Shown: positions 1-64,000 of the stretch, piece after piece | How positions within the stretch are numbered: position 1 is the stretch's first letter | Layout of the letters: every line of letters begins with the position of its first letter | NCBI RefSeq assembly: GCF_000307165.1 | Contig: NC_018704.1 | Span: 1-64,000, forward strand | Direction: 5' to 3' | Source: Amphibacillus xylanus NBRC 15112 | GTDB lineage: Bacteria > Bacillota > Bacilli > Bacillales > Amphibacillaceae | Length of the DNA: 64,000 nt | Position numbers and translations under genes: made by a program | Notes under the pieces: generated by a model | Databases searched by the model: none | Told to the model about the DNA's origin: nothing | What the model saw: the letters and a program-made list of their open reading frames with translations, nothing else

Positions 1-300
1 TTGTCCACAATCTATTCTCTTTAATTTTTTTAATATTTTTTATCCACACTACATATAGACAAATTAATCACAAATCAACTACTTGTGGATAATCTTTGTG
101 AACACTTGTGTTTTTATGTGGATAAGTGTCGAATTACCTTGCAAAATCAATTCTTTTTTGCTAAAATCGTTGTTAATAATTAATATAACTTTTACAAACA
201 GTGAGTGACTATCCACAGGGTGTGAATAACTTGTGGACAGTTGTTCACATCTGTGTAGATTGAATGATTAACATATATGTGGATAACTGTATAAGTTTTA
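1..300. other. oriC: oriC, upstream DnaA-box cluster (incAB-like)
   Basis: This AT-rich non-coding stretch before dnaA is dense in DnaA boxes (consensus TTATNCACA). Exact matches are at 40-48 (+), 84-92 (-), 117-125 (-), 221-229 (-) and 278-286 (-). One-mismatch copies are at 1-9, 209-217 and 241-249. In Bacillus the origin is split, with one box cluster upstream of dnaA and one between dnaA and dnaN, and this arrangement matches. No coding frame is evident here. The divergent rpmH gene expected upstream would lie outside the window. Confidence 0.9.
127..133 (+). promoter_or_regulatory. Spo0A box next to a DnaA box in oriC
   Basis: An exact TGTCGAA heptamer, the Spo0A-box consensus, begins one base after the DnaA box at 117-125. 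In B. subtilis, phosphorylated Spo0A binds boxes in oriC that overlap or adjoin DnaA boxes and restrains initiation during sporulation. The single heptamer could be chance; its position is what makes it credible. Confidence 0.5.
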
Positions 301-327
301 TGATACTATATAAATCTATTTTATACA

Positions 328-398
328 CTCCCGCAAAGTTTAAACCTTTCGATCTATTTGTGTTTATTGATAAAGATAGATTGCGAGAGGTTTTTTTT
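328..398 (+). terminator. Terminator-like hairpin in the dnaA leader region
   Basis: CTCCCGCAA at 328-336 pairs with TTGCGAGAG at 381-389 apart from one C-A mismatch. ATCTAT at 352-357 can extend pairing with ATAGAT near 376-381. Eight T residues follow at 391-398. The orientation fits a plus-strand transcript, that is, one starting inside oriC and heading for dnaA. It may be an attenuator in the dnaA leader or may stop origin transcription. A matching promoter was not clear. Confidence 0.5.
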
Positions 399-476
399 CC
401 TCATTTTTTTTTATAAATTCAAAATTATATTCAATTGTATGGAAATCATTAATTTTACAAAGAAAGGGGCACTATA

Positions 477-1826
477 ATGGAAAATATTGATGATTTATGG
501 GCGAGAACTCTCAATAATATTAGACAGAAAGTTGCTAATGAAAGTTTTGAAACTTGGTTTAAAAATACCAAAGCCCATCATCTAGACAACGATCAGTTGG
601 TCGTTTCCGCTCCTAATGAATTTGCACGGCATTGGTTAGAAAATCGTTATACAGAGCTTATTTCTGACGCCATTTTTGAAGTAACTGGAGCAAAATTAAA
701 CGCACATTTCATTTCAGCTGAAGAAGATAAAAATGAAGAAAATATTACTAAAGTGAAGCCGAAGCCTGCTGTTGTCAACAATAATCAAGAACAAAGATCA
801 AAAACTATGTTAAATGATAAATATACTTTTGATACATTTGTTATTGGGTCTGGTAATCGATTTGCCCATGCAGCTTCACTTGCTGTAGCTGAAGCACCAG
901 CAAAGGCCTATAACCCTTTATTTATATATGGTGGAGTTGGTCTTGGAAAAACACACTTAATGCATGCGATTGGCCATTATATTCTTGATAATAATCCGAA
1001 TGCTAATGTTGTCTATTTATCTTCAGAAAAATTTACAAATGAATTTATCAACTCGATTCGTGATAATAAGACAGAACAATTTAGAAATAAATATCGTAAT
1101 GTAGATATTTTATTAGTTGATGATATTCAATTCTTAGCAGGAAAAGAACAAACACAAGAGGAATTTTTCCATACATTTAATACACTTCATGAGGAAAGTA
1201 AACAAATTATTATTTCTAGTGATCGTCCACCTAAAGAAATCCCAACTTTAGAAGACCGATTACGTTCTAGATTTGAGTGGGGGCTAATTACAGATATTAC
1301 ACCACCAGATTTAGAAACAAGAATTGCAATACTACGGAAAAAAGCAAAAGCAGAAGGATTAGATATACCTAATGAAGTTATGTTATATATCGCTAATCAA
1401 ATTGATACGAATATCAGAGAATTAGAAGGTGCACTTATTCGTGTAGTAGCCTACTCATCACTAATTAATCAAGATATTGATGCAGCATTGGCTGCAGAGG
1501 CCCTAAAAGACATTATTCCTAACTCTCGTCCAAAGCGTATTACCGTTAGTACAATTCAAGAATTAATTTCGAAAAAATATAATATTAAGCTAGAAGATTT
1601 TGCAGCTAAGAAGCGAACGCGCTCAGTTGCATTTCCACGTCAAATAGCTATGTATCTAAGCCGAGAATTAACAGATCTCTCTTTACCTAAAATCGGAGAA
1701 GAATTTGGAGGACGAGATCATACAACTGTTTTACACGCACATGAAAAAATCTCAAAATTAATTACCGATGATCAATTATTCAGCCAGGAAATCGATGAAT
1801 TAATTGAACAATTAAAAACTCTATAA
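477..1826 (+). CDS. dnaA: Chromosomal replication initiator protein DnaA
   Basis: DnaA is the AAA+ ATPase that binds DnaA boxes, melts oriC and helps load the DnaC-type helicase. All four domains are visible in 449 residues: the N-terminal interaction domain (about 1-80), a variable polar linker (about 80-112), the AAA+ core with Walker A GGVGLGKT at 152-159 and Walker B LLVDD near 212-216, and the C-terminal helix-turn-helix with the box-binding signature [11 protein letters not shown] at 411-421. Length matches the B. subtilis protein. The ATG follows an AAAGGGG ribosome site by 8 bases. Box clusters flank the gene on both sides, and dnaN follows at 192 bases, so autoregulation by DnaA is likely. 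Confidence 0.98.
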
Positions 1827-1847
1827 GCTTTTTCTATTTATACACAG

Positions 1848-1985
1848 TGTGGATATTGTTAATTTGTTTTTATCTTTATAAACATTTTATCAACAAGTGG
1901 ATAACTAATGGTTTGATGTTATACATTATGTTATCCACATACTCACAGGCCCTATTACTATGATTACTATATTTATTAATAATTA
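1848..1985. other. oriC: oriC, dnaA-dnaN part with DnaA-trio-like unwinding element
   Basis: DnaA boxes lie at 1848-1856 (-, one mismatch), 1887-1895 (+, one mismatch), 1896-1904 (-, one mismatch) and 1931-1939 (+, exact). A short GC-rich patch (1946-1952) comes next, then 1952-1969, where the complementary strand reads 3'-GAT AAT GAT ACT AAT GAT-5'. Five of six triplets fit the DnaA-trio rule 3'-[G/A]A[T/A]-5'. An extreme AT stretch follows (1970-1994). This box, GC patch, trio, AT order is the basal unwinding layout described in B. subtilis. Opening is therefore predicted just before dnaN. Confidence 0.8.
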
Positions 1986-2018
1986 ATATATAATAGACTC
2001 TCATTAGGAGGATTTTTT

Positions 2019-3161
2019 ATGAAATTTACAATTCAAAAAGATTTGTTACTAGAAAGCATTCAACATGTTATGAAAGCTATCTCTTCTAGAGTAACAATTC
2101 CAATCTTGACAGGAATTAAAATTGAAGCAAGTTATGAAGGTATTAAATTAACTGGAAGTGACTCAGATATTTCAATTGAATCATTTATACCTAGCGAAGA
2201 AGATGGAATCATTCATGTTGAAAATATCGAACCAGGAAGCATTGTTGTTCAGTCTAAATATTTCCCTGACATTATACGTAAACTACCTTTGAAAACTGTA
2301 GAAATTAATACAACAGAAGATTATAAAGTTAATATAATTTCAGGTGGTTCAGAATTTCATTTAAACGGACAAGATCCAAATGAATATCCACAACTTCCTG
2401 TTTTATATACTGAAAATAGTTTTACTTTATCAAATAGTGTATTAAAAGAAATTATTAAACAAACTGTCTATGCAGTCTCAACAGTTGAAACTCGCCCTAT
2501 TTTAACTGGTGTTAATATGACATTAAACAATGATGCATTAAATTTTGTAGCTACAGATAGCCATCGATTAGCTTCTCGTCATCTATCGATTGAATTAGTA
2601 GAAAATCAATTAAATCTAAAAAATGTTGTAATTCCTGGTAAGAGTCTTGGTGAGTTAAATAAAATTATTGAAGAAAACGATGATCCAATTTCAATTAGCG
2701 TGACGGAAAATCAAATACTGTTCCAAACTAAAAACCTGTACTTCTTATCACGTTTACTAGACGGTAATTATCCTGAAACATCACGATTAATTCCTGATCA
2801 TAGTAAAACGACAATATTAACAAATACGAAACAATTATTAAATGCGATAGATCGTGCATCATTATTAGCTAGAGAAAATAAAAATAATGTTGTAAAGCTT
2901 GAAACAAAAGGTAATAATCGCTTAGAAATAAGTGGACACACACCTGAGGTTGGTCAAGTAATTGAAGAAGTCAATGCTGAAGCGATTGACGGCGAAGAAT
3001 TAAAAATTTCATTTAGTGCAAAATATATGTTAGATGCACTTAAAATTATTGAAAGTGAAAATGTTAAGATTGAATTTACAGGTGCTATGAGACCATTCAT
3101 TATTAAGCCTGAAAATGATCATGATATACTTCAATTAATTTTACCTGTAAGAACTTTTTAA
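2019..3161 (+). CDS. dnaN: DNA polymerase III beta subunit (sliding clamp)
   Basis: DnaN forms the ring-shaped dimer that tethers the replicative polymerase to DNA and docks many repair proteins. The 380-residue protein has the usual length and the three-fold repeated clamp fold. The start resembles other Bacillus clamps (MKFTIQKDLLLESIQHVMKA), and the end shows the hydrophobic-cleft strand ILPVRTF. The ATG lies behind TAGGAGG with a spacing of 7. The gene is separated from dnaA by the oriC unwinding region and ends in its own terminator. Confidence 0.98.
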   Translation: MKFTIQKDLLLESIQHVMKAISSRVTIPILTGIKIEASYEGIKLTGSDSDISIESFIPSEEDGIIHVENIEPGSIVVQSKYFPDIIRKLPLKTVEINTTEDYKVNIISGGSEFHLNGQDPNEYPQLPVLYTENSFTLSNSVLKEIIKQTVYAVSTVETRPILTGVNMTLNNDALNFVATDSHRLASRHLSIELVENQLNLKNVVIPGKSLGELNKIIEENDDPISISVTENQILFQTKNLYFLSRLLDGNYPETSRLIPDHSKTTILTNTKQLLNAIDRASLLARENKNNVVKLETKGNNRLEISGHTPEVGQVIEEVNAEAIDGEELKISFSAKYMLDALKIIESENVKIEFTGAMRPFIIKPENDHDILQLILPVRTF

Positions 3162-3168
3162 GTGAGAT

Positions 3169-3203
3169 GAAATAGGGTGTAATAACACTCTATTTCTTTT
3201 TTT
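3169..3203 (+). terminator. Terminator after dnaN
   Basis: GAAATAGGGTGT (3169-3180) pairs with ACACTCTATTTC (3185-3196) around a four-base loop and is followed by seven T residues. It separates dnaA-dnaN from the rlbA-recF group. Confidence 0.85.
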
Positions 3204-3318
3204 ATTAGCTAGAAAACTTGATAAGAATCGACACTTTGCTTATCTTGTGAACTTTAGTAAAATAGATAGAGGGACATGTACGGATTACATGATGTTTAGT
3301 AAAAGAAGGAGTAAAAAA

Positions 3319-3540
3319 ATGAAACCCGAAAAAATTCAAATTAAAACGGACTATATTCAGTTAGGCCAATTTTTAAAATTAGCGAATATTGTTGATTCAG
3401 GTGGTAGTGTTAAGTACTTTTTAAATGACTATGCTGTTTTTGTTAACGGAGACCAAGATCAGCGCAGAGGCAAGAAGTTGTATCCTGGTGATATAATTGA
3501 GGTAGAAGAAGTCGGTCAATTTCAGATAGTAAAAGAGTAG
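3319..3540 (+). CDS. rlbA: S4-domain RNA-binding protein YaaA/RlbA
   Basis: This is a 73-residue S4-domain protein, the conserved partner between dnaN and recF. The family (YaaA/RlbA) is implicated in assembly of the large ribosomal subunit. The S4 fold is seen in the LGQFLKLANIVDSGG helix-turn and the VFVNGD...YPGDIIEV segment. The open frame extends upstream to 3247, but the ATG at 3319 sits behind AGAAGGAG and matches family length, so that start is used. A possible promoter is TTGCTT (3236-3241), 16 bases, TAAAAT (3258-3263). recF follows after 40 bases. Confidence 0.9.
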   Translation: MKPEKIQIKTDYIQLGQFLKLANIVDSGGSVKYFLNDYAVFVNGDQDQRRGKKLYPGDIIEVEEVGQFQIVKE

Positions 3541-3580
3541 ACTACCTGGTCTTCTTAAACAAAAGGTAGGCATGATCTAA

Positions 3581-4705
3581 ATGTATATAAAACATATTAA
3601 ATTGTCACATTATCGAAATTATGAACAATTAAATTTATCTTTTGATAATGGCATTAATGTTATTATTGGCGAAAATGCACAAGGAAAGACAAACCTAATG
3701 GAAGCTATCTATCTTCTAGCTTTTACACGCTCCTATCGAACGTCAAAAGATAAAGAATTAATTCAATGGGATCAAAACTATGCTAAAATAGAAGGGTTAA
3801 TAAGTAAGAGGAATCAACAATTCCCTGTAGAAATTCAGCTTTCTAATCAAGGAAAAAAAGCCAAACTAAATCATTTAGAACAAAAACGTTTAAGTGATTA
3901 TATTGGGGCTTTAAATGTTGTCATGTTTGCGCCTGAAGATCTCAATCTAGTAAAGGGTAGTCCACAAGTTAGAAGGAGATTTGTCGACATGGAGATTGGA
4001 CAAATCCAACCTGTTTATATATATCATCTCGGTCAATTCCAGAAAATTTTGAAACAACGAAATCACTTGTTAAAAAGTCTACAACGAAAACAGACAAATG
4101 ACTTAGTGATGCTAGATGTTTTAACTGATCAACTAATAGGACATGCCAGTGTCGTTTTAGAAAAACGATTTTTGTTTTTGGAATTATTAAGACGTTGGGC
4201 AATTCCAATTCATAAACGAATTAGTCAAGGTAAAGAAACACTAGAGATTCAATATCAAGCCTCAATTGATGTATTAGAATCAGATAATAAGGAAAAAATA
4301 AGCAGTATCTACTTAGAAAAGTTCACACAAAATCGTGATAAAGAAATTGAACGTGGAACGACGTTATATGGCCCTCATCGTGATGATCTATCATTTTACG
4401 TCAATGATCGTGATGTACAGAAGTTTGGTTCTCAAGGTCAACAACGAACAACCGCATTGTCATTGAAATTAGCTGAAATTGAATTAATCAAGCAAGAGGT
4501 CGGTGAATACCCGGTATTACTGTTAGATGATGTGTTAAGTGAGCTTGATCAATACCGTCAATCGCATTTACTTGATACGATTCAAGGTAAAGTTCAAACT
4601 TTTGTATCAACAACTAGTGTAAGTGATATTAAACACGAGACAATTGAAAAAGCTGATCTTTTTTATGTTAAGAGCGGTACGATTATAGAACAGAAAAGAG
4701 GCTAA
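3581..4705 (+). CDS. recF: DNA replication and repair protein RecF
   Basis: RecF is an SMC-like ATPase that helps RecO and RecR load RecA at gapped DNA and stalled forks. The 374-residue protein has Walker A GENAQGKT at 30-37, the ABC-type signature region around [17 protein letters not shown], and Walker [12 protein letters not shown] near the C terminus. The length and the neighbours rlbA, remB and gyrB are standard. recR, another member of the pathway, lies at 26489 in this window. remB starts 3 bases after the stop. Confidence 0.97.
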
Positions 4706-4708
4706 GGA

Positions 4709-4993
4709 ATGTTTTTTGATATAGGTGACCAACAATTTGTTAAATCAGACGATATTGTGATGATGATAGATCAACAATATGTCGATTCATCAGTCATTAA
4801 CGGTGAAATGATTGAATATCAACAGAATTTAAATGATAAGCAGAATCAAACTGATAAACCAAAAACAATTGTTGTCACAAAAGATAACATTTATTATAGC
4901 TCTCTATCTATTACAACATTAAAAAAAAGGTCTAGTTTACAAATGATGATTAATCACCTTGATGACTATACTGATGGTGATACGTTTACTTAG
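4709..4993 (+). CDS. remB: Extracellular matrix regulator RemB (YaaB, DUF370)
   Basis: A 94-residue DUF370 protein between recF and gyrB, the position of B. subtilis yaaB/remB. RemA and RemB are small DNA-binding proteins that activate matrix genes. The N-terminal half holds the conserved core (FFDIGDQQFVKSDDIVMMID), and a serine/threonine-rich segment with KKRSS lies near the C terminus, typical of the RemB branch. It begins 3 bases after recF, so the two are probably co-transcribed. Confidence 0.85.
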   Translation: MFFDIGDQQFVKSDDIVMMIDQQYVDSSVINGEMIEYQQNLNDKQNQTDKPKTIVVTKDNIYYSSLSITTLKKRSSLQMMINHLDDYTDGDTFT

Positions 4994-5086
4994 TGAAATT
5001 TTAATAGTCAATATACTAATAGATCATATTCGATTTCAAATAGAAAATAATAAAACTTAAAGGCTAAGTTTTATGGAAAAGTGTAG

Positions 5087-7024
<1,938 letters not shown>

Positions 7025-7145
7025 TGTAGTGAGATCATAGTTTTTCAATAAAACAAATGTAAGATTATCAATAAGTAGTACGATTAAGTATTTTGTTATT
7101 TTCAAATAGATCAAATAGGTCCTCAGTTTGATAGGAGGTAATTTA

Positions 7146-9608
7146 ATGGCGGATAATCAACGTCCCCAAATTCAAGAAATAAGTATAGGTAAGGAAATGC
7201 GGACATCTTTTTTAGATTACGCAATGAGTGTTATCGTATCACGTGCTATTCCAGATGTTCGTGATGGTTTAAAGCCTGTGCAACGTCGAATTCTTTATTC
7301 TATGAATGATTTAGGTATGCATGCAGATAAAGCTTATAAGAAATCAGCTAGAATCGTCGGTGATGTAATCGGTAAATATCACCCACATGGTGACTCAGCT
7401 GTTTATGAAGCAATGGTAAGAATGGCGCAAGATTTTAGTTATCGCAATATGTTAGTAGATGGTCATGGGAACTTTGGTTCTGTAGATGGTGACCCAGCTG
7501 CTGCAATGCGTTACACAGAAGCAAGAATGTCGAAGATTTCAATGGAATTATTAAGAGATATCAACAAAAATACAGTTGATTATCAAGATAACTATGATGG
7601 TTCTGAACGTGAGCCAAAAGTTTTACCTGCACGTTTTCCTAATTTACTTGTCAATGGTACTTCGGGAATTGCTGTTGGTATGGCAACAAATATACCACCA
7701 CATCAATTAGGAGAAACGATTGATGCAATTCTAGCAGTTAGTGAAAATCCTGACATTACAATTGATGAATTAATGGAGAATTATATTTATGGTCCTGATT
7801 TCCCTACTGGTGGAATCATATTAGGGCGATCAGGGATTAGAAAAGCATTTGAAACAGGAAGAGGCTCAATTACTATTCGAGCTAAAACAAGAATTGAAGA
7901 ACAAAAGAATGGAAAATCAACCATTATTGTTAGTGAATTGCCTTATCAAGTGAATAAGGCAAAACTAATTGAAAAAATTGCTGAATTAGTTCGTGATAAG
8001 AAAATTGATGGTATCACAGATTTACGTGATGAATCTGACCGTAATGGAATGAGAATTGTGATGGAGCTACGTCGCGATGCCAATCCAAATGTATTATTAA
8101 ATAACTTATATAAGCAAACCGCTTTACAGTCATCATTTGGGATTAATATGCTAGCATTAGTTAATGGCCAACCTAAAGTATTGAGTTTGAAGGAAACATT
8201 GACTCATTATTTGGATCACCAAAAAGATGTTATTAGAAGAAGAACACAATATGAATTAAACAAAGCCGAACAAAGAGCTCATATTTTAGAAGGATTAAGA
8301 ATTGCACTTGATTACATCGATGAAATTATTGCATTAATTCGTGCATCTAACACTACTGATATTGCTCGTGAAGGATTAATTCAAAACTTTAAATTAACTG
8401 AAAAGCAAGCTCAAGCTATTCTAGATATGAGGCTCCAAAGATTAACAGGCTTAGAGCGTCAAAAAATCGAAGAAGAATATGAAAAATTATTAGAATTGAT
8501 TAAAGAGCTAAAATCAGTTTTAGAAAATGAAAATAAATTGCTAGATATTATTCGTGAAGAATTAATTGAAATTAAAGAGAAATATAATGACGAACGTCGA
8601 ACAGAAATAGTGATGGGTGGAGTAGATTTCTTTGAGGATGAAGATTTAATTCCAGAAGAAGATATTGTTGTCTGCCTAACACACCGTGGTTACATTAAAC
8701 GACTTCCATCATCAACTTACCGAACGCAAAACCGTGGTGGGCGAGGAGTACAAGGTATGAGTACACACGATGATGATTTTGTTGAACATCTTGTGACTGC
8801 CTCTACACACGATACGATTCTCTTCTTTACGAATAAAGGAAAGGTCTATCGTCTAAAAGGTTATCAAATTCCTGAATATGGCCGTGCTGCAAAAGGTTTA
8901 CCAGTGATAAATATATTAGAAATTGAAAAAGACGAATGGGTAAATACCGTTATTTCAGCTCCAGAATTTGATGAGGATAAATTCCTTTTCTTCACAACAA
9001 AACACGGTATTTCAAAACGAACATCATTAAATCAATTTGCAAATATTCGCCGTAATGGAATCATTGCACTGACATTACGTGATGAAGATGAATTGATCTC
9101 TGTTCAACTAACTGATGGAAGTAAGGATATTATGATCGCAACAAGAAATGGCTACCTAATTAGATTCGATGAGCAACAAATTCGATCAATGGGACGATCA
9201 GCAGCTGGAGTAAAGGGAATCTCCTTACGTGATGATGACGAAGTTGTTTCAATGGAAATAGTTGAAGAGAATGACTATATATTAAACGTCACTGAAAATG
9301 GTTATGGTAAACGTACTCCAGAATCAGATTATCGAATGATTAATCGAGGCGGTAAAGGTGTATTTACTGCCAATGTTACAGATAAAACAGGTTCAGTTGT
9401 TGCCGTTAAATCTGTTAATGGAGACGAAGACTTAATGATTATGACTGATTCAGGTGTCTTAATCAGAACACCAATTGAGGCAATATCAATTACAGGTAGA
9501 AATACACAAGGTGTGCGTTTAATTCGCCTACAAGAAGATCAAAAAGTTGCTACAGTTGCTTGTGTAGAAAAAGAAGAATCAGAACAAGAAGACGTAGAAG
9601 ATAATTAA
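7146..9608 (+). CDS. gyrA: DNA gyrase subunit A
   Basis: GyrA is the DNA-breaking half of gyrase. It carries the catalytic tyrosine in [10 protein letters not shown] and the quinolone-resistance region [15 protein letters not shown], with serine and glutamate at the positions usually changed in resistant strains, so it looks wild type. The C-terminal beta-pinwheel has a GyrA-box-like QNRGGRG and an acidic tail. The ATG at 7146 follows ATAGGAGGT with ideal spacing; the TTG at 7128 in the same frame is rejected because it precedes that site. The length is 820 residues. Confidence 0.97.
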
Positions 9609-9643
9609 TTACTACTATATTAATTCTAGGTAGGTGTAACAAA

Positions 9644-10735
9644 TTGTTTGTTCATCCTAATCAACTTGTCGAAAAGTGTTTAATCGTAAGTGATGTATAT
9701 GGTCCATCTAATTATCCAATCATTAAAAAAGATACCGTCATCACTGCAACACATATTAAAGTATTAAAAAGTTTTTTAATTGATCGGGTTGAGGTTGATC
9801 CTAATTTAGTTAATGGTCAACCATTTAAACCAAATCAAGTTATTAAAGTTGAAGAAAAGCCTATCAAGAAAAGAAAGGTGACTATGGTTAATCAGTCGCC
9901 TTTCTTTGAACACTATCAATCTGTTGTATCAGAATATGAAAAACTATTTCTACAATGGCAAAGTGGATCACCGTTAGACATTAATAAAGTTAGACAAATA
10001 ATTGTCCCTTTATTAGAGCGAGTTGACCAATATCAAGGGTTGATCTTTCTATTAGGCAAATATACAAAAAAAGATAAGTACTTATACCAGCATAGCGTAG
10101 CTGTTAGTTTGCTAAGTACAATTTTAGCTAAACGCCTTGGTTTTGAAAGAGAATCAATTCAAATAGGTATTGCTGCATTTATTGCTGATAGTGGTATGTC
10201 TAAAATCAATCAACGTATATTAAATCTTAGTCGTAAATTAACTCATGCAGAATTAAAAGAAATAAAGAAACACACAACATATTCATATCGTCTAATTGAA
10301 AAAAATGCTGCTTTAACGCGTTCTGCTAAATTAGCTGTACTGCAGCATCATGAACGTGTTGACGGTAAAGGGTATCCTTTAGGCTTACCAAAAGAGAGAA
10401 TTAATCCATATGCAATGATCATAGCAATAGCTGCTGCTTTTCATGCGATGACATCAAATCGCTTATATCAAGAGAGAGTTTCCTTTTTTGAAGCGATCAT
10501 AGAGATGAAAAAGTTAGCTAGTAAACAATTTGATGAACGCTACTTAAAAGTATTTACTACATGTTTAGAAGATGCATTATTAGATAAGAAAGTTTACTTA
10601 TCAAACGAACAATCAGGTACAATTGTTGCGTTAAGATTTACTAATATACCCGAAGTGATCATTCAAATTGATAACACATATGAAATTATTTCATTATTAG
10701 ATCAAAAGGATATTAAAGTTAAGTCAATCATTTAA
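9644..10735 (+). CDS. Degenerate HD-GYP domain protein
   Basis: The 363-residue protein has an N-terminal region of about 90 residues and an HD-GYP-like domain from about 145 to 320. HD-GYP proteins normally hydrolyse cyclic di-GMP with a two- or three-metal site. Retained here are H150, H210 and the HHERVDGKGYP motif at 235-245. The eponymous HD pair reads A181-D182, and the later DAFDAMTS motif reads AAFHAMTS (A264, H267), so metal ligands are lost. Catalysis is doubtful and a sensing role is possible. The start is TTG behind AGGTAGGTG. It occupies the gap between gyrA and guaB, where B. subtilis has rRNA genes. Confidence 0.8.
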   Translation: MFVHPNQLVEKCLIVSDVYGPSNYPIIKKDTVITATHIKVLKSFLIDRVEVDPNLVNGQPFKPNQVIKVEEKPIKKRKVTMVNQSPFFEHYQSVVSEYEKLFLQWQSGSPLDINKVRQIIVPLLERVDQYQGLIFLLGKYTKKDKYLYQHSVAVSLLSTILAKRLGFERESIQIGIAAFIADSGMSKINQRILNLSRKLTHAELKEIKKHTTYSYRLIEKNAALTRSAKLAVLQHHERVDGKGYPLGLPKERINPYAMIIAIAAAFHAMTSNRLYQERVSFFEAIIEMKKLASKQFDERYLKVFTTCLEDALLDKKVYLSNEQSGTIVALRFTNIPEVIIQIDNTYEIISLLDQKDIKVKSII

Positions 10736-10757
10736 AACTAAATTGATCATTTGAATC

Positions 10758-10793
10758 AAATAGAGTTGTCATTGTTATGCAACTCTATTTTTG
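10758..10793 (+). terminator. Terminator after the HD-GYP gene
   Basis: AATAGAGTTG (10759-10768) pairs with CAACTCTATT (10780-10789), followed by a T run. Confidence 0.85.
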
Positions 10794-10867
10794 TTAAGAT
10801 AAATTTATAGATAGTGATGTTTTGAGCATAAATTTTAACGAAACAGTTGAAATATACTTGAATTTAA

Positions 10868-12415
<1,548 letters not shown>

Positions 12416-12426
12416 AACTACTCATA

Positions 12427-12464
12427 TACAAGGAAGGATGCAATGTATCCTACCTTGTATTTTT
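12427..12464 (+). terminator. Terminator after guaB
   Basis: TACAAGGAAGGAT (12427-12439) pairs with ATCCTACCTTGTA (12447-12459) with one mismatch and is followed by five T residues. The following 180 bases up to dacA show nothing else identifiable. Confidence 0.85.
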
Positions 12465-12647
12465 CTATAAAAATCATCGCAATATAACTGTAAAACGAAT
12501 GTACATATTAAAAATCATATAGTTATTTACCATTATATAACGTTAGAAAAGTTAATAATGGGTTAGAATTCCAACTAAAGAACATACCTAAATAGTTTAT
12601 GATATGTTAAAATACTAGAGTAAAAGATTTTAATGGGGGGTAAAAAA

Positions 12648-13979
12648 TTGAGATATATTAAGAAAACTATTGTAAAATTAATTATTTTAACATTTCTATT
12701 AAGTATTTTTCAACCAAATTTATTAAAAGTGAATGCACAATCACTTAATATAGAAGCAGAATCAGCTATTTTAGTAGATGCAGAGACTGGTGAAATCCTT
12801 TTTGCGAAAAATGCCGATTTAAAGTTACCACCAGCAAGTATGACAAAAATGATGACTGAGTATTTAGTTTTAGAAGCAATAGAGACTGGCCAAATTAGTT
12901 GGGATACAACAACTTGGATTAGTGACTATGCCTATTCGATTTCAGCTAATAACTCTTTTTCAGGAATTGGTTTAAGACAAAATAAAGATTATACAGTTCG
13001 TCAATTGTATGAAGGAATGTCAATTATCTCTGATAATGCGACGACTATTGCACTTGCAGAGATGATTGCTGGTTCAGAAGGCGAATTTGTTAAAATGATG
13101 AATGCAAAAGGTCAAGAACTAGGATTAACTGATTTTGAATTTGTTAATTCAACAGGATTACCGAATTCTAGCTTAGGAGAAAACTATCCAGAGGGCACAG
13201 ATCCAAATGGTGATAATTTAATGTCTGCTCGTTCAGCGGCACTTTTAGCTTATCATTTAATTAATGATTATCCTGAAGTATTAGACTTTTCAAGTACGAT
13301 TACATCAGAATTAGATGATCAACCACTTGAAAACTTAAACTGGATGCTTCCGTGGAATAATACTAACTTCGCTCAATATTATGTTGAAGGCGTAGACGGT
13401 TTGAAAACAGGTTACACAGATGTAGCTGGTTACTGCTTTACTGGTACCGCAATTAGAGATGGACGTCGTTTAATTACTGTTGTGATGCGTGCGGATAGTT
13501 ATGGTTCACGCTTTAAAGAAACAGCTAAGCTATTAAACTACGGATTTGGAGAGTTTGAGAAACTTGAATTATATGAAGCTGGTTATCAATTGGCTGATTA
13601 TGAAACGGTAGAAGTAGCAAAAGGAAAAGAGGATGTTGTTAATATTGAGTTAGCTGATCCAATGTCTACTTTAGTTCGTTTTGGTGAAGAAGAATCTTAT
13701 TCAATTGAGTATATTTTAGATGAGACAAAATTAAATGAAGATGGAAAATTGGTTGCACCAATTGAAAAAGGTGAGAAAATTGGTGTAGCTAAATTAAACT
13801 ATAACGGAAATGCTGATTATGGCAATATCTTATCAGATCATGATGGACAGACAGTTGATTTGATTACGTCAGATAGCATTGAAAAAAATAATTGGTTTAT
13901 GTTAATGATTGGAGCAATTGGCGATTTCTTTGGTGAGCTATTCTCATCAGTTGCTGAATCAGTATCTAATTGGTTTTAA
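12648..13979 (+). CDS. dacA: D-alanyl-D-alanine carboxypeptidase (PBP5 type)
   Basis: DacA trims the terminal D-alanine of peptidoglycan stem peptides outside the membrane. The three active-site motifs are present: SMTK (in PPASMTKMM), SDN (in IISDNATT) and KTG (in LKTGYTD). An N-terminal signal sequence ends near VNA-QS. A PBP5 C-terminal beta domain is followed by a C-terminal amphipathic/hydrophobic anchor (FMLMIGAIGDFFGELF). ATG 12633 lies within the GGGGGGT ribosome site, so TTG 12648 is the likely start (443 residues). Its place after guaB is the same as in B. subtilis. Confidence 0.95.
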   Translation: MRYIKKTIVKLIILTFLLSIFQPNLLKVNAQSLNIEAESAILVDAETGEILFAKNADLKLPPASMTKMMTEYLVLEAIETGQISWDTTTWISDYAYSISANNSFSGIGLRQNKDYTVRQLYEGMSIISDNATTIALAEMIAGSEGEFVKMMNAKGQELGLTDFEFVNSTGLPNSSLGENYPEGTDPNGDNLMSARSAALLAYHLINDYPEVLDFSSTITSELDDQPLENLNWMLPWNNTNFAQYYVEGVDGLKTGYTDVAGYCFTGTAIRDGRRLITVVMRADSYGSRFKETAKLLNYGFGEFEKLELYEAGYQLADYETVEVAKGKEDVVNIELADPMSTLVRFGEEESYSIEYILDETKLNEDGKLVAPIEKGEKIGVAKLNYNGNADYGNILSDHDGQTVDLITSDSIEKNNWFMLMIGAIGDFFGELFSSVAESVSNWF

Positions 13980-13986
13980 TTAATAG

Positions 13987-14028
13987 AGGTTCAAGAGTAG
14001 CAATTATACTTTACTCTTGGACCTTTTT
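13987..14028 (+). terminator. Terminator after dacA
   Basis: AGGTTCAAGAGTA (13987-13999) pairs with TACTCTTGGACCT (14012-14024) with one wobble and is followed by TTTT. Confidence 0.85.
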
Positions 14029-14156
14029 ATTAAAACAAATTTATTAACTTGCGTTCATACAGAAGGTAATATAAAATATTAGCTAACTAAAAATTTGAAA
14101 TTTCAATTAATTTAAATAATTTAGTAGTTAGTAAATAATTTAGGGGGAAAATAAAC

Positions 14157-15014
14157 ATGGCAGGAAAAGTTGATTTTAGAAATGGTGGCGTCATCATGGA
14201 CGTTGTTAATGCAGAGCAAGCAAAAATCGCAGAACAAGCAGGAGCGGTAGCTGTTATGGCATTAGAAAGGGTACCTTCAGATATTCGTGCTGCAGGTGGT
14301 GTTGCCCGAATGGCTGATCCAACAATTATCGAGGAGGTTGTCAATGCTGTCTCGATCCCTGTAATGGCTAAAGCTCGAATTGGTCATATTGTTGAAGCAC
14401 GTGTATTAGAAGCACTAGGCGTTGATTACATCGATGAGAGTGAAGTATTGACTCCTGCTGATGACGTATTTCATTTAAATAAGCGAGATTTTTCAGTACC
14501 GTTTGTTACTGGATGTCGAAATCTGGGAGAGGCAGCTCGTCGAATTGGTGAAGGTAGCTCAATGCTACGAACGAAAGGTGAACCAGGTACAGGTAATATT
14601 GTCGAAGCGGTTCGTCACTTAAGACAGGTTAATGCAGAGGTAAACAAATTAATTCATATGTCAATTGATGAAGTGATGGTATACGCAAGAGATCTCGGAG
14701 CTCCTTATGAAGTGTTACTAAAAATTAGAGAAGAAGGACGCTTACCAGTTGCGAATTTTGCGGCAGGTGGTGTGGCTACTCCAGCTGATGCGGCACTAAT
14801 GATGGAATTAGGTGCAGATGGTGTGTTTGTAGGATCAGGAATATTTAAATCGGAAAACCCTGAAAAATTTGCTAAGGCAATTGTTCAAGCCACTGAAAAT
14901 TATCAAGATTATCAGTTAATTGCAAATGTCTCTAAAGGATTAGGTGAAGCTATGAAGGGACTTGAAATGAGCACATTAACTGTCGACCAAAGAATGCAAG
15001 ATCGTAGTGAATAA
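14157..15014 (+). CDS. pdxS: Pyridoxal 5'-phosphate synthase subunit PdxS
   Basis: PdxS builds pyridoxal phosphate from ribose 5-phosphate, glyceraldehyde 3-phosphate and ammonia. The two working lysines are visible: K72 (VMAKARIGH) and K140 ([10 protein letters not shown]), with D15 (GVIMDVV). The protein is 285 residues, about nine fewer at the N terminus than B. subtilis PdxS. The ATG behind TAGGGGGAAA supports this start. A possible promoter is TTGCGT (14049-14054), 17 bases, TAAAAT. The glutaminase partner pdxT, normally the next gene, is absent: only a T-box leader separates pdxS from serS. Confidence 0.97.
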
Positions 15015-15089
15015 TTTTTATTACAGACTTGCATCTAGCACTACTTTTAGTTATGATAAATTAAAATTGTTTAATATATATAATGCGTT

Positions 15090-15316
15090 GAGAGGAAGTA
15101 GTAATTATTTTTTCAACTTTAGCGAGCTGATGGATGGTGAAAATCAGTGTGGAAAAATAGTGAATCCGTCCTTTGAGTGATATGTGGTAAAAAACATGTC
15201 CGGTTTAATCACCGTTATCTGAAATCAAGCTGGGGGATTTTTTTATCTCCAATCAGGGTGGTATCGCGGGAGTAGCTCTCGTCCCTATATTTATTTAGGG
15301 ACGAGAGTTTTTTGTC
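15090..15316 (+). promoter_or_regulatory. Serine T-box leader of serS
   Basis: This is a tRNA-sensing leader. The T-box core AGGGTGGTATCGCGG is at 15255-15269. The terminator follows: CTCTCGTCCCT (15276-15286) with AGGGACGAGAG (15297-15307), then TTTTTT. In stem I the likely specifier is UCC (serine) at 15169-15171, before CTTTGAG-type sequence. A -10 TATAAT at 15079-15084 fits a start near 15090. When tRNA-Ser is uncharged, its CCA end pairs with the T-box bulge and prevents termination. The 5' end is approximate. Confidence 0.93.
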
Positions 15317-15360
15317 TATTTATTTAATAAAACAACATCAATATTAAAGGAGGAAATCTG

Positions 15361-16635
15361 ATGTTAGATATTAAGTTATTACGTCAAAATTTTCAAGAAG
15401 TGAAACAAAAACTACAGGCTCGTGGAGAGGATTTATCTGATTTAGAGCAATTTGAAGCGGTTGATCAAAGACGAAGAGAATTAATTGCAAAATCAGAAGT
15501 ACTAAAGGCAAAACGAAATGATGTGTCAAAGGAAATTGCTCAATTAAAGAGAGAAAAACAAGATGCTGAAGCGATGATTCTAGAAATGCGTACTGTCGGT
15601 GATGAAATCAAGACAATCGACGACGAATTAAAGGATTTAGATGAAAAGCTAAATAAAATCATGTATTCAATCCCTAATATCCCACATGAATCAACACCAA
15701 TTGGAGAAACGGAAGATGATAACGTTGTGACAAGAACCTGGGGAGACGTTGTTAAACCAAATTTTGAGCAAAAACCACATTGGGAGCTAGCAACAGATTT
15801 AGACATTTTAGATTTTGAACGAGCTGCAAAAACAACTGGAAGTCGATTTGTATTTTATAAAGGCTTAGGTGCTCGATTAGAGCGTGCATTGTTAAACTTT
15901 ATGATGGATCTTCATTCAGATGAACATGGATATCAAGAAATGCTTCCACCTTATCTGGTAAACCGTACAAGCATGATTGGTACAGGACAACTACCTAAAT
16001 TTGAAGAAGATGCATTTAAAATCGAAGATTGGGAGTATTTCTTAGTGCCGACTGCAGAAGTACCGGTAACAAATTATTTACGTGAGGAAATTTTATCTGT
16101 AGATGATTTACCACAAAAATTTGTAGCCTATAGTGCATCATTCCGTTCTGAAGCAGGTTCAGCTGGTCGTGATACGAGAGGTTTAATCCGTCAACACCAA
16201 TTTAATAAAGTTGAACTCGTTCAATTTGTTAAACCCGAGGATTCATATAAAGCACTAGAAGAATTAACAGGGCACGCTGAGAAAGTTTTACAATTACTAG
16301 AATTACCTTATCGCGTGATGAGTATGTGTACAGCAGACTTAGGCTTTACAGCAGCGAAGAAATACGATATTGAAGTATGGATGCCAAGTAATGATACGTA
16401 TAGGGAGATTTCATCATGTTCAAACTTTGAAGCTTTCCAAGCAAGAAGAGCAAATATTCGTTTTCGCCGTGAAGACAATGGTAAACCAGAATTTGTCCAC
16501 ACATTAAATGGTTCTGGATTAGCGATTGGTCGAACAGTAGCTGCAATTTTAGAAAATTATCAAAACGCTGATGGATCAGTGACCATTCCAAAAGTGTTAC
16601 AACCGTATATGGGTGGGAAAGAAGTCATTAAGTAA
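15361..16635 (+). CDS. serS: Seryl-tRNA synthetase
   Basis: SerS charges tRNA-Ser with serine. The 424-residue class II enzyme has the N-terminal antiparallel coiled coil (about 28-105), which grips the long variable arm. It also has motif 2 ([21 protein letters not shown]) and motif 3 ([19 protein letters not shown]). It starts with ATG behind AAAGGAGGAAA and is controlled by the serine T-box upstream. A tRNA-Ser gene lies about 1.1 kb downstream. The dck/dgk nucleoside kinases that follow in B. subtilis are missing. Confidence 0.98.
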
Positions 16636-16717
16636 TTTATACTTAATTGTGCTAATATTGGATGTGAATGTAGTATTATGTAGCTGCAATGACTGATTCA
16701 ATAAAGGAGAAGCGATC

Positions 16718-17635
16718 ATGAGAAAAATCAAACTTGGAACAAGTGATTTAGACGTAAGTGTTATTGGTTTAGGCTGTATGCGAATGAACGGATTGTCGAA
16801 TCAAGAAGCAAATCGTGTCATTCAAAATGCACTAGACTTAGGGATTAACTTTTTTGATCATGCAGATCTATATGGACAAGGAAAATCTGAAGAAATTTTT
16901 GCAGAAGCCATCGATATGAATCCATCAATTCGCGAAAAAATGGTTATTCAAACGAAGTGTGGGATTCGTAATGGTTACTATGATTTTTCAAAAGAACATA
17001 TTTTAAATTCTGTTGAAGGTAGTTTAAAACGACTAAAAACAGATTATATAGATGTATTTTTATTACACCGCCCGGATGCATTAATGGAACCAGAAGAAAT
17101 AGCAGAGGCATTCGATGAGCTCTATCAAAGTGGTAAGGTTCGTCACTTTGGCGTTAGTAACCATACGCCTTATCAAATAGAATTGCTAAAAAAATATCTT
17201 AATCAAGACTTAATTGCGAATCAACTCCAACTAAGTTTAATGTTCACCCCAATGATTGATGAGGGAATCAATATGAACATGGAAGATAAACCAGCATATG
17301 TGAGAACTGATGGCATTTTAGATTACAGTCGACTTCATGATATGACCATTCAGCCTTGGTCCCCATTCCAGTATGGTTTCTTTGAAGGTGTATTTATCGA
17401 TCATGAAAAATTCCCTGAAGTCAATCAAAAACTTCAACACTATGCAGATAAATATGGTGTTACGAAAACGACGATTGCTACTGCTTGGTTATTACGTCAC
17501 CCTGCAAAAATGCAACCAATCGTTGGTACAATGAATACAGATAGACTAAAGGAAATTGCTAAAGCATCTGACATTAACTTGCTTAGAGAAGAATGGTATG
17601 ATCTTTATCGTGCTGCAGGTAATCGATTACCATAA
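16718..17635 (+). CDS. Aldo/keto reductase (YdhF-like)
   Basis: A 305-residue NADPH-dependent oxidoreductase of the AKR superfamily with an (alpha/beta)8 barrel. The catalytic tetrad is visible: Asp and Tyr in FFDHADLYGQGKSEEIF, Lys in VIQTKCGIR and His in FLLHRPDALMEPEE. The nucleotide-binding end includes PIVGTMNTDRLKEI. Its closest described relatives are the YdhF/YtbE-type reductases, whose natural substrate is usually unknown. It has its own AAGGAG ribosome site and no evident operon partner. It stands where B. subtilis has dck/dgk. Confidence 0.88.
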   Translation: MRKIKLGTSDLDVSVIGLGCMRMNGLSNQEANRVIQNALDLGINFFDHADLYGQGKSEEIFAEAIDMNPSIREKMVIQTKCGIRNGYYDFSKEHILNSVEGSLKRLKTDYIDVFLLHRPDALMEPEEIAEAFDELYQSGKVRHFGVSNHTPYQIELLKKYLNQDLIANQLQLSLMFTPMIDEGINMNMEDKPAYVRTDGILDYSRLHDMTIQPWSPFQYGFFEGVFIDHEKFPEVNQKLQHYADKYGVTKTTIATAWLLRHPAKMQPIVGTMNTDRLKEIAKASDINLLREEWYDLYRAAGNRLP

Positions 17636-17699
17636 ATCTATTCCATATTAATAAAAAGATAAGAATATGAAAAAAAGTAAAAAAAATTGCTAATAAATA

Positions 17700-17728
17700 T
17701 TGACAAGTATAATTAGAACTGATAATAT
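17700..17728 (+). promoter_or_regulatory. SigA promoter of tRNA-Ser
   Basis: An exact TTGACA (17700-17705), a 17-base spacer and TAATAT (17723-17728) place transcription start about 14 bases before the tRNA. Confidence 0.85.
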
Positions 17729-17748
17729 AAACTTTGTCGTCAGTTCAC

Positions 17749-17841
17749 GGAGGAATACCCAAGCCCGGCTGAAGGGATCGGTCTTGAAAACCGACAGGGG
17801 CTTCACGGCCCGCGGGGGTTCGAATCCCTCTTCCTCCGCCA
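17749..17841 (+). tRNA. tRNA-Ser (anticodon UGA)
   Basis: The acceptor arm GGAGGAA pairs with TTCCTCC. The anticodon loop CTTGAAA reads UGA (serine). A long class II variable arm, a TTCGAAT T-loop and an encoded CCA end are present. At 93 bases it is typical for serine tRNAs. It stands alone between its promoter and a terminator. Confidence 0.97.
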
Positions 17842-17872
17842 TAATTATACAATTTATTAGACGATATAAATA

Positions 17873-17908
17873 AAACTTAGCTAAGATCATTTAGCTAAGT
17901 TTTTTTGT
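17873..17908. terminator. Bidirectional terminator between tRNA-Ser and the ger operon
   Basis: AACTTAGCTAA (17875-17885) pairs perfectly with TTAGCTAAGTT (17891-17901). A T run follows on the plus strand, and A residues before the stem give a T run on the minus strand, so it can end both the tRNA and the minus-strand germination operon. Confidence 0.85.
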
Positions 17909-18076
17909 TTAATAATGTAGGAATATTAAACTTAATGTCGCAAGTATGACAGCTAGATTGAGTACAATAACGGCTGATATTCCTAATTTGTTTTTATTAT
18001 CTTTAAGGTGTAAGCATAGATGTATACAATAATAGGTTAAATAGATCGTTGCGATGATAAATAAAAAGGAAACCAT
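17909..18076 (-). CDS. Small two-helix protein, probable germinant-receptor D subunit
   Basis: This 55-codon frame begins 1 base after the stop of the gerC-type gene and ends at the terminator. It encodes two hydrophobic helices (about residues 3-23 and 31-54) joined by a short charged turn (LKDNKNK). Many Bacillus gerA-type operons have a small fourth gene for a protein of about 55-75 residues with two membrane helices (the D subunit), which adjusts germinant response. Size, topology and position all fit. The ribosome site (GAGTGA) is weak, suggesting coupling to the upstream gene. Sequence alone cannot prove the assignment. Confidence 0.7.
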   Translation of the reverse strand: MVSFLFIIATIYLTYYCIHLCLHLKDNKNKLGISAVIVLNLAVILATLSLIFLHY

Positions 18077-18077
18077 A

Positions 18078-19319
18078 TTAATCACTCAATTCATTAAGAT
18101 TAGTATCATAAATTGATTTTCCAAACTCAAGCCTCTCTATTTTAAAACGGACATTAATCTCAGCGTTTGGATAAATTTCGCCTTGCCAATCTGCCTTTTC
18201 ATAGCTAGGTATGTCTTTGAATAATCTTCTAATATATAGTGATAGATAAAATGGATCACCTTTATATTCTTTTTGTGTTTTCTCAATAAATTTATGACTA
18301 GTTGTAGTGAAATAATTTTCTAATGCTTTTAATAATATCAACTCTAACTCACCATTTGATGAATAATTCACCATACTAGGTACAGCGAGAACTTCAAAGT
18401 CAAAAGGAACAAGGATATCAAATTTTGCATGATTAGTATTTGCATCATAGTATACTGAAACCTTAGGATCTTTCTTTTTAACAAAACTCCCAGAGATTGA
18501 GTAATTTGGCTCTATTGGATCAGCAATTGCTGCAATTAAATCATCCATCTTAGTTGTTTTATTTAAAATATTAACTATTCTCGTTTCTTCTCCAGTTAAA
18601 ACATCAATCATCTTACCATTCTTAAAAACAGCTGAACCAATAAATTGTGCTGGGTTTCCCCCAGTTTGAACAATTTCTCCAGCAATTTTTTCAATTGATT
18701 TTTTCTTAAGGTCTTCTTGTTCTTGAATTGTTGTCCCGTACATTGCTAAGAATAATCTATCCTTCCCTTCAGTAACCTGGAAAAAACGATGAAAATCAGC
18801 AAAAGCTGTCACACCAGTTTCCTGAACTCGGGAGATCATAAACTGGAAGTACCGATTTGGTTTTGATTCAAGTCCATGATCAATACTCCTTAAAAATTGC
18901 TCGGCATTCTCTCTTGAAACGATAATTTGGATATTACGCTGGATTTTGGCTGTTCTTGTGGCAGGTTGAATAACGCGAATAAAATCACCGGCCCTAGCAA
19001 GTTGTTCTGAGACAACAATAACTAATGTATGATCTAAATTAACCTTTTTTGTTAAGAAGTCATTTGCAATATCAGTTGCGGTAATAATATCTGTGCTAGG
19101 AATTGAGACGACTTGATCCGGTGTCTGACCACTTCCTTCAGCAGGATCAGAGGAGATAGGATTAGCAATTTGAAATGTAAATTGGTATATTCCTTCTTGT
19201 TCCGTTTGATCAATTCCAATCGCAATGACATATGATTGTTTTTCTAATTCAATTATGTCTTCGCAACCAACTAGTAAAATAACTAAAAATAATTGACTAA
19301 GTAATGTGAGACTTCTCAT
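18078..19319 (-). CDS. Spore germination lipoprotein, Ger(x)C family
   Basis: The C subunit of a GerA-type nutrient receptor, anchored by lipid on the outer face of the spore inner membrane. The 413-residue protein has a signal peptide ending in the lipobox LLVGC, with the lipidated cysteine near residue 19, followed by the GerAC domains. It overlaps the B-subunit gene by four bases (ATGA), indicating translational coupling. Which nutrient the receptor senses cannot be told from sequence. Confidence 0.93.
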   Translation of the reverse strand: MRSLTLLSQLFLVILLVGCEDIIELEKQSYVIAIGIDQTEQEGIYQFTFQIANPISSDPAEGSGQTPDQVVSIPSTDIITATDIANDFLTKKVNLDHTLVIVVSEQLARAGDFIRVIQPATRTAKIQRNIQIIVSRENAEQFLRSIDHGLESKPNRYFQFMISRVQETGVTAFADFHRFFQVTEGKDRLFLAMYGTTIQEQEDLKKKSIEKIAGEIVQTGGNPAQFIGSAVFKNGKMIDVLTGEETRIVNILNKTTKMDDLIAAIADPIEPNYSISGSFVKKKDPKVSVYYDANTNHAKFDILVPFDFEVLAVPSMVNYSSNGELELILLKALENYFTTTSHKFIEKTQKEYKGDPFYLSLYIRRLFKDIPSYEKADWQGEIYPNAEINVRFKIERLEFGKSIYDTNLNELSD

Positions 19320-20410
19320 TTTGAGCCCCCCTTTTTATCTTTAAAGAAGTGAGAGAATAATAATAAAAAAGGAAAAGCCCACATGAAAATAGTTAATAAG
19401 TCGTAATATTCATCATGATAAAGAGACTCGACAATCGTTGCATTTGATGGTAATAAACCAATGATCATGAGTAAAAAACCAATAGGTAAGATAAGCAATT
19501 CAAATTGTGTAATATTAAAAACAGCACCAAATAACCAGGAAATTAAATAAAGTAATAATATAACGCGTATAAATAACGCTAATAACCAAAAGAACAAGAA
19601 AAATGTTTCAATATTGGTGAAAAAATCACCAATCCTAACATATTGCGTAATTTCGTGAAATGGGAATGGGGTTGTTTCAATAGAATTATAATCAAAAAAG
19701 CTTGTGTAAATAAAAAATACAAATATTATTTGAATGACTGATATGATAAGACCAATTATACCTCCTTTATAGAAATCTTTAGGTTTTCGAACAGCTGGTA
19801 ACATCATTAGAAGTAGAATAAAACTAGAAAATAGTGAGCTTTTTAGAAATCCTTCACGAAAGACTTGGGACATACCTGTACCGAAAATAGGAAAAATTTG
19901 ATCTGGTACAATTGATGGGTAAATTAAAATTATTAATATCGCTATTGATACTAAGAAAAAAGGTAAAAATAATTTTGCTGTGTAGCCGATAACCTTAATT
20001 CCTTTTATTGATCCATAAATACTTACAATTGTTAATAAAGCGAATATCACGACAATTGGAGACTGCTCAAAGTAAAGTATTTTAATTTGTCCCACGTAGC
20101 TCCTCTTTTCAAATGCAATAATAAAGAAGGCTAAAAGAAATAACATAACTCCTAATATTTTCCCGAAAAATCCACCTAACAATTCTTCAAATAGATCAAC
20201 GAGATGCTCTGCCTCATAGCGATGCATGAGATATAACAGAATGATGATAGGCGGTAACATACTAATAAATGATATGAGTGGTACATACCAAAAGGCATTT
20301 TTAGTTTGTTGTGCAATTAAAGAAGGTGTCGTATCAGTAATAACCATGGAGATTAAGATATTGGTTAGACAAAACACCTCAAATGAAGAGAGTTTGCTAT
20401 TTACTTTCAA
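19316..20410 (-). CDS. Spore germination permease-like protein, GerAB family
   Basis: The B subunit of the germinant receptor, an amino-acid-permease-like membrane protein of 364 residues with about ten hydrophobic helices. In GerA-type receptors the B subunit binds the nutrient. The start is TTG behind AAGGAGTG. It lies 8 bases after the A-subunit gene and overlaps the C-subunit gene by four bases. Confidence 0.93.
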   Translation of the reverse strand: MKVNSKLSSFEVFCLTNILISMVITDTTPSLIAQQTKNAFWYVPLISFISMLPPIIILLYLMHRYEAEHLVDLFEELLGGFFGKILGVMLFLLAFFIIAFEKRSYVGQIKILYFEQSPIVVIFALLTIVSIYGSIKGIKVIGYTAKLFLPFFLVSIAILIILIYPSIVPDQIFPIFGTGMSQVFREGFLKSSLFSSFILLLMMLPAVRKPKDFYKGGIIGLIISVIQIIFVFFIYTSFFDYNSIETTPFPFHEITQYVRIGDFFTNIETFFLFFWLLALFIRVILLLYLISWLFGAVFNITQFELLILPIGFLLMIIGLLPSNATIVESLYHDEYYDLLTIFMWAFPFLLLFSHFFKDKKGGSK

Positions 20411-20418
20411 TTATATTT

Positions 20419-21891
20419 TCACTCCTTCTTATTGTGACTTCCCTTTTTTAAATCTTTTGGTAATAGGTAGTGTGGTCTCCACTTTTCATCTCTTAGTGGT
20501 TTTCTAAAATATGTGTCCGCATTTGATTGATAGCTTGGTGCTAATGGTGCGAAGTATGGGACACCAAATGATTTTATGGAAGCAGCGTACATTAATAATA
20601 TGGTCAGTGCTAGTACTAGGCTGTATACGCCATGAATGATTGCAGCAAAGATAAGCACAAAACGGGTCATTCTAACGGTAAAGTTAAAACTAGGATCACT
20701 AATTGCAAATGATGTTAACCCAGATAATGCGGAGATAATGACAATAATCGGACTTATAATATTTGCCTCTACTGCAGCTTGTCCCAGTATTAAAGCTCCT
20801 ACAATACCAATTGTAGGCCCTAAAGGATTAGGGATTCGCACTCCTGCTTCTCGAATCAATTCAAATGCCAGCTCCATAATTAAAACTTCTAAAAACAAAG
20901 GTAATGGTACTTTATCTCTTGCTGAAGCAATCGCTAATAATAAATCAACTGGAATCAATTCACTATGGAAATTTGCTAATGCAATATAACTGGCTGACAC
21001 CATAGTAGTAATAAAAAGAGAAATAAATCGAATTAATCTAGCAAAGTTACTAAAGAGAAAACGCGAATAACGGTCTTCGATATTGTGAAAGAAATCCCAG
21101 AATGTGATTGGAACAATTAAACATGCTGCCGAGCTCTCCATTAAGATAATGACGTGACCACGATTAATATACGAACAAGCATTGTCTGGTCTTTCGGTAT
21201 ATAAAATTGTAGGGAAAAGAGAAAGAGGGCGTTCTTCAATATACTGTTCTAATAATTCAATGTTTTGAACAGTGTCTACTTTAATATCATTAATACGTGA
21301 GCGAATATCAGCTAATAAATCTTCATTAACCAAATCTTTAATATACATGAGTTGAACATCTTGCTTTGAACGCTCGCCTACATGTTGTACTTCTATAACG
21401 AGATTTTCATTTCGTATTCGTTTTCGAATTAGGGAAATATTAACATGAATTGATTCAGTGAAAGCCTCCTTTGGCCCACGGATGACACTTTCATTTTCAG
21501 ATTGACCAATACTACGATGTTGAAAGTCAGAAACATCAACTGTATACGCCTGTTTTGAACCATCAATAAAAAGGATGACTTTTCCGCTCGTCACATTTTG
21601 ACTAATCTCATCGTGATTAGTGATAACTTCGATAGATTCAGCTGTTACAATATTAATAATTGTTTTACCGTCCTGTTCAAGTAGAGGCTGAATAATTGAG
21701 CGTTCAATTTTATCACTATTAACAAGAGAGGCGTAATAACAGAGAGCAATTGTTTTTTGATTATATTTTGCTTCTATCATTCTAATAGCAAAATCATTAT
21801 TCACTTGATAACTAAAATGATTTTTTATTTTATCAATATTTACAGATAAGTCTTCACTTATTGTGTTATGTGTCTTTTTATTTCTTAGCAT
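20419..21891 (-). CDS. Spore germination protein, GerAA family
   Basis: The A subunit of the germinant receptor (490 residues). A soluble N-terminal domain of about 250 residues is followed by a membrane domain with about five helices and the conserved segment RIPNPLGPTIGIVGALILGQAAV. A soluble tail rich in charged residues ends the protein. Family work suggests this subunit contributes to an ion channel opened by germinants. The frame extends to GTG 21900, but GAGGTGG lies just before ATG 21891. A SigG-type promoter precedes the operon. Confidence 0.94.
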   Translation of the reverse strand: MLRNKKTHNTISEDLSVNIDKIKNHFSYQVNNDFAIRMIEAKYNQKTIALCYYASLVNSDKIERSIIQPLLEQDGKTIINIVTAESIEVITNHDEISQNVTSGKVILFIDGSKQAYTVDVSDFQHRSIGQSENESVIRGPKEAFTESIHVNISLIRKRIRNENLVIEVQHVGERSKQDVQLMYIKDLVNEDLLADIRSRINDIKVDTVQNIELLEQYIEERPLSLFPTILYTERPDNACSYINRGHVIILMESSAACLIVPITFWDFFHNIEDRYSRFLFSNFARLIRFISLFITTMVSASYIALANFHSELIPVDLLLAIASARDKVPLPLFLEVLIMELAFELIREAGVRIPNPLGPTIGIVGALILGQAAVEANIISPIIVIISALSGLTSFAISDPSFNFTVRMTRFVLIFAAIIHGVYSLVLALTILLMYAASIKSFGVPYFAPLAPSYQSNADTYFRKPLRDEKWRPHYLLPKDLKKGSHNKKE

Positions 21892-21914
21892 AGAAACCAC
21901 CTCATTTACGACAT

Positions 21915-21945
21915 TAGTTTGAGTGGTTCCAATGGTTTTTATACT
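21915..21945 (-). promoter_or_regulatory. SigG-type promoter of the germinant receptor operon
   Basis: Read on the minus strand, AGTATA (21940-21945), an 18-base spacer and CAAACTA (21915-21921) match the forespore SigG pattern (GNATA, 17-18, CATNNTA) with one mismatch in the -10. gerA-type operons are SigG-dependent in B. subtilis. Confidence 0.65.
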
Positions 21946-22007
21946 AAAATATCGAGTTATATTGCTGTAAAATTGAATATTGATGTATTTATTCGGATAA
22001 TAGTTTA

Positions 22008-22031
22008 CCCCACTTCAAACTAGAAGTGGGG
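22008..22031 (-). terminator. Hairpin after sleL
   Basis: CCCCACTTC (22008-22016) pairs perfectly with GAAGTGGGG (22023-22031). The T run is poor on both strands, so it may be a terminator or only an mRNA 3'-end stabiliser for sleL. Confidence 0.5.
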
Positions 22032-22036
22032 TGATC

Positions 22037-23323
22037 TTAGTACTTTTTAATTGTAAACTGATCGTCTAAGAGTAACCAATTTTGCGGGAAGGCTAAACCT
22101 AGTTTCCAATAGCTAATACCACGTAATCCTTTTTCTTTAATTAAATCGAATTTAGCTTGGATTGAGCGAGCATCTTCGAACCATACCTCATGTTGTTTAT
22201 TATTTGCATCAATGTACCTAAAGTAAGGTGCTTGTGCAGTTGAATCATATGAAATGGCTTGGTTGTTTTCACGAGCTAGTTGAATGGCTTGTTGTGGACT
22301 TACTGCACGTGCATACTCCCCTCCAGGTACGTATGGTAATGTCCAATCATAGCCATATAAATTTTGACCTAGCATTATTTTATTTGCGGGCATTTCAGTT
22401 AAAGCATAATCAACTACACGTCTAACTTGGTCGATTGGCGAGACAGCCATTGGAGGGCCACCACTATAACCCCACTCATAAGTCATTAACACGACAAAAT
22501 CAGCAATTTCACCATGTGCTCTATAATCATGTGCTTCATACCACTGACCTTGTTGGGTTGCGCTCGTTTTTGGTGCTAATGCCGTTGACATTAATAAATT
22601 TTCTTGATTTAGACGGGTCTTAGCACGACGTAGGAATTGATTATAAGCTTCTCGATCAGTAGCTGGAAGAAATTCAAAATCAAAGTGAACATCACGGAAA
22701 CCAACTTCCTTTGCTGTTGCTATAATTTGATCAAATAGTCGATTTTGTATGTTGTGATCATTAACGATTAAACTCCCGAGTTCCTGGCTAAATGCACCGT
22801 CTTCTAAGTTTGTTACAGCTAGCATGAGTGATGCTTGATTGTTTTTTGCAATTTGAGCAAAGTTATTCAATAATGGTGCTCGCAAACTGCCATCTCGATT
22901 AACTTGATAACTAAATGGTGCTAAATAAGTCAGTTGATCAGCATATTTTTCAGCGGCATTAATTAATGCCGGTGAAACTGTATCACCCATAGGTTCAACA
23001 TATGCATTTGCTTCAATTGTTGTTTTGGGTTCTTCCGGAAGATAAAGTCTTAAATTGACCGGTAGTGGAAGATTGGGATTAAGCGCGTTAATTCGAGCTA
23101 ATTCATCAATTGTTAAATTGAATCTTTGGGCAATTGTGTATAGACTATCTCCAGGCTGAACATAGTAGAATTGTCCAACAATAGGAATGACAATGGTTTG
23201 CCCGACTACAAGAGATTCAGGGGTCTCCAACTCATTAGCTTGCTCGATATCAGAAGCAGATATTCCAAAATTATTTGCTAGTTTATAAATAGAATCCCCT
23301 GGTTTTACAGTATAAATTTGCAC
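22037..23323 (-). CDS. sleL: Spore cortex-lytic N-acetylglucosaminidase SleL (YaaH)
   Basis: SleL breaks down cortex fragments during germination. The 428-residue protein has two N-terminal LysM domains (about 1-46 and 51-95; YTVKPGDSIYKLA and YYVQPGDSLYTIA), which bind peptidoglycan. A GH18 barrel follows (about 105-428) with the acid-catalyst strand DVHFDFEF. There is no signal peptide, as in B. subtilis YaaH, which is made in the mother cell and deposited on the spore. The start is GTG behind AGGAGG. The position before tadA matches B. subtilis. Confidence 0.95.
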   Translation of the reverse strand: MQIYTVKPGDSIYKLANNFGISASDIEQANELETPESLVVGQTIVIPIVGQFYYVQPGDSLYTIAQRFNLTIDELARINALNPNLPLPVNLRLYLPEEPKTTIEANAYVEPMGDTVSPALINAAEKYADQLTYLAPFSYQVNRDGSLRAPLLNNFAQIAKNNQASLMLAVTNLEDGAFSQELGSLIVNDHNIQNRLFDQIIATAKEVGFRDVHFDFEFLPATDREAYNQFLRRAKTRLNQENLLMSTALAPKTSATQQGQWYEAHDYRAHGEIADFVVLMTYEWGYSGGPPMAVSPIDQVRRVVDYALTEMPANKIMLGQNLYGYDWTLPYVPGGEYARAVSPQQAIQLARENNQAISYDSTAQAPYFRYIDANNKQHEVWFEDARSIQAKFDLIKEKGLRGISYWKLGLAFPQNWLLLDDQFTIKKY

Positions 23324-23353
23324 AACTCATCCTCCTAACTTTACTTTCGTGTT

Positions 23354-23383
23354 ATCATATGCAATTTACATTAGGCAAGTGAC
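23354..23383 (-). promoter_or_regulatory. Possible SigE promoter of sleL
   Basis: On the minus strand GTCACTTG (-35, 23376-23383), 14 bases and CATATGAT (-10, 23354-23361) agree moderately with the SigE consensus. yaaH is SigE-dependent in B. subtilis. Confidence 0.4.
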
Positions 23384-23458
23384 ATGAAATTTAGTTCATT
23401 TTTACATATAATATTGATACACTTAAGTCATGAGAGATTGAATTAAGGAGTACTTAAA

Positions 23459-23926
23459 ATGACAGATGAAGAATATATGGATCTCGCAATTAAAGAAGCA
23501 TTAAAAGCAGAGCAATTAGGGGAAGTTCCGATTGGTGCTGTACTTGTTTATGAAAATAAAGTTGTAGCACGTGCATATAACTTACGGGAAACACGTCAAA
23601 CAACAGCATCACATGCGGAAATGTATTTAATAGAAGAAGGTAATAAATTATTTAATAGCTGGCGCTTAGAAGGCTGTACGTTATATGTAACGTTAGAGCC
23701 TTGCCAAATGTGTGCAGGAGCGATTTTGCAAGCCAGAATTCCGCGGGTTGTTTTTGGTGCTTATGATCCTAAAGCAGGTTGTGCAGGTTCTATCATTAAT
23801 ATATTTGAAGATCAACGATTTAACCATCAAGTGGATTTAGTCGGAGGCGTGAGAGAAGAAGAATGCTCAGCACTTTTAACAGACTTTTTTAGAAGGCTCC
23901 GAGCAAGTCGGAAAGGAAAAAAATAA
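23459..23926 (+). CDS. tadA: tRNA-specific adenosine deaminase
   Basis: TadA converts adenosine 34 of tRNA-Arg(ACG) to inosine. The zinc site is complete: H52-A-E54 (SHAEMYL) and P81-C82-x2-C85 (EPCQMCAGAI). The 155-residue length is usual. It starts with ATG behind AAGGAG and is followed by the SRP RNA gene, as in B. subtilis. Confidence 0.96.
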   Translation: MTDEEYMDLAIKEALKAEQLGEVPIGAVLVYENKVVARAYNLRETRQTTASHAEMYLIEEGNKLFNSWRLEGCTLYVTLEPCQMCAGAILQARIPRVVFGAYDPKAGCAGSIINIFEDQRFNHQVDLVGGVREEECSALLTDFFRRLRASRKGKK

Positions 23927-23939
23927 CAGCTATAAAGAT

Positions 23940-23968
23940 TTGATTTTTTCCTAAAAACAGACTATACT
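23940..23968 (+). promoter_or_regulatory. SigA promoter of SRP RNA
   Basis: TTGATT (23940-23945), a 17-base spacer and TATACT (23963-23968) lie about 40 bases before the mature RNA, leaving a short 5' precursor, as known for Bacillus scRNA. Confidence 0.75.
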
Positions 23969-24007
23969 AGTAAGTGCGCTAATAAGCGCTTTAAACATGT
24001 TATCAAA

Positions 24008-24280
24008 CTTGCCGTGCTAGGTGGGGAGGTAGCGGTGCCCTGTACTCGCAATCCGCTATAGCGAGACTGAATTCCTATCTGAGGTGCAGAGCAATAAGGT
24101 CTGCCTTAACGGACTGGTGTTGAAGTTTGGGTCCTGCGCAACGTGAACCCGTGAACCCTGTCAGGTTCGGAAGAAAGCAGCAGTAAGCGGTCTTTCATGT
24201 GTGCCGTAGGGAAGCCTGAATTGAGCCAAGAACTTAAGTAACGCTTAGGGTTATGTGATCGACGATAGGTGCACGGCGTC
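24008..24280 (+). ncRNA. scr: Signal recognition particle RNA (small cytoplasmic RNA)
   Basis: This is the large Bacillus-type SRP RNA with an Alu domain. The ends pair (GCCGTGC at 24011-24017 with GCACGGC near 24271-24277). The helix-8 region that Ffh binds is clear at about 24153-24187, with the GGTTCGGAAGAAAGCAGCAG-type loop signature. Length is about 273 bases, as in B. subtilis. It lies between tadA and dnaX as expected. Ends are given to within a few bases. Confidence 0.95.
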
Positions 24281-24297
24281 TATATAATAAACAAATG

Positions 24298-24327
24298 CTC
24301 TTGCCTAGATAGGTAAGAGTTTTTTAT
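24298..24327 (+). terminator. Terminator of SRP RNA
   Basis: CTCTTGCCTA (24298-24307) pairs with TAGGTAAGAG (24310-24319) with one wobble and is followed by a T run. Confidence 0.85.
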
Positions 24328-24426
24328 TTTTTAAATGAAGATAAAGAATGATTTGTTATCGTTCCCATTTAGCTGCAAATTCAGTTATAATAGAAAGGAA
24401 TTCCATGTTGGGAGGACAAAGTTAAA

Positions 24427-26121
24427 ATGAGCTATCAAGCACTTTATCGAGTATGGCGACCACAAACATTTAATGATGTAGTAGGACAAGTACATATTAC
24501 GCGTACTTTGCAAAACGCAATTTACCAAAATAAGTTTTCACATGCATATTTATTTTCTGGTCCAAGAGGGACAGGGAAAACAAGTGCAGCGAAGATTTTT
24601 GCTAAAGCAGTTAACTGTCAATCAGCTCCTGTTAAAGAGCCATGTGGGAAATGTGATGCATGTATTGGTATTCAAGATGGGACTATCTCAGATGTTATTG
24701 AAATTGATGCGGCATCTAACAATGGTGTAGAACAGATTCGTGATATTCGTGATAAAGTAAAGTATGCACCGAGCGTCGTCGATTACAAGGTGTATATTAT
24801 TGATGAAGTGCATATGTTATCTATTGGTGCCTTTAATGCATTATTAAAAACATTGGAAGAGCCACCTCAACATGTTATTTTTATCTTAGCAACTACTGAA
24901 CCACACAAAATCCCACTAACGATTATTTCGAGATGTCAGCGATTTGATTTTAAAAGAATTGGTCATTCATTTTTAGTTGAACGAATGAAGCAAATTATGA
25001 ACGAAGAAAAGATTAGTGTAACAGATGAAGCCTTTCATGCGATTGCGCTTGCAGCAGAAGGTGGTATGCGTGATGCATTAAGCTTACTTGATCAAGCTAT
25101 TTCATATAGTCAAGATGTGGTTGAGTTAGAAGATGTGTTGGCTATTACAGGCTCAGTTTCTCAAAGTAATTTAATTGAATTAATTGACGCACTATATCAT
25201 CAAGATGCAAAAACTGCATTAAAATTAGTTGATTTATTTATTCAAGAAGGAAAAGATCCTGGAAGGCTTGTATATGACCTGATCTATTTTTTAAGAGACC
25301 TATTAATTTATCAGGACACAACGGATTCTGAAGATTTACTCGAACGAGCAATTGTAGATCAGGCATTCAAAGAATTACAGCAGAAGCTCACTAGTAATTG
25401 GATTCAAAATTCAATTACCGAATTGAATCAATGTCAACAAGAAATGAAATGGACGAATACGCCGAAAGTATTTATTGAGATTACAGTTTTAAAAATTGCA
25501 GATCAACAAGCAGAATCAAAAAGCTCGGTACTTGATGATAAACAACTTTTGCAGTTAACAGAAAAGCTTGATAAACTAGAAAAAGAATTGCAATCAGTAA
25601 AACAAAATTATCATAAAGCTTCTGAACCTGTGAAGGCAAGTGCTCCAAGTAATCGTAGAAGTCCTGGAGTGACAAAAAATAAGTATAAAATTCCGTATGA
25701 ACGAATAAGAGATGTGTTAGCTCATGCAGAAAAGCAATATTTAACAGACGTTCAACAAAAATGGCCTACTTTTATGAATATGTTAAAACAGCAGAGCGCT
25801 CCAGCACATGCGGTTTTACAAGATGCAAAACCAAGTGCTGCCTCAGCGGATAGATTGGTAATAGCATTTAGATACGATATTCACTGTTCATTAGCTTTAG
25901 ATCATCAACAACTGATTGAATCACTACTACTAGAGATACTTGGTAAAGTGACAACATTTATCCCAATACCAGAACAAAGTTGGGTTGAATTGCGCCAAGA
26001 ATATGTTGAAAAACAGCGCCAGCAATCTCAAGAAGTCTCTTCAAATCAAACTGTGGAAGACCCAATTGTTGCTCAAGCAAGAAAGCTTGTTGGTGATGAT
26101 TTATTAGAAATACATGAATAA
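24427..26121 (+). CDS. dnaX: DNA polymerase III subunits gamma/tau
   Basis: DnaX is the ATPase core of the clamp loader. The 564-residue protein has Walker A GPRGTGKT at 45-52, a four-cysteine zinc module (NCQSAPVKEPCGKCDAC) and the Walker B-like IIDEVHML. A charged region from about 360 and a C-terminal tau-specific domain that contacts the polymerase follow. ebfC and recR follow directly, the standard Bacillus order. Its partners holB (35968) and dnaN (2019) are also in this window. Confidence 0.97.
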   Translation: MSYQALYRVWRPQTFNDVVGQVHITRTLQNAIYQNKFSHAYLFSGPRGTGKTSAAKIFAKAVNCQSAPVKEPCGKCDACIGIQDGTISDVIEIDAASNNGVEQIRDIRDKVKYAPSVVDYKVYIIDEVHMLSIGAFNALLKTLEEPPQHVIFILATTEPHKIPLTIISRCQRFDFKRIGHSFLVERMKQIMNEEKISVTDEAFHAIALAAEGGMRDALSLLDQAISYSQDVVELEDVLAITGSVSQSNLIELIDALYHQDAKTALKLVDLFIQEGKDPGRLVYDLIYFLRDLLIYQDTTDSEDLLERAIVDQAFKELQQKLTSNWIQNSITELNQCQQEMKWTNTPKVFIEITVLKIADQQAESKSSVLDDKQLLQLTEKLDKLEKELQSVKQNYHKASEPVKASAPSNRRSPGVTKNKYKIPYERIRDVLAHAEKQYLTDVQQKWPTFMNMLKQQSAPAHAVLQDAKPSAASADRLVIAFRYDIHCSLALDHQQLIESLLLEILGKVTTFIPIPEQSWVELRQEYVEKQRQQSQEVSSNQTVEDPIVAQARKLVGDDLLEIHE

Positions 26122-26149
26122 TAATTTTTTATATTAGGAGGAAATCACA

Positions 26150-26476
26150 ATGCGTGGAAATATGGGTAATATGAATAAAATGATGAAGCAAATGCAAAAA
26201 ATGCAAAGAGATATGATGAAGGCACAGGAAGAACTACTAGAAATGACTTTTGAAGCTTCTTCTGGTGGTGGTATGGTTAAAGTAGTTGCAAATGGTAAAA
26301 AGGAAATTCTTGATATTGAAATCAGTGAAGAAGTTGTTGATCCAGATGATATCGAGATGCTACAAGATTTAATTATTGCAGCAACTAATGAAGTATTAAC
26401 AAAAATAGAAGATACAACAAATGAGAAAATGGGTAAATTTACTCAAGGCATGAATTTACCTGGAGGCTTGTTCTAG
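26150..26476 (+). CDS. ebfC: Nucleoid-associated protein YbaB/EbfC family (YaaK)
   Basis: A 108-residue DNA-binding dimer of the YbaB/EbfC family. The N terminus is methionine-rich ([17 protein letters not shown]) and forms the characteristic helical arm. The core has the conserved [10 protein letters not shown] hairpin. It begins behind AGGAGG, 28 bases after dnaX, and its stop overlaps the ribosome site of recR, so the three genes form one operon. Confidence 0.94.
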
Positions 26477-26488
26477 GAGGTTAATGTC

Positions 26489-27085
26489 TTGTACTATCCA
26501 GAACCGATTTCAAAGCTAATTGATAGCTTTACAAAATTGCCAGGTATAGGACCAAAAACGGCGGTTCGACTGGCCTTTTTTGTACTAAATATGAAAGAAG
26601 AAGATGTATTAGATTTTGCTAAAGCGTTAGTAAGTGCTAAACGTGAACTTACACACTGTCATATCTGTGGTAATATTACTGATCAAGATCCATGCTTCAT
26701 CTGTCAGGATCAATCACGAGATCAATCTGTAATTTGTGTTGTTCAAGATCCTAAAGATGTGATTGCAATGGAGAAAATGCGTGAATATAATGGTCTATAT
26801 CATATTTTAAATGGTGCGATTTCACCTATTGATGGTATTGGCCCAGAGGACATTAATGTACCGAGCTTGTTAGATCGACTAAAGGATGAGCGTGTTACAG
26901 AGTTGATTTTAGCAACTAATCCTAATGTAGAGGGAGAAGCAACAGCAATGTACATTTCTCGACTCGTTAAGCCGTCAGGAATTAAAACAACTCGAATTGC
27001 TCATGGGCTACCAATGGGTGGCGATCTAGAATACGCTGATGAAGTGACTCTCTCTAAAGCATTAGAAGGAAGACGCGAACTGTAA
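26489..27085 (+). CDS. recR: Recombination protein RecR
   Basis: RecR works with RecF and RecO in RecA loading. The 198-residue protein has the N-terminal helix-hairpin-helix ([15 protein letters not shown]), a four-cysteine zinc finger (CHICGN...CFIC) and a TOPRIM domain ([24 protein letters not shown]). The start is TTG behind TAGGAGG. The sequence begins [14 protein letters not shown], as in relatives. Confidence 0.97.
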
Positions 27086-27103
27086 AAAAGGATGTGAAAA
27101 CTC

Positions 27104-27313
27104 ATGTTTGGTAAGAAAAGTTGGAAAAAAGAAAAAGAGAAGCTCTTAACACAAATTTTTCAGCTCCAAAAAGAGTGGAAACAGCTAAAATCTATTTTAG
27201 ATCAAAGTGTTGACCCGTCTGATGTAGGTCGAGTTGATTTGAGAGTTGCTGAAATAAAGTATTTCTATTTATTAAGAGAAGCTAAATATTATCATTTAAA
27301 TGCGAATAAGTAA
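27104..27313 (+). CDS. yaaL: DUF2508 protein YaaL
   Basis: A 69-residue soluble, lysine-rich protein of the YaaL/DUF2508 family with no known function. It is conserved between recR and bofA in Bacillaceae. Recognisable features are the charged helix at the N terminus (GKKSWKKEKEKL) and the YFYLLREAKY motif near the C terminus. It starts with ATG 18 bases after recR, so it is co-transcribed, and it ends in a terminator. Confidence 0.85.
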   Translation: MFGKKSWKKEKEKLLTQIFQLQKEWKQLKSILDQSVDPSDVGRVDLRVAEIKYFYLLREAKYYHLNANK

Positions 27314-27317
27314 TTTC

Positions 27318-27354
27318 AAAGAATGTTCAATAAGTTGAACGTTCTTTTTTTTTT
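27318..27354 (+). terminator. Terminator after yaaL
   Basis: AAAGAATGTTCAA (27318-27330) pairs with TTGAACGTTCTTT (27335-27347) with one wobble, followed by a long T run. Confidence 0.85.
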
Positions 27355-27369
27355 CGCTAAACATATATT
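27341..27369 (+). promoter_or_regulatory. Possible SigE promoter of bofA
   Basis: GTTCTTTT (27341-27348), 13 bases and CATATATT (27362-27369) resemble a SigE promoter. The -35 would lie in the descending arm of the yaaL terminator. bofA is a SigE gene in B. subtilis, but the match is only moderate. Confidence 0.35.
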
Positions 27370-27391
27370 TAGGGTAAAGGAGTGGAGGTTT

Positions 27392-27643
27392 ATGAAGACA
27401 CTACTAACAATAGTATTGATAATAACTATTCTATTCATATTATTTAATGCGAAATCACTAAAGTGGATACCGTCAGCACTCACTAGACTTGTAATTGGGG
27501 CATTAGTAATATTTTTCTTAAATCTAATAGGCAATAACTTTGGATTACATATACCGATTAATATATTTACCTCAATCACTGTCGGTTTTTGTGGTTTACC
27601 AGGTATTATTGCCATAGGTTCATTGTTTTTGTTTATCTTATAA
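27392..27643 (+). CDS. bofA: Pro-sigma-K processing inhibitor BofA
   Basis: BofA is a small mother-cell membrane protein that holds back the SpoIVFB protease until the forespore signal arrives, so delaying activation of SigK. The 83-residue protein has two strongly hydrophobic helices and the conserved C-terminal segment INIFTSITVGFCGLPGIIAI. The frame is open to 27323 but would run through the terminator; the ATG at 27392 follows AGTGGAGG and gives normal length. Confidence 0.93.
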   Translation: MKTLLTIVLIITILFILFNAKSLKWIPSALTRLVIGALVIFFLNLIGNNFGLHIPINIFTSITVGFCGLPGIIAIGSLFLFIL

Positions 27644-27660
27644 TGCTGAATAATTACAAA

Positions 27661-27698
27661 TTGGCCTAGGGACCATAAATTCTCTAGGCCAATTTTTT
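27661..27698 (+). terminator. Terminator after bofA
   Basis: TTGGCCTAG (27661-27669) pairs with CTAGGCCAA (27684-27692) and is followed by six T residues. Confidence 0.88.
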
Positions 27699-27956
27699 CT
27701 AATTGGATAAATGTAGATTAGTAGATAAATATTTTTTAAAATTATCCGTTACATAGAAAATGTTCATAAAGTTTTAATAAATGATTAAATTACTTTAAAA
27801 AGCTTAAGTAAACACCCAAATATCTAAGGATATTATATATGTAGGAAAAGAAACGTTGCAAAAAAATAAAAAACCCATTAATATAGTCTTACGGTTTTAA
27901 AAATTGCAATTAGTCAAAAAATTTAGAAGAGATTGATAAAATAATTAGATTAGTTA

Positions 27957-28066
27957 TTGCTTTTTTATAACTTATTAACTATAATGTTTTTAACCTACTT
28001 TCTTCAGTCTCGAAATCATGAAGGAGTAAATCAAGAAGTTAGTATATATTAAATTATCAGAATAAT
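27957..28066 (+). promoter_or_regulatory. Likely promoter and possible CodY site of the opp operon
   Basis: The 27699-28118 gap has no gene. TTGCTT (27957-27962), 17 bases and an exact TATAAT (27980-27985) form the best promoter; TTGCAA (27856-27861), 17 bases, TAATAT is a second candidate. AATTATCAGAATAAT at 28052-28066 matches the CodY box with three mismatches and is itself palindromic. CodY represses peptide-uptake operons in Bacillus. In this AT-rich stretch the CodY call is weak. Confidence 0.4.
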
Positions 28067-28118
28067 TGTTTTATTTAGATTTATTTAAATTTACAAACGG
28101 ATGCATAGGGGGATAACG

Positions 28119-29129
28119 TTGGATAATAAATTATTAGAAATAAATCAGTTGTATACCTCCTTTCGAATTCGTGATGATTATTATGCGGCAGTTGACAATG
28201 TCTCATTAAGTGTTAAAAAGAATGAGGTCTTAGCCATTGTGGGAGAATCTGGGTCAGGGAAAAGTGCGTTAGCTTTCTCAATCATGCGCCTGCATAATCG
28301 CGCGAAAACTGAAGGGGAAATCTTATTTAAAGGTGAAAATGTAATTGACATGTCACCATCTCGTCTAAATGAGGTGAGAGGTAAGGATATGGCAATGATT
28401 TTCCAAGACCCTTTAACTGCATTAAACCCATTAATGACAGTAGGGCAACAGATCGGTGAGGCACTCTTTTTACACGACCGCAAATTAACGAAAAAGGACG
28501 TTCAAGATCGAGTAATTGAATTGCTAGATCAAGTTGGTATTCCTCGACCAAATTATGTGATTGATCAATATCCACATGAATTATCAGGTGGAATGCGCCA
28601 ACGTGTGATGATCGCAATTGCGATTGCAAATGATCCAGAACTACTAATTGCAGACGAACCAACTACTGCTCTTGACGTAACAATTCAAGCGCAAATTCTC
28701 GATTTGATTCGAGACCTAAAGGAAAAAATGGATGCAGGTATTATTTTAATTACTCATGACCTCGGGGTTGTGGCGGAGATGGCAGACCGTGTAGCGGTAA
28801 TGTATGCAGGGGAAATTGTTGAAATTACCGATGTAAAAACATTGTTTGAAAATCCAAAACATCCATATACACGTTCATTATTAAATTCTGTGCCAAATTC
28901 TACGTCAATGGAGAAGCAGGATAAACTTCATGTTATCCAAGGTGTTGTACCATCACTAGCTCACTTACCACGGGTAGGTTGTCGCTTTAAAGATCGGATT
29001 CCTTGGATTGATGATTCAGTGCATGAAGAACATCCAGAACTTCATGAAATTGAGCCAGGCCATTTTGTCCGCTGCTTATGTTATCAACATTTTTATTTTC
29101 CAGATAAAGAGGAGGTCGAAAAGAAATGA
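28119..29129 (+). CDS. oppD: Oligopeptide ABC transporter ATP-binding protein OppD
   Basis: One of the two ATPases powering peptide import. It has Walker A GESGSGKS, signature LSGGMRQR and Walker [10 protein letters not shown], plus the oligopeptide C-terminal extension. In that extension some of the usual cysteines are missing ([18 protein letters not shown]). The start is TTG 28119 behind AGGGGG (336 residues); an in-frame ATG at 28101 lies upstream of that site. It overlaps oppF by four bases. Confidence 0.93.
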
Positions 29130-30058
29130 CCTTTCTTGATATAAAAGATTTAAAAGTTCATTTCCCAATTAGGGGAGGAATCTTGAATCGTAAGATTGAT
29201 GTAGTTCGTGCAGTCGATGGGGTATCATTTCAAATAGAACAAGGAACGACTTATGGTCTTGTTGGTGAATCAGGTTCAGGTAAAACAACGACAGGTCGAG
29301 CTATCATTGGTTTAAATGATATTACATCCGGTCAAGTCATTTTTGAGGGTAATGATTTATATGCTAAAGAAAATAGGAAGTTGGATTTCAGACGAGATAT
29401 TCAAATGATCTTCCAAGACCCATATTCATCACTTAACCCGAAAAAACGTGTCCTTGATATTGTTGCTGAACCTCTTAGAAACTATGAAAAGATGACGAAG
29501 AGAGAAGAAGTTTTTGAGGTTATCAGTTTATTAGAAAAGGTAGGTTTATCTGAAGAGAGTATTTATAAGTACCCTCACCAATTCTCAGGTGGACAACGCC
29601 AACGTATAGGGATTGCTCGTGCAATTGCTTTAAAGCCAAAACTGATTATTGCTGATGAGCCTGTATCTGCACTTGACGTATCAGTTCAAGCACAGGTGCT
29701 TAACTTTATGCAAGATATTCAGAAAGAACTGAATTTAACGTACTTATTTATTAGTCATGATTTAGGTATTGTTAAACATATGAGTGACCGGATTGGCATT
29801 ATGTATAAAGGTCGTTTTGTAGAAGAAGGGGATACAGAAGATATCTTCTCTAATCCACAACATATTTATACGAAGCGCTTAGTTGCAGCCATTCCTGATA
29901 TTAATCCAAATAATCGAGCAAAGCAAAAGGAATTTAGAAAAGCTGTTCAAAGAGAATATGAACAAGATTATGATAAATATTTTGATGAAAGTGGCTTAGC
30001 TTATCCATTGCGTCAACTCTCAGACACTCATCTTGTTGCTTTGCCAGGAAGAGGGTGA
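29126..30058 (+). CDS. oppF: Oligopeptide ABC transporter ATP-binding protein OppF
   Basis: The second ATPase of the permease, 310 residues, with Walker A GESGSGKTT, signature FSGGQRQR and Walker B LIIADEPVSALD. It is coupled to oppD by an ATGA overlap and followed by oppB after 7 bases. The substrate class (oligopeptides rather than dipeptides or nickel) is inferred from the family and from the large size of the binding protein. Confidence 0.93.
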   Translation: MTFLDIKDLKVHFPIRGGILNRKIDVVRAVDGVSFQIEQGTTYGLVGESGSGKTTTGRAIIGLNDITSGQVIFEGNDLYAKENRKLDFRRDIQMIFQDPYSSLNPKKRVLDIVAEPLRNYEKMTKREEVFEVISLLEKVGLSEESIYKYPHQFSGGQRQRIGIARAIALKPKLIIADEPVSALDVSVQAQVLNFMQDIQKELNLTYLFISHDLGIVKHMSDRIGIMYKGRFVEEGDTEDIFSNPQHIYTKRLVAAIPDINPNNRAKQKEFRKAVQREYEQDYDKYFDESGLAYPLRQLSDTHLVALPGRG

Positions 30059-30065
30059 ATGACAG

Positions 30066-31028
30066 ATGTGGAAATTTATTATTAGACGTTTAATCACAAC
30101 ATTACCGCAAATTCTTTTACTAAGTGTGCTGATCTTTTTAATGGCACAACTCATGCCAGGTGATGCATTAACAGGTTTAATTGATCCAAACCTTGACCCT
30201 GCAACAATTGCAGAACAGAGAGAACGTCTTGGTTTAAATGATCCTTGGTACATTCAATACGGAAATTGGATTTCAAATGCGTTACAAGGTGACCTAGGTC
30301 AATCGTTCCGATTTAAAATGGATGTTACTGAGTTAATCGGTCAACGTTTAAACAATACGGTTTGGTTATCACTAACAACGTTAGTGTTTACGTATTTAAT
30401 TGCCATTCCACTTGGTATTACAAGTGGTCGTTACAATGATACGTTACGTGATCAGTTGATTACAGGTTATACGTATGTTGGTTTTGCAACACCATTATTT
30501 ATCTTTGCCCTTGTTGCTTTATGGATTTTTGGTTTCAACTTAGGTTGGTTCCCAACGGGATCAAGTGTGCAAGCAGGTTTAACACCAGGTACATTTGAAT
30601 ACGTGTTGAGTCGAGCGCATCACTTAATGTTACCATCTTTATCAATGGCATTGATTACAACGGTAAGTACCGTTCAATATTTACGTAATGAAATTATTGA
30701 TACGAAACAAAAAGATTTTATCTTAACTGCTCGTGCTAAAGGTGCTTCAGAATCACGTGTCTATAACCGTCACGTGCTGAGAAACTCACTATTGCCGATT
30801 GCTGCATTTTTCGGATTTGAGATTACAGGGTTAATTGGTGGGACCGTGTTTATTGAAACCATTTATAGTTATCCTGGAATGGGCCTTCTATTTATGGAGT
30901 CAATCATTCAGAGAGACTATAGTGTCGTAACGTCGGTCGTGTTATTATTCGGAATTGCTTCTATCTTAGGAGCGCTACTTTCTGATATTATCCTAAGTTT
31001 AGTTGACCCGAGAATTCGAATTAAGTAA
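30066..31028 (+). CDS. oppB: Oligopeptide ABC transporter permease OppB
   Basis: A membrane subunit of the importer with 320 residues and about six helices. It begins with the typical RRLITTLPQILLLSVLIFLM segment. The cytoplasmic coupling loop is visible as the EAA-like stretch FILTARAKGASESRVYNRHVLRN. It pairs with oppC downstream. Confidence 0.92.
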   Translation: MWKFIIRRLITTLPQILLLSVLIFLMAQLMPGDALTGLIDPNLDPATIAEQRERLGLNDPWYIQYGNWISNALQGDLGQSFRFKMDVTELIGQRLNNTVWLSLTTLVFTYLIAIPLGITSGRYNDTLRDQLITGYTYVGFATPLFIFALVALWIFGFNLGWFPTGSSVQAGLTPGTFEYVLSRAHHLMLPSLSMALITTVSTVQYLRNEIIDTKQKDFILTARAKGASESRVYNRHVLRNSLLPIAAFFGFEITGLIGGTVFIETIYSYPGMGLLFMESIIQRDYSVVTSVVLLFGIASILGALLSDIILSLVDPRIRIK

Positions 31029-31048
31029 TCGAGAAAGGAGTGAGTGGA

Positions 31049-31969
31049 GTGGAAGAGTCAAAAGTAGAGGCAGTAAATTTAGATATTAAGAAACAAAAAA
31101 AGGCACACCGCAGCCAAAGTGGTTTAAACATTCTTTGGCGAGAAATTGTGCGTGATAAATTAGCGCTATTTTCTCTAATATTCTTTGTTGGGATTACTAT
31201 CATTGTGTTTGTAATCTCTGGATTATTAGATTTAAATGAAATTGTAAAAGTTGACCTATTTGCGATTCACGAACCACCAAGTAGTGAATTCTGGTTAGGA
31301 ACAGACTACGGTGGACGTGACGTTTTCGGTCAGTTAATCATCGGTACACGAAACTCATTATGGATCGGATTTGTCGTAACCTTCTTAACAGGGGTTATCG
31401 GTGTAACATATGGCTTAATTGCTGGTTACTTTGGTGGAAATGTTGATAACGTTATGATGCGTATTTTAGATTTCTTTCAAATTTTACCGTTCTTGATGAT
31501 CGTTATCGTATTTGTTGCAATTGTACCAAGCTATAGTACATTAGCTTTTTCATTAATTATGACCGCCTTTTTATGGATGGGTATTGCCCGTTTAATTCGT
31601 TCAAAGGCATTACAAGAGCGCGAGTTAGATTACGCGCAAGCATCAAAAACGTTAGGTACACCACAATGGAAGATTATGTTTAGTCAAGTGTTACCTAACC
31701 TTAGTTCAATTATTATTGTTTCAATGACATTGAACTTAGCAGCAAACATTGGTTTAGAATCAGGTCTATCTTTCTTAGGCTTTGGTTTCCCTGAATCAAC
31801 ACCAAGTTTAGGTACATTACTCAGCTATGCAAGAAACCCACAAACATTAGAGTACCGTTGGTGGATTTGGTTACCAGCTGCGATCTTAATTTTCTTATTA
31901 ATGCTTAGTGTCCGAAATGTCGGTGAAGCATTGAAGAGAGCAACAGACGCAAGACAGCGTCGCGGTTAA
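31049..31969 (+). CDS. oppC: Oligopeptide ABC transporter permease OppC
   Basis: The second membrane subunit, 306 residues. It carries the N-terminal OppC segment (LNILWREIVRDKLALFSLIFF), LGTDYGGRDVFGQLIIGTR and the coupling motif DYAQASKTLGTPQWKIMFSQVLPN. The frame opens at GTG 31040, which lies inside the AAGGAG ribosome site. GTG 31049 is correctly spaced and is used. Confidence 0.92.
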   Translation: MEESKVEAVNLDIKKQKKAHRSQSGLNILWREIVRDKLALFSLIFFVGITIIVFVISGLLDLNEIVKVDLFAIHEPPSSEFWLGTDYGGRDVFGQLIIGTRNSLWIGFVVTFLTGVIGVTYGLIAGYFGGNVDNVMMRILDFFQILPFLMIVIVFVAIVPSYSTLAFSLIMTAFLWMGIARLIRSKALQERELDYAQASKTLGTPQWKIMFSQVLPNLSSIIIVSMTLNLAANIGLESGLSFLGFGFPESTPSLGTLLSYARNPQTLEYRWWIWLPAAILIFLLMLSVRNVGEALKRATDARQRRG

Positions 31970-31984
31970 TTTACTTTAATACCT

Positions 31985-32028
31985 ACATCTAAAATAGATG
32001 TTAGTATATATCATCAACGTAAGTTGAT
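31985..32028 (+). other. Two small hairpins between oppC and oppA
   Basis: ACATCTA (31985-31991) pairs with TAGATGT (31995-32001), and ATCAAC (32013-32018) pairs with GTTGAT (32023-32028). There is no T run, so they more likely protect or segment the mRNA ahead of the highly needed binding protein than terminate it. Confidence 0.4.
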
Positions 32029-32059
32029 AACACACATAAAAAAATAGGGAGGTTATTAC

Positions 32060-33859
32060 ATGACAAAATTTAGTTTAAGAAAAGGCTTATTTGCACTTAT
32101 CTTATTGTCATTGTTAGTATTAGGAGCATGTAGTGAAAAGTCATCTGATCAAATGTTCTCAATCGATGATTTTTCAAAAGTATCATCAAATGATGGGGAG
32201 CCAACAGGTGGCGGAACATTAATTTTCGGTCTTGTATCGGATACACCATTTGAAGGAACATTAAACTATAACTTCTACTCAGGAAACCCTGATGTTCAGA
32301 TTATTGACTGGTTTAATGAATCATTATTAGCAATTGATGAGAACTATAACTATACACAAGATGGAGCTGCTACTTTTGAAGTAGACAGAGATACAAACTC
32401 TATCACATTTAAGATTAATGAGAACTTAAACTGGCATGATGGTGAGCCGGTAACAGCTGAAGACTGGGCATTTGCCTATGAGGTTGTAGGACACCCAGAG
32501 TATGAAGGTGTACGTTATACACAAGCGTTGAGTAGTGTTGAAGGTATGCCAGAATACCATGCAGGCGAAGCAGATACAATTTCAGGTCTTGAAATTATTG
32601 ATGAGAAGACACTTAAGATTACTTATCACCAATTTACACCATCACTATTATCAAGTGGTATTTGGGCTTATCCTTTAGCTAAACACATTTTTGAGGATAT
32701 TCCAATTGCAGACATGGCATCATCAGATGCAGTTCGTCGTAACCCAATTGGTTATGGTCCTTATAAAGTTGAATCAATTGTTCCAGGTGAGTCTGTAACA
32801 ATGGTTAAAAACGAAGATTATTGGAGAGGTGAACCACAACTTGATGGTGTAACTGTTCAAGTTATTAACCCTAACGTTGTTGTTCAATCACTAGAAACTG
32901 GTCGTGTGGACGTTGTAAGTTCATTCCCAGCTGATCAGTATAAAGATAATCACAAGATGTCAAACGTAGAATTCTTAGGTATGGTTGATAATGCTTATAC
33001 GTATATCGGATTTAAGTTAGGTCGTTGGGAAGATGGCGAAGTTGTTATGGACCCAGATATGAAGATGTCTGACGTAAATCTACGTCGTGCAATGTGGTAT
33101 GCAGTAGACAACGATACAATCGGAAATCAATTCTATGATGGTTTACGTTGGAATGCGACAACATTAATTCCACCTTCACACCCAGATTATCACGATGATT
33201 CAATTGAAGCACCAACATATGATCCAGATAAAGCAAATGAGATCTTAGATGAAGCTGGTTATATCGACGTTGATGAAGATGGATTCCGTGAAGATCGTGA
33301 TGGAAATGAGTTAGTAATTAACTTTGCATCAATGTCAGGTGGAGATACAGCTGAACCAATTGCTCAATACTACATGCAAGCATGGGAAGCAGTTGGCCTA
33401 AAAGTTCAATTACTAGATGGTCGTTTACAAGAATTTAATACATTCTATGACCGTGTAGAAGCTGACGACCCAGAAATCGACGTATACCAAGGTGCATGGG
33501 GCGTAGGTTCTGACGTTGACCCTTCAGGTCTATATGGTCGTACAGCAGCATTTAACTATCCACGTTATGCTAGCGAAGAGAATGACCGTCTATTAGAATT
33601 AGGTTTATCTGAAGAAGCATTTGATACAGATTACCGTAAATCAGTATATAGTGAGTGGCAAGAATTAATGGTTGAGGAAATCCCAGTATTCCCAACAGTT
33701 TACCGTTCATTAATCGTACCAGTTAACAAACGTGTAGTTAACTACGCAATTGGTGCAGGTACTGGTGTGTATCGCTATCAAATTGGTGTAACACAAGACG
33801 AACCAATTCAAGCAGATAAAATTACTCCAGTAGAAGAAGAAGCAGAAGATGCAGAATAA
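32060..33859 (+). CDS. oppA: Oligopeptide-binding lipoprotein OppA
   Basis: The extracellular receptor of the permease, 599 residues. The signal peptide ends in lipobox LGAC with the lipidated cysteine at residue 24. The mature part is a family 5 solute-binding protein (LNWHDGEPVTAEDWAFAYE, RRNPIGYGPYKVESI). It is rich in Asp and Glu, as is usual for outward-facing proteins of salt- or alkali-adapted bacilli. It begins behind AGGGAGG and is last in the operon, unlike B. subtilis app, where the binding protein is in the middle. Confidence 0.94.
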   Translation: MTKFSLRKGLFALILLSLLVLGACSEKSSDQMFSIDDFSKVSSNDGEPTGGGTLIFGLVSDTPFEGTLNYNFYSGNPDVQIIDWFNESLLAIDENYNYTQDGAATFEVDRDTNSITFKINENLNWHDGEPVTAEDWAFAYEVVGHPEYEGVRYTQALSSVEGMPEYHAGEADTISGLEIIDEKTLKITYHQFTPSLLSSGIWAYPLAKHIFEDIPIADMASSDAVRRNPIGYGPYKVESIVPGESVTMVKNEDYWRGEPQLDGVTVQVINPNVVVQSLETGRVDVVSSFPADQYKDNHKMSNVEFLGMVDNAYTYIGFKLGRWEDGEVVMDPDMKMSDVNLRRAMWYAVDNDTIGNQFYDGLRWNATTLIPPSHPDYHDDSIEAPTYDPDKANEILDEAGYIDVDEDGFREDRDGNELVINFASMSGGDTAEPIAQYYMQAWEAVGLKVQLLDGRLQEFNTFYDRVEADDPEIDVYQGAWGVGSDVDPSGLYGRTAAFNYPRYASEENDRLLELGLSEEAFDTDYRKSVYSEWQELMVEEIPVFPTVYRSLIVPVNKRVVNYAIGAGTGVYRYQIGVTQDEPIQADKITPVEEEAEDAE

Positions 33860-33870
33860 TAAGTAAACTA

Positions 33871-33911
33871 ATCTACCCTATTAGATTATCCTAGTAGGGT
33901 GGATTTTTTTT
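33871..33911 (+). terminator. Terminator after oppA
   Basis: ATCTACCCTATT (33871-33882) pairs with AGTAGGGTGGAT (33893-33904) using wobbles and is followed by a T run. Confidence 0.82.
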
Positions 33912-33941
33912 GTGAAAAATGCTTAAAATCTATAAATATAG

Positions 33942-33972
33942 TGTATAAGTATTTTATAAATCGGTAAAACTA
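33942..33972 (+). promoter_or_regulatory. SigF promoter of csfB
   Basis: TGTATA (33942-33947), exactly 15 bases and GGTAAAACTA (33963-33972) match the SigF consensus (WGYWTA, N15, GGNRANANTW) at every fixed position. csfB is a SigF target in B. subtilis. The predicted start, near 33979, falls on the ribosome site, so the leader would be very short. Confidence 0.75.
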
Positions 33973-33991
33973 GTAATCGGAGGTGGAGATG

Positions 33992-34165
33992 ATGCATTAT
34001 TGTCATATTTGTGAGTCGAATCAATCAGATGGTATGTTTATTTATTACTTATATGTTTGTGAGTCGTGTCAGGAGAAAATAGTTGCAACAGATCCAGAAG
34101 ACCCTGATTACCGAGTTTTTGTTCATAAGATGAGGAAAATGCGAGAGTTAGCACTTAAAAGCTAA
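33992..34165 (+). CDS. csfB: Anti-sigma-G factor Gin (CsfB)
   Basis: Gin holds SigG inactive in the early forespore and in cells where it should be off. The 57-residue zinc protein shows two CxxC pairs (CHIC near the start and CESC) and the conserved DPEDPDYRVFVHKM segment. ATG 33989 and ATG 33992 are both possible; the second is better spaced from GGAGG. The exact SigF promoter upstream supports the call. The xpaC, yaaN and yaaO genes that follow in B. subtilis are absent, and tmk is next. Confidence 0.9.
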   Translation: MHYCHICESNQSDGMFIYYLYVCESCQEKIVATDPEDPDYRVFVHKMRKMRELALKS

Positions 34166-34383
34166 TATTAAAAGTCTTATATTCTTATAGTAATAAGAGT
34201 ATAAGACTTCTTTTTAAATAGTAAAAATCACCTGACAAATTAAATTAAAGATAATTTAATCTTTTAGAATAAACGTGATACAATAATAGTAAGAATTAAC
34301 AGAAGGCAATTTGATTAATAACGATGAATCGCCTAAATGCTTATTGTATAGGTTCGCTTCAGAAACAAAAGGGGAATAGAAAA

Positions 34384-35013
34384 TTGAGTGGATATTTTGT
34401 TACATTTGAAGGAGGCGAAGGGGCGGGGAAATCATCAGCTTTATCCGGTGTTGCAGAAAAACTGGAAGAGGAAGGATATTCAGTTTTGATGACGCGGGAA
34501 CCAGGAGGCATTAATATTTCCGAGCAAATTCGCAATATTTTATTAGATAAAAATAATACCGAAATGGATGCAAGGACAGAAGCGCTACTTTATGCAGCTG
34601 CTCGACGTCAACATCTTGTAGAAAAGGTCAAACCAGCATTAAGTGAAGGAAAAATAGTCTTATGCGATCGTTTTATTGATAGTAGTCTAGCTTATCAAGG
34701 TTATGCTAGAGGTTTAGGAATTGATCATATTTTTCAAATCAATCAGTTTGCGATTGATCATTTTATGCCAGACTTAACGCTATTTTTTGATATAAAGCCG
34801 GAAGAAGGGTTAGCTAGGATTCAAGCAAATCAACATCGTGAAAAAAACCGATTAGATGTTGAGCATGTATCGTTTCACCAAAAGGTATATCAAGGTTATC
34901 ATTTGTTGAAAGACCGCTTTCCTTTAAGGATACAATCAATTGATGCAAGCCGATCACTTGATCTTGTGATTCAAGATTCTTATGAGAGAATTATTTCTCA
35001 TATTAATACCTAA
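34384..35013 (+). CDS. tmk: Thymidylate kinase
   Basis: Tmk phosphorylates dTMP to dTDP. It has the P-loop [10 protein letters not shown] near residues 9-18, the DR motif [12 protein letters not shown] and the LID arginine region near [13 protein letters not shown]. The frame is open from 34324, but the TTG at 34384 gives the family N terminus [11 protein letters not shown] and lies behind AAAGGGG. The resulting 209 residues are normal. darA follows after 24 bases. Confidence 0.95.
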
Positions 35014-35037
35014 TAACAATTTAGGAGGCGATATTAA

Positions 35038-35367
<330 letters not shown>

Positions 35368-35390
35368 GCAAGTAGTAGGTGAATATTGCT

Positions 35391-35831
35391 GTGAAAATAA
35401 ATAAAGACATACGTTCGCAACTCGATGCGAGAAAACTGAAAAAAACCACAACTAAGAAAAGTGGTCTATCATTTGATGCAATGGTCATGTCTCAAAGCGA
35501 AAAACTACAAGTTGAACAGCTTGAACAATTAATTGAGGAGATAGCAGATCAAGGAGAACGACTTGCACGCTATCGGACAATTAGAGAGTTAGCAAAGTTT
35601 AAACGCTATGTAAAAGAGTTTCTAAGAGAAGCAGTCCAATATGGACTTGATATTACTCACTCACATACATTTCAGATGAACCATAATAGTCGTCGGTTAT
35701 CTTTAGTTAAACAAATTGATGAGAAATTAATCGAATTAACAGATGCAATTGTAGAACAAGAACGTCGATCAATTGATCTTTTAGATATGATTGGTGAAAT
35801 TAAAGGAATGTTAGTTAATTTATATTCGTGA
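35391..35831 (+). CDS. yaaR: DUF327 protein YaaR
   Basis: A 146-residue, mostly helical, soluble protein of the YaaR/DUF327 family with no established function. It has a conserved core (RYRTIRELAKFKRYVKEFLREAV) and ends in a long helix. GTG 35379 overlaps the AGGTGA site, so GTG 35391 (MKINKDIRSQLDARK) is the better start. A terminator follows, which separates it from holB. Confidence 0.85.
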   Translation: MKINKDIRSQLDARKLKKTTTKKSGLSFDAMVMSQSEKLQVEQLEQLIEEIADQGERLARYRTIRELAKFKRYVKEFLREAVQYGLDITHSHTFQMNHNSRRLSLVKQIDEKLIELTDAIVEQERRSIDLLDMIGEIKGMLVNLYS

Positions 35832-35878
35832 ACCAGTGACATTCCAATGATCTATGATAAAATAATAGTAGGAATAAA

Positions 35879-35914
35879 AGGATGAAATCAATTATATGAT
35901 TTCATTCTTTTTTA
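35879..35914 (+). terminator. Terminator between yaaR and holB
   Basis: GATGAAATCA (35881-35890) pairs with TGATTTCATT (35897-35906) using one wobble at the base and is followed by TTTTTT. Its position shows that holB starts downstream of it. Confidence 0.85.
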
Positions 35915-35967
35915 ATAAATTACTTTTGATTTGTTACGTACTAGATAAAAAATATGGTGGTGCAGGC

Positions 35968-36954
35968 ATGGCAAAATGGTCAAATTTAACCGAGCGACAA
36001 CCCATTGCAACTAAGATGTTAAAGCAAATGTTGCTTCGAAATCGTGTGGCTCATGCTTACTTAATTCAAGGTGATGAGGGAACGGGTAAGAAGGAGATTG
36101 GTTACCTTATCGCTAAAAGCTTATTTTGTCAACAAGTAAGAGATGGTGAGCCGTGTGATCAATGTATAGAGTGTAATCGAATTGAATCAGGTAATCACCC
36201 AGATGTCCATTGGATCCAGCCGGATGGCGCTTCAATTAAGATAGATCAAATAGCCCAGCTACAAAAGGAATTTACCTATAAGGGTATGGAGTCTAATCAA
36301 AAGGTCTATCTTATCTATCATGCTGATTTAATGACCGCAAATGCTGCCAATCGATTACTAAAATTTTTAGAAGAACCAAGTCAAAAAACGACTGCAATAT
36401 TAATGACAGAAAACAGTCAAGCTATTTTGGATACAATTAAGTCTAGATGCCAAACTATTATGTTAAAGCCACTTTCGCCGACATACGTTCAGTCAATCTT
36501 AGAAGAAGAGGGTATCTCTCCGGAAAACGCTCGTTTATTTTCGGTAATAATGCCTAATCTCCAACAGGCAAGGGAATTGGATCAAGATGAGTGGTTTGCG
36601 CAGGCGCGAAGCTTAGTGGTACAATTGATAGGTACACTCCAATCCAATCCGGATGAAACATTACTTTTTATCCAGAAACAATGGATCGATCATTTTTCAG
36701 ATCGTGACAAGCTTAATTTTAGTTTAGATCTATTAATATATTGGTTTAAGGATCTTGTTTATTTAAACCTTGACCAAGATGACCAGGTAGTATTTCAAAG
36801 TTATTTAAAAGAGTTAGAGCAAGCCCGTTGGCATTGGTCACAAGCTGATATTGTGGAGACTCTAGCTTTAATCTTAGAAGCTAAAAAACAACTAATGCAA
36901 AATGGTCATCCGACTTTAGTGATGGAGAAATTAGTACTGCAAATGCAGAGGTGA
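35968..36954 (+). CDS. holB: DNA polymerase III delta-prime subunit
   Basis: HolB is the rigid stator subunit of the clamp loader. The 328-residue protein has a P-loop-like GDEGTGKKE, a zinc module with four cysteines (CQQVRDGEPCDQCIEC) and the sensor-like segment ILDTIKSRCQTI. The frame is open to 35896, but that stretch contains the terminator. ATG 35968 behind GGTGG gives MAKWSNLTERQPIATKML, matching the family. ricT starts 7 bases after the stop. Confidence 0.94.
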   Translation: MAKWSNLTERQPIATKMLKQMLLRNRVAHAYLIQGDEGTGKKEIGYLIAKSLFCQQVRDGEPCDQCIECNRIESGNHPDVHWIQPDGASIKIDQIAQLQKEFTYKGMESNQKVYLIYHADLMTANAANRLLKFLEEPSQKTTAILMTENSQAILDTIKSRCQTIMLKPLSPTYVQSILEEEGISPENARLFSVIMPNLQQARELDQDEWFAQARSLVVQLIGTLQSNPDETLLFIQKQWIDHFSDRDKLNFSLDLLIYWFKDLVYLNLDQDDQVVFQSYLKELEQARWHWSQADIVETLALILEAKKQLMQNGHPTLVMEKLVLQMQR

Positions 36955-36960
36955 TAATAG

Positions 36961-37788
36961 GTGGTAGAAGTTATAGGTGTCCGTTTTAAAAAAACGGGTA
37001 AAATATATTATTTTGACCCAGACCAACTAGATATATCTAAAGATGAATATGTTATAGTTGAGACGTCTCGGGGCATTGAGTTTGGTAAAGTGGTCATCGC
37101 AAATAAATCAGTTGATGAAGAAGATGTTGTTTTACCACTTAAAAAGGTAATTAGAGTTGCTACAAAGAAGGACAAAGTAACAGTTTTAGAAAATAAAGAA
37201 AGTGCTGAAGAAGCATATCGTACGTGTTATGAAAAGATCAAAGAACATAATCTAGATATGAACTTAGTAGATGTTGAATATACATTTGATCGAAATAAAG
37301 TCATTTTCTATTTTACTGCTGATGGTAGAATTGATTTTAGAGAGCTAGTTAAAGATTTAGCTGCTATTTTTAAGACGAGAATTGAATTAAGACAAATAGG
37401 TGTTCGAGATGAAGCTAAGTTATTAGGTGGGATTGGGCCATGCGGCCGAATGCTTTGTTGTTCAACCTTCTTGGGGGATTTTGAGCCAGTATCAATCAAA
37501 ATGGCAAAGGATCAAAACTTATCCCTAAATCCTACTAAAATTTCAGGACTTTGTGGACGTCTCATGTGTTGCTTAAAATATGAAAATGATGATTATGAGC
37601 AAGCTAAGAAACAATTACCTGATCTTGGTGAGATTATTGAAACGCCAATTGGTAAAGGTAAAGTTGTTGGCTTAAATATACTCGAACATGTCATCCAAAT
37701 AGAAATAATTGGTAAGGAACGTGTTGTTGAATACACGTTAGATGAACTAATCGAACAAGGTGTAGTTGATATAATGACCATGGAATAA
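36961..37788 (+). CDS. ricT: RicT (YaaT), PSP1-domain protein of the Y-complex
   Basis: RicT joins RicA and RicF in the FeS-containing Y-complex that works with RNase Y in mRNA maturation and affects sporulation, competence and biofilm. The 275-residue protein has the PSP1 domain and the conserved cysteine-rich stretch GPCGRMLCC...GLCGRLMCC that supplies FeS ligands. The start is GTG behind GAGGTGA. It forms an operon with holB, yabA and probably yabB. Confidence 0.94.
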
Positions 37789-37804
37789 TGAGGTGGTAAG
37801 TGCC

Positions 37805-38149
37805 ATGAACAAAAAAGAAATGTTTGATCAAGTATCAAATATGGAAGAACAAATCGGTCAACTTTACCAACAGCTTGGTGATTTAAAAGTTCATATAAAG
37901 GAACTTTTAAAAGAAAATCATCGAATCACAATTGAAAATCATCATCTTCGTCAGCGTTTAGATCAAGAAGTTAAAACAACTGAACAGGTGAATCGTGATA
38001 AGAGTGGTCAATCAAGCTTAATTGGTGAAGGCTATGATAATTTAGCGAGACTCTACGATGAAGGTTTTCATATTTGTAATGTTCATTTTGGAAGTCCTAG
38101 ACAGGACGAAGACTGCCTATTTTGTTTGCAATTTTTAAATAAAAAATAG
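37805..38149 (+). CDS. yabA: Replication initiation control protein YabA
   Basis: YabA restrains initiation by bridging DnaA and the DnaN clamp. The 114-residue protein has an N-terminal tetramerising coiled coil (about 1-60, [20 protein letters not shown]) and a C-terminal zinc domain (CNVHFG...DCLFC). ATG 37805 follows TGAGGTGG; the in-frame GTG 37793 lies inside that site. Both of its partners, dnaA and dnaN, are encoded in this window. Confidence 0.94.
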
Positions 38150-38163
38150 TATTGATAAGTGAG

Positions 38164-38264
38164 AAAGACTAGCTTATGGGTTTAAAACGACGGCTCATTT
38201 AATACGAGGAAAAAATGCGTACGAGATGGGCATCCGTTTTAAACACAGGAACTAGTCTTTTTTA
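38164..38264 (+). terminator. Long structured hairpin with T run between yabA and yabB
   Basis: AAAGACTAG (38164-38172) pairs with CTAGTCTTT (38252-38260). Inside it, GTTTAAAACG (38180-38189) pairs with CGTTTTAAAC (38235-38244), and GCTCAT (38193-38198) pairs with ATGGGC (38226-38231). Symmetric seven-base internal loops (38173-38179 and 38245-38251) separate the first two helices. A T run closes the element. At about 100 bases it is far longer than the other terminators here and could be a small RNA with a built-in terminator. Confidence 0.6.
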
Positions 38265-38297
38265 GTATTTGTAATTAAATTGTCGTGGAGGTTAGTT

Positions 38298-39035
38298 ATG
38301 GTCGATTTAATTGGGGATGAGCGTTTAGATCATCTCTTTACTGATCAATCAATTCAAATTATTCAAAGTCCAACAGTATTCTCTTATTCAATTGATGCTG
38401 TTTTGTTGGCGCGATTCGCATCGATGCCGTTAAGAAGAGGTAAAATCATTGATTTGTGCACAGGTAATGGAGTCATTCCGCTATTAATGAGTAAGTTTAC
38501 GGAAGTTCCTATCACAGGTATTGAGATTCAAAAACGCTTATATGATATGGCATGTAGAAGTATTTTGCATAACAAAAAGCAAGATCAGATCAATATGATC
38601 CACGGTGATATTAAAGATATGCCAGCCTATTTTGGTAATAATAAATTTGATCTTGTAACAGTCAATCCGCCGTATTTTAAGACGACAAGTGAAAAGCAAT
38701 TAAACAAAAATGATCATTTAACGATAGCTAGACATGAGGTATATGTGAGTTTAGAGCAGGTCATTGATGTATCTAGTCAATTAGTTAAGCCGGGTGGTAA
38801 ATTTGCGATGGTTCATCGCCCTGGTCGTTTAGTTGATATTGTTAACTTAATGAGACAATATAAGCTTGAACCAAAGCGAATCCAATTTGTTTATCCGAAA
38901 TCCGGGAAGGAAGCGAATATTTTACTTGTTGAGGGAATTCGAGATGGGAAACCAGATTTAAAGCTATTACCACCGCTTTATGTATATGATGAAGAAGGTA
39001 ATTATACAAAGGGGATGCAAGAACTTGTCTATTGA
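38298..39035 (+). CDS. yabB: tRNA1(Val) N6-adenine methyltransferase-like protein YabB
   Basis: A 245-residue SAM-dependent methyltransferase related to TrmN6, which modifies A37 of tRNA-Val. The SAM site (IIDLCTGNGVIPLLMS) and the catalytic NPPYF motif typical of N6-adenine methylases are present. The frame is open to 38280, but ATG 38298 lies behind GTGGAGG. It overlaps yazA by 11 bases. Confidence 0.9.
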   Translation: MVDLIGDERLDHLFTDQSIQIIQSPTVFSYSIDAVLLARFASMPLRRGKIIDLCTGNGVIPLLMSKFTEVPITGIEIQKRLYDMACRSILHNKKQDQINMIHGDIKDMPAYFGNNKFDLVTVNPPYFKTTSEKQLNKNDHLTIARHEVYVSLEQVIDVSSQLVKPGGKFAMVHRPGRLVDIVNLMRQYKLEPKRIQFVYPKSGKEANILLVEGIRDGKPDLKLLPPLYVYDEEGNYTKGMQELVY

Positions 39036-39306
39036 GCATTGTGTTTATATTATAGAATGTAGTGATGGTTCGCTATATACTGGTTATACCAATGATTTAG
39101 CTAAACGACTTAAAATGCATGAGCAAGGTAAAGGGGCTAAATACACACGTGGTAGAGGACCTCTTAAGCTCCGTTTTCATCAAGTATTTAGTACAAAGCA
39201 AGAAGCGATGCAAATCGAATACAGAATAAAAAAACTAACAAGATTTCAGAAACAACAAATTATAGCCAAGCAAAGGGTAGGTGACGTCATTGACATTAGA
39301 GAATAG
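39025..39306 (+). CDS. yazA: GIY-YIG domain protein YazA
   Basis: A small GIY-YIG-fold protein of about 93 residues. The signature appears as VYIIECSDGSLYTGYTND, followed by the conserved arginine region (LAKRLKMHEQG) and TRGRGPLKL. Functions in this UPF0213 family are undefined; DNA repair nuclease activity is only inferred. TTG 39025 behind GGGGATG is the likely start, inside the end of yabB. The upstream ATGs at 38980-38990 would extend it with unrelated sequence. Confidence 0.82.
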   Translation: MSIEHCVYIIECSDGSLYTGYTNDLAKRLKMHEQGKGAKYTRGRGPLKLRFHQVFSTKQEAMQIEYRIKKLTRFQKQQIIAKQRVGDVIDIRE

Positions 39307-40168
39307 TAGTCAGGATCACAATCAATCAGGAACTTTATATGTTGTGCCAACACCAATTGGTAATTTAGAGGATCTAACTATTAGGTCGCTAAATATATTA
39401 AAAACAGTCGACTTAATTGGAGCTGAAGATACACGTAACACGAGGAAATTACTATCACATTATGAGATTCACTGCCCACTTACAAGCTATCATGAGCATA
39501 GTGAACAATCAAAGCTAGACTATTTAGTAAGTGAATTGAAAAATGGAAAACAAGTTGCCATAGTGAGTGATGCAGGGATGCCTGGTATTTCAGATCCAGG
39601 TACTGTGCTAATTCAAAGAGCCATAGAAGAAGATATAAATGTCGTCGTTTTACCAGGAGCAAATGCTGCTCTTTGTGCACTTGTTGGTTCAGGTCTACCT
39701 ACAGATCAATTTTACTTTTATGGTTTTTTACCACGTAAGAATAAAGAACGAAAACAAGCCTGGGACGAATTATTAATGCAAAAAAGCACCATTATTTTAT
39801 ATGAATCACCGTACCGATTAGTTGATACATTAAAAGAGCTTAAAGAACATTTAGGTAACAGAAGAATGGCAGTAGCACGTGAACTAACAAAGAAATTTGA
39901 AGAATATATTAGGGGTTCAGTTGATGAAGTATTAGAATGGGCAAAAACGGGTATCATTAAAGGTGAATTTTGTCTTGTAGTTGAAGGATCAGATGGTATA
40001 GTTCTTAATGATACGGAATGGTGGAAAGAGTTGACGATCAATGAACATGTTGATCATTATATTGAATCAGAACAGTTAATGAGTAAAGAAGCAATTAAAA
40101 AGGTTGCAAAGGATCGAGGCTTGCAGAAAAGAGATATTTATCAAATATATCATAAGATTGACAAATAA
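39290..40168 (+). CDS. rsmI: 16S rRNA (cytidine-1402-2'-O) methyltransferase RsmI
   Basis: RsmI methylates the ribose of C1402 in the decoding centre. The 292-residue protein begins with the tetrapyrrole-methylase fold signature TLYVVPTPIGNLEDLTIRS and has EDTRNTRKLL and SDAGMPGISDPG. TTG 39290 is 5 bases after AGGTGA; the GTG at 39281 lies inside that site. It overlaps the end of yazA by 17 bases. The order yabB-yazA-rsmI-abrB is the standard Bacillus one. Confidence 0.94.
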   Translation: MTLENSSQDHNQSGTLYVVPTPIGNLEDLTIRSLNILKTVDLIGAEDTRNTRKLLSHYEIHCPLTSYHEHSEQSKLDYLVSELKNGKQVAIVSDAGMPGISDPGTVLIQRAIEEDINVVVLPGANAALCALVGSGLPTDQFYFYGFLPRKNKERKQAWDELLMQKSTIILYESPYRLVDTLKELKEHLGNRRMAVARELTKKFEEYIRGSVDEVLEWAKTGIIKGEFCLVVEGSDGIVLNDTEWWKELTINEHVDHYIESEQLMSKEAIKKVAKDRGLQKRDIYQIYHKIDK

Positions 40169-40170
40169 AA

Positions 40171-40232
40171 AGAGAGTCTTTCGATTGAATTAACCTATCA
40201 ATAATTCAAATACGAAAGACTCTGCTTTTTTA
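40171..40232. terminator. Bidirectional terminator between rsmI and abrB
   Basis: AGAGTCTTTCG (40173-40183) pairs with CGAAAGACTCT (40213-40223), extended inward by ATTGAATTA with TAATTCAA-type pairing. T residues follow on the plus strand and an A-rich flank serves the minus strand, so it can end the converging genes. Confidence 0.85.
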
Positions 40233-40236
40233 AACA

Positions 40237-40515
40237 TTATTTGTTTAATGTTTTGTTGATTTCTTCGATTAGTTGTTTTGCGCCTTCAGGGCTTAAAATT
40301 AACTTACCGTTTGCAAGTGAAAGGTTGTCATCAGAGATATCACCAGTAATTTGGCAAGTCATGTTTGGCTTATACTTTTGTAAGATGATACGCTCATCAT
40401 CAACATAGATCTCTAAAGCATCCTTTTCTGCAATGCCTAAAGTACGGCGTAATTCGATAGGAATTACAACACGTCCTAACTCATCAACCTTTCTTACAAT
40501 ACCTGTAGATTTCAT
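40237..40515 (-). CDS. abrB: Transition-state regulator AbrB
   Basis: AbrB represses many post-exponential genes during growth. The 92-residue protein has the swapped-hairpin DNA-binding domain at 1-50 (STGIVRKVDELGRVVIPIELRRTLGI) and a C-terminal multimerisation part. A paralogous domain occurs in SpoVT (61547). The promoter and a tandem Spo0A-type operator lie just upstream, so the usual Spo0A-AbrB switch is predicted. Confidence 0.96.
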   Translation of the reverse strand: MKSTGIVRKVDELGRVVIPIELRRTLGIAEKDALEIYVDDERIILQKYKPNMTCQITGDISDDNLSLANGKLILSPEGAKQLIEEINKTLNK

Positions 40516-40538
40516 TAAAAACTCCCCTTTAATTTATA

Positions 40539-40555
40539 TTCGGCATATTTCGACA
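40539..40555 (-). promoter_or_regulatory. Tandem Spo0A boxes in the abrB leader
   Basis: On the minus strand, TGTCGAA (40549-40555, exact) is followed after three bases by TGCCGAA (40539-40545, one mismatch). It lies about 13 bases after the -10 element. B. subtilis abrB has the same seven-three-seven arrangement at the same place, through which Spo0A represses it. Confidence 0.85.
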
Positions 40556-40567
40556 ACACCTATAATG

Positions 40568-40596
40568 AATATACCAGTAATTTCAATAAGTGTCAA
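40568..40596 (-). promoter_or_regulatory. SigA promoter of abrB
   Basis: Minus strand TTGACA (40591-40596, exact), 17 bases and TATATT (40568-40573), with TG one base before the -10. The remaining gap to metG (about 40600-40845) shows AT-rich sequence with no clear element beyond weak TTGAAA/TATAGA-type matches for metG. Confidence 0.85.
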
Positions 40597-40833
40597 CAAT
40601 AAAAATCCATTTTTATTATAATTAAGGAAATTTAATAGTAAACAACTACTAATTGTGTATATCATTCTAAATTTGGAAAAGCAGTTAGAAGGGTATTGGG
40701 AAAAGCTGATTGAAATAACGTTGAAATATTCCACTATAGATGGAAAAGGGAATTAAAAACCGTTACAATATATAAAGACTTAAAAGATTGTCTAGCTGAA
40801 CTGATATAGATGGACATTGAAACAGAATGTTAA

Positions 40834-42873
<2,040 letters not shown>

Positions 42874-42916
42874 TTTATACTATATAGGTGAGGTTGGGAA
42901 AAACTAATTACTATAA

Positions 42917-42963
42917 ATAAAAAACGGTTGTGACTATCAGAGAGATAGATACAATCGTTTTTT
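42917..42963. terminator. Terminator after metG
   Basis: AAAAAACGGTTGTGACTATC (42919-42938) pairs with GATAGATACAATCGTTTTTT (43-base span to about 42962) with a few wobbles and mismatches. The T run on one side and the A run on the other make it usable in both directions. Confidence 0.8.
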
Positions 42964-43063
42964 AGTGAACGTGAATAAACTTTCAAGGGTTCTATAATTT
43001 TTGGTGTTGGTGAGTTCTTTTTTTCGAATTCGCTGACACCTTTTTTTGTATTTTCATAGAAAA

Positions 43064-43128
43064 AGGCCAGTAGATTCCTTTATCATTAAGTCGACGAAAA
43101 CCAATTTAAAGGAGAATCTACATGGCCT
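43064..43128 (+). promoter_or_regulatory. Inverted repeat hiding the transposase ribosome site and ATG
   Basis: AGGCCA at 43064-43069 can pair with TGGCCT at 43123-43128. TAGATTC (43071-43077) pairs with GAATCTA (43114-43120), and CTTTA with TAAAG before it. In RNA read in from outside, this stem would bury AAAGGAG and the ATG at 43122. Several insertion sequences use such hairpins to prevent transposase translation from read-through transcripts. Confidence 0.6.
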
Positions 43129-43193
43129 ACGCTCATTGTATACGAAAAACATTTAATATTAAAGACGAAGGGTTAGATCACTTACATTTATAG
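43122..43193 (+). pseudogene. Truncated transposase fragment
   Basis: Twenty-three codons from ATG to TAG resemble the start of an ISL3-like transposase (MAYAHCIRKTFNIKDEG) and are then lost. It has a good AAAGGAG site 6 bases before the ATG, but no catalytic region remains. Confidence 0.6.
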
Positions 43194-43262
43194 AGGAACG
43201 AAAGCAAGAGGAAACTGCTTAGTTAAAATAGCAGCCATTTAATTAAGAAGTGAAAAACAGCA

Positions 43263-43415
43263 GGTGAAATACACGAGACTCCTGTGGGAATAAATCTTTT
43301 CGCTGTGACGAGTAATCGCAGTCCCAGTACGAGCTGAAGATCCACTCAGGCAAGCGCTCTTTGCTTACCTTAGTTAGCTAAAAGCCGTGCCTGCGAAAAG
43401 CGAGTGTGTTTCACC
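43263..43415. repeat. Bacillaceae-type interspersed palindromic repeat
   Basis: The element is bounded by GGTGAAATACAC and its near-complement GTGTGTTTCACC. It contains phrases seen in abundant intergenic repeats of Bacillaceae (GAGACTCCTGTGGG, GAGCTGAAGATCCAC, GCCTGCGAAAAGCGAG). It is more GC-rich than its surroundings, has no coding frame, and sits beside the IS remnant. Only one copy lies in this window. The rest of the gap up to tatD holds no gene. Confidence 0.65.
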
Positions 43416-43516
43416 CCCTGTGAACAAGTTGAAACTTAATTAAAATTAATATACATTTATTCTCGGCTAATGATAAAACCTACCAACATTATTTGACATT
43501 GAACCATTAAATTTTG

Positions 43517-43556
43517 CTCCTACACGGTTACAAAGGTGTAGGAGTTTCTTTTTTGA
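43517..43556 (+). terminator. Terminator-like hairpin before tatD
   Basis: CTCCTACAC (43517-43525) pairs perfectly with GTGTAGGAG (43536-43544), followed by TTTCTTTTTT. It probably closes the region of repeats from the tatD transcription unit. A TATAAT at 43571-43576 may serve tatD, but no good -35 was seen. Confidence 0.75.
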
Positions 43557-43615
43557 AAAATCGGTGCTAGTATAATTGAAAAAGTCATCTCGATTAATTT
43601 TAGGAGGCAGTCAAC

Positions 43616-44383
43616 ATGTTATTTGACACGCATGCACATTTAAATGTTAACCAATTTGCTGAGGACGGAGCTGAAGTTATCAAGCGAGCAAACGAGCAAG
43701 GTATTTCAAAGATTGCTGTCGTTGGCTTTGATCATGAAACAATTGAAAAGGCGCTTGCGTTAGCTGAAAAGTATTCGTGTATTTATCCGATTATTGGTTG
43801 GCATCCAACCGAAGCGGGTCGTTATTCAGATCAAGTAGAAGAAAAATTAATCCAACTGATTCAATCAAAGCATATTGTTGCAATGGGAGAAATGGGTTTA
43901 GACTATCACTGGATGGAAGATCCTAAAGAAGTTCAAATCGATGTGTTTAGAAGACAAATTCGAGTGGCCAAGCAATTAGATATTCCAATCGTGATTCACA
44001 ACCGTGACAGTACTGAAGATGTATATCAAGTATTAAAAGAAGAACATGTAGAGGATATAGGTGGGATTATGCATAGCTTTAATCTTTCACCAGATTGGCA
44101 AGAGCGCTTTTTAGATTTAGGGATGCATATTTCCTTTAGTGGTGTACTCACATTCAAAAATGCGATTGATGTGAAAGAAAGCGCGAAAGTTGTTCCTTTA
44201 GATAAAATGCTAATTGAAACGGATAGCCCTTACCTGGCACCACATCCTAATCGCGGTAAGCGCAACGAACCAGCTTATGTCAAACTTGTTGCAGAAGAAA
44301 TTGCGCGGTTAAGGGGAATGACAGTTGAAGAAGTAGCTAAAGTTACGATGAAAAATGCAAATAAACTATTTAGGTTAATATAA
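43616..44383 (+). CDS. tatD: TatD-family metal-dependent nuclease (YabD)
   Basis: A 255-residue TIM-barrel hydrolase; family members are 3'-5' exonucleases or deoxyribonucleases acting in DNA repair. Metal ligands are visible: HAH (FDTHAHLN), Glu in GEMGLDYH, His in IVIHNRDS and IMHSFN, and Asp in IETDSPYL. The start is ATG behind TAGGAGG. The order metG-tatD-yabE-rnmV-rsmA is as in B. subtilis. Confidence 0.93.
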   Translation: MLFDTHAHLNVNQFAEDGAEVIKRANEQGISKIAVVGFDHETIEKALALAEKYSCIYPIIGWHPTEAGRYSDQVEEKLIQLIQSKHIVAMGEMGLDYHWMEDPKEVQIDVFRRQIRVAKQLDIPIVIHNRDSTEDVYQVLKEEHVEDIGGIMHSFNLSPDWQERFLDLGMHISFSGVLTFKNAIDVKESAKVVPLDKMLIETDSPYLAPHPNRGKRNEPAYVKLVAEEIARLRGMTVEEVAKVTMKNANKLFRLI

Positions 44384-44486
44384 AGGAAACGTTCCAATAT
44401 TTGTATATATTACATCAATGTAACGGAATGCTTTAATTGTAACCTTTACTTAATATCAGTAAAATAAGCACTATTTTTGCGGTCAA

Positions 44487-44513
44487 ACCCTTGATAAATC
44501 AAGGGTTTTATTT
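44487..44513 (+). terminator. Hairpin after tatD
   Basis: AACCCTTGAT (about 44487-44496) pairs with ATCAAGGGTT, followed by TTATTT. It is a short terminator-like stem before the yabE promoter. Confidence 0.65.
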
Positions 44514-44536
44514 GTAACAAATTTAAAAAGCCCGAT

Positions 44537-44565
44537 TTGACAACCTTTTTAAATGTTTATATAAT
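44537..44565 (+). promoter_or_regulatory. Consensus SigA promoter of yabE
   Basis: Exact TTGACA (44537-44542), 17-base spacer and exact TATAAT (44560-44565), about 33 bases before the ATG. In B. subtilis yabE is instead noted for ECF sigma control; no such motif was recognised here. Confidence 0.88.
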
Positions 44566-44597
44566 ACTGGCGCATAACAAAAAGGAGGCTTAATAGC

Positions 44598-45803
44598 ATG
44601 AACCTAGTATCTAAGCTATTGCCAGTATTAAAAAACAAGGTTTTTATTTCACTTGTGAGTGTTATAGCTATCATTGTTATTAGTTATATTACATTTCTAG
44701 AAATTACAAAAGCTGAAATTAACTTTACGCATAATAATGTAACTGAAACTTTCATCACACGTGAGGATACTGTTGGCGAGTTTTTAGCCGAAATGGGTAT
44801 TGAAGTAAGTGAGCATGATAAATTGTCACATTTACTTGATGATGAAATAGAATCTGGTATGAATTTAAGTTTAGAAAAAGCAAAGCAGATCATCTTAACG
44901 ATTGATTCGGTGGATGAAGTTCATTATACAACTGAGGATACAGTTAAAGACTTTTTCAATGCAATTAATGTAACTGTAAATGAGCACGACGATTTAAACT
45001 TATCACCTAATCAAGCGATTGTAGAAGAACTTAATATTATTTTAAATCGTGCGATTGAAGTGACAATTAAAGATGCGACAGAAGAAGAGTCTGTCTGGAC
45101 AACTGCGAATACAGTTGGTGAATTATTAGAATCAGAGGCGATTGAATTAAATGAACTTGATCGTCTTGAGCCAAAGAAAGAGGCTGAACTAGAACAGGAC
45201 ATGACTGTAAGTATTACAAGAGTTGAAGAAGTTACAGATGTCATTGAAGAAAAAATAGAGTTTTCTACTGTTCGTAGAAATGATGCATCAATTGAAAAAG
45301 GTAAAGAGAAGGTTATAGCATCTGGTTCAGATGGTTTAATTGAGAAGAAATATAAAGTCATCATTGAAAATGGTAAAGAAGTGTCTCGTGAATTAGTCAG
45401 TGAAGAAGTTAAAAAGCAAAGTGAGCAACGAGTAGTAGCTGTTGGAACTAAGGTCATCCAAAAGGTTGTTTCTCGTGGTGGAAGCTCTAGCTCGACAAGT
45501 GCAAAGAGCGGTTCAAAAACTTTTACCATGTCTTCAACTGCTTATACAGCGGGTTGCAGTGGTTGTAGTGGCGTGACAGCGACAGGGATTAACTTAAATA
45601 ACAATCCTAATATGAAAGTTATTGCAGTTGACCCGAGTGTGATCCCTTTAGGAACACGCGTTTATGTAGAAGGCTATGGAGAAGCAATTGCCGGTGATAC
45701 AGGTGGATCAATTAAAGGAAATAAAATTGATGTTCATGTACCAACTAAAGCAGATGCTAAAAGTTGGGGACGTAAGACAGTTAAAGTCACTATTTTAGAT
45801 TAA
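44598..45803 (+). CDS. yabE: Cell-wall-active protein YabE (DUF348, G5 and 3D domains)
   Basis: A 401-residue exported protein related to resuscitation-promoting factors. One N-terminal membrane helix (about 14-32) is followed by three DUF348 repeats (about 36-200), a G5 domain (about 200-285), a serine-rich linker and a C-terminal 3D domain. The 3D domain has the conserved aspartates (VDPSVIPLGT, GDTGG, IDVHVP), which form a lytic-transglycosylase-like fold. It probably cuts or remodels peptidoglycan outside the cell. It is driven by a consensus promoter. Confidence 0.9.
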   Translation: MNLVSKLLPVLKNKVFISLVSVIAIIVISYITFLEITKAEINFTHNNVTETFITREDTVGEFLAEMGIEVSEHDKLSHLLDDEIESGMNLSLEKAKQIILTIDSVDEVHYTTEDTVKDFFNAINVTVNEHDDLNLSPNQAIVEELNIILNRAIEVTIKDATEEESVWTTANTVGELLESEAIELNELDRLEPKKEAELEQDMTVSITRVEEVTDVIEEKIEFSTVRRNDASIEKGKEKVIASGSDGLIEKKYKVIIENGKEVSRELVSEEVKKQSEQRVVAVGTKVIQKVVSRGGSSSSTSAKSGSKTFTMSSTAYTAGCSGCSGVTATGINLNNNPNMKVIAVDPSVIPLGTRVYVEGYGEAIAGDTGGSIKGNKIDVHVPTKADAKSWGRKTVKVTILD

Positions 45804-45810
45804 TATAACG

Positions 45811-45847
45811 ACCCTTGTTAATGAATAGATTAACAAGGGTTTTCTTA
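45811..45847 (+). terminator. Terminator after yabE
   Basis: ACCCTTGTTAAT (45811-45822) pairs perfectly with ATTAACAAGGGT (45829-45840), followed by TTTCTTATTT. Confidence 0.85.
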
Positions 45848-45928
45848 TTTGTGATGATTACTTGCGTTTGTTAAAATCGGAAGTTTATAATACAGGAGAA
45901 GTTTTATTACGGTCAGGAGTTTTTTTAA

Positions 45929-47351
<1,423 letters not shown>

Positions 47352-47385
47352 TTCTAATCCGCGATCTTCCATGATAAATGCAAAT

Positions 47386-47424
47386 AAAACGAGTGACCAT
47401 TTTAAATGATCACTCGTTTTGTTG
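47386..47424 (+). terminator. Terminator after rsmA, target of the intron
   Basis: AAAACGAGTGA (47387-47397) pairs with TCACTCGTTTT (47410-47420), giving a bidirectional terminator. The group IIC intron begins three to four bases after the stem. Confidence 0.88.
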
Positions 47425-49309
47425 TGTGCCCAGCATGGGTGCAGACTCTAGGGTGAAAGTCCCGAACAGTGAAGGCAGTAGTAGCTGTAGCTTAAGACAA
47501 GGATATGACAAGTGACCGTCATATCTGAAGGAAGTCGGCGGCAAACCTCCGCTCCGAGGAACACGAACCTCATATAAGGCTAAGTAATACTGGATGAGTT
47601 TGCAACACAAAACAAAGTCCTTACTGTCAAAGGTATTATAGAGTAAATGAGGCGGGGACATGGAGGGAAAGTCTGTACCCTTACCTGGGGAGAACCTGTT
47701 GGAACGCCATGCACACATGGTAAGCAACTCCGTGAAGGGTTGTTGAACAACAGGCGTCAGCAGACGTCATAGTACCTGTTTACTTAAGGAAACAGGGAAG
47801 GACTGAACCAAGTATGAAGAATCACATCTAGGCGTTCATTCCGTTCAATGAAGCAGTAAAAGATAACAACCTACTTTAAGGAGGAGATGGTGAATCCCAT
47901 CAGGGACTTAAAGAGGGTGGAGAATGGAATGGCACAAGAAGAACCGTGATTCACGCAGGAGGAATATCAAATGATGGAACAGATTCTGTCACGACCAAAT
48001 CTTTTAAAAGCAATCAAACGCGTAGAAAAGAATAAGGGAAGCCATGGTATTGACCAAATGCCCACAACAGACCTAAGGGTGTATGTGATGGAGAATTGGC
48101 ATACCATGCGTGAACAACTGTTATCTGGTACCTATCAACCGCAACCCGTGCGACGGGTCGAAATCCCGAAACCTAACGGCGGAGTTAGAAAATTAGGTAT
48201 CCCTACAGTGACAGATCGTCTTATCCAACAGGCAATTGCCCAACAACTAACGCTAGTATTTGATCCGACATTTTCAGAATTCAGTTATGGATTCCGTCCA
48301 AATAGAAGGGCGCATACAGCGGTCAAACAGGCAAGAGCTTACATTGAAGAAGGATATCGCTGGGTTGTAGATATGGATCTAGAGAAGTTCTTCGATAAAG
48401 TGCATCATGATCGCCTTATGGCGAGACTTGCGACTAGAATTAAGGACAAAGTATTACTGCATCTCATTCGTCAGTTTCTACAAGCGGGTGTAATGGAAAA
48501 TGGGCTCGTCAGCCCAATGACAGAAGGAACACCTCAGGGTGGCCCGTTAAGTCCACTACTTTCAAATATCGTACTGGATGAATTAGACAAGGAACTAGAG
48601 AAGCGTGGTCATAAATTTGTCCGATATGCCGATGATTTCCATATTTATGTGAAGTCAAGCCGAGCAGGAGAACGTGTGATGGAATCGATCACGACTTTCA
48701 TTGAAAAGAAACTACGCCTCAAGGTAAATCGTGAGAAAAGCGCAGTAGACCGCCCATGGAAACGTAAACTTTTGGGATTTAGCTTTACATGGAATAAGAA
48801 GCAACCTAAAATCCGATTAGCAGAAGAAACCATCAAGCGGTTCAAAGCTCGTATAAGACAATTAACATCAAGGAAATAACGTATATCTATGGAGCAACGT
48901 ATTGATAAACTAAATAGCTATCTAGTCGGTTGGTTGGGTTATTATCAATTAATTGATACACCAAGCAATCTAACAATATTAGAATCATGGCTAAGTCGAA
49001 GACTTCGAATGATACGCTGGAAAGAATGGAAATTACCCAGAACGAAAGTAAGGAATCTAATATCGTTAGGGATTTCTCCACAGAAAGCTTATGAATGGGG
49101 AAACTCTCGAAAAGCATACTGGCGTATCGCGAAAAGTCCAATACTACACAGAACCCTAGGCAAAGCCTACTGGGCTAACCTAGGGTTAAAGATCATATCT
49201 GCAAGATATGAGATTCTGCGTTCGACATAATTTGGAACCGCCGTATACGAGAACCGTATGTACGGTGGTGTGAGAGGGACGGAGGTTAGTCACCTCCCCC
49301 TATCTCAAT
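47424..49309 (+). mobile_element. Group IIC intron, Oceanobacillus iheyensis-like
   Basis: The 5' end GTGTGCCCAGCATGGGTGCA and the next 150 bases closely resemble, from memory, the crystallised O. iheyensis group IIC intron. The catalytic domain V lies at about 49235-49268 (ACCGCCGTATAC pairing with GTATGTACGGTGGT). Domain VI follows, with GGAGG pairing to CACCTCC and a candidate branch A before CTCAAT. A reverse transcriptase frame sits in domain IV. Insertion directly after a terminator hairpin is the hallmark of class C introns. The 3' end is uncertain by a few bases and abuts the vanZ stop codon. Confidence 0.9.
47971..49230 (+). pseudogene. ltrA: Group II intron reverse transcriptase/maturase with an in-frame stop
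   Basis: The frame encodes the intron-borne reverse transcriptase and maturase. RT blocks are present: the substrate region SYGFRPNRRAHTAV, the first Asp in VVDMDLEKFFDKV and the catalytic RYADD. After 302 codons the frame meets TAA at 48877-48879. The same frame then continues for a further 117 codons (SMEQRIDKLNSYLVGWLGYY and onward), which is the normal thumb/maturase and C-terminal segment. An intact relative would read tryptophan at about this point. A single nonsense change therefore splits the protein between RT and maturase parts, and it is probably non-functional unless read through. Confidence 0.88.
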
Positions 49310-49941
49310 TAGGATTTGTCTGTTGCTAAGTTCGTTGACCTCGTTTTCTGATTGTACCTATCGTATCCAAGCTGTAATAGTCTAAAGATACTAAACCCAA
49401 TCAAGATACTAAGGCTATTGAGGATAATATCATCAATGTCAGAACTACGACCAATAAAGTATTGAATGAATTCAATTGTTGTAACAAAGCCAATACCTAA
49501 TAACAAAATGCTTTTAAATGAACGTAGCTTTATCCATAAAAGTGGTGCAAAAATACCTAAAGGTAAAAATAACATTAAATTAGCTAATAGATTTAGTGAG
49601 GATATTGCTCCCCAATCATCAACTGCAGAGTTAGTCGTATAAAGGTATTCAGTAATTGACTTAAACGGTATAAGATTTATATTGGCATTTATATTATCAA
49701 AATTAAACCAAAAGTACAGTTCCCTAGTAAGACTATCTACCCCAAATGTGAAGTCTGGCATAATTGTTTGAGAAAGCAAGCCACTCAGATAAGCTACGAA
49801 TAGAGATAGTATTATTTCGCGGAGCCAATAGATTTTTAATTGTTTCTTTTTAATGAGGATAATTCTAGGAACCCCATATATAAACAAGCCAATTAAGCTA
49901 TATATAAACATGCTTTGTAAATAGGTAGCGATTAAACTCAT
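49309..49941 (-). CDS. VanZ-like membrane protein
   Basis: A 210-residue membrane protein with about five helices and the VanZ-family pattern: NLIPFKSI, LLANLMLFLPLG, the Glu/Gln-bearing helix TTIEFIQYFIGRSSDIDDIILNSL. VanZ gives low-level teicoplanin resistance in enterococci, but most chromosomal homologues have no known role. It overlaps the upstream secreted-protein gene by four bases, so the pair is translated together. Its stop codon touches the 3' end of the group II intron. Confidence 0.8.
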   Translation of the reverse strand: MSLIATYLQSMFIYSLIGLFIYGVPRIILIKKKQLKIYWLREIILSLFVAYLSGLLSQTIMPDFTFGVDSLTRELYFWFNFDNINANINLIPFKSITEYLYTTNSAVDDWGAISSLNLLANLMLFLPLGIFAPLLWIKLRSFKSILLLGIGFVTTIEFIQYFIGRSSDIDDIILNSLSILIGFSIFRLLQLGYDRYNQKTRSTNLATDKS

Positions 49942-50345
49942 TGTTTTCTAATATATCCTGAAAAGTTACTTGGTGCTTTAAAGCTAATGAAATATTTATC
50001 TGCTTTGGTTAGTGAAATATCAAATGTTGTTTTTCCGTTAGAAGGAACTTTAACCTTTTTCTGAGTTGGAAACAAGCCACTGTCTTTAACAACTTTAACT
50101 TCTAAGTCTTTTGTTTTGTGCGTGTTATTTACATGGATTCGCACTTTAGATGCGTTAGTAAATTTGTAATTTGTATAAAGCATAGATCCAGAAGCTTTAC
50201 CTGAAAATTTATATTGTCCCTCTTCTGTTAAATCCCATGTTTTTGTTGGTTTACTTATAGCAGCTTCAACAGTAATTGAATTAAATATATTTGTTGCAAA
50301 TACAATAACTAATAGCAATAAGGTGATTCTTCTCAAATTACCCAT
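49938..50345 (-). CDS. Secreted protein of unknown function
   Basis: A 135-residue protein I do not recognise. It has a signal peptide (positively charged start, hydrophobic core to about residue 24, cleavage likely after VEA) and a small, beta-rich mature part with many Thr, Lys and Asn. It could be a bacterial pre-peptidase-like sandwich. ATG 50345 lies behind AAAGGAGGG; longer frames lack such a site. It is coupled to the VanZ-like gene by an ATGA overlap, so a joint cell-surface role is inferred. Confidence 0.7.
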   Translation of the reverse strand: MGNLRRITLLLLVIVFATNIFNSITVEAAISKPTKTWDLTEEGQYKFSGKASGSMLYTNYKFTNASKVRIHVNNTHKTKDLEVKVVKDSGLFPTQKKVKVPSNGKTTFDISLTKADKYFISFKAPSNFSGYIRKQ

Positions 50346-50490
50346 ACTATCCCTCCTTTTGTAATATATAGACATTATAACTTTTAGGTATTTATTGTCA
50401 ATAGTTTAAATGAGGTGTTTTAGCTTTTATAGAGAAATTAGGAATCAGTTTAAGGGATCCACTAATTAAATTATTTTGACTTAGGCAATG

Positions 50491-50519
50491 CACCTCGTAT
50501 TCATCTTTAACATAAGCTA
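50491..50519 (+). promoter_or_regulatory. SigK promoter of yabG
   Basis: CACC (50491-50494), 16 bases and CATAAGCTA (50511-50519) match the SigK consensus (MACM, N16, CATANNNTA) at every fixed position. yabG is a SigK gene in B. subtilis. Confidence 0.72.
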
Positions 50520-50547
50520 GGGTTAGATGGGAAGGAGGCGTTGGGGG

Positions 50548-51405
50548 ATGGACTTTATTATTGGTGATCTTGTTACGCGCAGGTCACACAAGCACGATAT
50601 TATCTTTCGGATCGGATCAATTGAAGGTGAGACAGCGATTCTTCATGGTGAGGATCTACGTTTAGAGGCGGATGCACCTTTATCGGATTTAGAAAAGGTA
50701 GCAGATCGAGAAATTGAAAGGTATCTGGAAACCGAGAAAGAACAGGTCGATTATTCATTTCGACTATTTCGACAGGATTATCAGTTGATGAAAGAAAAAC
50801 GCAACTACGAAGCTTCTGATGGCTATCAGAAGCAAAGTTACTTTCAACTGCCTGCTCGCGTGCTCCACTTAGATGGAGATCGGAATTATTTAAAGAAATG
50901 TATAGATCTTTACCAAAGAATTGGTTTGCAGGTTCATGGCCTTCATATTTTAGAAGCAGATATGCCAGCAGAGATCGCTGGCTTAATTAAGCGTATACAG
51001 CCAGATTTACTTGTCATTACTGGTCATGACGCTTATTCTGAAAAAAGGGGTAGTAAGAAGGATTTAAAAGCTTACCGACATTCTAAATACTTTGTTGAAG
51101 CAGTTCGAGAGGCGCGTCGAGTTGAATCAAATCTAGACCAGCTTGTTATTTTTGCTGGAGCATGTCAATCACATTTTCAATCGATTATTCGAGCAGGTGC
51201 AAATTTTGCCAGCTCACCTTCAAGGGTTAATATTCATGCACTTGATCCGGTTTATATAACAGCTAAACTTGCGTATACCTCATTTATGGATAAAGTTACA
51301 GTGTCTGATGTGCTTAGAAATACACTAACTGGAGAAAAGGGATTAGGTGGTATTGAGACTCGTGGATTTTTACGGACGGGTATGCCATATTTGACAGAAG
51401 AATGA
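50548..51405 (+). CDS. yabG: Sporulation coat protease YabG
   Basis: YabG is a mother-cell protease that trims spore coat proteins late in sporulation and helps transglutaminase-driven crosslinking. The 285-residue protein matches the family along its length (FIIGDLVTRRSHKHDIIFRI at the start, VITGHDAY, IFAGACQSHFQSI and FASSPSRVNIHALDPVY further on). ATG 50548 is preceded by AAGGAGG. A consensus SigK promoter precedes it. No terminator was recognised in the 200 bases before veg. Confidence 0.93.
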   Translation: MDFIIGDLVTRRSHKHDIIFRIGSIEGETAILHGEDLRLEADAPLSDLEKVADREIERYLETEKEQVDYSFRLFRQDYQLMKEKRNYEASDGYQKQSYFQLPARVLHLDGDRNYLKKCIDLYQRIGLQVHGLHILEADMPAEIAGLIKRIQPDLLVITGHDAYSEKRGSKKDLKAYRHSKYFVEAVREARRVESNLDQLVIFAGACQSHFQSIIRAGANFASSPSRVNIHALDPVYITAKLAYTSFMDKVTVSDVLRNTLTGEKGLGGIETRGFLRTGMPYLTEE

Positions 51406-51514
51406 ACAATTGTAATGCGATTTACCAGATTGATGAATAATTTAACTAGCTGAAGCCATAATACTAACAAATAATCGCCAGAGTTTTGAATTATAGCAAA
51501 ATGAAAAAATGTAT

Positions 51515-51584
51515 TGACAATCAAAATAGTATCCTGTTATAATTGAATATTTTATTGACTATTACGTTTTTTTGTGCTATAATT
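51515..51584 (+). promoter_or_regulatory. Tandem SigA promoters of veg
   Basis: P1 is TTGACA (51515-51520), 18 bases, TATAAT (51539-51544). P2 is TTGACT (51556-51561), 17 bases, TATAAT (51579-51584) with an extended TG at 51576-51577. The B. subtilis veg promoter is among the strongest known; here there are two in a row. Confidence 0.88.
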
Positions 51585-51605
51585 GGATCAGAGAGGTGGA
51601 GTATA

Positions 51606-51872
51606 GTGGCAAAAACTTTAGCTGAAATTAAGAGTGCCTTAGATGATCAGATCGGAAAACGCCTAAAACTGATAGCAAATGGCGGAAGAAGAAAGACAGT
51701 AGAGCGTCATGGAGTTCTAGCGGAGACATATCCTTCAGTTTTCATCGTTGCTTTAGATCAAGATGAGAATGCATTTGAACGTGTGTCTTATAGCTATGCA
51801 GACATCTTAACAGAGACAGTAGAATTAAACTTCATTGAAGAGAAAAAAGCAGTACCAGCTAATGAGCAGTAA
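51606..51872 (+). CDS. veg: Veg protein
   Basis: An 88-residue small protein that in B. subtilis stimulates biofilm gene expression by countering SinR and also affects spore outgrowth. The family core [28 protein letters not shown] is unmistakable, as is the [14 protein letters not shown] end. The start is GTG 51606 behind GAGAGGTGG; the longer frame upstream covers the promoter. A terminator palindrome overlaps its stop. The genes that follow in B. subtilis, sspF and ispE, are missing. Confidence 0.94.
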
Positions 51873-51889
51873 ATTTACTGCTCTTTTTG
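51864..51889 (+). terminator. Terminator after veg
   Basis: GAGCAGTAAATTTACTGCTC (51864-51883) is a perfect palindrome followed by five T residues; it overlaps the veg stop codon. Confidence 0.85.
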
Positions 51890-52005
51890 TTTGCTTATTT
51901 TTCAACAGTTACGGAGATATTAGATGTAACTTGATTATTAGCTTGAACAAATACGAATAAAATGATATATTTATTAAAAAATATTCGGTTTTGAGAGGTG
52001 AAATA

Positions 52006-52818
52006 ATGAAAAGAAGTGATCGTTTAGTCGGAATGACGAACTATCTATTAGAACATCCACTAGATCTTGTTTCTTTACCTTTTTTTTCTGAGCGATATGA
52101 TGCTGCAAAATCATCAATAAGCGAAGATTTAACGATAATAGATAATATGTTTAAGTTTGAGGGCATTGGATACTTGGAATCTATTCCTGGTGCAGCAGGT
52201 GGGATTCGCTATATACCTAAGTATGATCAACAAAAGAGCATGGCATTTGTCGATTCATTAGCAGAAAGACTTAATGACCCGTCAAGAATATTACCTGGTG
52301 GTTACTTATTTATGAGTGATTTACTTGGCGAACCTACAACAGTAAGGGAAATTGGTCGTTTATTTGCGACAGCTTTTGCCTCATTAAATATTGAAGTGGT
52401 CGTTACTGTTGCGACAAAAGGTATTCCGCTAGCTTATGCCGTTGCTTCATTTTTAAATGTTCCAGTAGTCATTGCCCGTAGGGATCCAAAAATAACTGAA
52501 GGATCTACAGTTAGTATCAATTATGTATCTGGCTCATCAAGGAAAATTCAGTCGATGGTCTTAACTCGCCGTAGTTTAAAACAAGGCTCGACAGTTTGTA
52601 TTATTGACGACTTTATGAAAGCTGGCGGGACGATTGATGGGATGAAGAGTTTATTAAAGGAATTTGATGCAACTGTTGCTGCTATAGGTGTATTAGCTGA
52701 AGCAGAGGACGAAGAAGATGAGCGTGTTGTAACGGATTATACTTCATTACTGAAGATTGCGCATGTAGATGATCGAAATAAAGAGATCGAAGTAGTAAGA
52801 GGAAATTATTTCAATTAA
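52006..52818 (+). CDS. purR: Purine operon repressor PurR
   Basis: PurR represses purine genes and is relieved by PRPP. The 270-residue protein has an N-terminal winged helix (about 1-75) and a phosphoribosyltransferase-like domain with the PRPP loop CIIDDFMKAGGTIDGM. The frame reaches back to TTG 51991, but ATG 52006 is behind GAGAGGTGA. The yabJ gene (RidA), which follows purR in B. subtilis, is absent. About 130 bases to spoVG's promoter show no other element. Confidence 0.95.
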   Translation: MKRSDRLVGMTNYLLEHPLDLVSLPFFSERYDAAKSSISEDLTIIDNMFKFEGIGYLESIPGAAGGIRYIPKYDQQKSMAFVDSLAERLNDPSRILPGGYLFMSDLLGEPTTVREIGRLFATAFASLNIEVVVTVATKGIPLAYAVASFLNVPVVIARRDPKITEGSTVSINYVSGSSRKIQSMVLTRRSLKQGSTVCIIDDFMKAGGTIDGMKSLLKEFDATVAAIGVLAEAEDEEDERVVTDYTSLLKIAHVDDRNKEIEVVRGNYFN

Positions 52819-52955
52819 TTAGTGTTAATCACTGGTGCTGTTCGAATCAAATAACGATTATGTAGGCCAAACCTTTGAATGATTTGTATGAAAATTCCAT
52901 TAAAGCGATAAAAAGAGAGAAAAAATTAAAGTTTTTTTCAAAATTATCAAATTAA

Positions 52956-52985
52956 GCAGGATTTTTGCCTTATCTTGTTGAATCT
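52956..52985 (+). promoter_or_regulatory. SigH promoter of spoVG
   Basis: GCAGGATTT (52956-52964), 12 bases and GTTGAATCT (52977-52985) agree with the SigH consensus (RNAGGAWWW, N11-12, RNNGAATWW), with one mismatch in the -10. The -35 is nearly identical to the B. subtilis spoVG promoter, the model SigH promoter. Confidence 0.8.
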
Positions 52986-53029
52986 ATAACTTTAGAACTG
53001 CAAGTGCAAAGAAAAGGGTGGTGAACATA

Positions 53030-53320
53030 ATGGAAGTAACAGATGTAAGATTACGCACAGTAAAAAGTGACAGCAGGATGAAAGCAATTTCCTCGATAAC
53101 TTTGGATGATGAGTTTGTTATTCATGATATTCGGGTAATCGATGGTAACAATGGCCTATTTGTTGCAATGCCATCGAAGCGTACGCCTGATGGGGAGTTT
53201 CGTGATATTGCTCACCCAATTAATTCGAATATGCGAGCGAAAATTCAAGATGCTGTATTGGCTAAATATGAGAGCGTTCTCAAACAAGCCGAAAAGTATG
53301 AAGAAGCAAGTGTGTCATAA
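53030..53320 (+). CDS. spoVG: Septation/regulatory protein SpoVG
   Basis: SpoVG is a 96-residue nucleic-acid-binding regulator that affects septation, sporulation and surface traits. The signature [20 protein letters not shown] and the almost invariant [20 protein letters not shown] are present. ATG 53030 is preceded by AAAAGGGTGGTG; the GTG at 53018 lies inside that site. A SigH promoter lies upstream and a terminator follows. Confidence 0.96.
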
Positions 53321-53333
53321 TTTTTATTTGTAC

Positions 53334-53365
53334 AAAAGTCTAATCAATTTGATTAGACTTTTTCT
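53334..53365 (+). terminator. Terminator after spoVG
   Basis: AAAGTCTAATCAA (53335-53347) pairs with TTTGATTAGACTTT (53348-53362), giving a near-perfect stem with a T-rich end. Confidence 0.85.
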
Positions 53366-53546
53366 ATGCCAAAAAGTAGATAATTTGTAGCTGCTGTTGA
53401 AATTCGTGTTCTTTTAAGATATATTTTTTAATGGTATAATTTTATTTAACAATTACTTTAATTACAGTTGGATGGACTGTAATCTAGTTGTTTTGAAGTT
53501 AAGTAAGTTTAGTGTGAAGTAAATTAATTGATGGAGGTTTCCTAGA

Positions 53547-54923
53547 ATGTCAAATAAGTATGCAATTGTACTTGCTGCAGGTCAAGGAACACGGATGAAA
53601 TCTAAACTTTATAAAGTTCTTCATCCTGTAATGGGGATTCCGATGGTGGAGCATGTGATCAATCAGTTAGAAGCTTTAAATTTGGATAGAATTATTACCA
53701 TTGTTGGTCATGGAGCAGAGAAGGTTAAAGAGCAACTGGGTGACCGGACTCTTTATGCAAATCAACTTGAACAATTAGGTACTGGTCATGCTGTACAGCA
53801 GGCAGAATCCTTACTTAAAGATAAACAAGGTATCACGCTCGTTGTATGTGGAGATACACCTTTATTAACTAAGGAAACTCTAGCGCAACTTTATACCTAC
53901 CATCAGCAAACTGAAGCTAAGGTAACGGTTTTAACAGCTAAAATGTCAGATCCAACTGGATATGGACGTGTTCTACGTAATCAACATGGCGGCGTAGAGA
54001 GAATCGTTGAACATAAGGATGCCTCTTCAGAAGAACTTCAAGTAACGGAAATCAATACAGGTACATATTGCTTTGACAATCAATTTCTTTTTAATGCATT
54101 AAGTGATGTGACTAACGAGAATGCACAAGGCGAGTACTATTTGCCAGATGTAATAGAGATTGCTAAGATGAGAAATGAAAAAGTAAGTGCATATATGACG
54201 GATGATGCTAATGAAACAATCGGGGTTAATGATCGCGTCGCATTAGCTCATGCTGAAAAACTTATGAAAAAACGGGTAAATGAGTATCATATGAGGAATG
54301 GTGTAACGATAGTTGATCCTGATCAAACTTACATTTCCCCTTCTGTTAAAATAGACCCAGATGTAATAATTGAACCTGGATCAATTATTAGAGGTGAGAC
54401 AACGATCTCAAGTGATACTGTTATTGGACCAAATTCAGAGATAGAAGATTGTCACATTGGCAATTCTACAACGATTAAGCATAGTGTCGTGCACCAAAGT
54501 GAAATTGGGTCAAATGTTCACATTGGTCCATTTGCTCATATACGACCGCAATCTGAAATTCATGATCATGTTAAAATTGGTAATTTTGTAGAAGTGAAGA
54601 AATCATTGATTCAAGATGCAAGTAAAGTTTCACACTTAAGTTATATTGGCGATGCAGAAATCGGTAAAGATGTAAATGTTGGCTGTGGGACGATTACTGT
54701 TAACTACGATGGGGAAAATAAGTACAAGACAACTATTAAAGATGGTGCTTTTATTGGTTGTAATAGCAATTTAATTGCTCCAGTAACGATAGGAGAAGGT
54801 GCTTTAGTTGCTGCTGGATCAACAATCAATAAAGATGTACCGGATGACGCTCTATCAATTGCTAGATCAAAACAAATAAATAAAGAAAACTATGCGAAAA
54901 AAATTAAAAAAACATCAAAATAA
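53547..54923 (+). CDS. glmU: Bifunctional UDP-GlcNAc pyrophosphorylase/glucosamine-1-phosphate acetyltransferase
   Basis: GlmU makes UDP-N-acetylglucosamine, the first committed precursor of peptidoglycan. The 458-residue protein has the nucleotidyltransferase domain ([19 protein letters not shown]) and a left-handed beta-helix acetyltransferase from about 250, with hexapeptide repeats. An extended -10 promoter (TGGTATAAT, 53432-53440) lies about 100 bases upstream. prs follows after 21 bases, so both are probably co-transcribed. Confidence 0.97.
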
Positions 54924-54944
54924 GTATTATGGAGGTTTGACTAA

Positions 54945-55898
54945 ATGTCGAGGGGATATCAAGATCGTACGTTGAAAGTTTTCACGCTAAATTCAAATCC
55001 GGAGTTAGCGATGGACGTCGCAAAACTAATAGGTGTGCCATTAGGTGAGTGTTCTGTTTCAACCTTTAGTGATGGCGAGATTCAAATTAATATTGAGGAA
55101 AGTGTTAGAGGTTGTGATGTCTATGTGGTTCAATCAACATGTGCCCCTGTTAACCGTCACATCATGGAATTACTCATTATGATTGATGCTTTAAAGAGAG
55201 CGTCAGCTGCAACAATTAACGTTGTTATTCCATACTACGGCTATGCACGTCAAGATCGAAAGGCAAAGCCAAGAGAGCCAATTACAGCAAAGCTAGTTGC
55301 TGATATTCTCCAAGTGGCTGGGGCTTCACGAGTCATTACAATTGATTTACATGCACCACAAATTCAAGGATTCTTTAATATACCAGTAGATCAGCTTGTA
55401 GGCGTACCGATCTTAGGCGATTATTGGGAAAGTAAGCAATTAGATGAACTGGTGATTGTTTCACCTGACCACGGTGGAGTATCACGAGCACGTCAGTTAG
55501 CTGAACGTCTAAAAGCCCCAATTGCGATTATTGATAAAAGACGTCCACGACCAAATGTTGCAGAAGTGATGAATATTGTTGGTGATATTCAAGGTAAGAC
55601 AGCAATTTTAATTGATGATATGATCGATACGGCTGGAACAATTAGTCTAGCTGCAGACGCATTGATTAAAAATGGTGCTAAAGAAGTTTACGCTTGCTGT
55701 ACACATGCTGTTTTATCAGGTCCAGCAATGGAGAGAATTGGACAATCCCCAATAAAAGATTTAGTTGTAACCAATACGATCCCGTTACAAGAAGAGAAAT
55801 TGACAGATAAAGTAACGGTATTATCAGTGGCGCCTTTGATTAGCGAGGCGATTATTAGAGTGCACGAACAGTTACCTGTAAGTGTCTTATTTGATTAA
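54945..55898 (+). CDS. prs: Ribose-phosphate pyrophosphokinase
   Basis: Prs makes PRPP for nucleotide and amino-acid synthesis; PRPP is also the signal sensed by PurR, encoded nearby. The 317-residue protein has the flexible ATP loop, the regulatory flag region ([20 protein letters not shown]) and the PRPP loop [28 protein letters not shown] is typical of class I enzymes. It starts behind TGGAGG. Confidence 0.97.
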
Positions 55899-55912
55899 TT
55901 ACTCAAAAACCT

Positions 55913-55938
55913 GTTTAATAGATATAGGCAACGGGAAC
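55913..55938 (+). promoter_or_regulatory. SigB-type promoter of ctc
   Basis: GTTTAA (55913-55918), 14 bases and GGGAAC (55933-55938) match the general-stress SigB consensus (GTTTAA, N12-15, GGGWAT) with one mismatch. ctc is a founding SigB-controlled gene in B. subtilis. Confidence 0.65.
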
Positions 55939-55960
55939 ATCAGTTATTATTATTAGTTTT

Positions 55961-55993
55961 CACCAATCGACAAGTTGGACAAACTTGTTGGTG
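55961..55993 (+). other. Hairpin in the ctc leader
   Basis: CACCAA (55961-55966) pairs with TTGGTG (55988-55993), and CAAGTT (55971-55976) with AACTTG (55982-55987), with TCGA bulged on the left arm. No T run follows, so it is not a standard terminator. It could be a protein-binding site, an mRNA stability element or a regulatory RNA fold. Confidence 0.45.
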
Positions 55994-56070
55994 AGAAAAT
56001 AGATTTTCGCGCTTATTATATAACATGATGATTGCGAATGAATATCAATTAAATATGGAGGATGGGAATT

Positions 56071-56712
56071 ATGGCAGTGAAGTTAAAGGCAGAACGTAGA
56101 GATGATTTAACAAAATCCTACACGAAACAGTTAAGAGATAAAGGTTTTGTTCCGTCAGTTGTATATGGTAAAGATAAAGAACCAGTTACTATAGCGGTAG
56201 AAAACATTGAATTATTGAAAACCCTTCGTGATGAAGGACGAAACGCCGTTATTACACTTGACGTTGATAAAGGTGAAGCAGTTCAAGTCATGCTTCATGA
56301 ATATCAAATGGATCCACTCCGTGATGAATTAATTCACGCAGATTTTTATGTTGTTGATATGTCTCAAGAAATGGATGTTACTGTTTCTATTCAGTTAGAA
56401 GGAGAGCCGGTAGGAGTATCTAACGGTGGTGTCCTACAACAACCGCTATATGAATTACAAGTAAGAGCAAAGCCTGCTGATATACCAGAGGTTATTACGG
56501 TTAATGTAGCGGAATTAGAAATAGGTGATGCAATTTCAGTTGGCGATTTAGAAAAAGTAGATAGCTACGAAATAACTGAAGATCCTGATGCAACAATCGT
56601 TACAATTACACCACCTGAAGCTGAGGAAACTCTAGAACCAGCAGAAGATGGGGATGTTGAACCAGAACTTGTTGACCAAAAAGGTGGACAAGGCGAAGAA
56701 GCAACAGAATAA
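56071..56712 (+). CDS. rplY: 50S ribosomal protein bL25, general stress type (Ctc)
   Basis: bL25/Ctc binds 5S rRNA. The 213-residue form has the L25 N-terminal barrel (about 1-95) and the Ctc/TL5 C-terminal domain, ending in an acidic tail of about 40 residues rich in Glu. ATG 56071 behind GGAGGATGGG gives MAVKLKAERRDDLTKSYTKQ; the frame opens nine bases earlier. In B. subtilis ctc is strongly induced by stress, consistent with the SigB-type promoter upstream. Confidence 0.95.
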   Translation: MAVKLKAERRDDLTKSYTKQLRDKGFVPSVVYGKDKEPVTIAVENIELLKTLRDEGRNAVITLDVDKGEAVQVMLHEYQMDPLRDELIHADFYVVDMSQEMDVTVSIQLEGEPVGVSNGGVLQQPLYELQVRAKPADIPEVITVNVAELEIGDAISVGDLEKVDSYEITEDPDATIVTITPPEAEETLEPAEDGDVEPELVDQKGGQGEEATE

Positions 56713-56723
56713 TATCGTAATAG

Positions 56724-56756
56724 TAGGCTAATGGGAGATCCCCGTTAGCCTATTTT
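56724..56756 (+). terminator. Terminator after ctc
   Basis: TAGGCTAATGGG (56724-56735) pairs with CCCGTTAGCCTA (about 56741-56752) with one wobble, followed by TTTT. Confidence 0.85.
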
Positions 56757-56836
56757 AAATGGTATTGCTTTATTTTTAGCTGAAAAGCAAGTAAAATATG
56801 ATGCATATATACGCTTGATAGAAAGATGGGAAAATG

Positions 56837-57394
56837 ATGAAATGTATTGTTGGATTAGGTAATCCAGGACGGAAATATCAAAAAACACGACATAATGTTG
56901 GTTTTATGGTAATTGATGAATTATTAAATCGCCATGGTTGGTCGCTAGATAAGAAAAAATTCAATGGTCACTATTGTCTAGAATCGCTTCATGGAGAGAA
57001 AGTCGTTTTACTACAGCCACAGACATATATGAATTTGTCGGGAGATTCAGTAAAGCCGTTACTAGATTTTTATCAGATTGAACCGAGTCAATTACTAGTC
57101 ATATATGATGATCTTGATTTGCCAATAGGTAAAGTGAGATTAAGACAAACAGGTGGTCACGGTGGCCATAATGGAATGCGCTCAATTATCCAGACAGTTG
57201 GAACGAAACAGTTTAATCGTATTCGTATTGGGATTGATCGACCACAGACAGGTATAACTGTTACTGATTATGTTTTAGGCAAGTTCTCCAAGGCAGAGAA
57301 TGGCCTTGTATCTGATAGCATAAGTATTGCAGCTGATGCATGTGAAGCCTGGATGGATAAACCATTTCTTGACGTCATGAATGCATATAATTAA
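56837..57394 (+). CDS. pth: Peptidyl-tRNA hydrolase
   Basis: Pth recycles peptidyl-tRNA dropped from ribosomes. The motifs GLGNPG (near residue 6), the catalytic histidine in TRHNVGF and QPQTYMNLSGDSV are clear. Two ATGs are adjacent (56834 and 56837); the second is better spaced from GATGGG and gives MKCIVGLGNPG (185 residues). The gene is known as spoVC in older B. subtilis work. The order ctc-pth-fin-mfd is standard. Confidence 0.96.
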   Translation: MKCIVGLGNPGRKYQKTRHNVGFMVIDELLNRHGWSLDKKKFNGHYCLESLHGEKVVLLQPQTYMNLSGDSVKPLLDFYQIEPSQLLVIYDDLDLPIGKVRLRQTGGHGGHNGMRSIIQTVGTKQFNRIRIGIDRPQTGITVTDYVLGKFSKAENGLVSDSISIAADACEAWMDKPFLDVMNAYN

Positions 57395-57440
57395 AACAAA
57401 TGCATAATTTATGATAATAGCAAAATTAAGTTATATAGGA

Positions 57441-57470
57441 TGTATAATGACCTTTTTATCGGAAATAATA
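57441..57470 (+). promoter_or_regulatory. SigF/SigG-type promoter of fin
   Basis: TGTATA (57441-57446), 14 bases and GGAAATAATA (57461-57470) match the SigF consensus at all fixed positions, with one base less in the spacer. fin is a forespore SigF/SigG gene in B. subtilis. Confidence 0.7.
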
Positions 57471-57500
57471 GTTGTATTGTTAATAAGGAGGTCATTATTT

Positions 57501-57731
57501 GTGTTGATCCATTATCGGTGTAAGCATTGTTATACAACAATAGCCGAATTAAGTCATGACCGGTTAAATTTGGAACAATTAGGATTCAATCAATTGACTG
57601 ACGAGGAAAAACGAGAGATGATTTATTATCATCATCCTAATGAAGCGGATGTATTTGTTATTTGTGAAAGTTGTGAGTCAGCTTTGTATCATTATCCAAA
57701 TTACCGAGAATTAGAGTTCTTTATTCATTAA
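57501..57731 (+). CDS. fin: Anti-sigma-F factor Fin (YabK)
   Basis: Fin inhibits SigF in the forespore so that SigG can take over core RNA polymerase. The 76-residue protein has two CxxC pairs (YRCKHC and VICESC) that should bind zinc, and the family ending YREL-type followed by FFIH. The frame is open far upstream, but GTG 57501 behind AAGGAGGTC gives exactly the B. subtilis Fin length. A forespore-type promoter lies just upstream. Together with csfB this gives both known forespore sigma-switch inhibitors. Confidence 0.92.
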   Translation: MLIHYRCKHCYTTIAELSHDRLNLEQLGFNQLTDEEKREMIYYHHPNEADVFVICESCESALYHYPNYRELEFFIH

Positions 57732-57756
57732 CTAATTAAAGTAAACAAGTAAGAAA

Positions 57757-57786
57757 GCTTTGGTTATTAGTAGCCAAAGCGTTTTT
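57757..57786 (+). terminator. Terminator after fin
   Basis: GCTTTGG (57757-57763) pairs with CCAAAGC (57774-57780), extended by TTA/TAG-type contacts, and is followed by GTTTTTG. Confidence 0.8.
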
Positions 57787-57829
57787 GCACGTACACAACA
57801 AGTTGTGTTTTATTATAGGGGGATAAAAA

Positions 57830-60800
57830 ATGAGAGGGATTGATCAATATTTATCAGAACATGAAGATATCGATTCAATAATATCTGGAATAAATTCTAA
57901 GCTGGATGAACAATTAATCACCGGTTTATCAGGTTCTGCAAGAAGTGTTTGGATTGCTGCAATCCAAAGAAAAGTAAAAAAGCGAATGTTGCTTGTCAGT
58001 AATCAACTAACACAAGCTCAACAGCTTTATGAAGATTTATCTGAACTGATAGATCCTAATCGAGTACATCTCTATCCAGTCAATGAATTGCTTATTGCAG
58101 ATATGGCAATCTCAAGTCCTGAACTAAGGAGTCAGAGAATTGAGGCATTGACATCTTGGTTAGCGCATGATGATCATATCCTAGTTGCTCCCGTTGCTGC
58201 CTTAAAGCGAATTTTACCACCTGTTGAATATTGGGGTCAGTTTATTCTTGATTACCAAGTTGGTGAAAGTATTGATATTAGTCATCATTTAACGATGATG
58301 GTCAAAATGGGTTATGAGCGTGTCGATATGGTAACAAATCCAGGTGAGTTTAGTATGAGGGGTGGAATTATTGATATCTACCCGATTACTGAGTCGAACC
58401 CATTACGGATTGAATTATTTGATGATGAAGTTGATTCAATACGTTATTTTGATATTGCAACACAACGTTCACTAGAGAAAATTAATAGTATTACACTAAA
58501 ACCTACAAGTGAATTTCTTCTATTGGATGAAGATATAAGTCGGATCGCGGATCGATTAGAACAAGGTCTATCAAGTTCGTTAAGTCAAATTCAAGACCAA
58601 AAGACCAAACTGAATCTACAAGGAAATATAGGTGAAGAGATAGAACTTTTGCGGACAAATGAAACGTTTCAAGAACTATATAAATATAGTCGCTATTTTT
58701 ATGAAGAGCCTGCTAGTTTACTAGACTATTTAGGACAAGATGGTTTAATAATTTTAGATGAAATAGGTAGGATTCAGGAAACGGCTGAACAGCTAGACCA
58801 GGAAGAACTTGAATTAATAGAAGTTCTATTATCTGACCAAAAAATTGTACGTGACTTAACCTTTTCAAATGATTGGCGTCATATTTGGGGCCAAATGACT
58901 CAGCAAAAACTTTATTTAACGGTATTTTTAAGGCATGTACCAAACACCTCACCAAAGAATATTGTGAACCTTTCAAGTCGTCCAATGCAGCAATTCCATG
59001 GACAGATGAATCTATTACAAGGTGAGATTACACGTTGGAATCGTGCTGATTACTCAGTGATATTTTTAGTCCCAACGCATACAAGAGCTGAAAAGGTACA
59101 ATCAATCTTAGCTGATTATCATATTGAAGCTGGATTGGCTGATGAAACAACGACACTTCCAATTAAACAACCAGTTATCATGGTAGGAAATATATCGAGT
59201 GGTTTTGAATTACCGATGCAAAAGTTGGCGGTTGTAACGGATCAAGAATTGTTTAAAGCTAAATTGAACAGACGTAAACAAAAGCGACAAAAGCTATCCA
59301 ATGCTGAACGTATGAAGAGTTATACCGAATTAAAAGAAGGAGACTTCGTTGTTCACGTTAACCACGGTGTTGGTCGTTTTGTTGGTATTGAAACATTAAC
59401 AGTGCAAGGTGTTCAAAAGGATTTCATGTTAATTAAATACCGGGGTGACGATCGTTTATTTGTTCCAATCGATCAAATTGACCTCGTTCAAAAGTATGTA
59501 GGATCAGAAGCGAAGGAGCCGAAGTTATATAAGCTTGGCGGTACAGAGTGGAAAAAAGTAAAAAGTAAAGTCAAATCTAAAGTTGAAGATATCGCTGATG
59601 AATTAATCAAGCTATATGCTGAAAGAGAAGCGACAAAAGGTTATGCCTTTAGTGAAGATACACTACTTCAAAGGGAATTTGAAGATGCTTTTCCATATGA
59701 AGAGACAGAAGATCAGTTGCGTAGTATTGAGGAAATAAAGCAAGACATGCAAAGGGCTAGACCAATGGATCGCTTGCTTTGTGGTGATGTTGGTTATGGT
59801 AAAACAGAAGTAGCGATACGGGCTGCCTTTAAGGCAATCATGGATGGTAAACAAGTTGCATTCCTTGTACCGACGACAATTTTGGCGCAGCAACACTTTG
59901 AGACCATTATTGAACGGTTCCATGATTACCCGATTGAAGTACGATTGCTCAGTCGTTTTAGGACACAAAAGGAGCAGAAAGATGCACTAAAAGGGTTAAA
60001 AGAGGGTGTCGTTGATCTTGTCGTCGGGACACACCGTTTACTTTCAAAAGATGTTGTTTATAAAGATTTAGGTTTGCTTATTGTCGATGAAGAGCAGCGA
60101 TTTGGTGTTAAGCATAAAGAGAGAATTAAGCAAATTAAAACTAATGTAGACGTCCTGACTTTAACGGCTACGCCAATTCCTAGAACGTTACATATGTCTA
60201 TGCTTGGCGTTCGTGATTTATCAGTTATTGAAACACCACCAGCGAACCGATTCCCAATTCAGACGTATGTCATGGAATATAATCCAGTCTTTATTAGAGA
60301 AGCTATTGAAAGAGAACTAGGGAGAGGTGGTCAAGTTTTCTTCCTATACAATCGTGTTGAAAATATAGAGCAAAAAGCACAGGAAATTGAGAATCTTGTT
60401 GAAGGAGCTAGAGTTGCTGTTGCTCACGGACAAATGAATGAAACTGAATTAGAAAATATAATGCTCGCGTTTTTAGAAGGTGAGTACGATGTCTTAGTTA
60501 GTACTACGATTATAGAGACTGGCGTTGATATACCAAATGTAAATACACTGATTGTTGATCAGGCTGATCGAATGGGATTAAGTCAGCTCTATCAATTACG
60601 AGGTCGTGTAGGGCGAAGTAATCGAATTGCTTACGCTTATTTCACTTACCAGAAAAACAAAGTACTGTCAGAGGTTGCTGAACAACGATTACAAGCTATT
60701 AAAGAATTTACAGAGCTTGGTTCTGGTTTTAAAATTGCAATGCGTGATTTATCTATTCGCGGGGCTGGAAATATATTAGGTGCTGAACAGCATGGGTTTA

Positions 60801-61354
60801 TTGATTCAGTAGGCTTTGATTTATATTCTGATATGTTAGCTGAATCGATTGAGAAGAGAAAACTAAAACAAGATCAAGTTGAAGAATCTATCGAGCCGGA
60901 ACTAAGTTTAGCAATTGAAGCATTTATACCTGACCACTATATTTCAGATAGTAAACAGAAAATTGCCATGTATAAACGCTTCCAGGCGGTAGATAGTCAA
61001 GAAGGTATTGATGATATAATCGATGAATTAACTGATCGATTTGGAGATTATCCTAAAGAGGTTGAAAACTTGCTAACTGTTTGTCAAATACGTATCGATG
61101 CTAAGAAACATTATGTTGAGACCATTAAAGAAGTTAAAAATAAGATTACCATCATATTTAATGAGAAGATGAGTCGGGAAGTTGATGGAGAGAAATTATT
61201 TAATTATGCTGTTGATTTTGGTCGAATGATAATGTTAGGTACAGAGCAAAATAAGTTAAAAATAACTTTCACTTTTCAGAAAAACATTCTTCCAGAGCGC
61301 TATCAATATGTTCGATCATTTTTAACTGCGTTAGAAAATTTAAAGAGAGAATAA
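57830..61354 (+). CDS. mfd: Transcription-repair coupling factor Mfd
   Basis: Mfd pushes stalled RNA polymerase off damaged DNA and recruits UvrA. The 1174-residue protein has the UvrB-like N-terminal part, the RNA-polymerase-interaction (CarD-like) domain around GDFVVHVNHGVGRFVGIE (about 500-570), and a RecG-like helicase with Walker A GDVGYGKTE and DEEQRFG. The translocation motif GRVGRSNRIAYAYF and a C-terminal TRCF domain follow. Length is typical. The start is ATG behind AGGGGGA. Confidence 0.97.
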   Translation: MRGIDQYLSEHEDIDSIISGINSKLDEQLITGLSGSARSVWIAAIQRKVKKRMLLVSNQLTQAQQLYEDLSELIDPNRVHLYPVNELLIADMAISSPELRSQRIEALTSWLAHDDHILVAPVAALKRILPPVEYWGQFILDYQVGESIDISHHLTMMVKMGYERVDMVTNPGEFSMRGGIIDIYPITESNPLRIELFDDEVDSIRYFDIATQRSLEKINSITLKPTSEFLLLDEDISRIADRLEQGLSSSLSQIQDQKTKLNLQGNIGEEIELLRTNETFQELYKYSRYFYEEPASLLDYLGQDGLIILDEIGRIQETAEQLDQEELELIEVLLSDQKIVRDLTFSNDWRHIWGQMTQQKLYLTVFLRHVPNTSPKNIVNLSSRPMQQFHGQMNLLQGEITRWNRADYSVIFLVPTHTRAEKVQSILADYHIEAGLADETTTLPIKQPVIMVGNISSGFELPMQKLAVVTDQELFKAKLNRRKQKRQKLSNAERMKSYTELKEGDFVVHVNHGVGRFVGIETLTVQGVQKDFMLIKYRGDDRLFVPIDQIDLVQKYVGSEAKEPKLYKLGGTEWKKVKSKVKSKVEDIADELIKLYAEREATKGYAFSEDTLLQREFEDAFPYEETEDQLRSIEEIKQDMQRARPMDRLLCGDVGYGKTEVAIRAAFKAIMDGKQVAFLVPTTILAQQHFETIIERFHDYPIEVRLLSRFRTQKEQKDALKGLKEGVVDLVVGTHRLLSKDVVYKDLGLLIVDEEQRFGVKHKERIKQIKTNVDVLTLTATPIPRTLHMSMLGVRDLSVIETPPANRFPIQTYVMEYNPVFIREAIERELGRGGQVFFLYNRVENIEQKAQEIENLVEGARVAVAHGQMNETELENIMLAFLEGEYDVLVSTTIIETGVDIPNVNTLIVDQADRMGLSQLYQLRGRVGRSNRIAYAYFTYQKNKVLSEVAEQRLQAIKEFTELGSGFKIAMRDLSIRGAGNILGAEQHGFIDSVGFDLYSDMLAESIEKRKLKQDQVEESIEPELSLAIEAFIPDHYISDSKQKIAMYKRFQAVDSQEGIDDIIDELTDRFGDYPKEVENLLTVCQIRIDAKKHYVETIKEVKNKITIIFNEKMSREVDGEKLFNYAVDFGRMIMLGTEQNKLKITFTFQKNILPERYQYVRSFLTALENLKRE

Positions 61355-61385
61355 TGTATAGTTCTCTATTTGGTTAACCATACTA
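61355..61385 (+). promoter_or_regulatory. SigG promoter of spoVT
   Basis: TGTATA (61355-61360), 18 bases and CATACTA (61379-61385) fit the SigG consensus fully. It begins one base after the mfd stop. The start would be near 61392, leaving a leader of about 155 bases before the ATG at 61547. Confidence 0.72.
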
Positions 61386-61546
61386 AATATACACTGAAAT
61401 GTTTATCCTATAAAATAATGGGAATATAAATGTAAAGTGTTACTTTTTTTAAAAACCACGGGGTCCATACTTTTACAACAAGAAGATTTTCCAAACGCTA
61501 AGTCAGTGAATTGAATTAAATTTGTTAAAGAAAAGAGGTCAAACAT

Positions 61547-62080
61547 ATGAAAGCTACAGGTATTGTTAGAAGGATTGATGATCTAGGAAGAGTGGTTATC
61601 CCTAAAGAAATTCGAAGAACGTTAAGAATTAGAGAAGGTGATCCACTAGAAATTTTCGTTGACCGTGAAGGAGAAGTAATATTAAAGAAATATTCTCCAA
61701 TTCAGGAACTTGGTCATTTTGCTCAAGAATATGCAGAATCGTTGTTTCTTTCACTTAACAAGACTGTTTTGATTTCTGACCGAGATACTTTTATTGCCGT
61801 TGATGGCTCAAATAAGAAGGAATATTTGAATAAGAGTGTTTCAGATCTAATTGAGCGTGTCATGGAAGATCGACAACCATTAGTGAAGGAGTCATTTGTT
61901 GCGTTAGAGCTGGTTAAAGATCACGCAGTAATTAATGCATCATACATTATCCAACCTATCATAGCTAACGGTGATCCAGTCGGTGCGATTATCGTGTTCT
62001 CAAAAGATGAAAAAGCAACTAATGAAGAAAAAGTCACATTAGAAATTGCAGCAAACTTCTTAGGAAAACAAATGCAGTGA
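61547..62080 (+). CDS. spoVT: Stage V sporulation protein T
   Basis: SpoVT modulates SigG-dependent genes in the forespore. The 177-residue protein has an AbrB-type DNA-binding domain at 1-50 (ATGIVRRIDDLGRVVIPKEIRRTLRI) and a C-terminal GAF-like domain (about 56-177). Its first domain is a clear paralogue of AbrB at 40237. ATG follows AAAAGAGG. A consensus SigG promoter lies upstream. Confidence 0.96.
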   Translation: MKATGIVRRIDDLGRVVIPKEIRRTLRIREGDPLEIFVDREGEVILKKYSPIQELGHFAQEYAESLFLSLNKTVLISDRDTFIAVDGSNKKEYLNKSVSDLIERVMEDRQPLVKESFVALELVKDHAVINASYIIQPIIANGDPVGAIIVFSKDEKATNEEKVTLEIAANFLGKQMQ

Positions 62081-62111
62081 TAGCGCCATAAAAAGTAAAT
62101 GTTGTTTTATT

Positions 62112-62141
62112 AACCCGAACATTTTAATGTTCGGGTTATTT
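62112..62141 (+). terminator. Hairpin after spoVT
   Basis: AACCCGAACATT (62112-62123) pairs perfectly with AATGTTCGGGTT (62126-62137); the T run is short (ATTT). Confidence 0.75.
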
Positions 62142-62270
62142 AGCTTGGCAAATCGCCTACTGTTTTTTAAATGTCAAACTCAAGGTTATTCAACAGATTG
62201 AACGCTTCATGCAAAGGTGTCTATGCTATAATGAAAATGATTTTATACTGAAGAAGGGTAAAATATTATC

Positions 62271-63836
62271 ATGAGCAAACAAAATGAACAACAGCAATTT
62301 TTTAAAGGGGCATTTTTGCTTACATATGCAGGGTTGTTTGGTAAAGTTTTAAGTGCAATTTATAGAATCCCATTGCAAAATTTGACTGGAGATGTTGGTT
62401 TTTACATCTATCAACAGATCTATCCGTTTATTGGTGCGTCGATGGTACTAGCCTTATATGGATTTCCAGCTGCAATATCACGCATAATCGCTAGACAATC
62501 GAACCAGAATAATCAGCAATTAAGAAAAAGGATATTAGCTTACCTGATGATATGTTCAGGATCTGTATTTATATTAATCTATATGTTAGCGCCGCAATTG
62601 GCACGCTTAATGAGTGATATTGGATTGATTCCTGCTATTCGAGTTAGTGCTTTTTCATTTCTACTCGTCCCTTTTGTTTCATATTTCCGAGGCCTGTTTC
62701 AAGGTGAAAATAATATGATACCGACAGCGATTTCACAAATGGTTGAACAGGTTATTCGGGTTAGTTTAATTATTGTAACAGCTTATTTAATTGTGAAGTT
62801 AAATCGTTCTTTATATGATGTTGGGTTTGGAACAGCGATAGCTACGATTATTGGTAGCTTACTATCTCTAATGAGTTTAATGTTATTTTATGCAAGAAGA
62901 GAAAGGACATATTCTAATAATGCTCAGATTGAGCAAGTGACTAATAAAAATTTATTTAAAGAAGTCATTGGCTATGGATTAGCAATAGCGATCAATCATA
63001 TGGTTCTTTTGCTCTTACAATTCGTTGATGTTTTTACACTTGTTCCTTTGCTAAGGAAAACAGGCATATCGCTTTTTGATGCTCAAGTTTTAAAAGGAGT
63101 ACTTGATCGAGGGCAACCATTGGCTCAATTCGGAATTGTTGCAGCTTCTTCTTTAGCATTAGCATTAATTCCATCAGTCACAAAATTGAGACTAAAAAAT
63201 GATCGGAAGCGATTTACAAGTTATGTTGCGAGTACATGGCGGTTTACACTTTATTTGGCTAGTGGAGCAACAGTAGGACTGATTGTGCTGTTTCCTGAGG
63301 TTAATACATTACTTTTTAAAGTAGATTTAGGTTCCATAAGCTTACGAATCTTTTCTGTCACGATTATTTTTTCGGCATTGAGTATTTCAACAGCATCAAT
63401 CCTGCAAGGATTAGGTTATATATACCAAACGGCGCTATTTGTCATCGTAGGTATGATTGCGAAGTTAATTTTAAACTTGATGCTTATCCCTATGTGGGGA
63501 ATTAAGGGTGGCGCTTTGGCAACAGTGTTATCGTCACTCATCATTTTATTACTAAATGTCTACTACTTAAAGCGACATACAAATGAATTAGACCGTATTG
63601 TAGTGCCGTGGTTTAAATTAGTGACTGCCCTGTCCATTATGGGAGTAGTAGTTTATAGTTTGAATTTGTTAGGGAAAGCCCAATTCTATCAGTTTAGTCG
63701 ATTCGGTCAATTCATTTATCTAGTGTGCATGATTGTGATTGGAGTTACCACTTATATATTAAGTTTAAAGAAATTTGCTGTCTTTACTAAAGAGGAGCAA
63801 GAAGTTTTACCGCTTAAATTTATTAAAAAGGGTTGA
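62271..63836 (+). CDS. yabM: Polysaccharide-type flippase YabM (MurJ/SpoVB-like)
   Basis: A 521-residue MOP-family membrane protein with about 14 helices, related to SpoVB and the lipid II flippases. The family start FFKGAFLLTYAGLFGKVLSAIYRIPL is clear. B. subtilis YabM is a paralogue of SpoVB with no settled substrate, so flipping of a wall or polysaccharide lipid precursor is inferred. An extended -10 promoter (TGCTATAAT, 62224-62232) precedes it. yabN follows 6 bases later. Confidence 0.88.
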   Translation: MSKQNEQQQFFKGAFLLTYAGLFGKVLSAIYRIPLQNLTGDVGFYIYQQIYPFIGASMVLALYGFPAAISRIIARQSNQNNQQLRKRILAYLMICSGSVFILIYMLAPQLARLMSDIGLIPAIRVSAFSFLLVPFVSYFRGLFQGENNMIPTAISQMVEQVIRVSLIIVTAYLIVKLNRSLYDVGFGTAIATIIGSLLSLMSLMLFYARRERTYSNNAQIEQVTNKNLFKEVIGYGLAIAINHMVLLLLQFVDVFTLVPLLRKTGISLFDAQVLKGVLDRGQPLAQFGIVAASSLALALIPSVTKLRLKNDRKRFTSYVASTWRFTLYLASGATVGLIVLFPEVNTLLFKVDLGSISLRIFSVTIIFSALSISTASILQGLGYIYQTALFVIVGMIAKLILNLMLIPMWGIKGGALATVLSSLIILLLNVYYLKRHTNELDRIVVPWFKLVTALSIMGVVVYSLNLLGKAQFYQFSRFGQFIYLVCMIVIGVTTYILSLKKFAVFTKEEQEVLPLKFIKKG

Positions 63837-63842
63837 TTAACT

Positions 63843-64000
63843 ATGTGTCGAATAGAGATTATTGGTTTAGGAGCTGGTGATATCGATCAGCTTAATCTAG
63901 GTACTTATCGAAAATTAATAGAACAGAACGTCCCGTTGTTTGTCCGGACAGCAGATCATCCTGTACTTGATTCGCTTAAACAAGAAAATATTACATTTCA
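63843..64000 (+). CDS. yabN: YabN, tetrapyrrole methylase/MazG-family protein (5' part)
   Basis: Only the first 52 codons are in the window. The frame opens MCRIEIIGLGAGDIDQL, the glycine-rich start of the tetrapyrrole (corrin/porphyrin) methylase fold; VPLFVRTADHPVLD follows as in YabN. In full-length relatives a MazG nucleotide-pyrophosphatase domain completes the protein. It is separated from yabM by 6 bases and has an AAAAGGG ribosome site. Confidence 0.85.
   Translation, partial: MCRIEIIGLGAGDIDQLNLGTYRKLIEQNVPLFVRTADHPVLDSLKQENITF

Follow-up and report, generated by a model that had tools for sequence, protein, structure and literature searches.

The long inverted repeat between yabA and yabB in Amphibacillus xylanus NBRC 15112 is most probably (about 84%) the intrinsic (Rho-independent) terminator of holB-ricT-yabA, with a basal stem that is inherited and an upper stem that is a lineage-specific extension. 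The repeat occupies positions 38164–38260 (+) of the window (the whole 64,000-nucleotide stretch of DNA that was analysed), between the yabA stop codon at 38149 and the yabB ATG at 38298. The most fitting reading places it in the ordinary terminator class, as a genuine member of unusual length. A literature search (yabA/yabB, terminator, Bacillus subtilis, trmN6) returned nothing on this site.

The two arms, 38164–38206 and 38218–38260, form a continuous bulge-free duplex of 43 opposed positions, of which 35 are paired (32 Watson–Crick and 3 G-U pairs, with 8 mismatches). Along the hairpin the helices contain 9, 2, 2, 10, 8 and 4 pairs, separated by symmetric internal loops, and four weak A-U/G-U pairs are added at the foot (38160–38163/38261–38264). 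These values replace the helices of 9, 10 and 6 pairs proposed in an earlier sequence-only reading, which had also drawn the loop at 38199–38225; the apical loop is confined to 11 nt at 38207–38217 and exposes AGGAAAAAAUG (Table 1). The minimum free energy of 38140–38275 is –42.7 kcal/mol compared to –20.76 ± 3.14 kcal/mol for shuffled sequences (z = –6.99), and none of 200 shuffles folds equally well, which bears out the earlier claim of a stable T-tailed hairpin with symmetric internal loops between the two genes. In a fold scan of the window (1,599 windows of 116 nt on the + strand, taken every 40 nt and with one set on the element itself) the element has z = –8.50 and is among the two most extreme windows, the other being a hairpin near 13961 (z = –8.53).

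Table 1 Features of the yabA-yabB gap, its flanking genes and other terminator-like hairpins in the window
Feature	Position	Strand	Description
yabA	37805–38149	+	NCBIfam NF009644.1, 168 bits vs cut-off 130; last gene of holB-ricT-yabA
Terminator hairpin, predicted intrinsic	38160–38264	+	105 nt; 39 pairs, of which the 4 at the foot are weak
Basal helix, 5′ arm	38164–38172	+	9 pairs with 38252–38260; homologous to terminator stem of relatives
Middle helix, 5′ arm	38180–38189	+	10 pairs with 38235–38244; unconserved among relatives
Upper helix, 5′ arm	38193–38200	+	8 pairs with 38224–38231
Helix above upper helix	38203–38206/38218–38221	+	4 pairs
Apical loop	38207–38217	+	11 nt, purine-rich
U tract	38258–38263	+	six T, directly 3′ of stem
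16-codon reading frame	38215–38265	+	GAGG 5 nt upstream; start within apical loop
yabB, trmN-like methyltransferase	38298–39035	+	GGAGG at 38287–38291; NCBIfam matches under curated cut-offs
Terminator-like hairpin	34172–34209		17 pairs
Terminator-like hairpin	40173–40223		19 pairs
Terminator-like hairpin	42919–42963		19 pairs
Terminator-like hairpin	43064–43128	–	26 pairs

We compared the element with a genome sample of 464 kb composed of the window and 20 evenly spaced 20-kb stretches. Only two inverted repeats with at least 35 of 43 positions paired and a loop of 3–15 nt occur in this sample, and none reaches 35/43 in three Markov-resampled copies of the 464 kb, where the best has 33. The other such repeat lies at L155:15361–15453 (2490361–2490453 of the same genome), with 36/43 positions paired and a loop of 7; a second site, 159116–159158, matches one half of it. 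The sample also contains 407 terminator-like noncoding hairpins, with a median of 17 pairs and a 99th percentile of 41, compared to 39 pairs in the element, which ranks seventh among them by energy. Above it stand a palindromic repeat, whose two copies each count once per strand, a composite hairpin and a hairpin scored as coding, and behind it come several single terminators of 67–81 nt with 26–32 pairs. The element is the tail of a distribution and not a separate class. Since 39 pairs lie far above the median of 17, the designation “ordinary terminator” alone leaves its length unexplained. Within the window it is the most stable of the terminator-like hairpins compared. Others among them have 15–26 pairs (e.g. 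43064–43128 on the – strand), and the terminators of the window are not all simple stems of 7–13 pairs as described before.

A palindromic repeat of about 130 bp with a folding energy of about –67 kcal/mol is present in multiple copies, at 43257–43415 in the window, L150:13009–13139 and L149:12275–12404. BLAST gives 63 matches to it in the genome, partial pieces and both orientations counted, nine of which are nearly full-length and run in the same direction as the query. Diverged copies are found in the yabA-yabB gaps of four relatives (L022, L024, L025 and L051). Elsewhere in the window, 47505–47803 (+) matches Rfam group II intron domains in two pieces.

The gene yabA is present in all 61 genomes searched, and also at 75 named loci. 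Removal of 14 duplicates from 125 loci left 111 distinct loci; subtracting 34 with yabB out of reach and 2 with a gap shorter than 15 nt gives 75 yabA-yabB gaps, including the window's own. An unbranched T-tailed hairpin with an energy of –10 kcal/mol or lower occurs within the first 200 nt in 68 of these 75 gaps, compared to 51 of 225 dinucleotide shuffles of the gaps under the same criterion. This implies that a terminator at the yabA-yabB site is the rule. Some T-tailed hairpin is found in 72/75 gaps when up to 500 nt are searched, a count that takes in some chance or composite folds of long gaps (e.g. L037, L058, L064 and L107) and stands beside the controlled 200-nt count.

The common form of the terminator in closer relatives is a GGACTGA...TCAGTCC stem of ~40–57 nt. 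From 24 terminators picked by the core motif, 19 were aligned (rows L028 and L044 trimmed); L073 and L122, which are no real terminators, and L027, L031 and L116, which have other stem types, were left out. In these 19 selected rows all 132 of 132 cells over the seven basal pairs are paired, and two-sided changes occur at four of the seven. The covariation score of the basal stem is 0.316 compared to 0.200 for shuffled alignments, and slid controls all score lower. The core motif forces columns 8–11, and the free evidence therefore comes from columns 7, 12 and 13, in which all three pairs are formed and all covary. At columns 7 and 12 the window's own stem has A-U where the common form has G-C, and at column 13 it has G-C in place of A-U, with pairing kept throughout. 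The basal stem is thus homologous to the terminators of relatives and is held by compensatory change.

Conservation of the pairing in relatives, which the sequence-only reading had made the touchstone of its proposals, holds for the base of the stem and is lacking in the rest. Pairs were counted on the basal stem alone, as the inner helices could not be aligned with any relative; the upper two-thirds of the stem are unconserved. Whole-genome DNA search did not find the inner sequence in the other two genomes of the genus, and 158 other genomes of the family gave no credible DNA match, only matches of 20 and 34 bases. Among the congeners only L010 has a readable gap, which carries a long hairpin of its own (89 nt, 31 pairs) with an unrelated inner sequence. 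The missing inner matches and the unrelated sequence in L010 together imply that the extension evolves fast. The other congener locus, L009 (G001 contig 12), is uninformative: the contig stops 119 nt past yabA, perhaps at a rearrangement or an assembly break, and no terminator-like hairpin was found in these 119 nt.

An upper stem of this kind might have arisen from a mobile palindrome of MITE or REP-like type that was inserted in the loop of an old terminator and has since decayed. In favour of this, the inner part, which relatives lack, forms an imperfect palindrome free of bulges, and a palindromic repeat of ~130 bp is indeed present in multiple copies in the genome. That repeat, however, does not match the element, and no second copy is found in the genome, where the best other match is 18 bases long (E 0.5), in plasmid and phage DNA, or in the family. 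We regard such an origin as highly improbable. Identity as a copy of a MITE/REP-type repeat is rejected, as the element is single-copy.

It is very unlikely that the hairpin serves as a 3′-UTR-derived small RNA, cut from the yabA mRNA (e.g. by RNase III) and acting in trans with the purine-rich loop as contact. A very stable U-tailed hairpin with an exposed AGGAAAAAAUG loop would suit this role, but the loop and upper stem are unconserved in the congener and in the family. No Rfam family matches the element at the gathering threshold. At E ≤ 10 there are eight sub-threshold matches, the best with 22.1 bits compared to a gathering threshold of 160, and they are mostly to microRNA-precursor families, as any long hairpin would give. 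A search for sigma-70-like promoters in 38000–38400 found none, compared to 1.5 expected by chance. With the inner two-thirds unmatched and L010 different, the earlier suggestion of a small RNA released from the operon finds no support; no new RNA family was found.

We also give very little weight to a regulated attenuator for yabB-yazA-rsmI, in which a protein, a ligand or a ribosome on the 16-codon frame would switch the RNA between the hairpin and an antiterminator. The site ahead of yabB, where no promoter was found, and the GAGG and ATG of a frame that starts in the loop would fit such control. Relatives, however, conserve neither an alternative pairing partner nor the inner sequence, and the frame is probably due to chance and not a gene. 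Frames like it number 58 per 162,394 noncoding strand-bases, or 0.046 per 130 nt, and this one is unconserved in the congener. Its stop codon (38263–38265) ends past the U tract, and a terminated RNA would therefore lack it. The sequence-only reading had proposed a terminator with a regulatory fold; the terminator agrees with the common presence of terminators at this site and the covarying basal stem, and the regulatory fold is left with no inner match and no Rfam family. Neither a small RNA nor a ligand-sensing fold has support. Least probable of all is a recently evolved bifunctional terminator with a ribosome-binding site and start codon in the loop, where a loading ribosome would open the stem in read-through RNA and couple translation to yabB.

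Upstream of the hairpin, holB, ricT and yabA all exceed their NCBIfam cut-offs, as does rsmI downstream. For yabB the only matches are to methyltransferase models and fall short of the cut-offs, and NCBIfam gives no match for yazA, so the names yabB and yazA reflect position and the labels of the sequence-only reading only. The hairpin ends 34 nt before the start of yabB, and this spacing is below 45 nt in 31 of 66 gaps (gaps of up to 500 nt). From the lack of a sigma-70-like promoter together with the 34-nt distance we infer partial read-through, on which expression of yabB-yazA-rsmI would at least partly depend.

The element resembles the intrinsic terminators of Bacillota in its GC-containing basal stem, its U tract and its site after the last gene of an operon, and homologous terminators occupy the same place in most relatives. 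It differs from typical ones in its size of ~97–105 nt and 35–39 pairs. A 2025 atlas gives median hairpin lengths of 20–28 nt outside Streptomyces and Enterococcus faecalis (PMC12207403). As described there, its TransTermHP-based annotation accepts stem-loops of up to 59 nt and loops of up to 13, and would therefore skip the element. The closest precedent for the proposed mechanism is in Ruminiclostridium cellulolyticum (PMC9045158). In its ABC importer operons, internal terminators whose long stems contain unpaired regions midway were shown experimentally to pass part of the transcription and set the ratio of the flanking transcripts, and stem length altered termination efficiency non-monotonically. 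The element shares with them the long stem with mid-stem unpaired stretches, the U tract that pairs with upstream bases, and the location between consecutive same-strand genes. The genes and the organism are different, and termination at the element is predicted from sequence.

In the proposed mechanism, once the polymerase has passed 38260 the nascent RNA would fold into the long hairpin, with the six U following immediately. Hairpin and U tract would cause the polymerase to pause and release, leaving the yabA mRNA with a stable 3′ end. Polymerases that escape the hairpin would transcribe on into yabB-yazA-rsmI, and the element would therefore probably hold the dosage of these genes at a lower level. 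The extension of the upper stem may be tolerated or mildly useful, through mRNA stability or termination strength, with no conserved sequence. The case shows that the basal stem can persist at a conserved terminator site even as the remaining hairpin approximately doubles in length and all its sequence similarity is lost. Terminators this long lie beyond the 59-nt limit that a common annotation pipeline applies, and may be under-counted.
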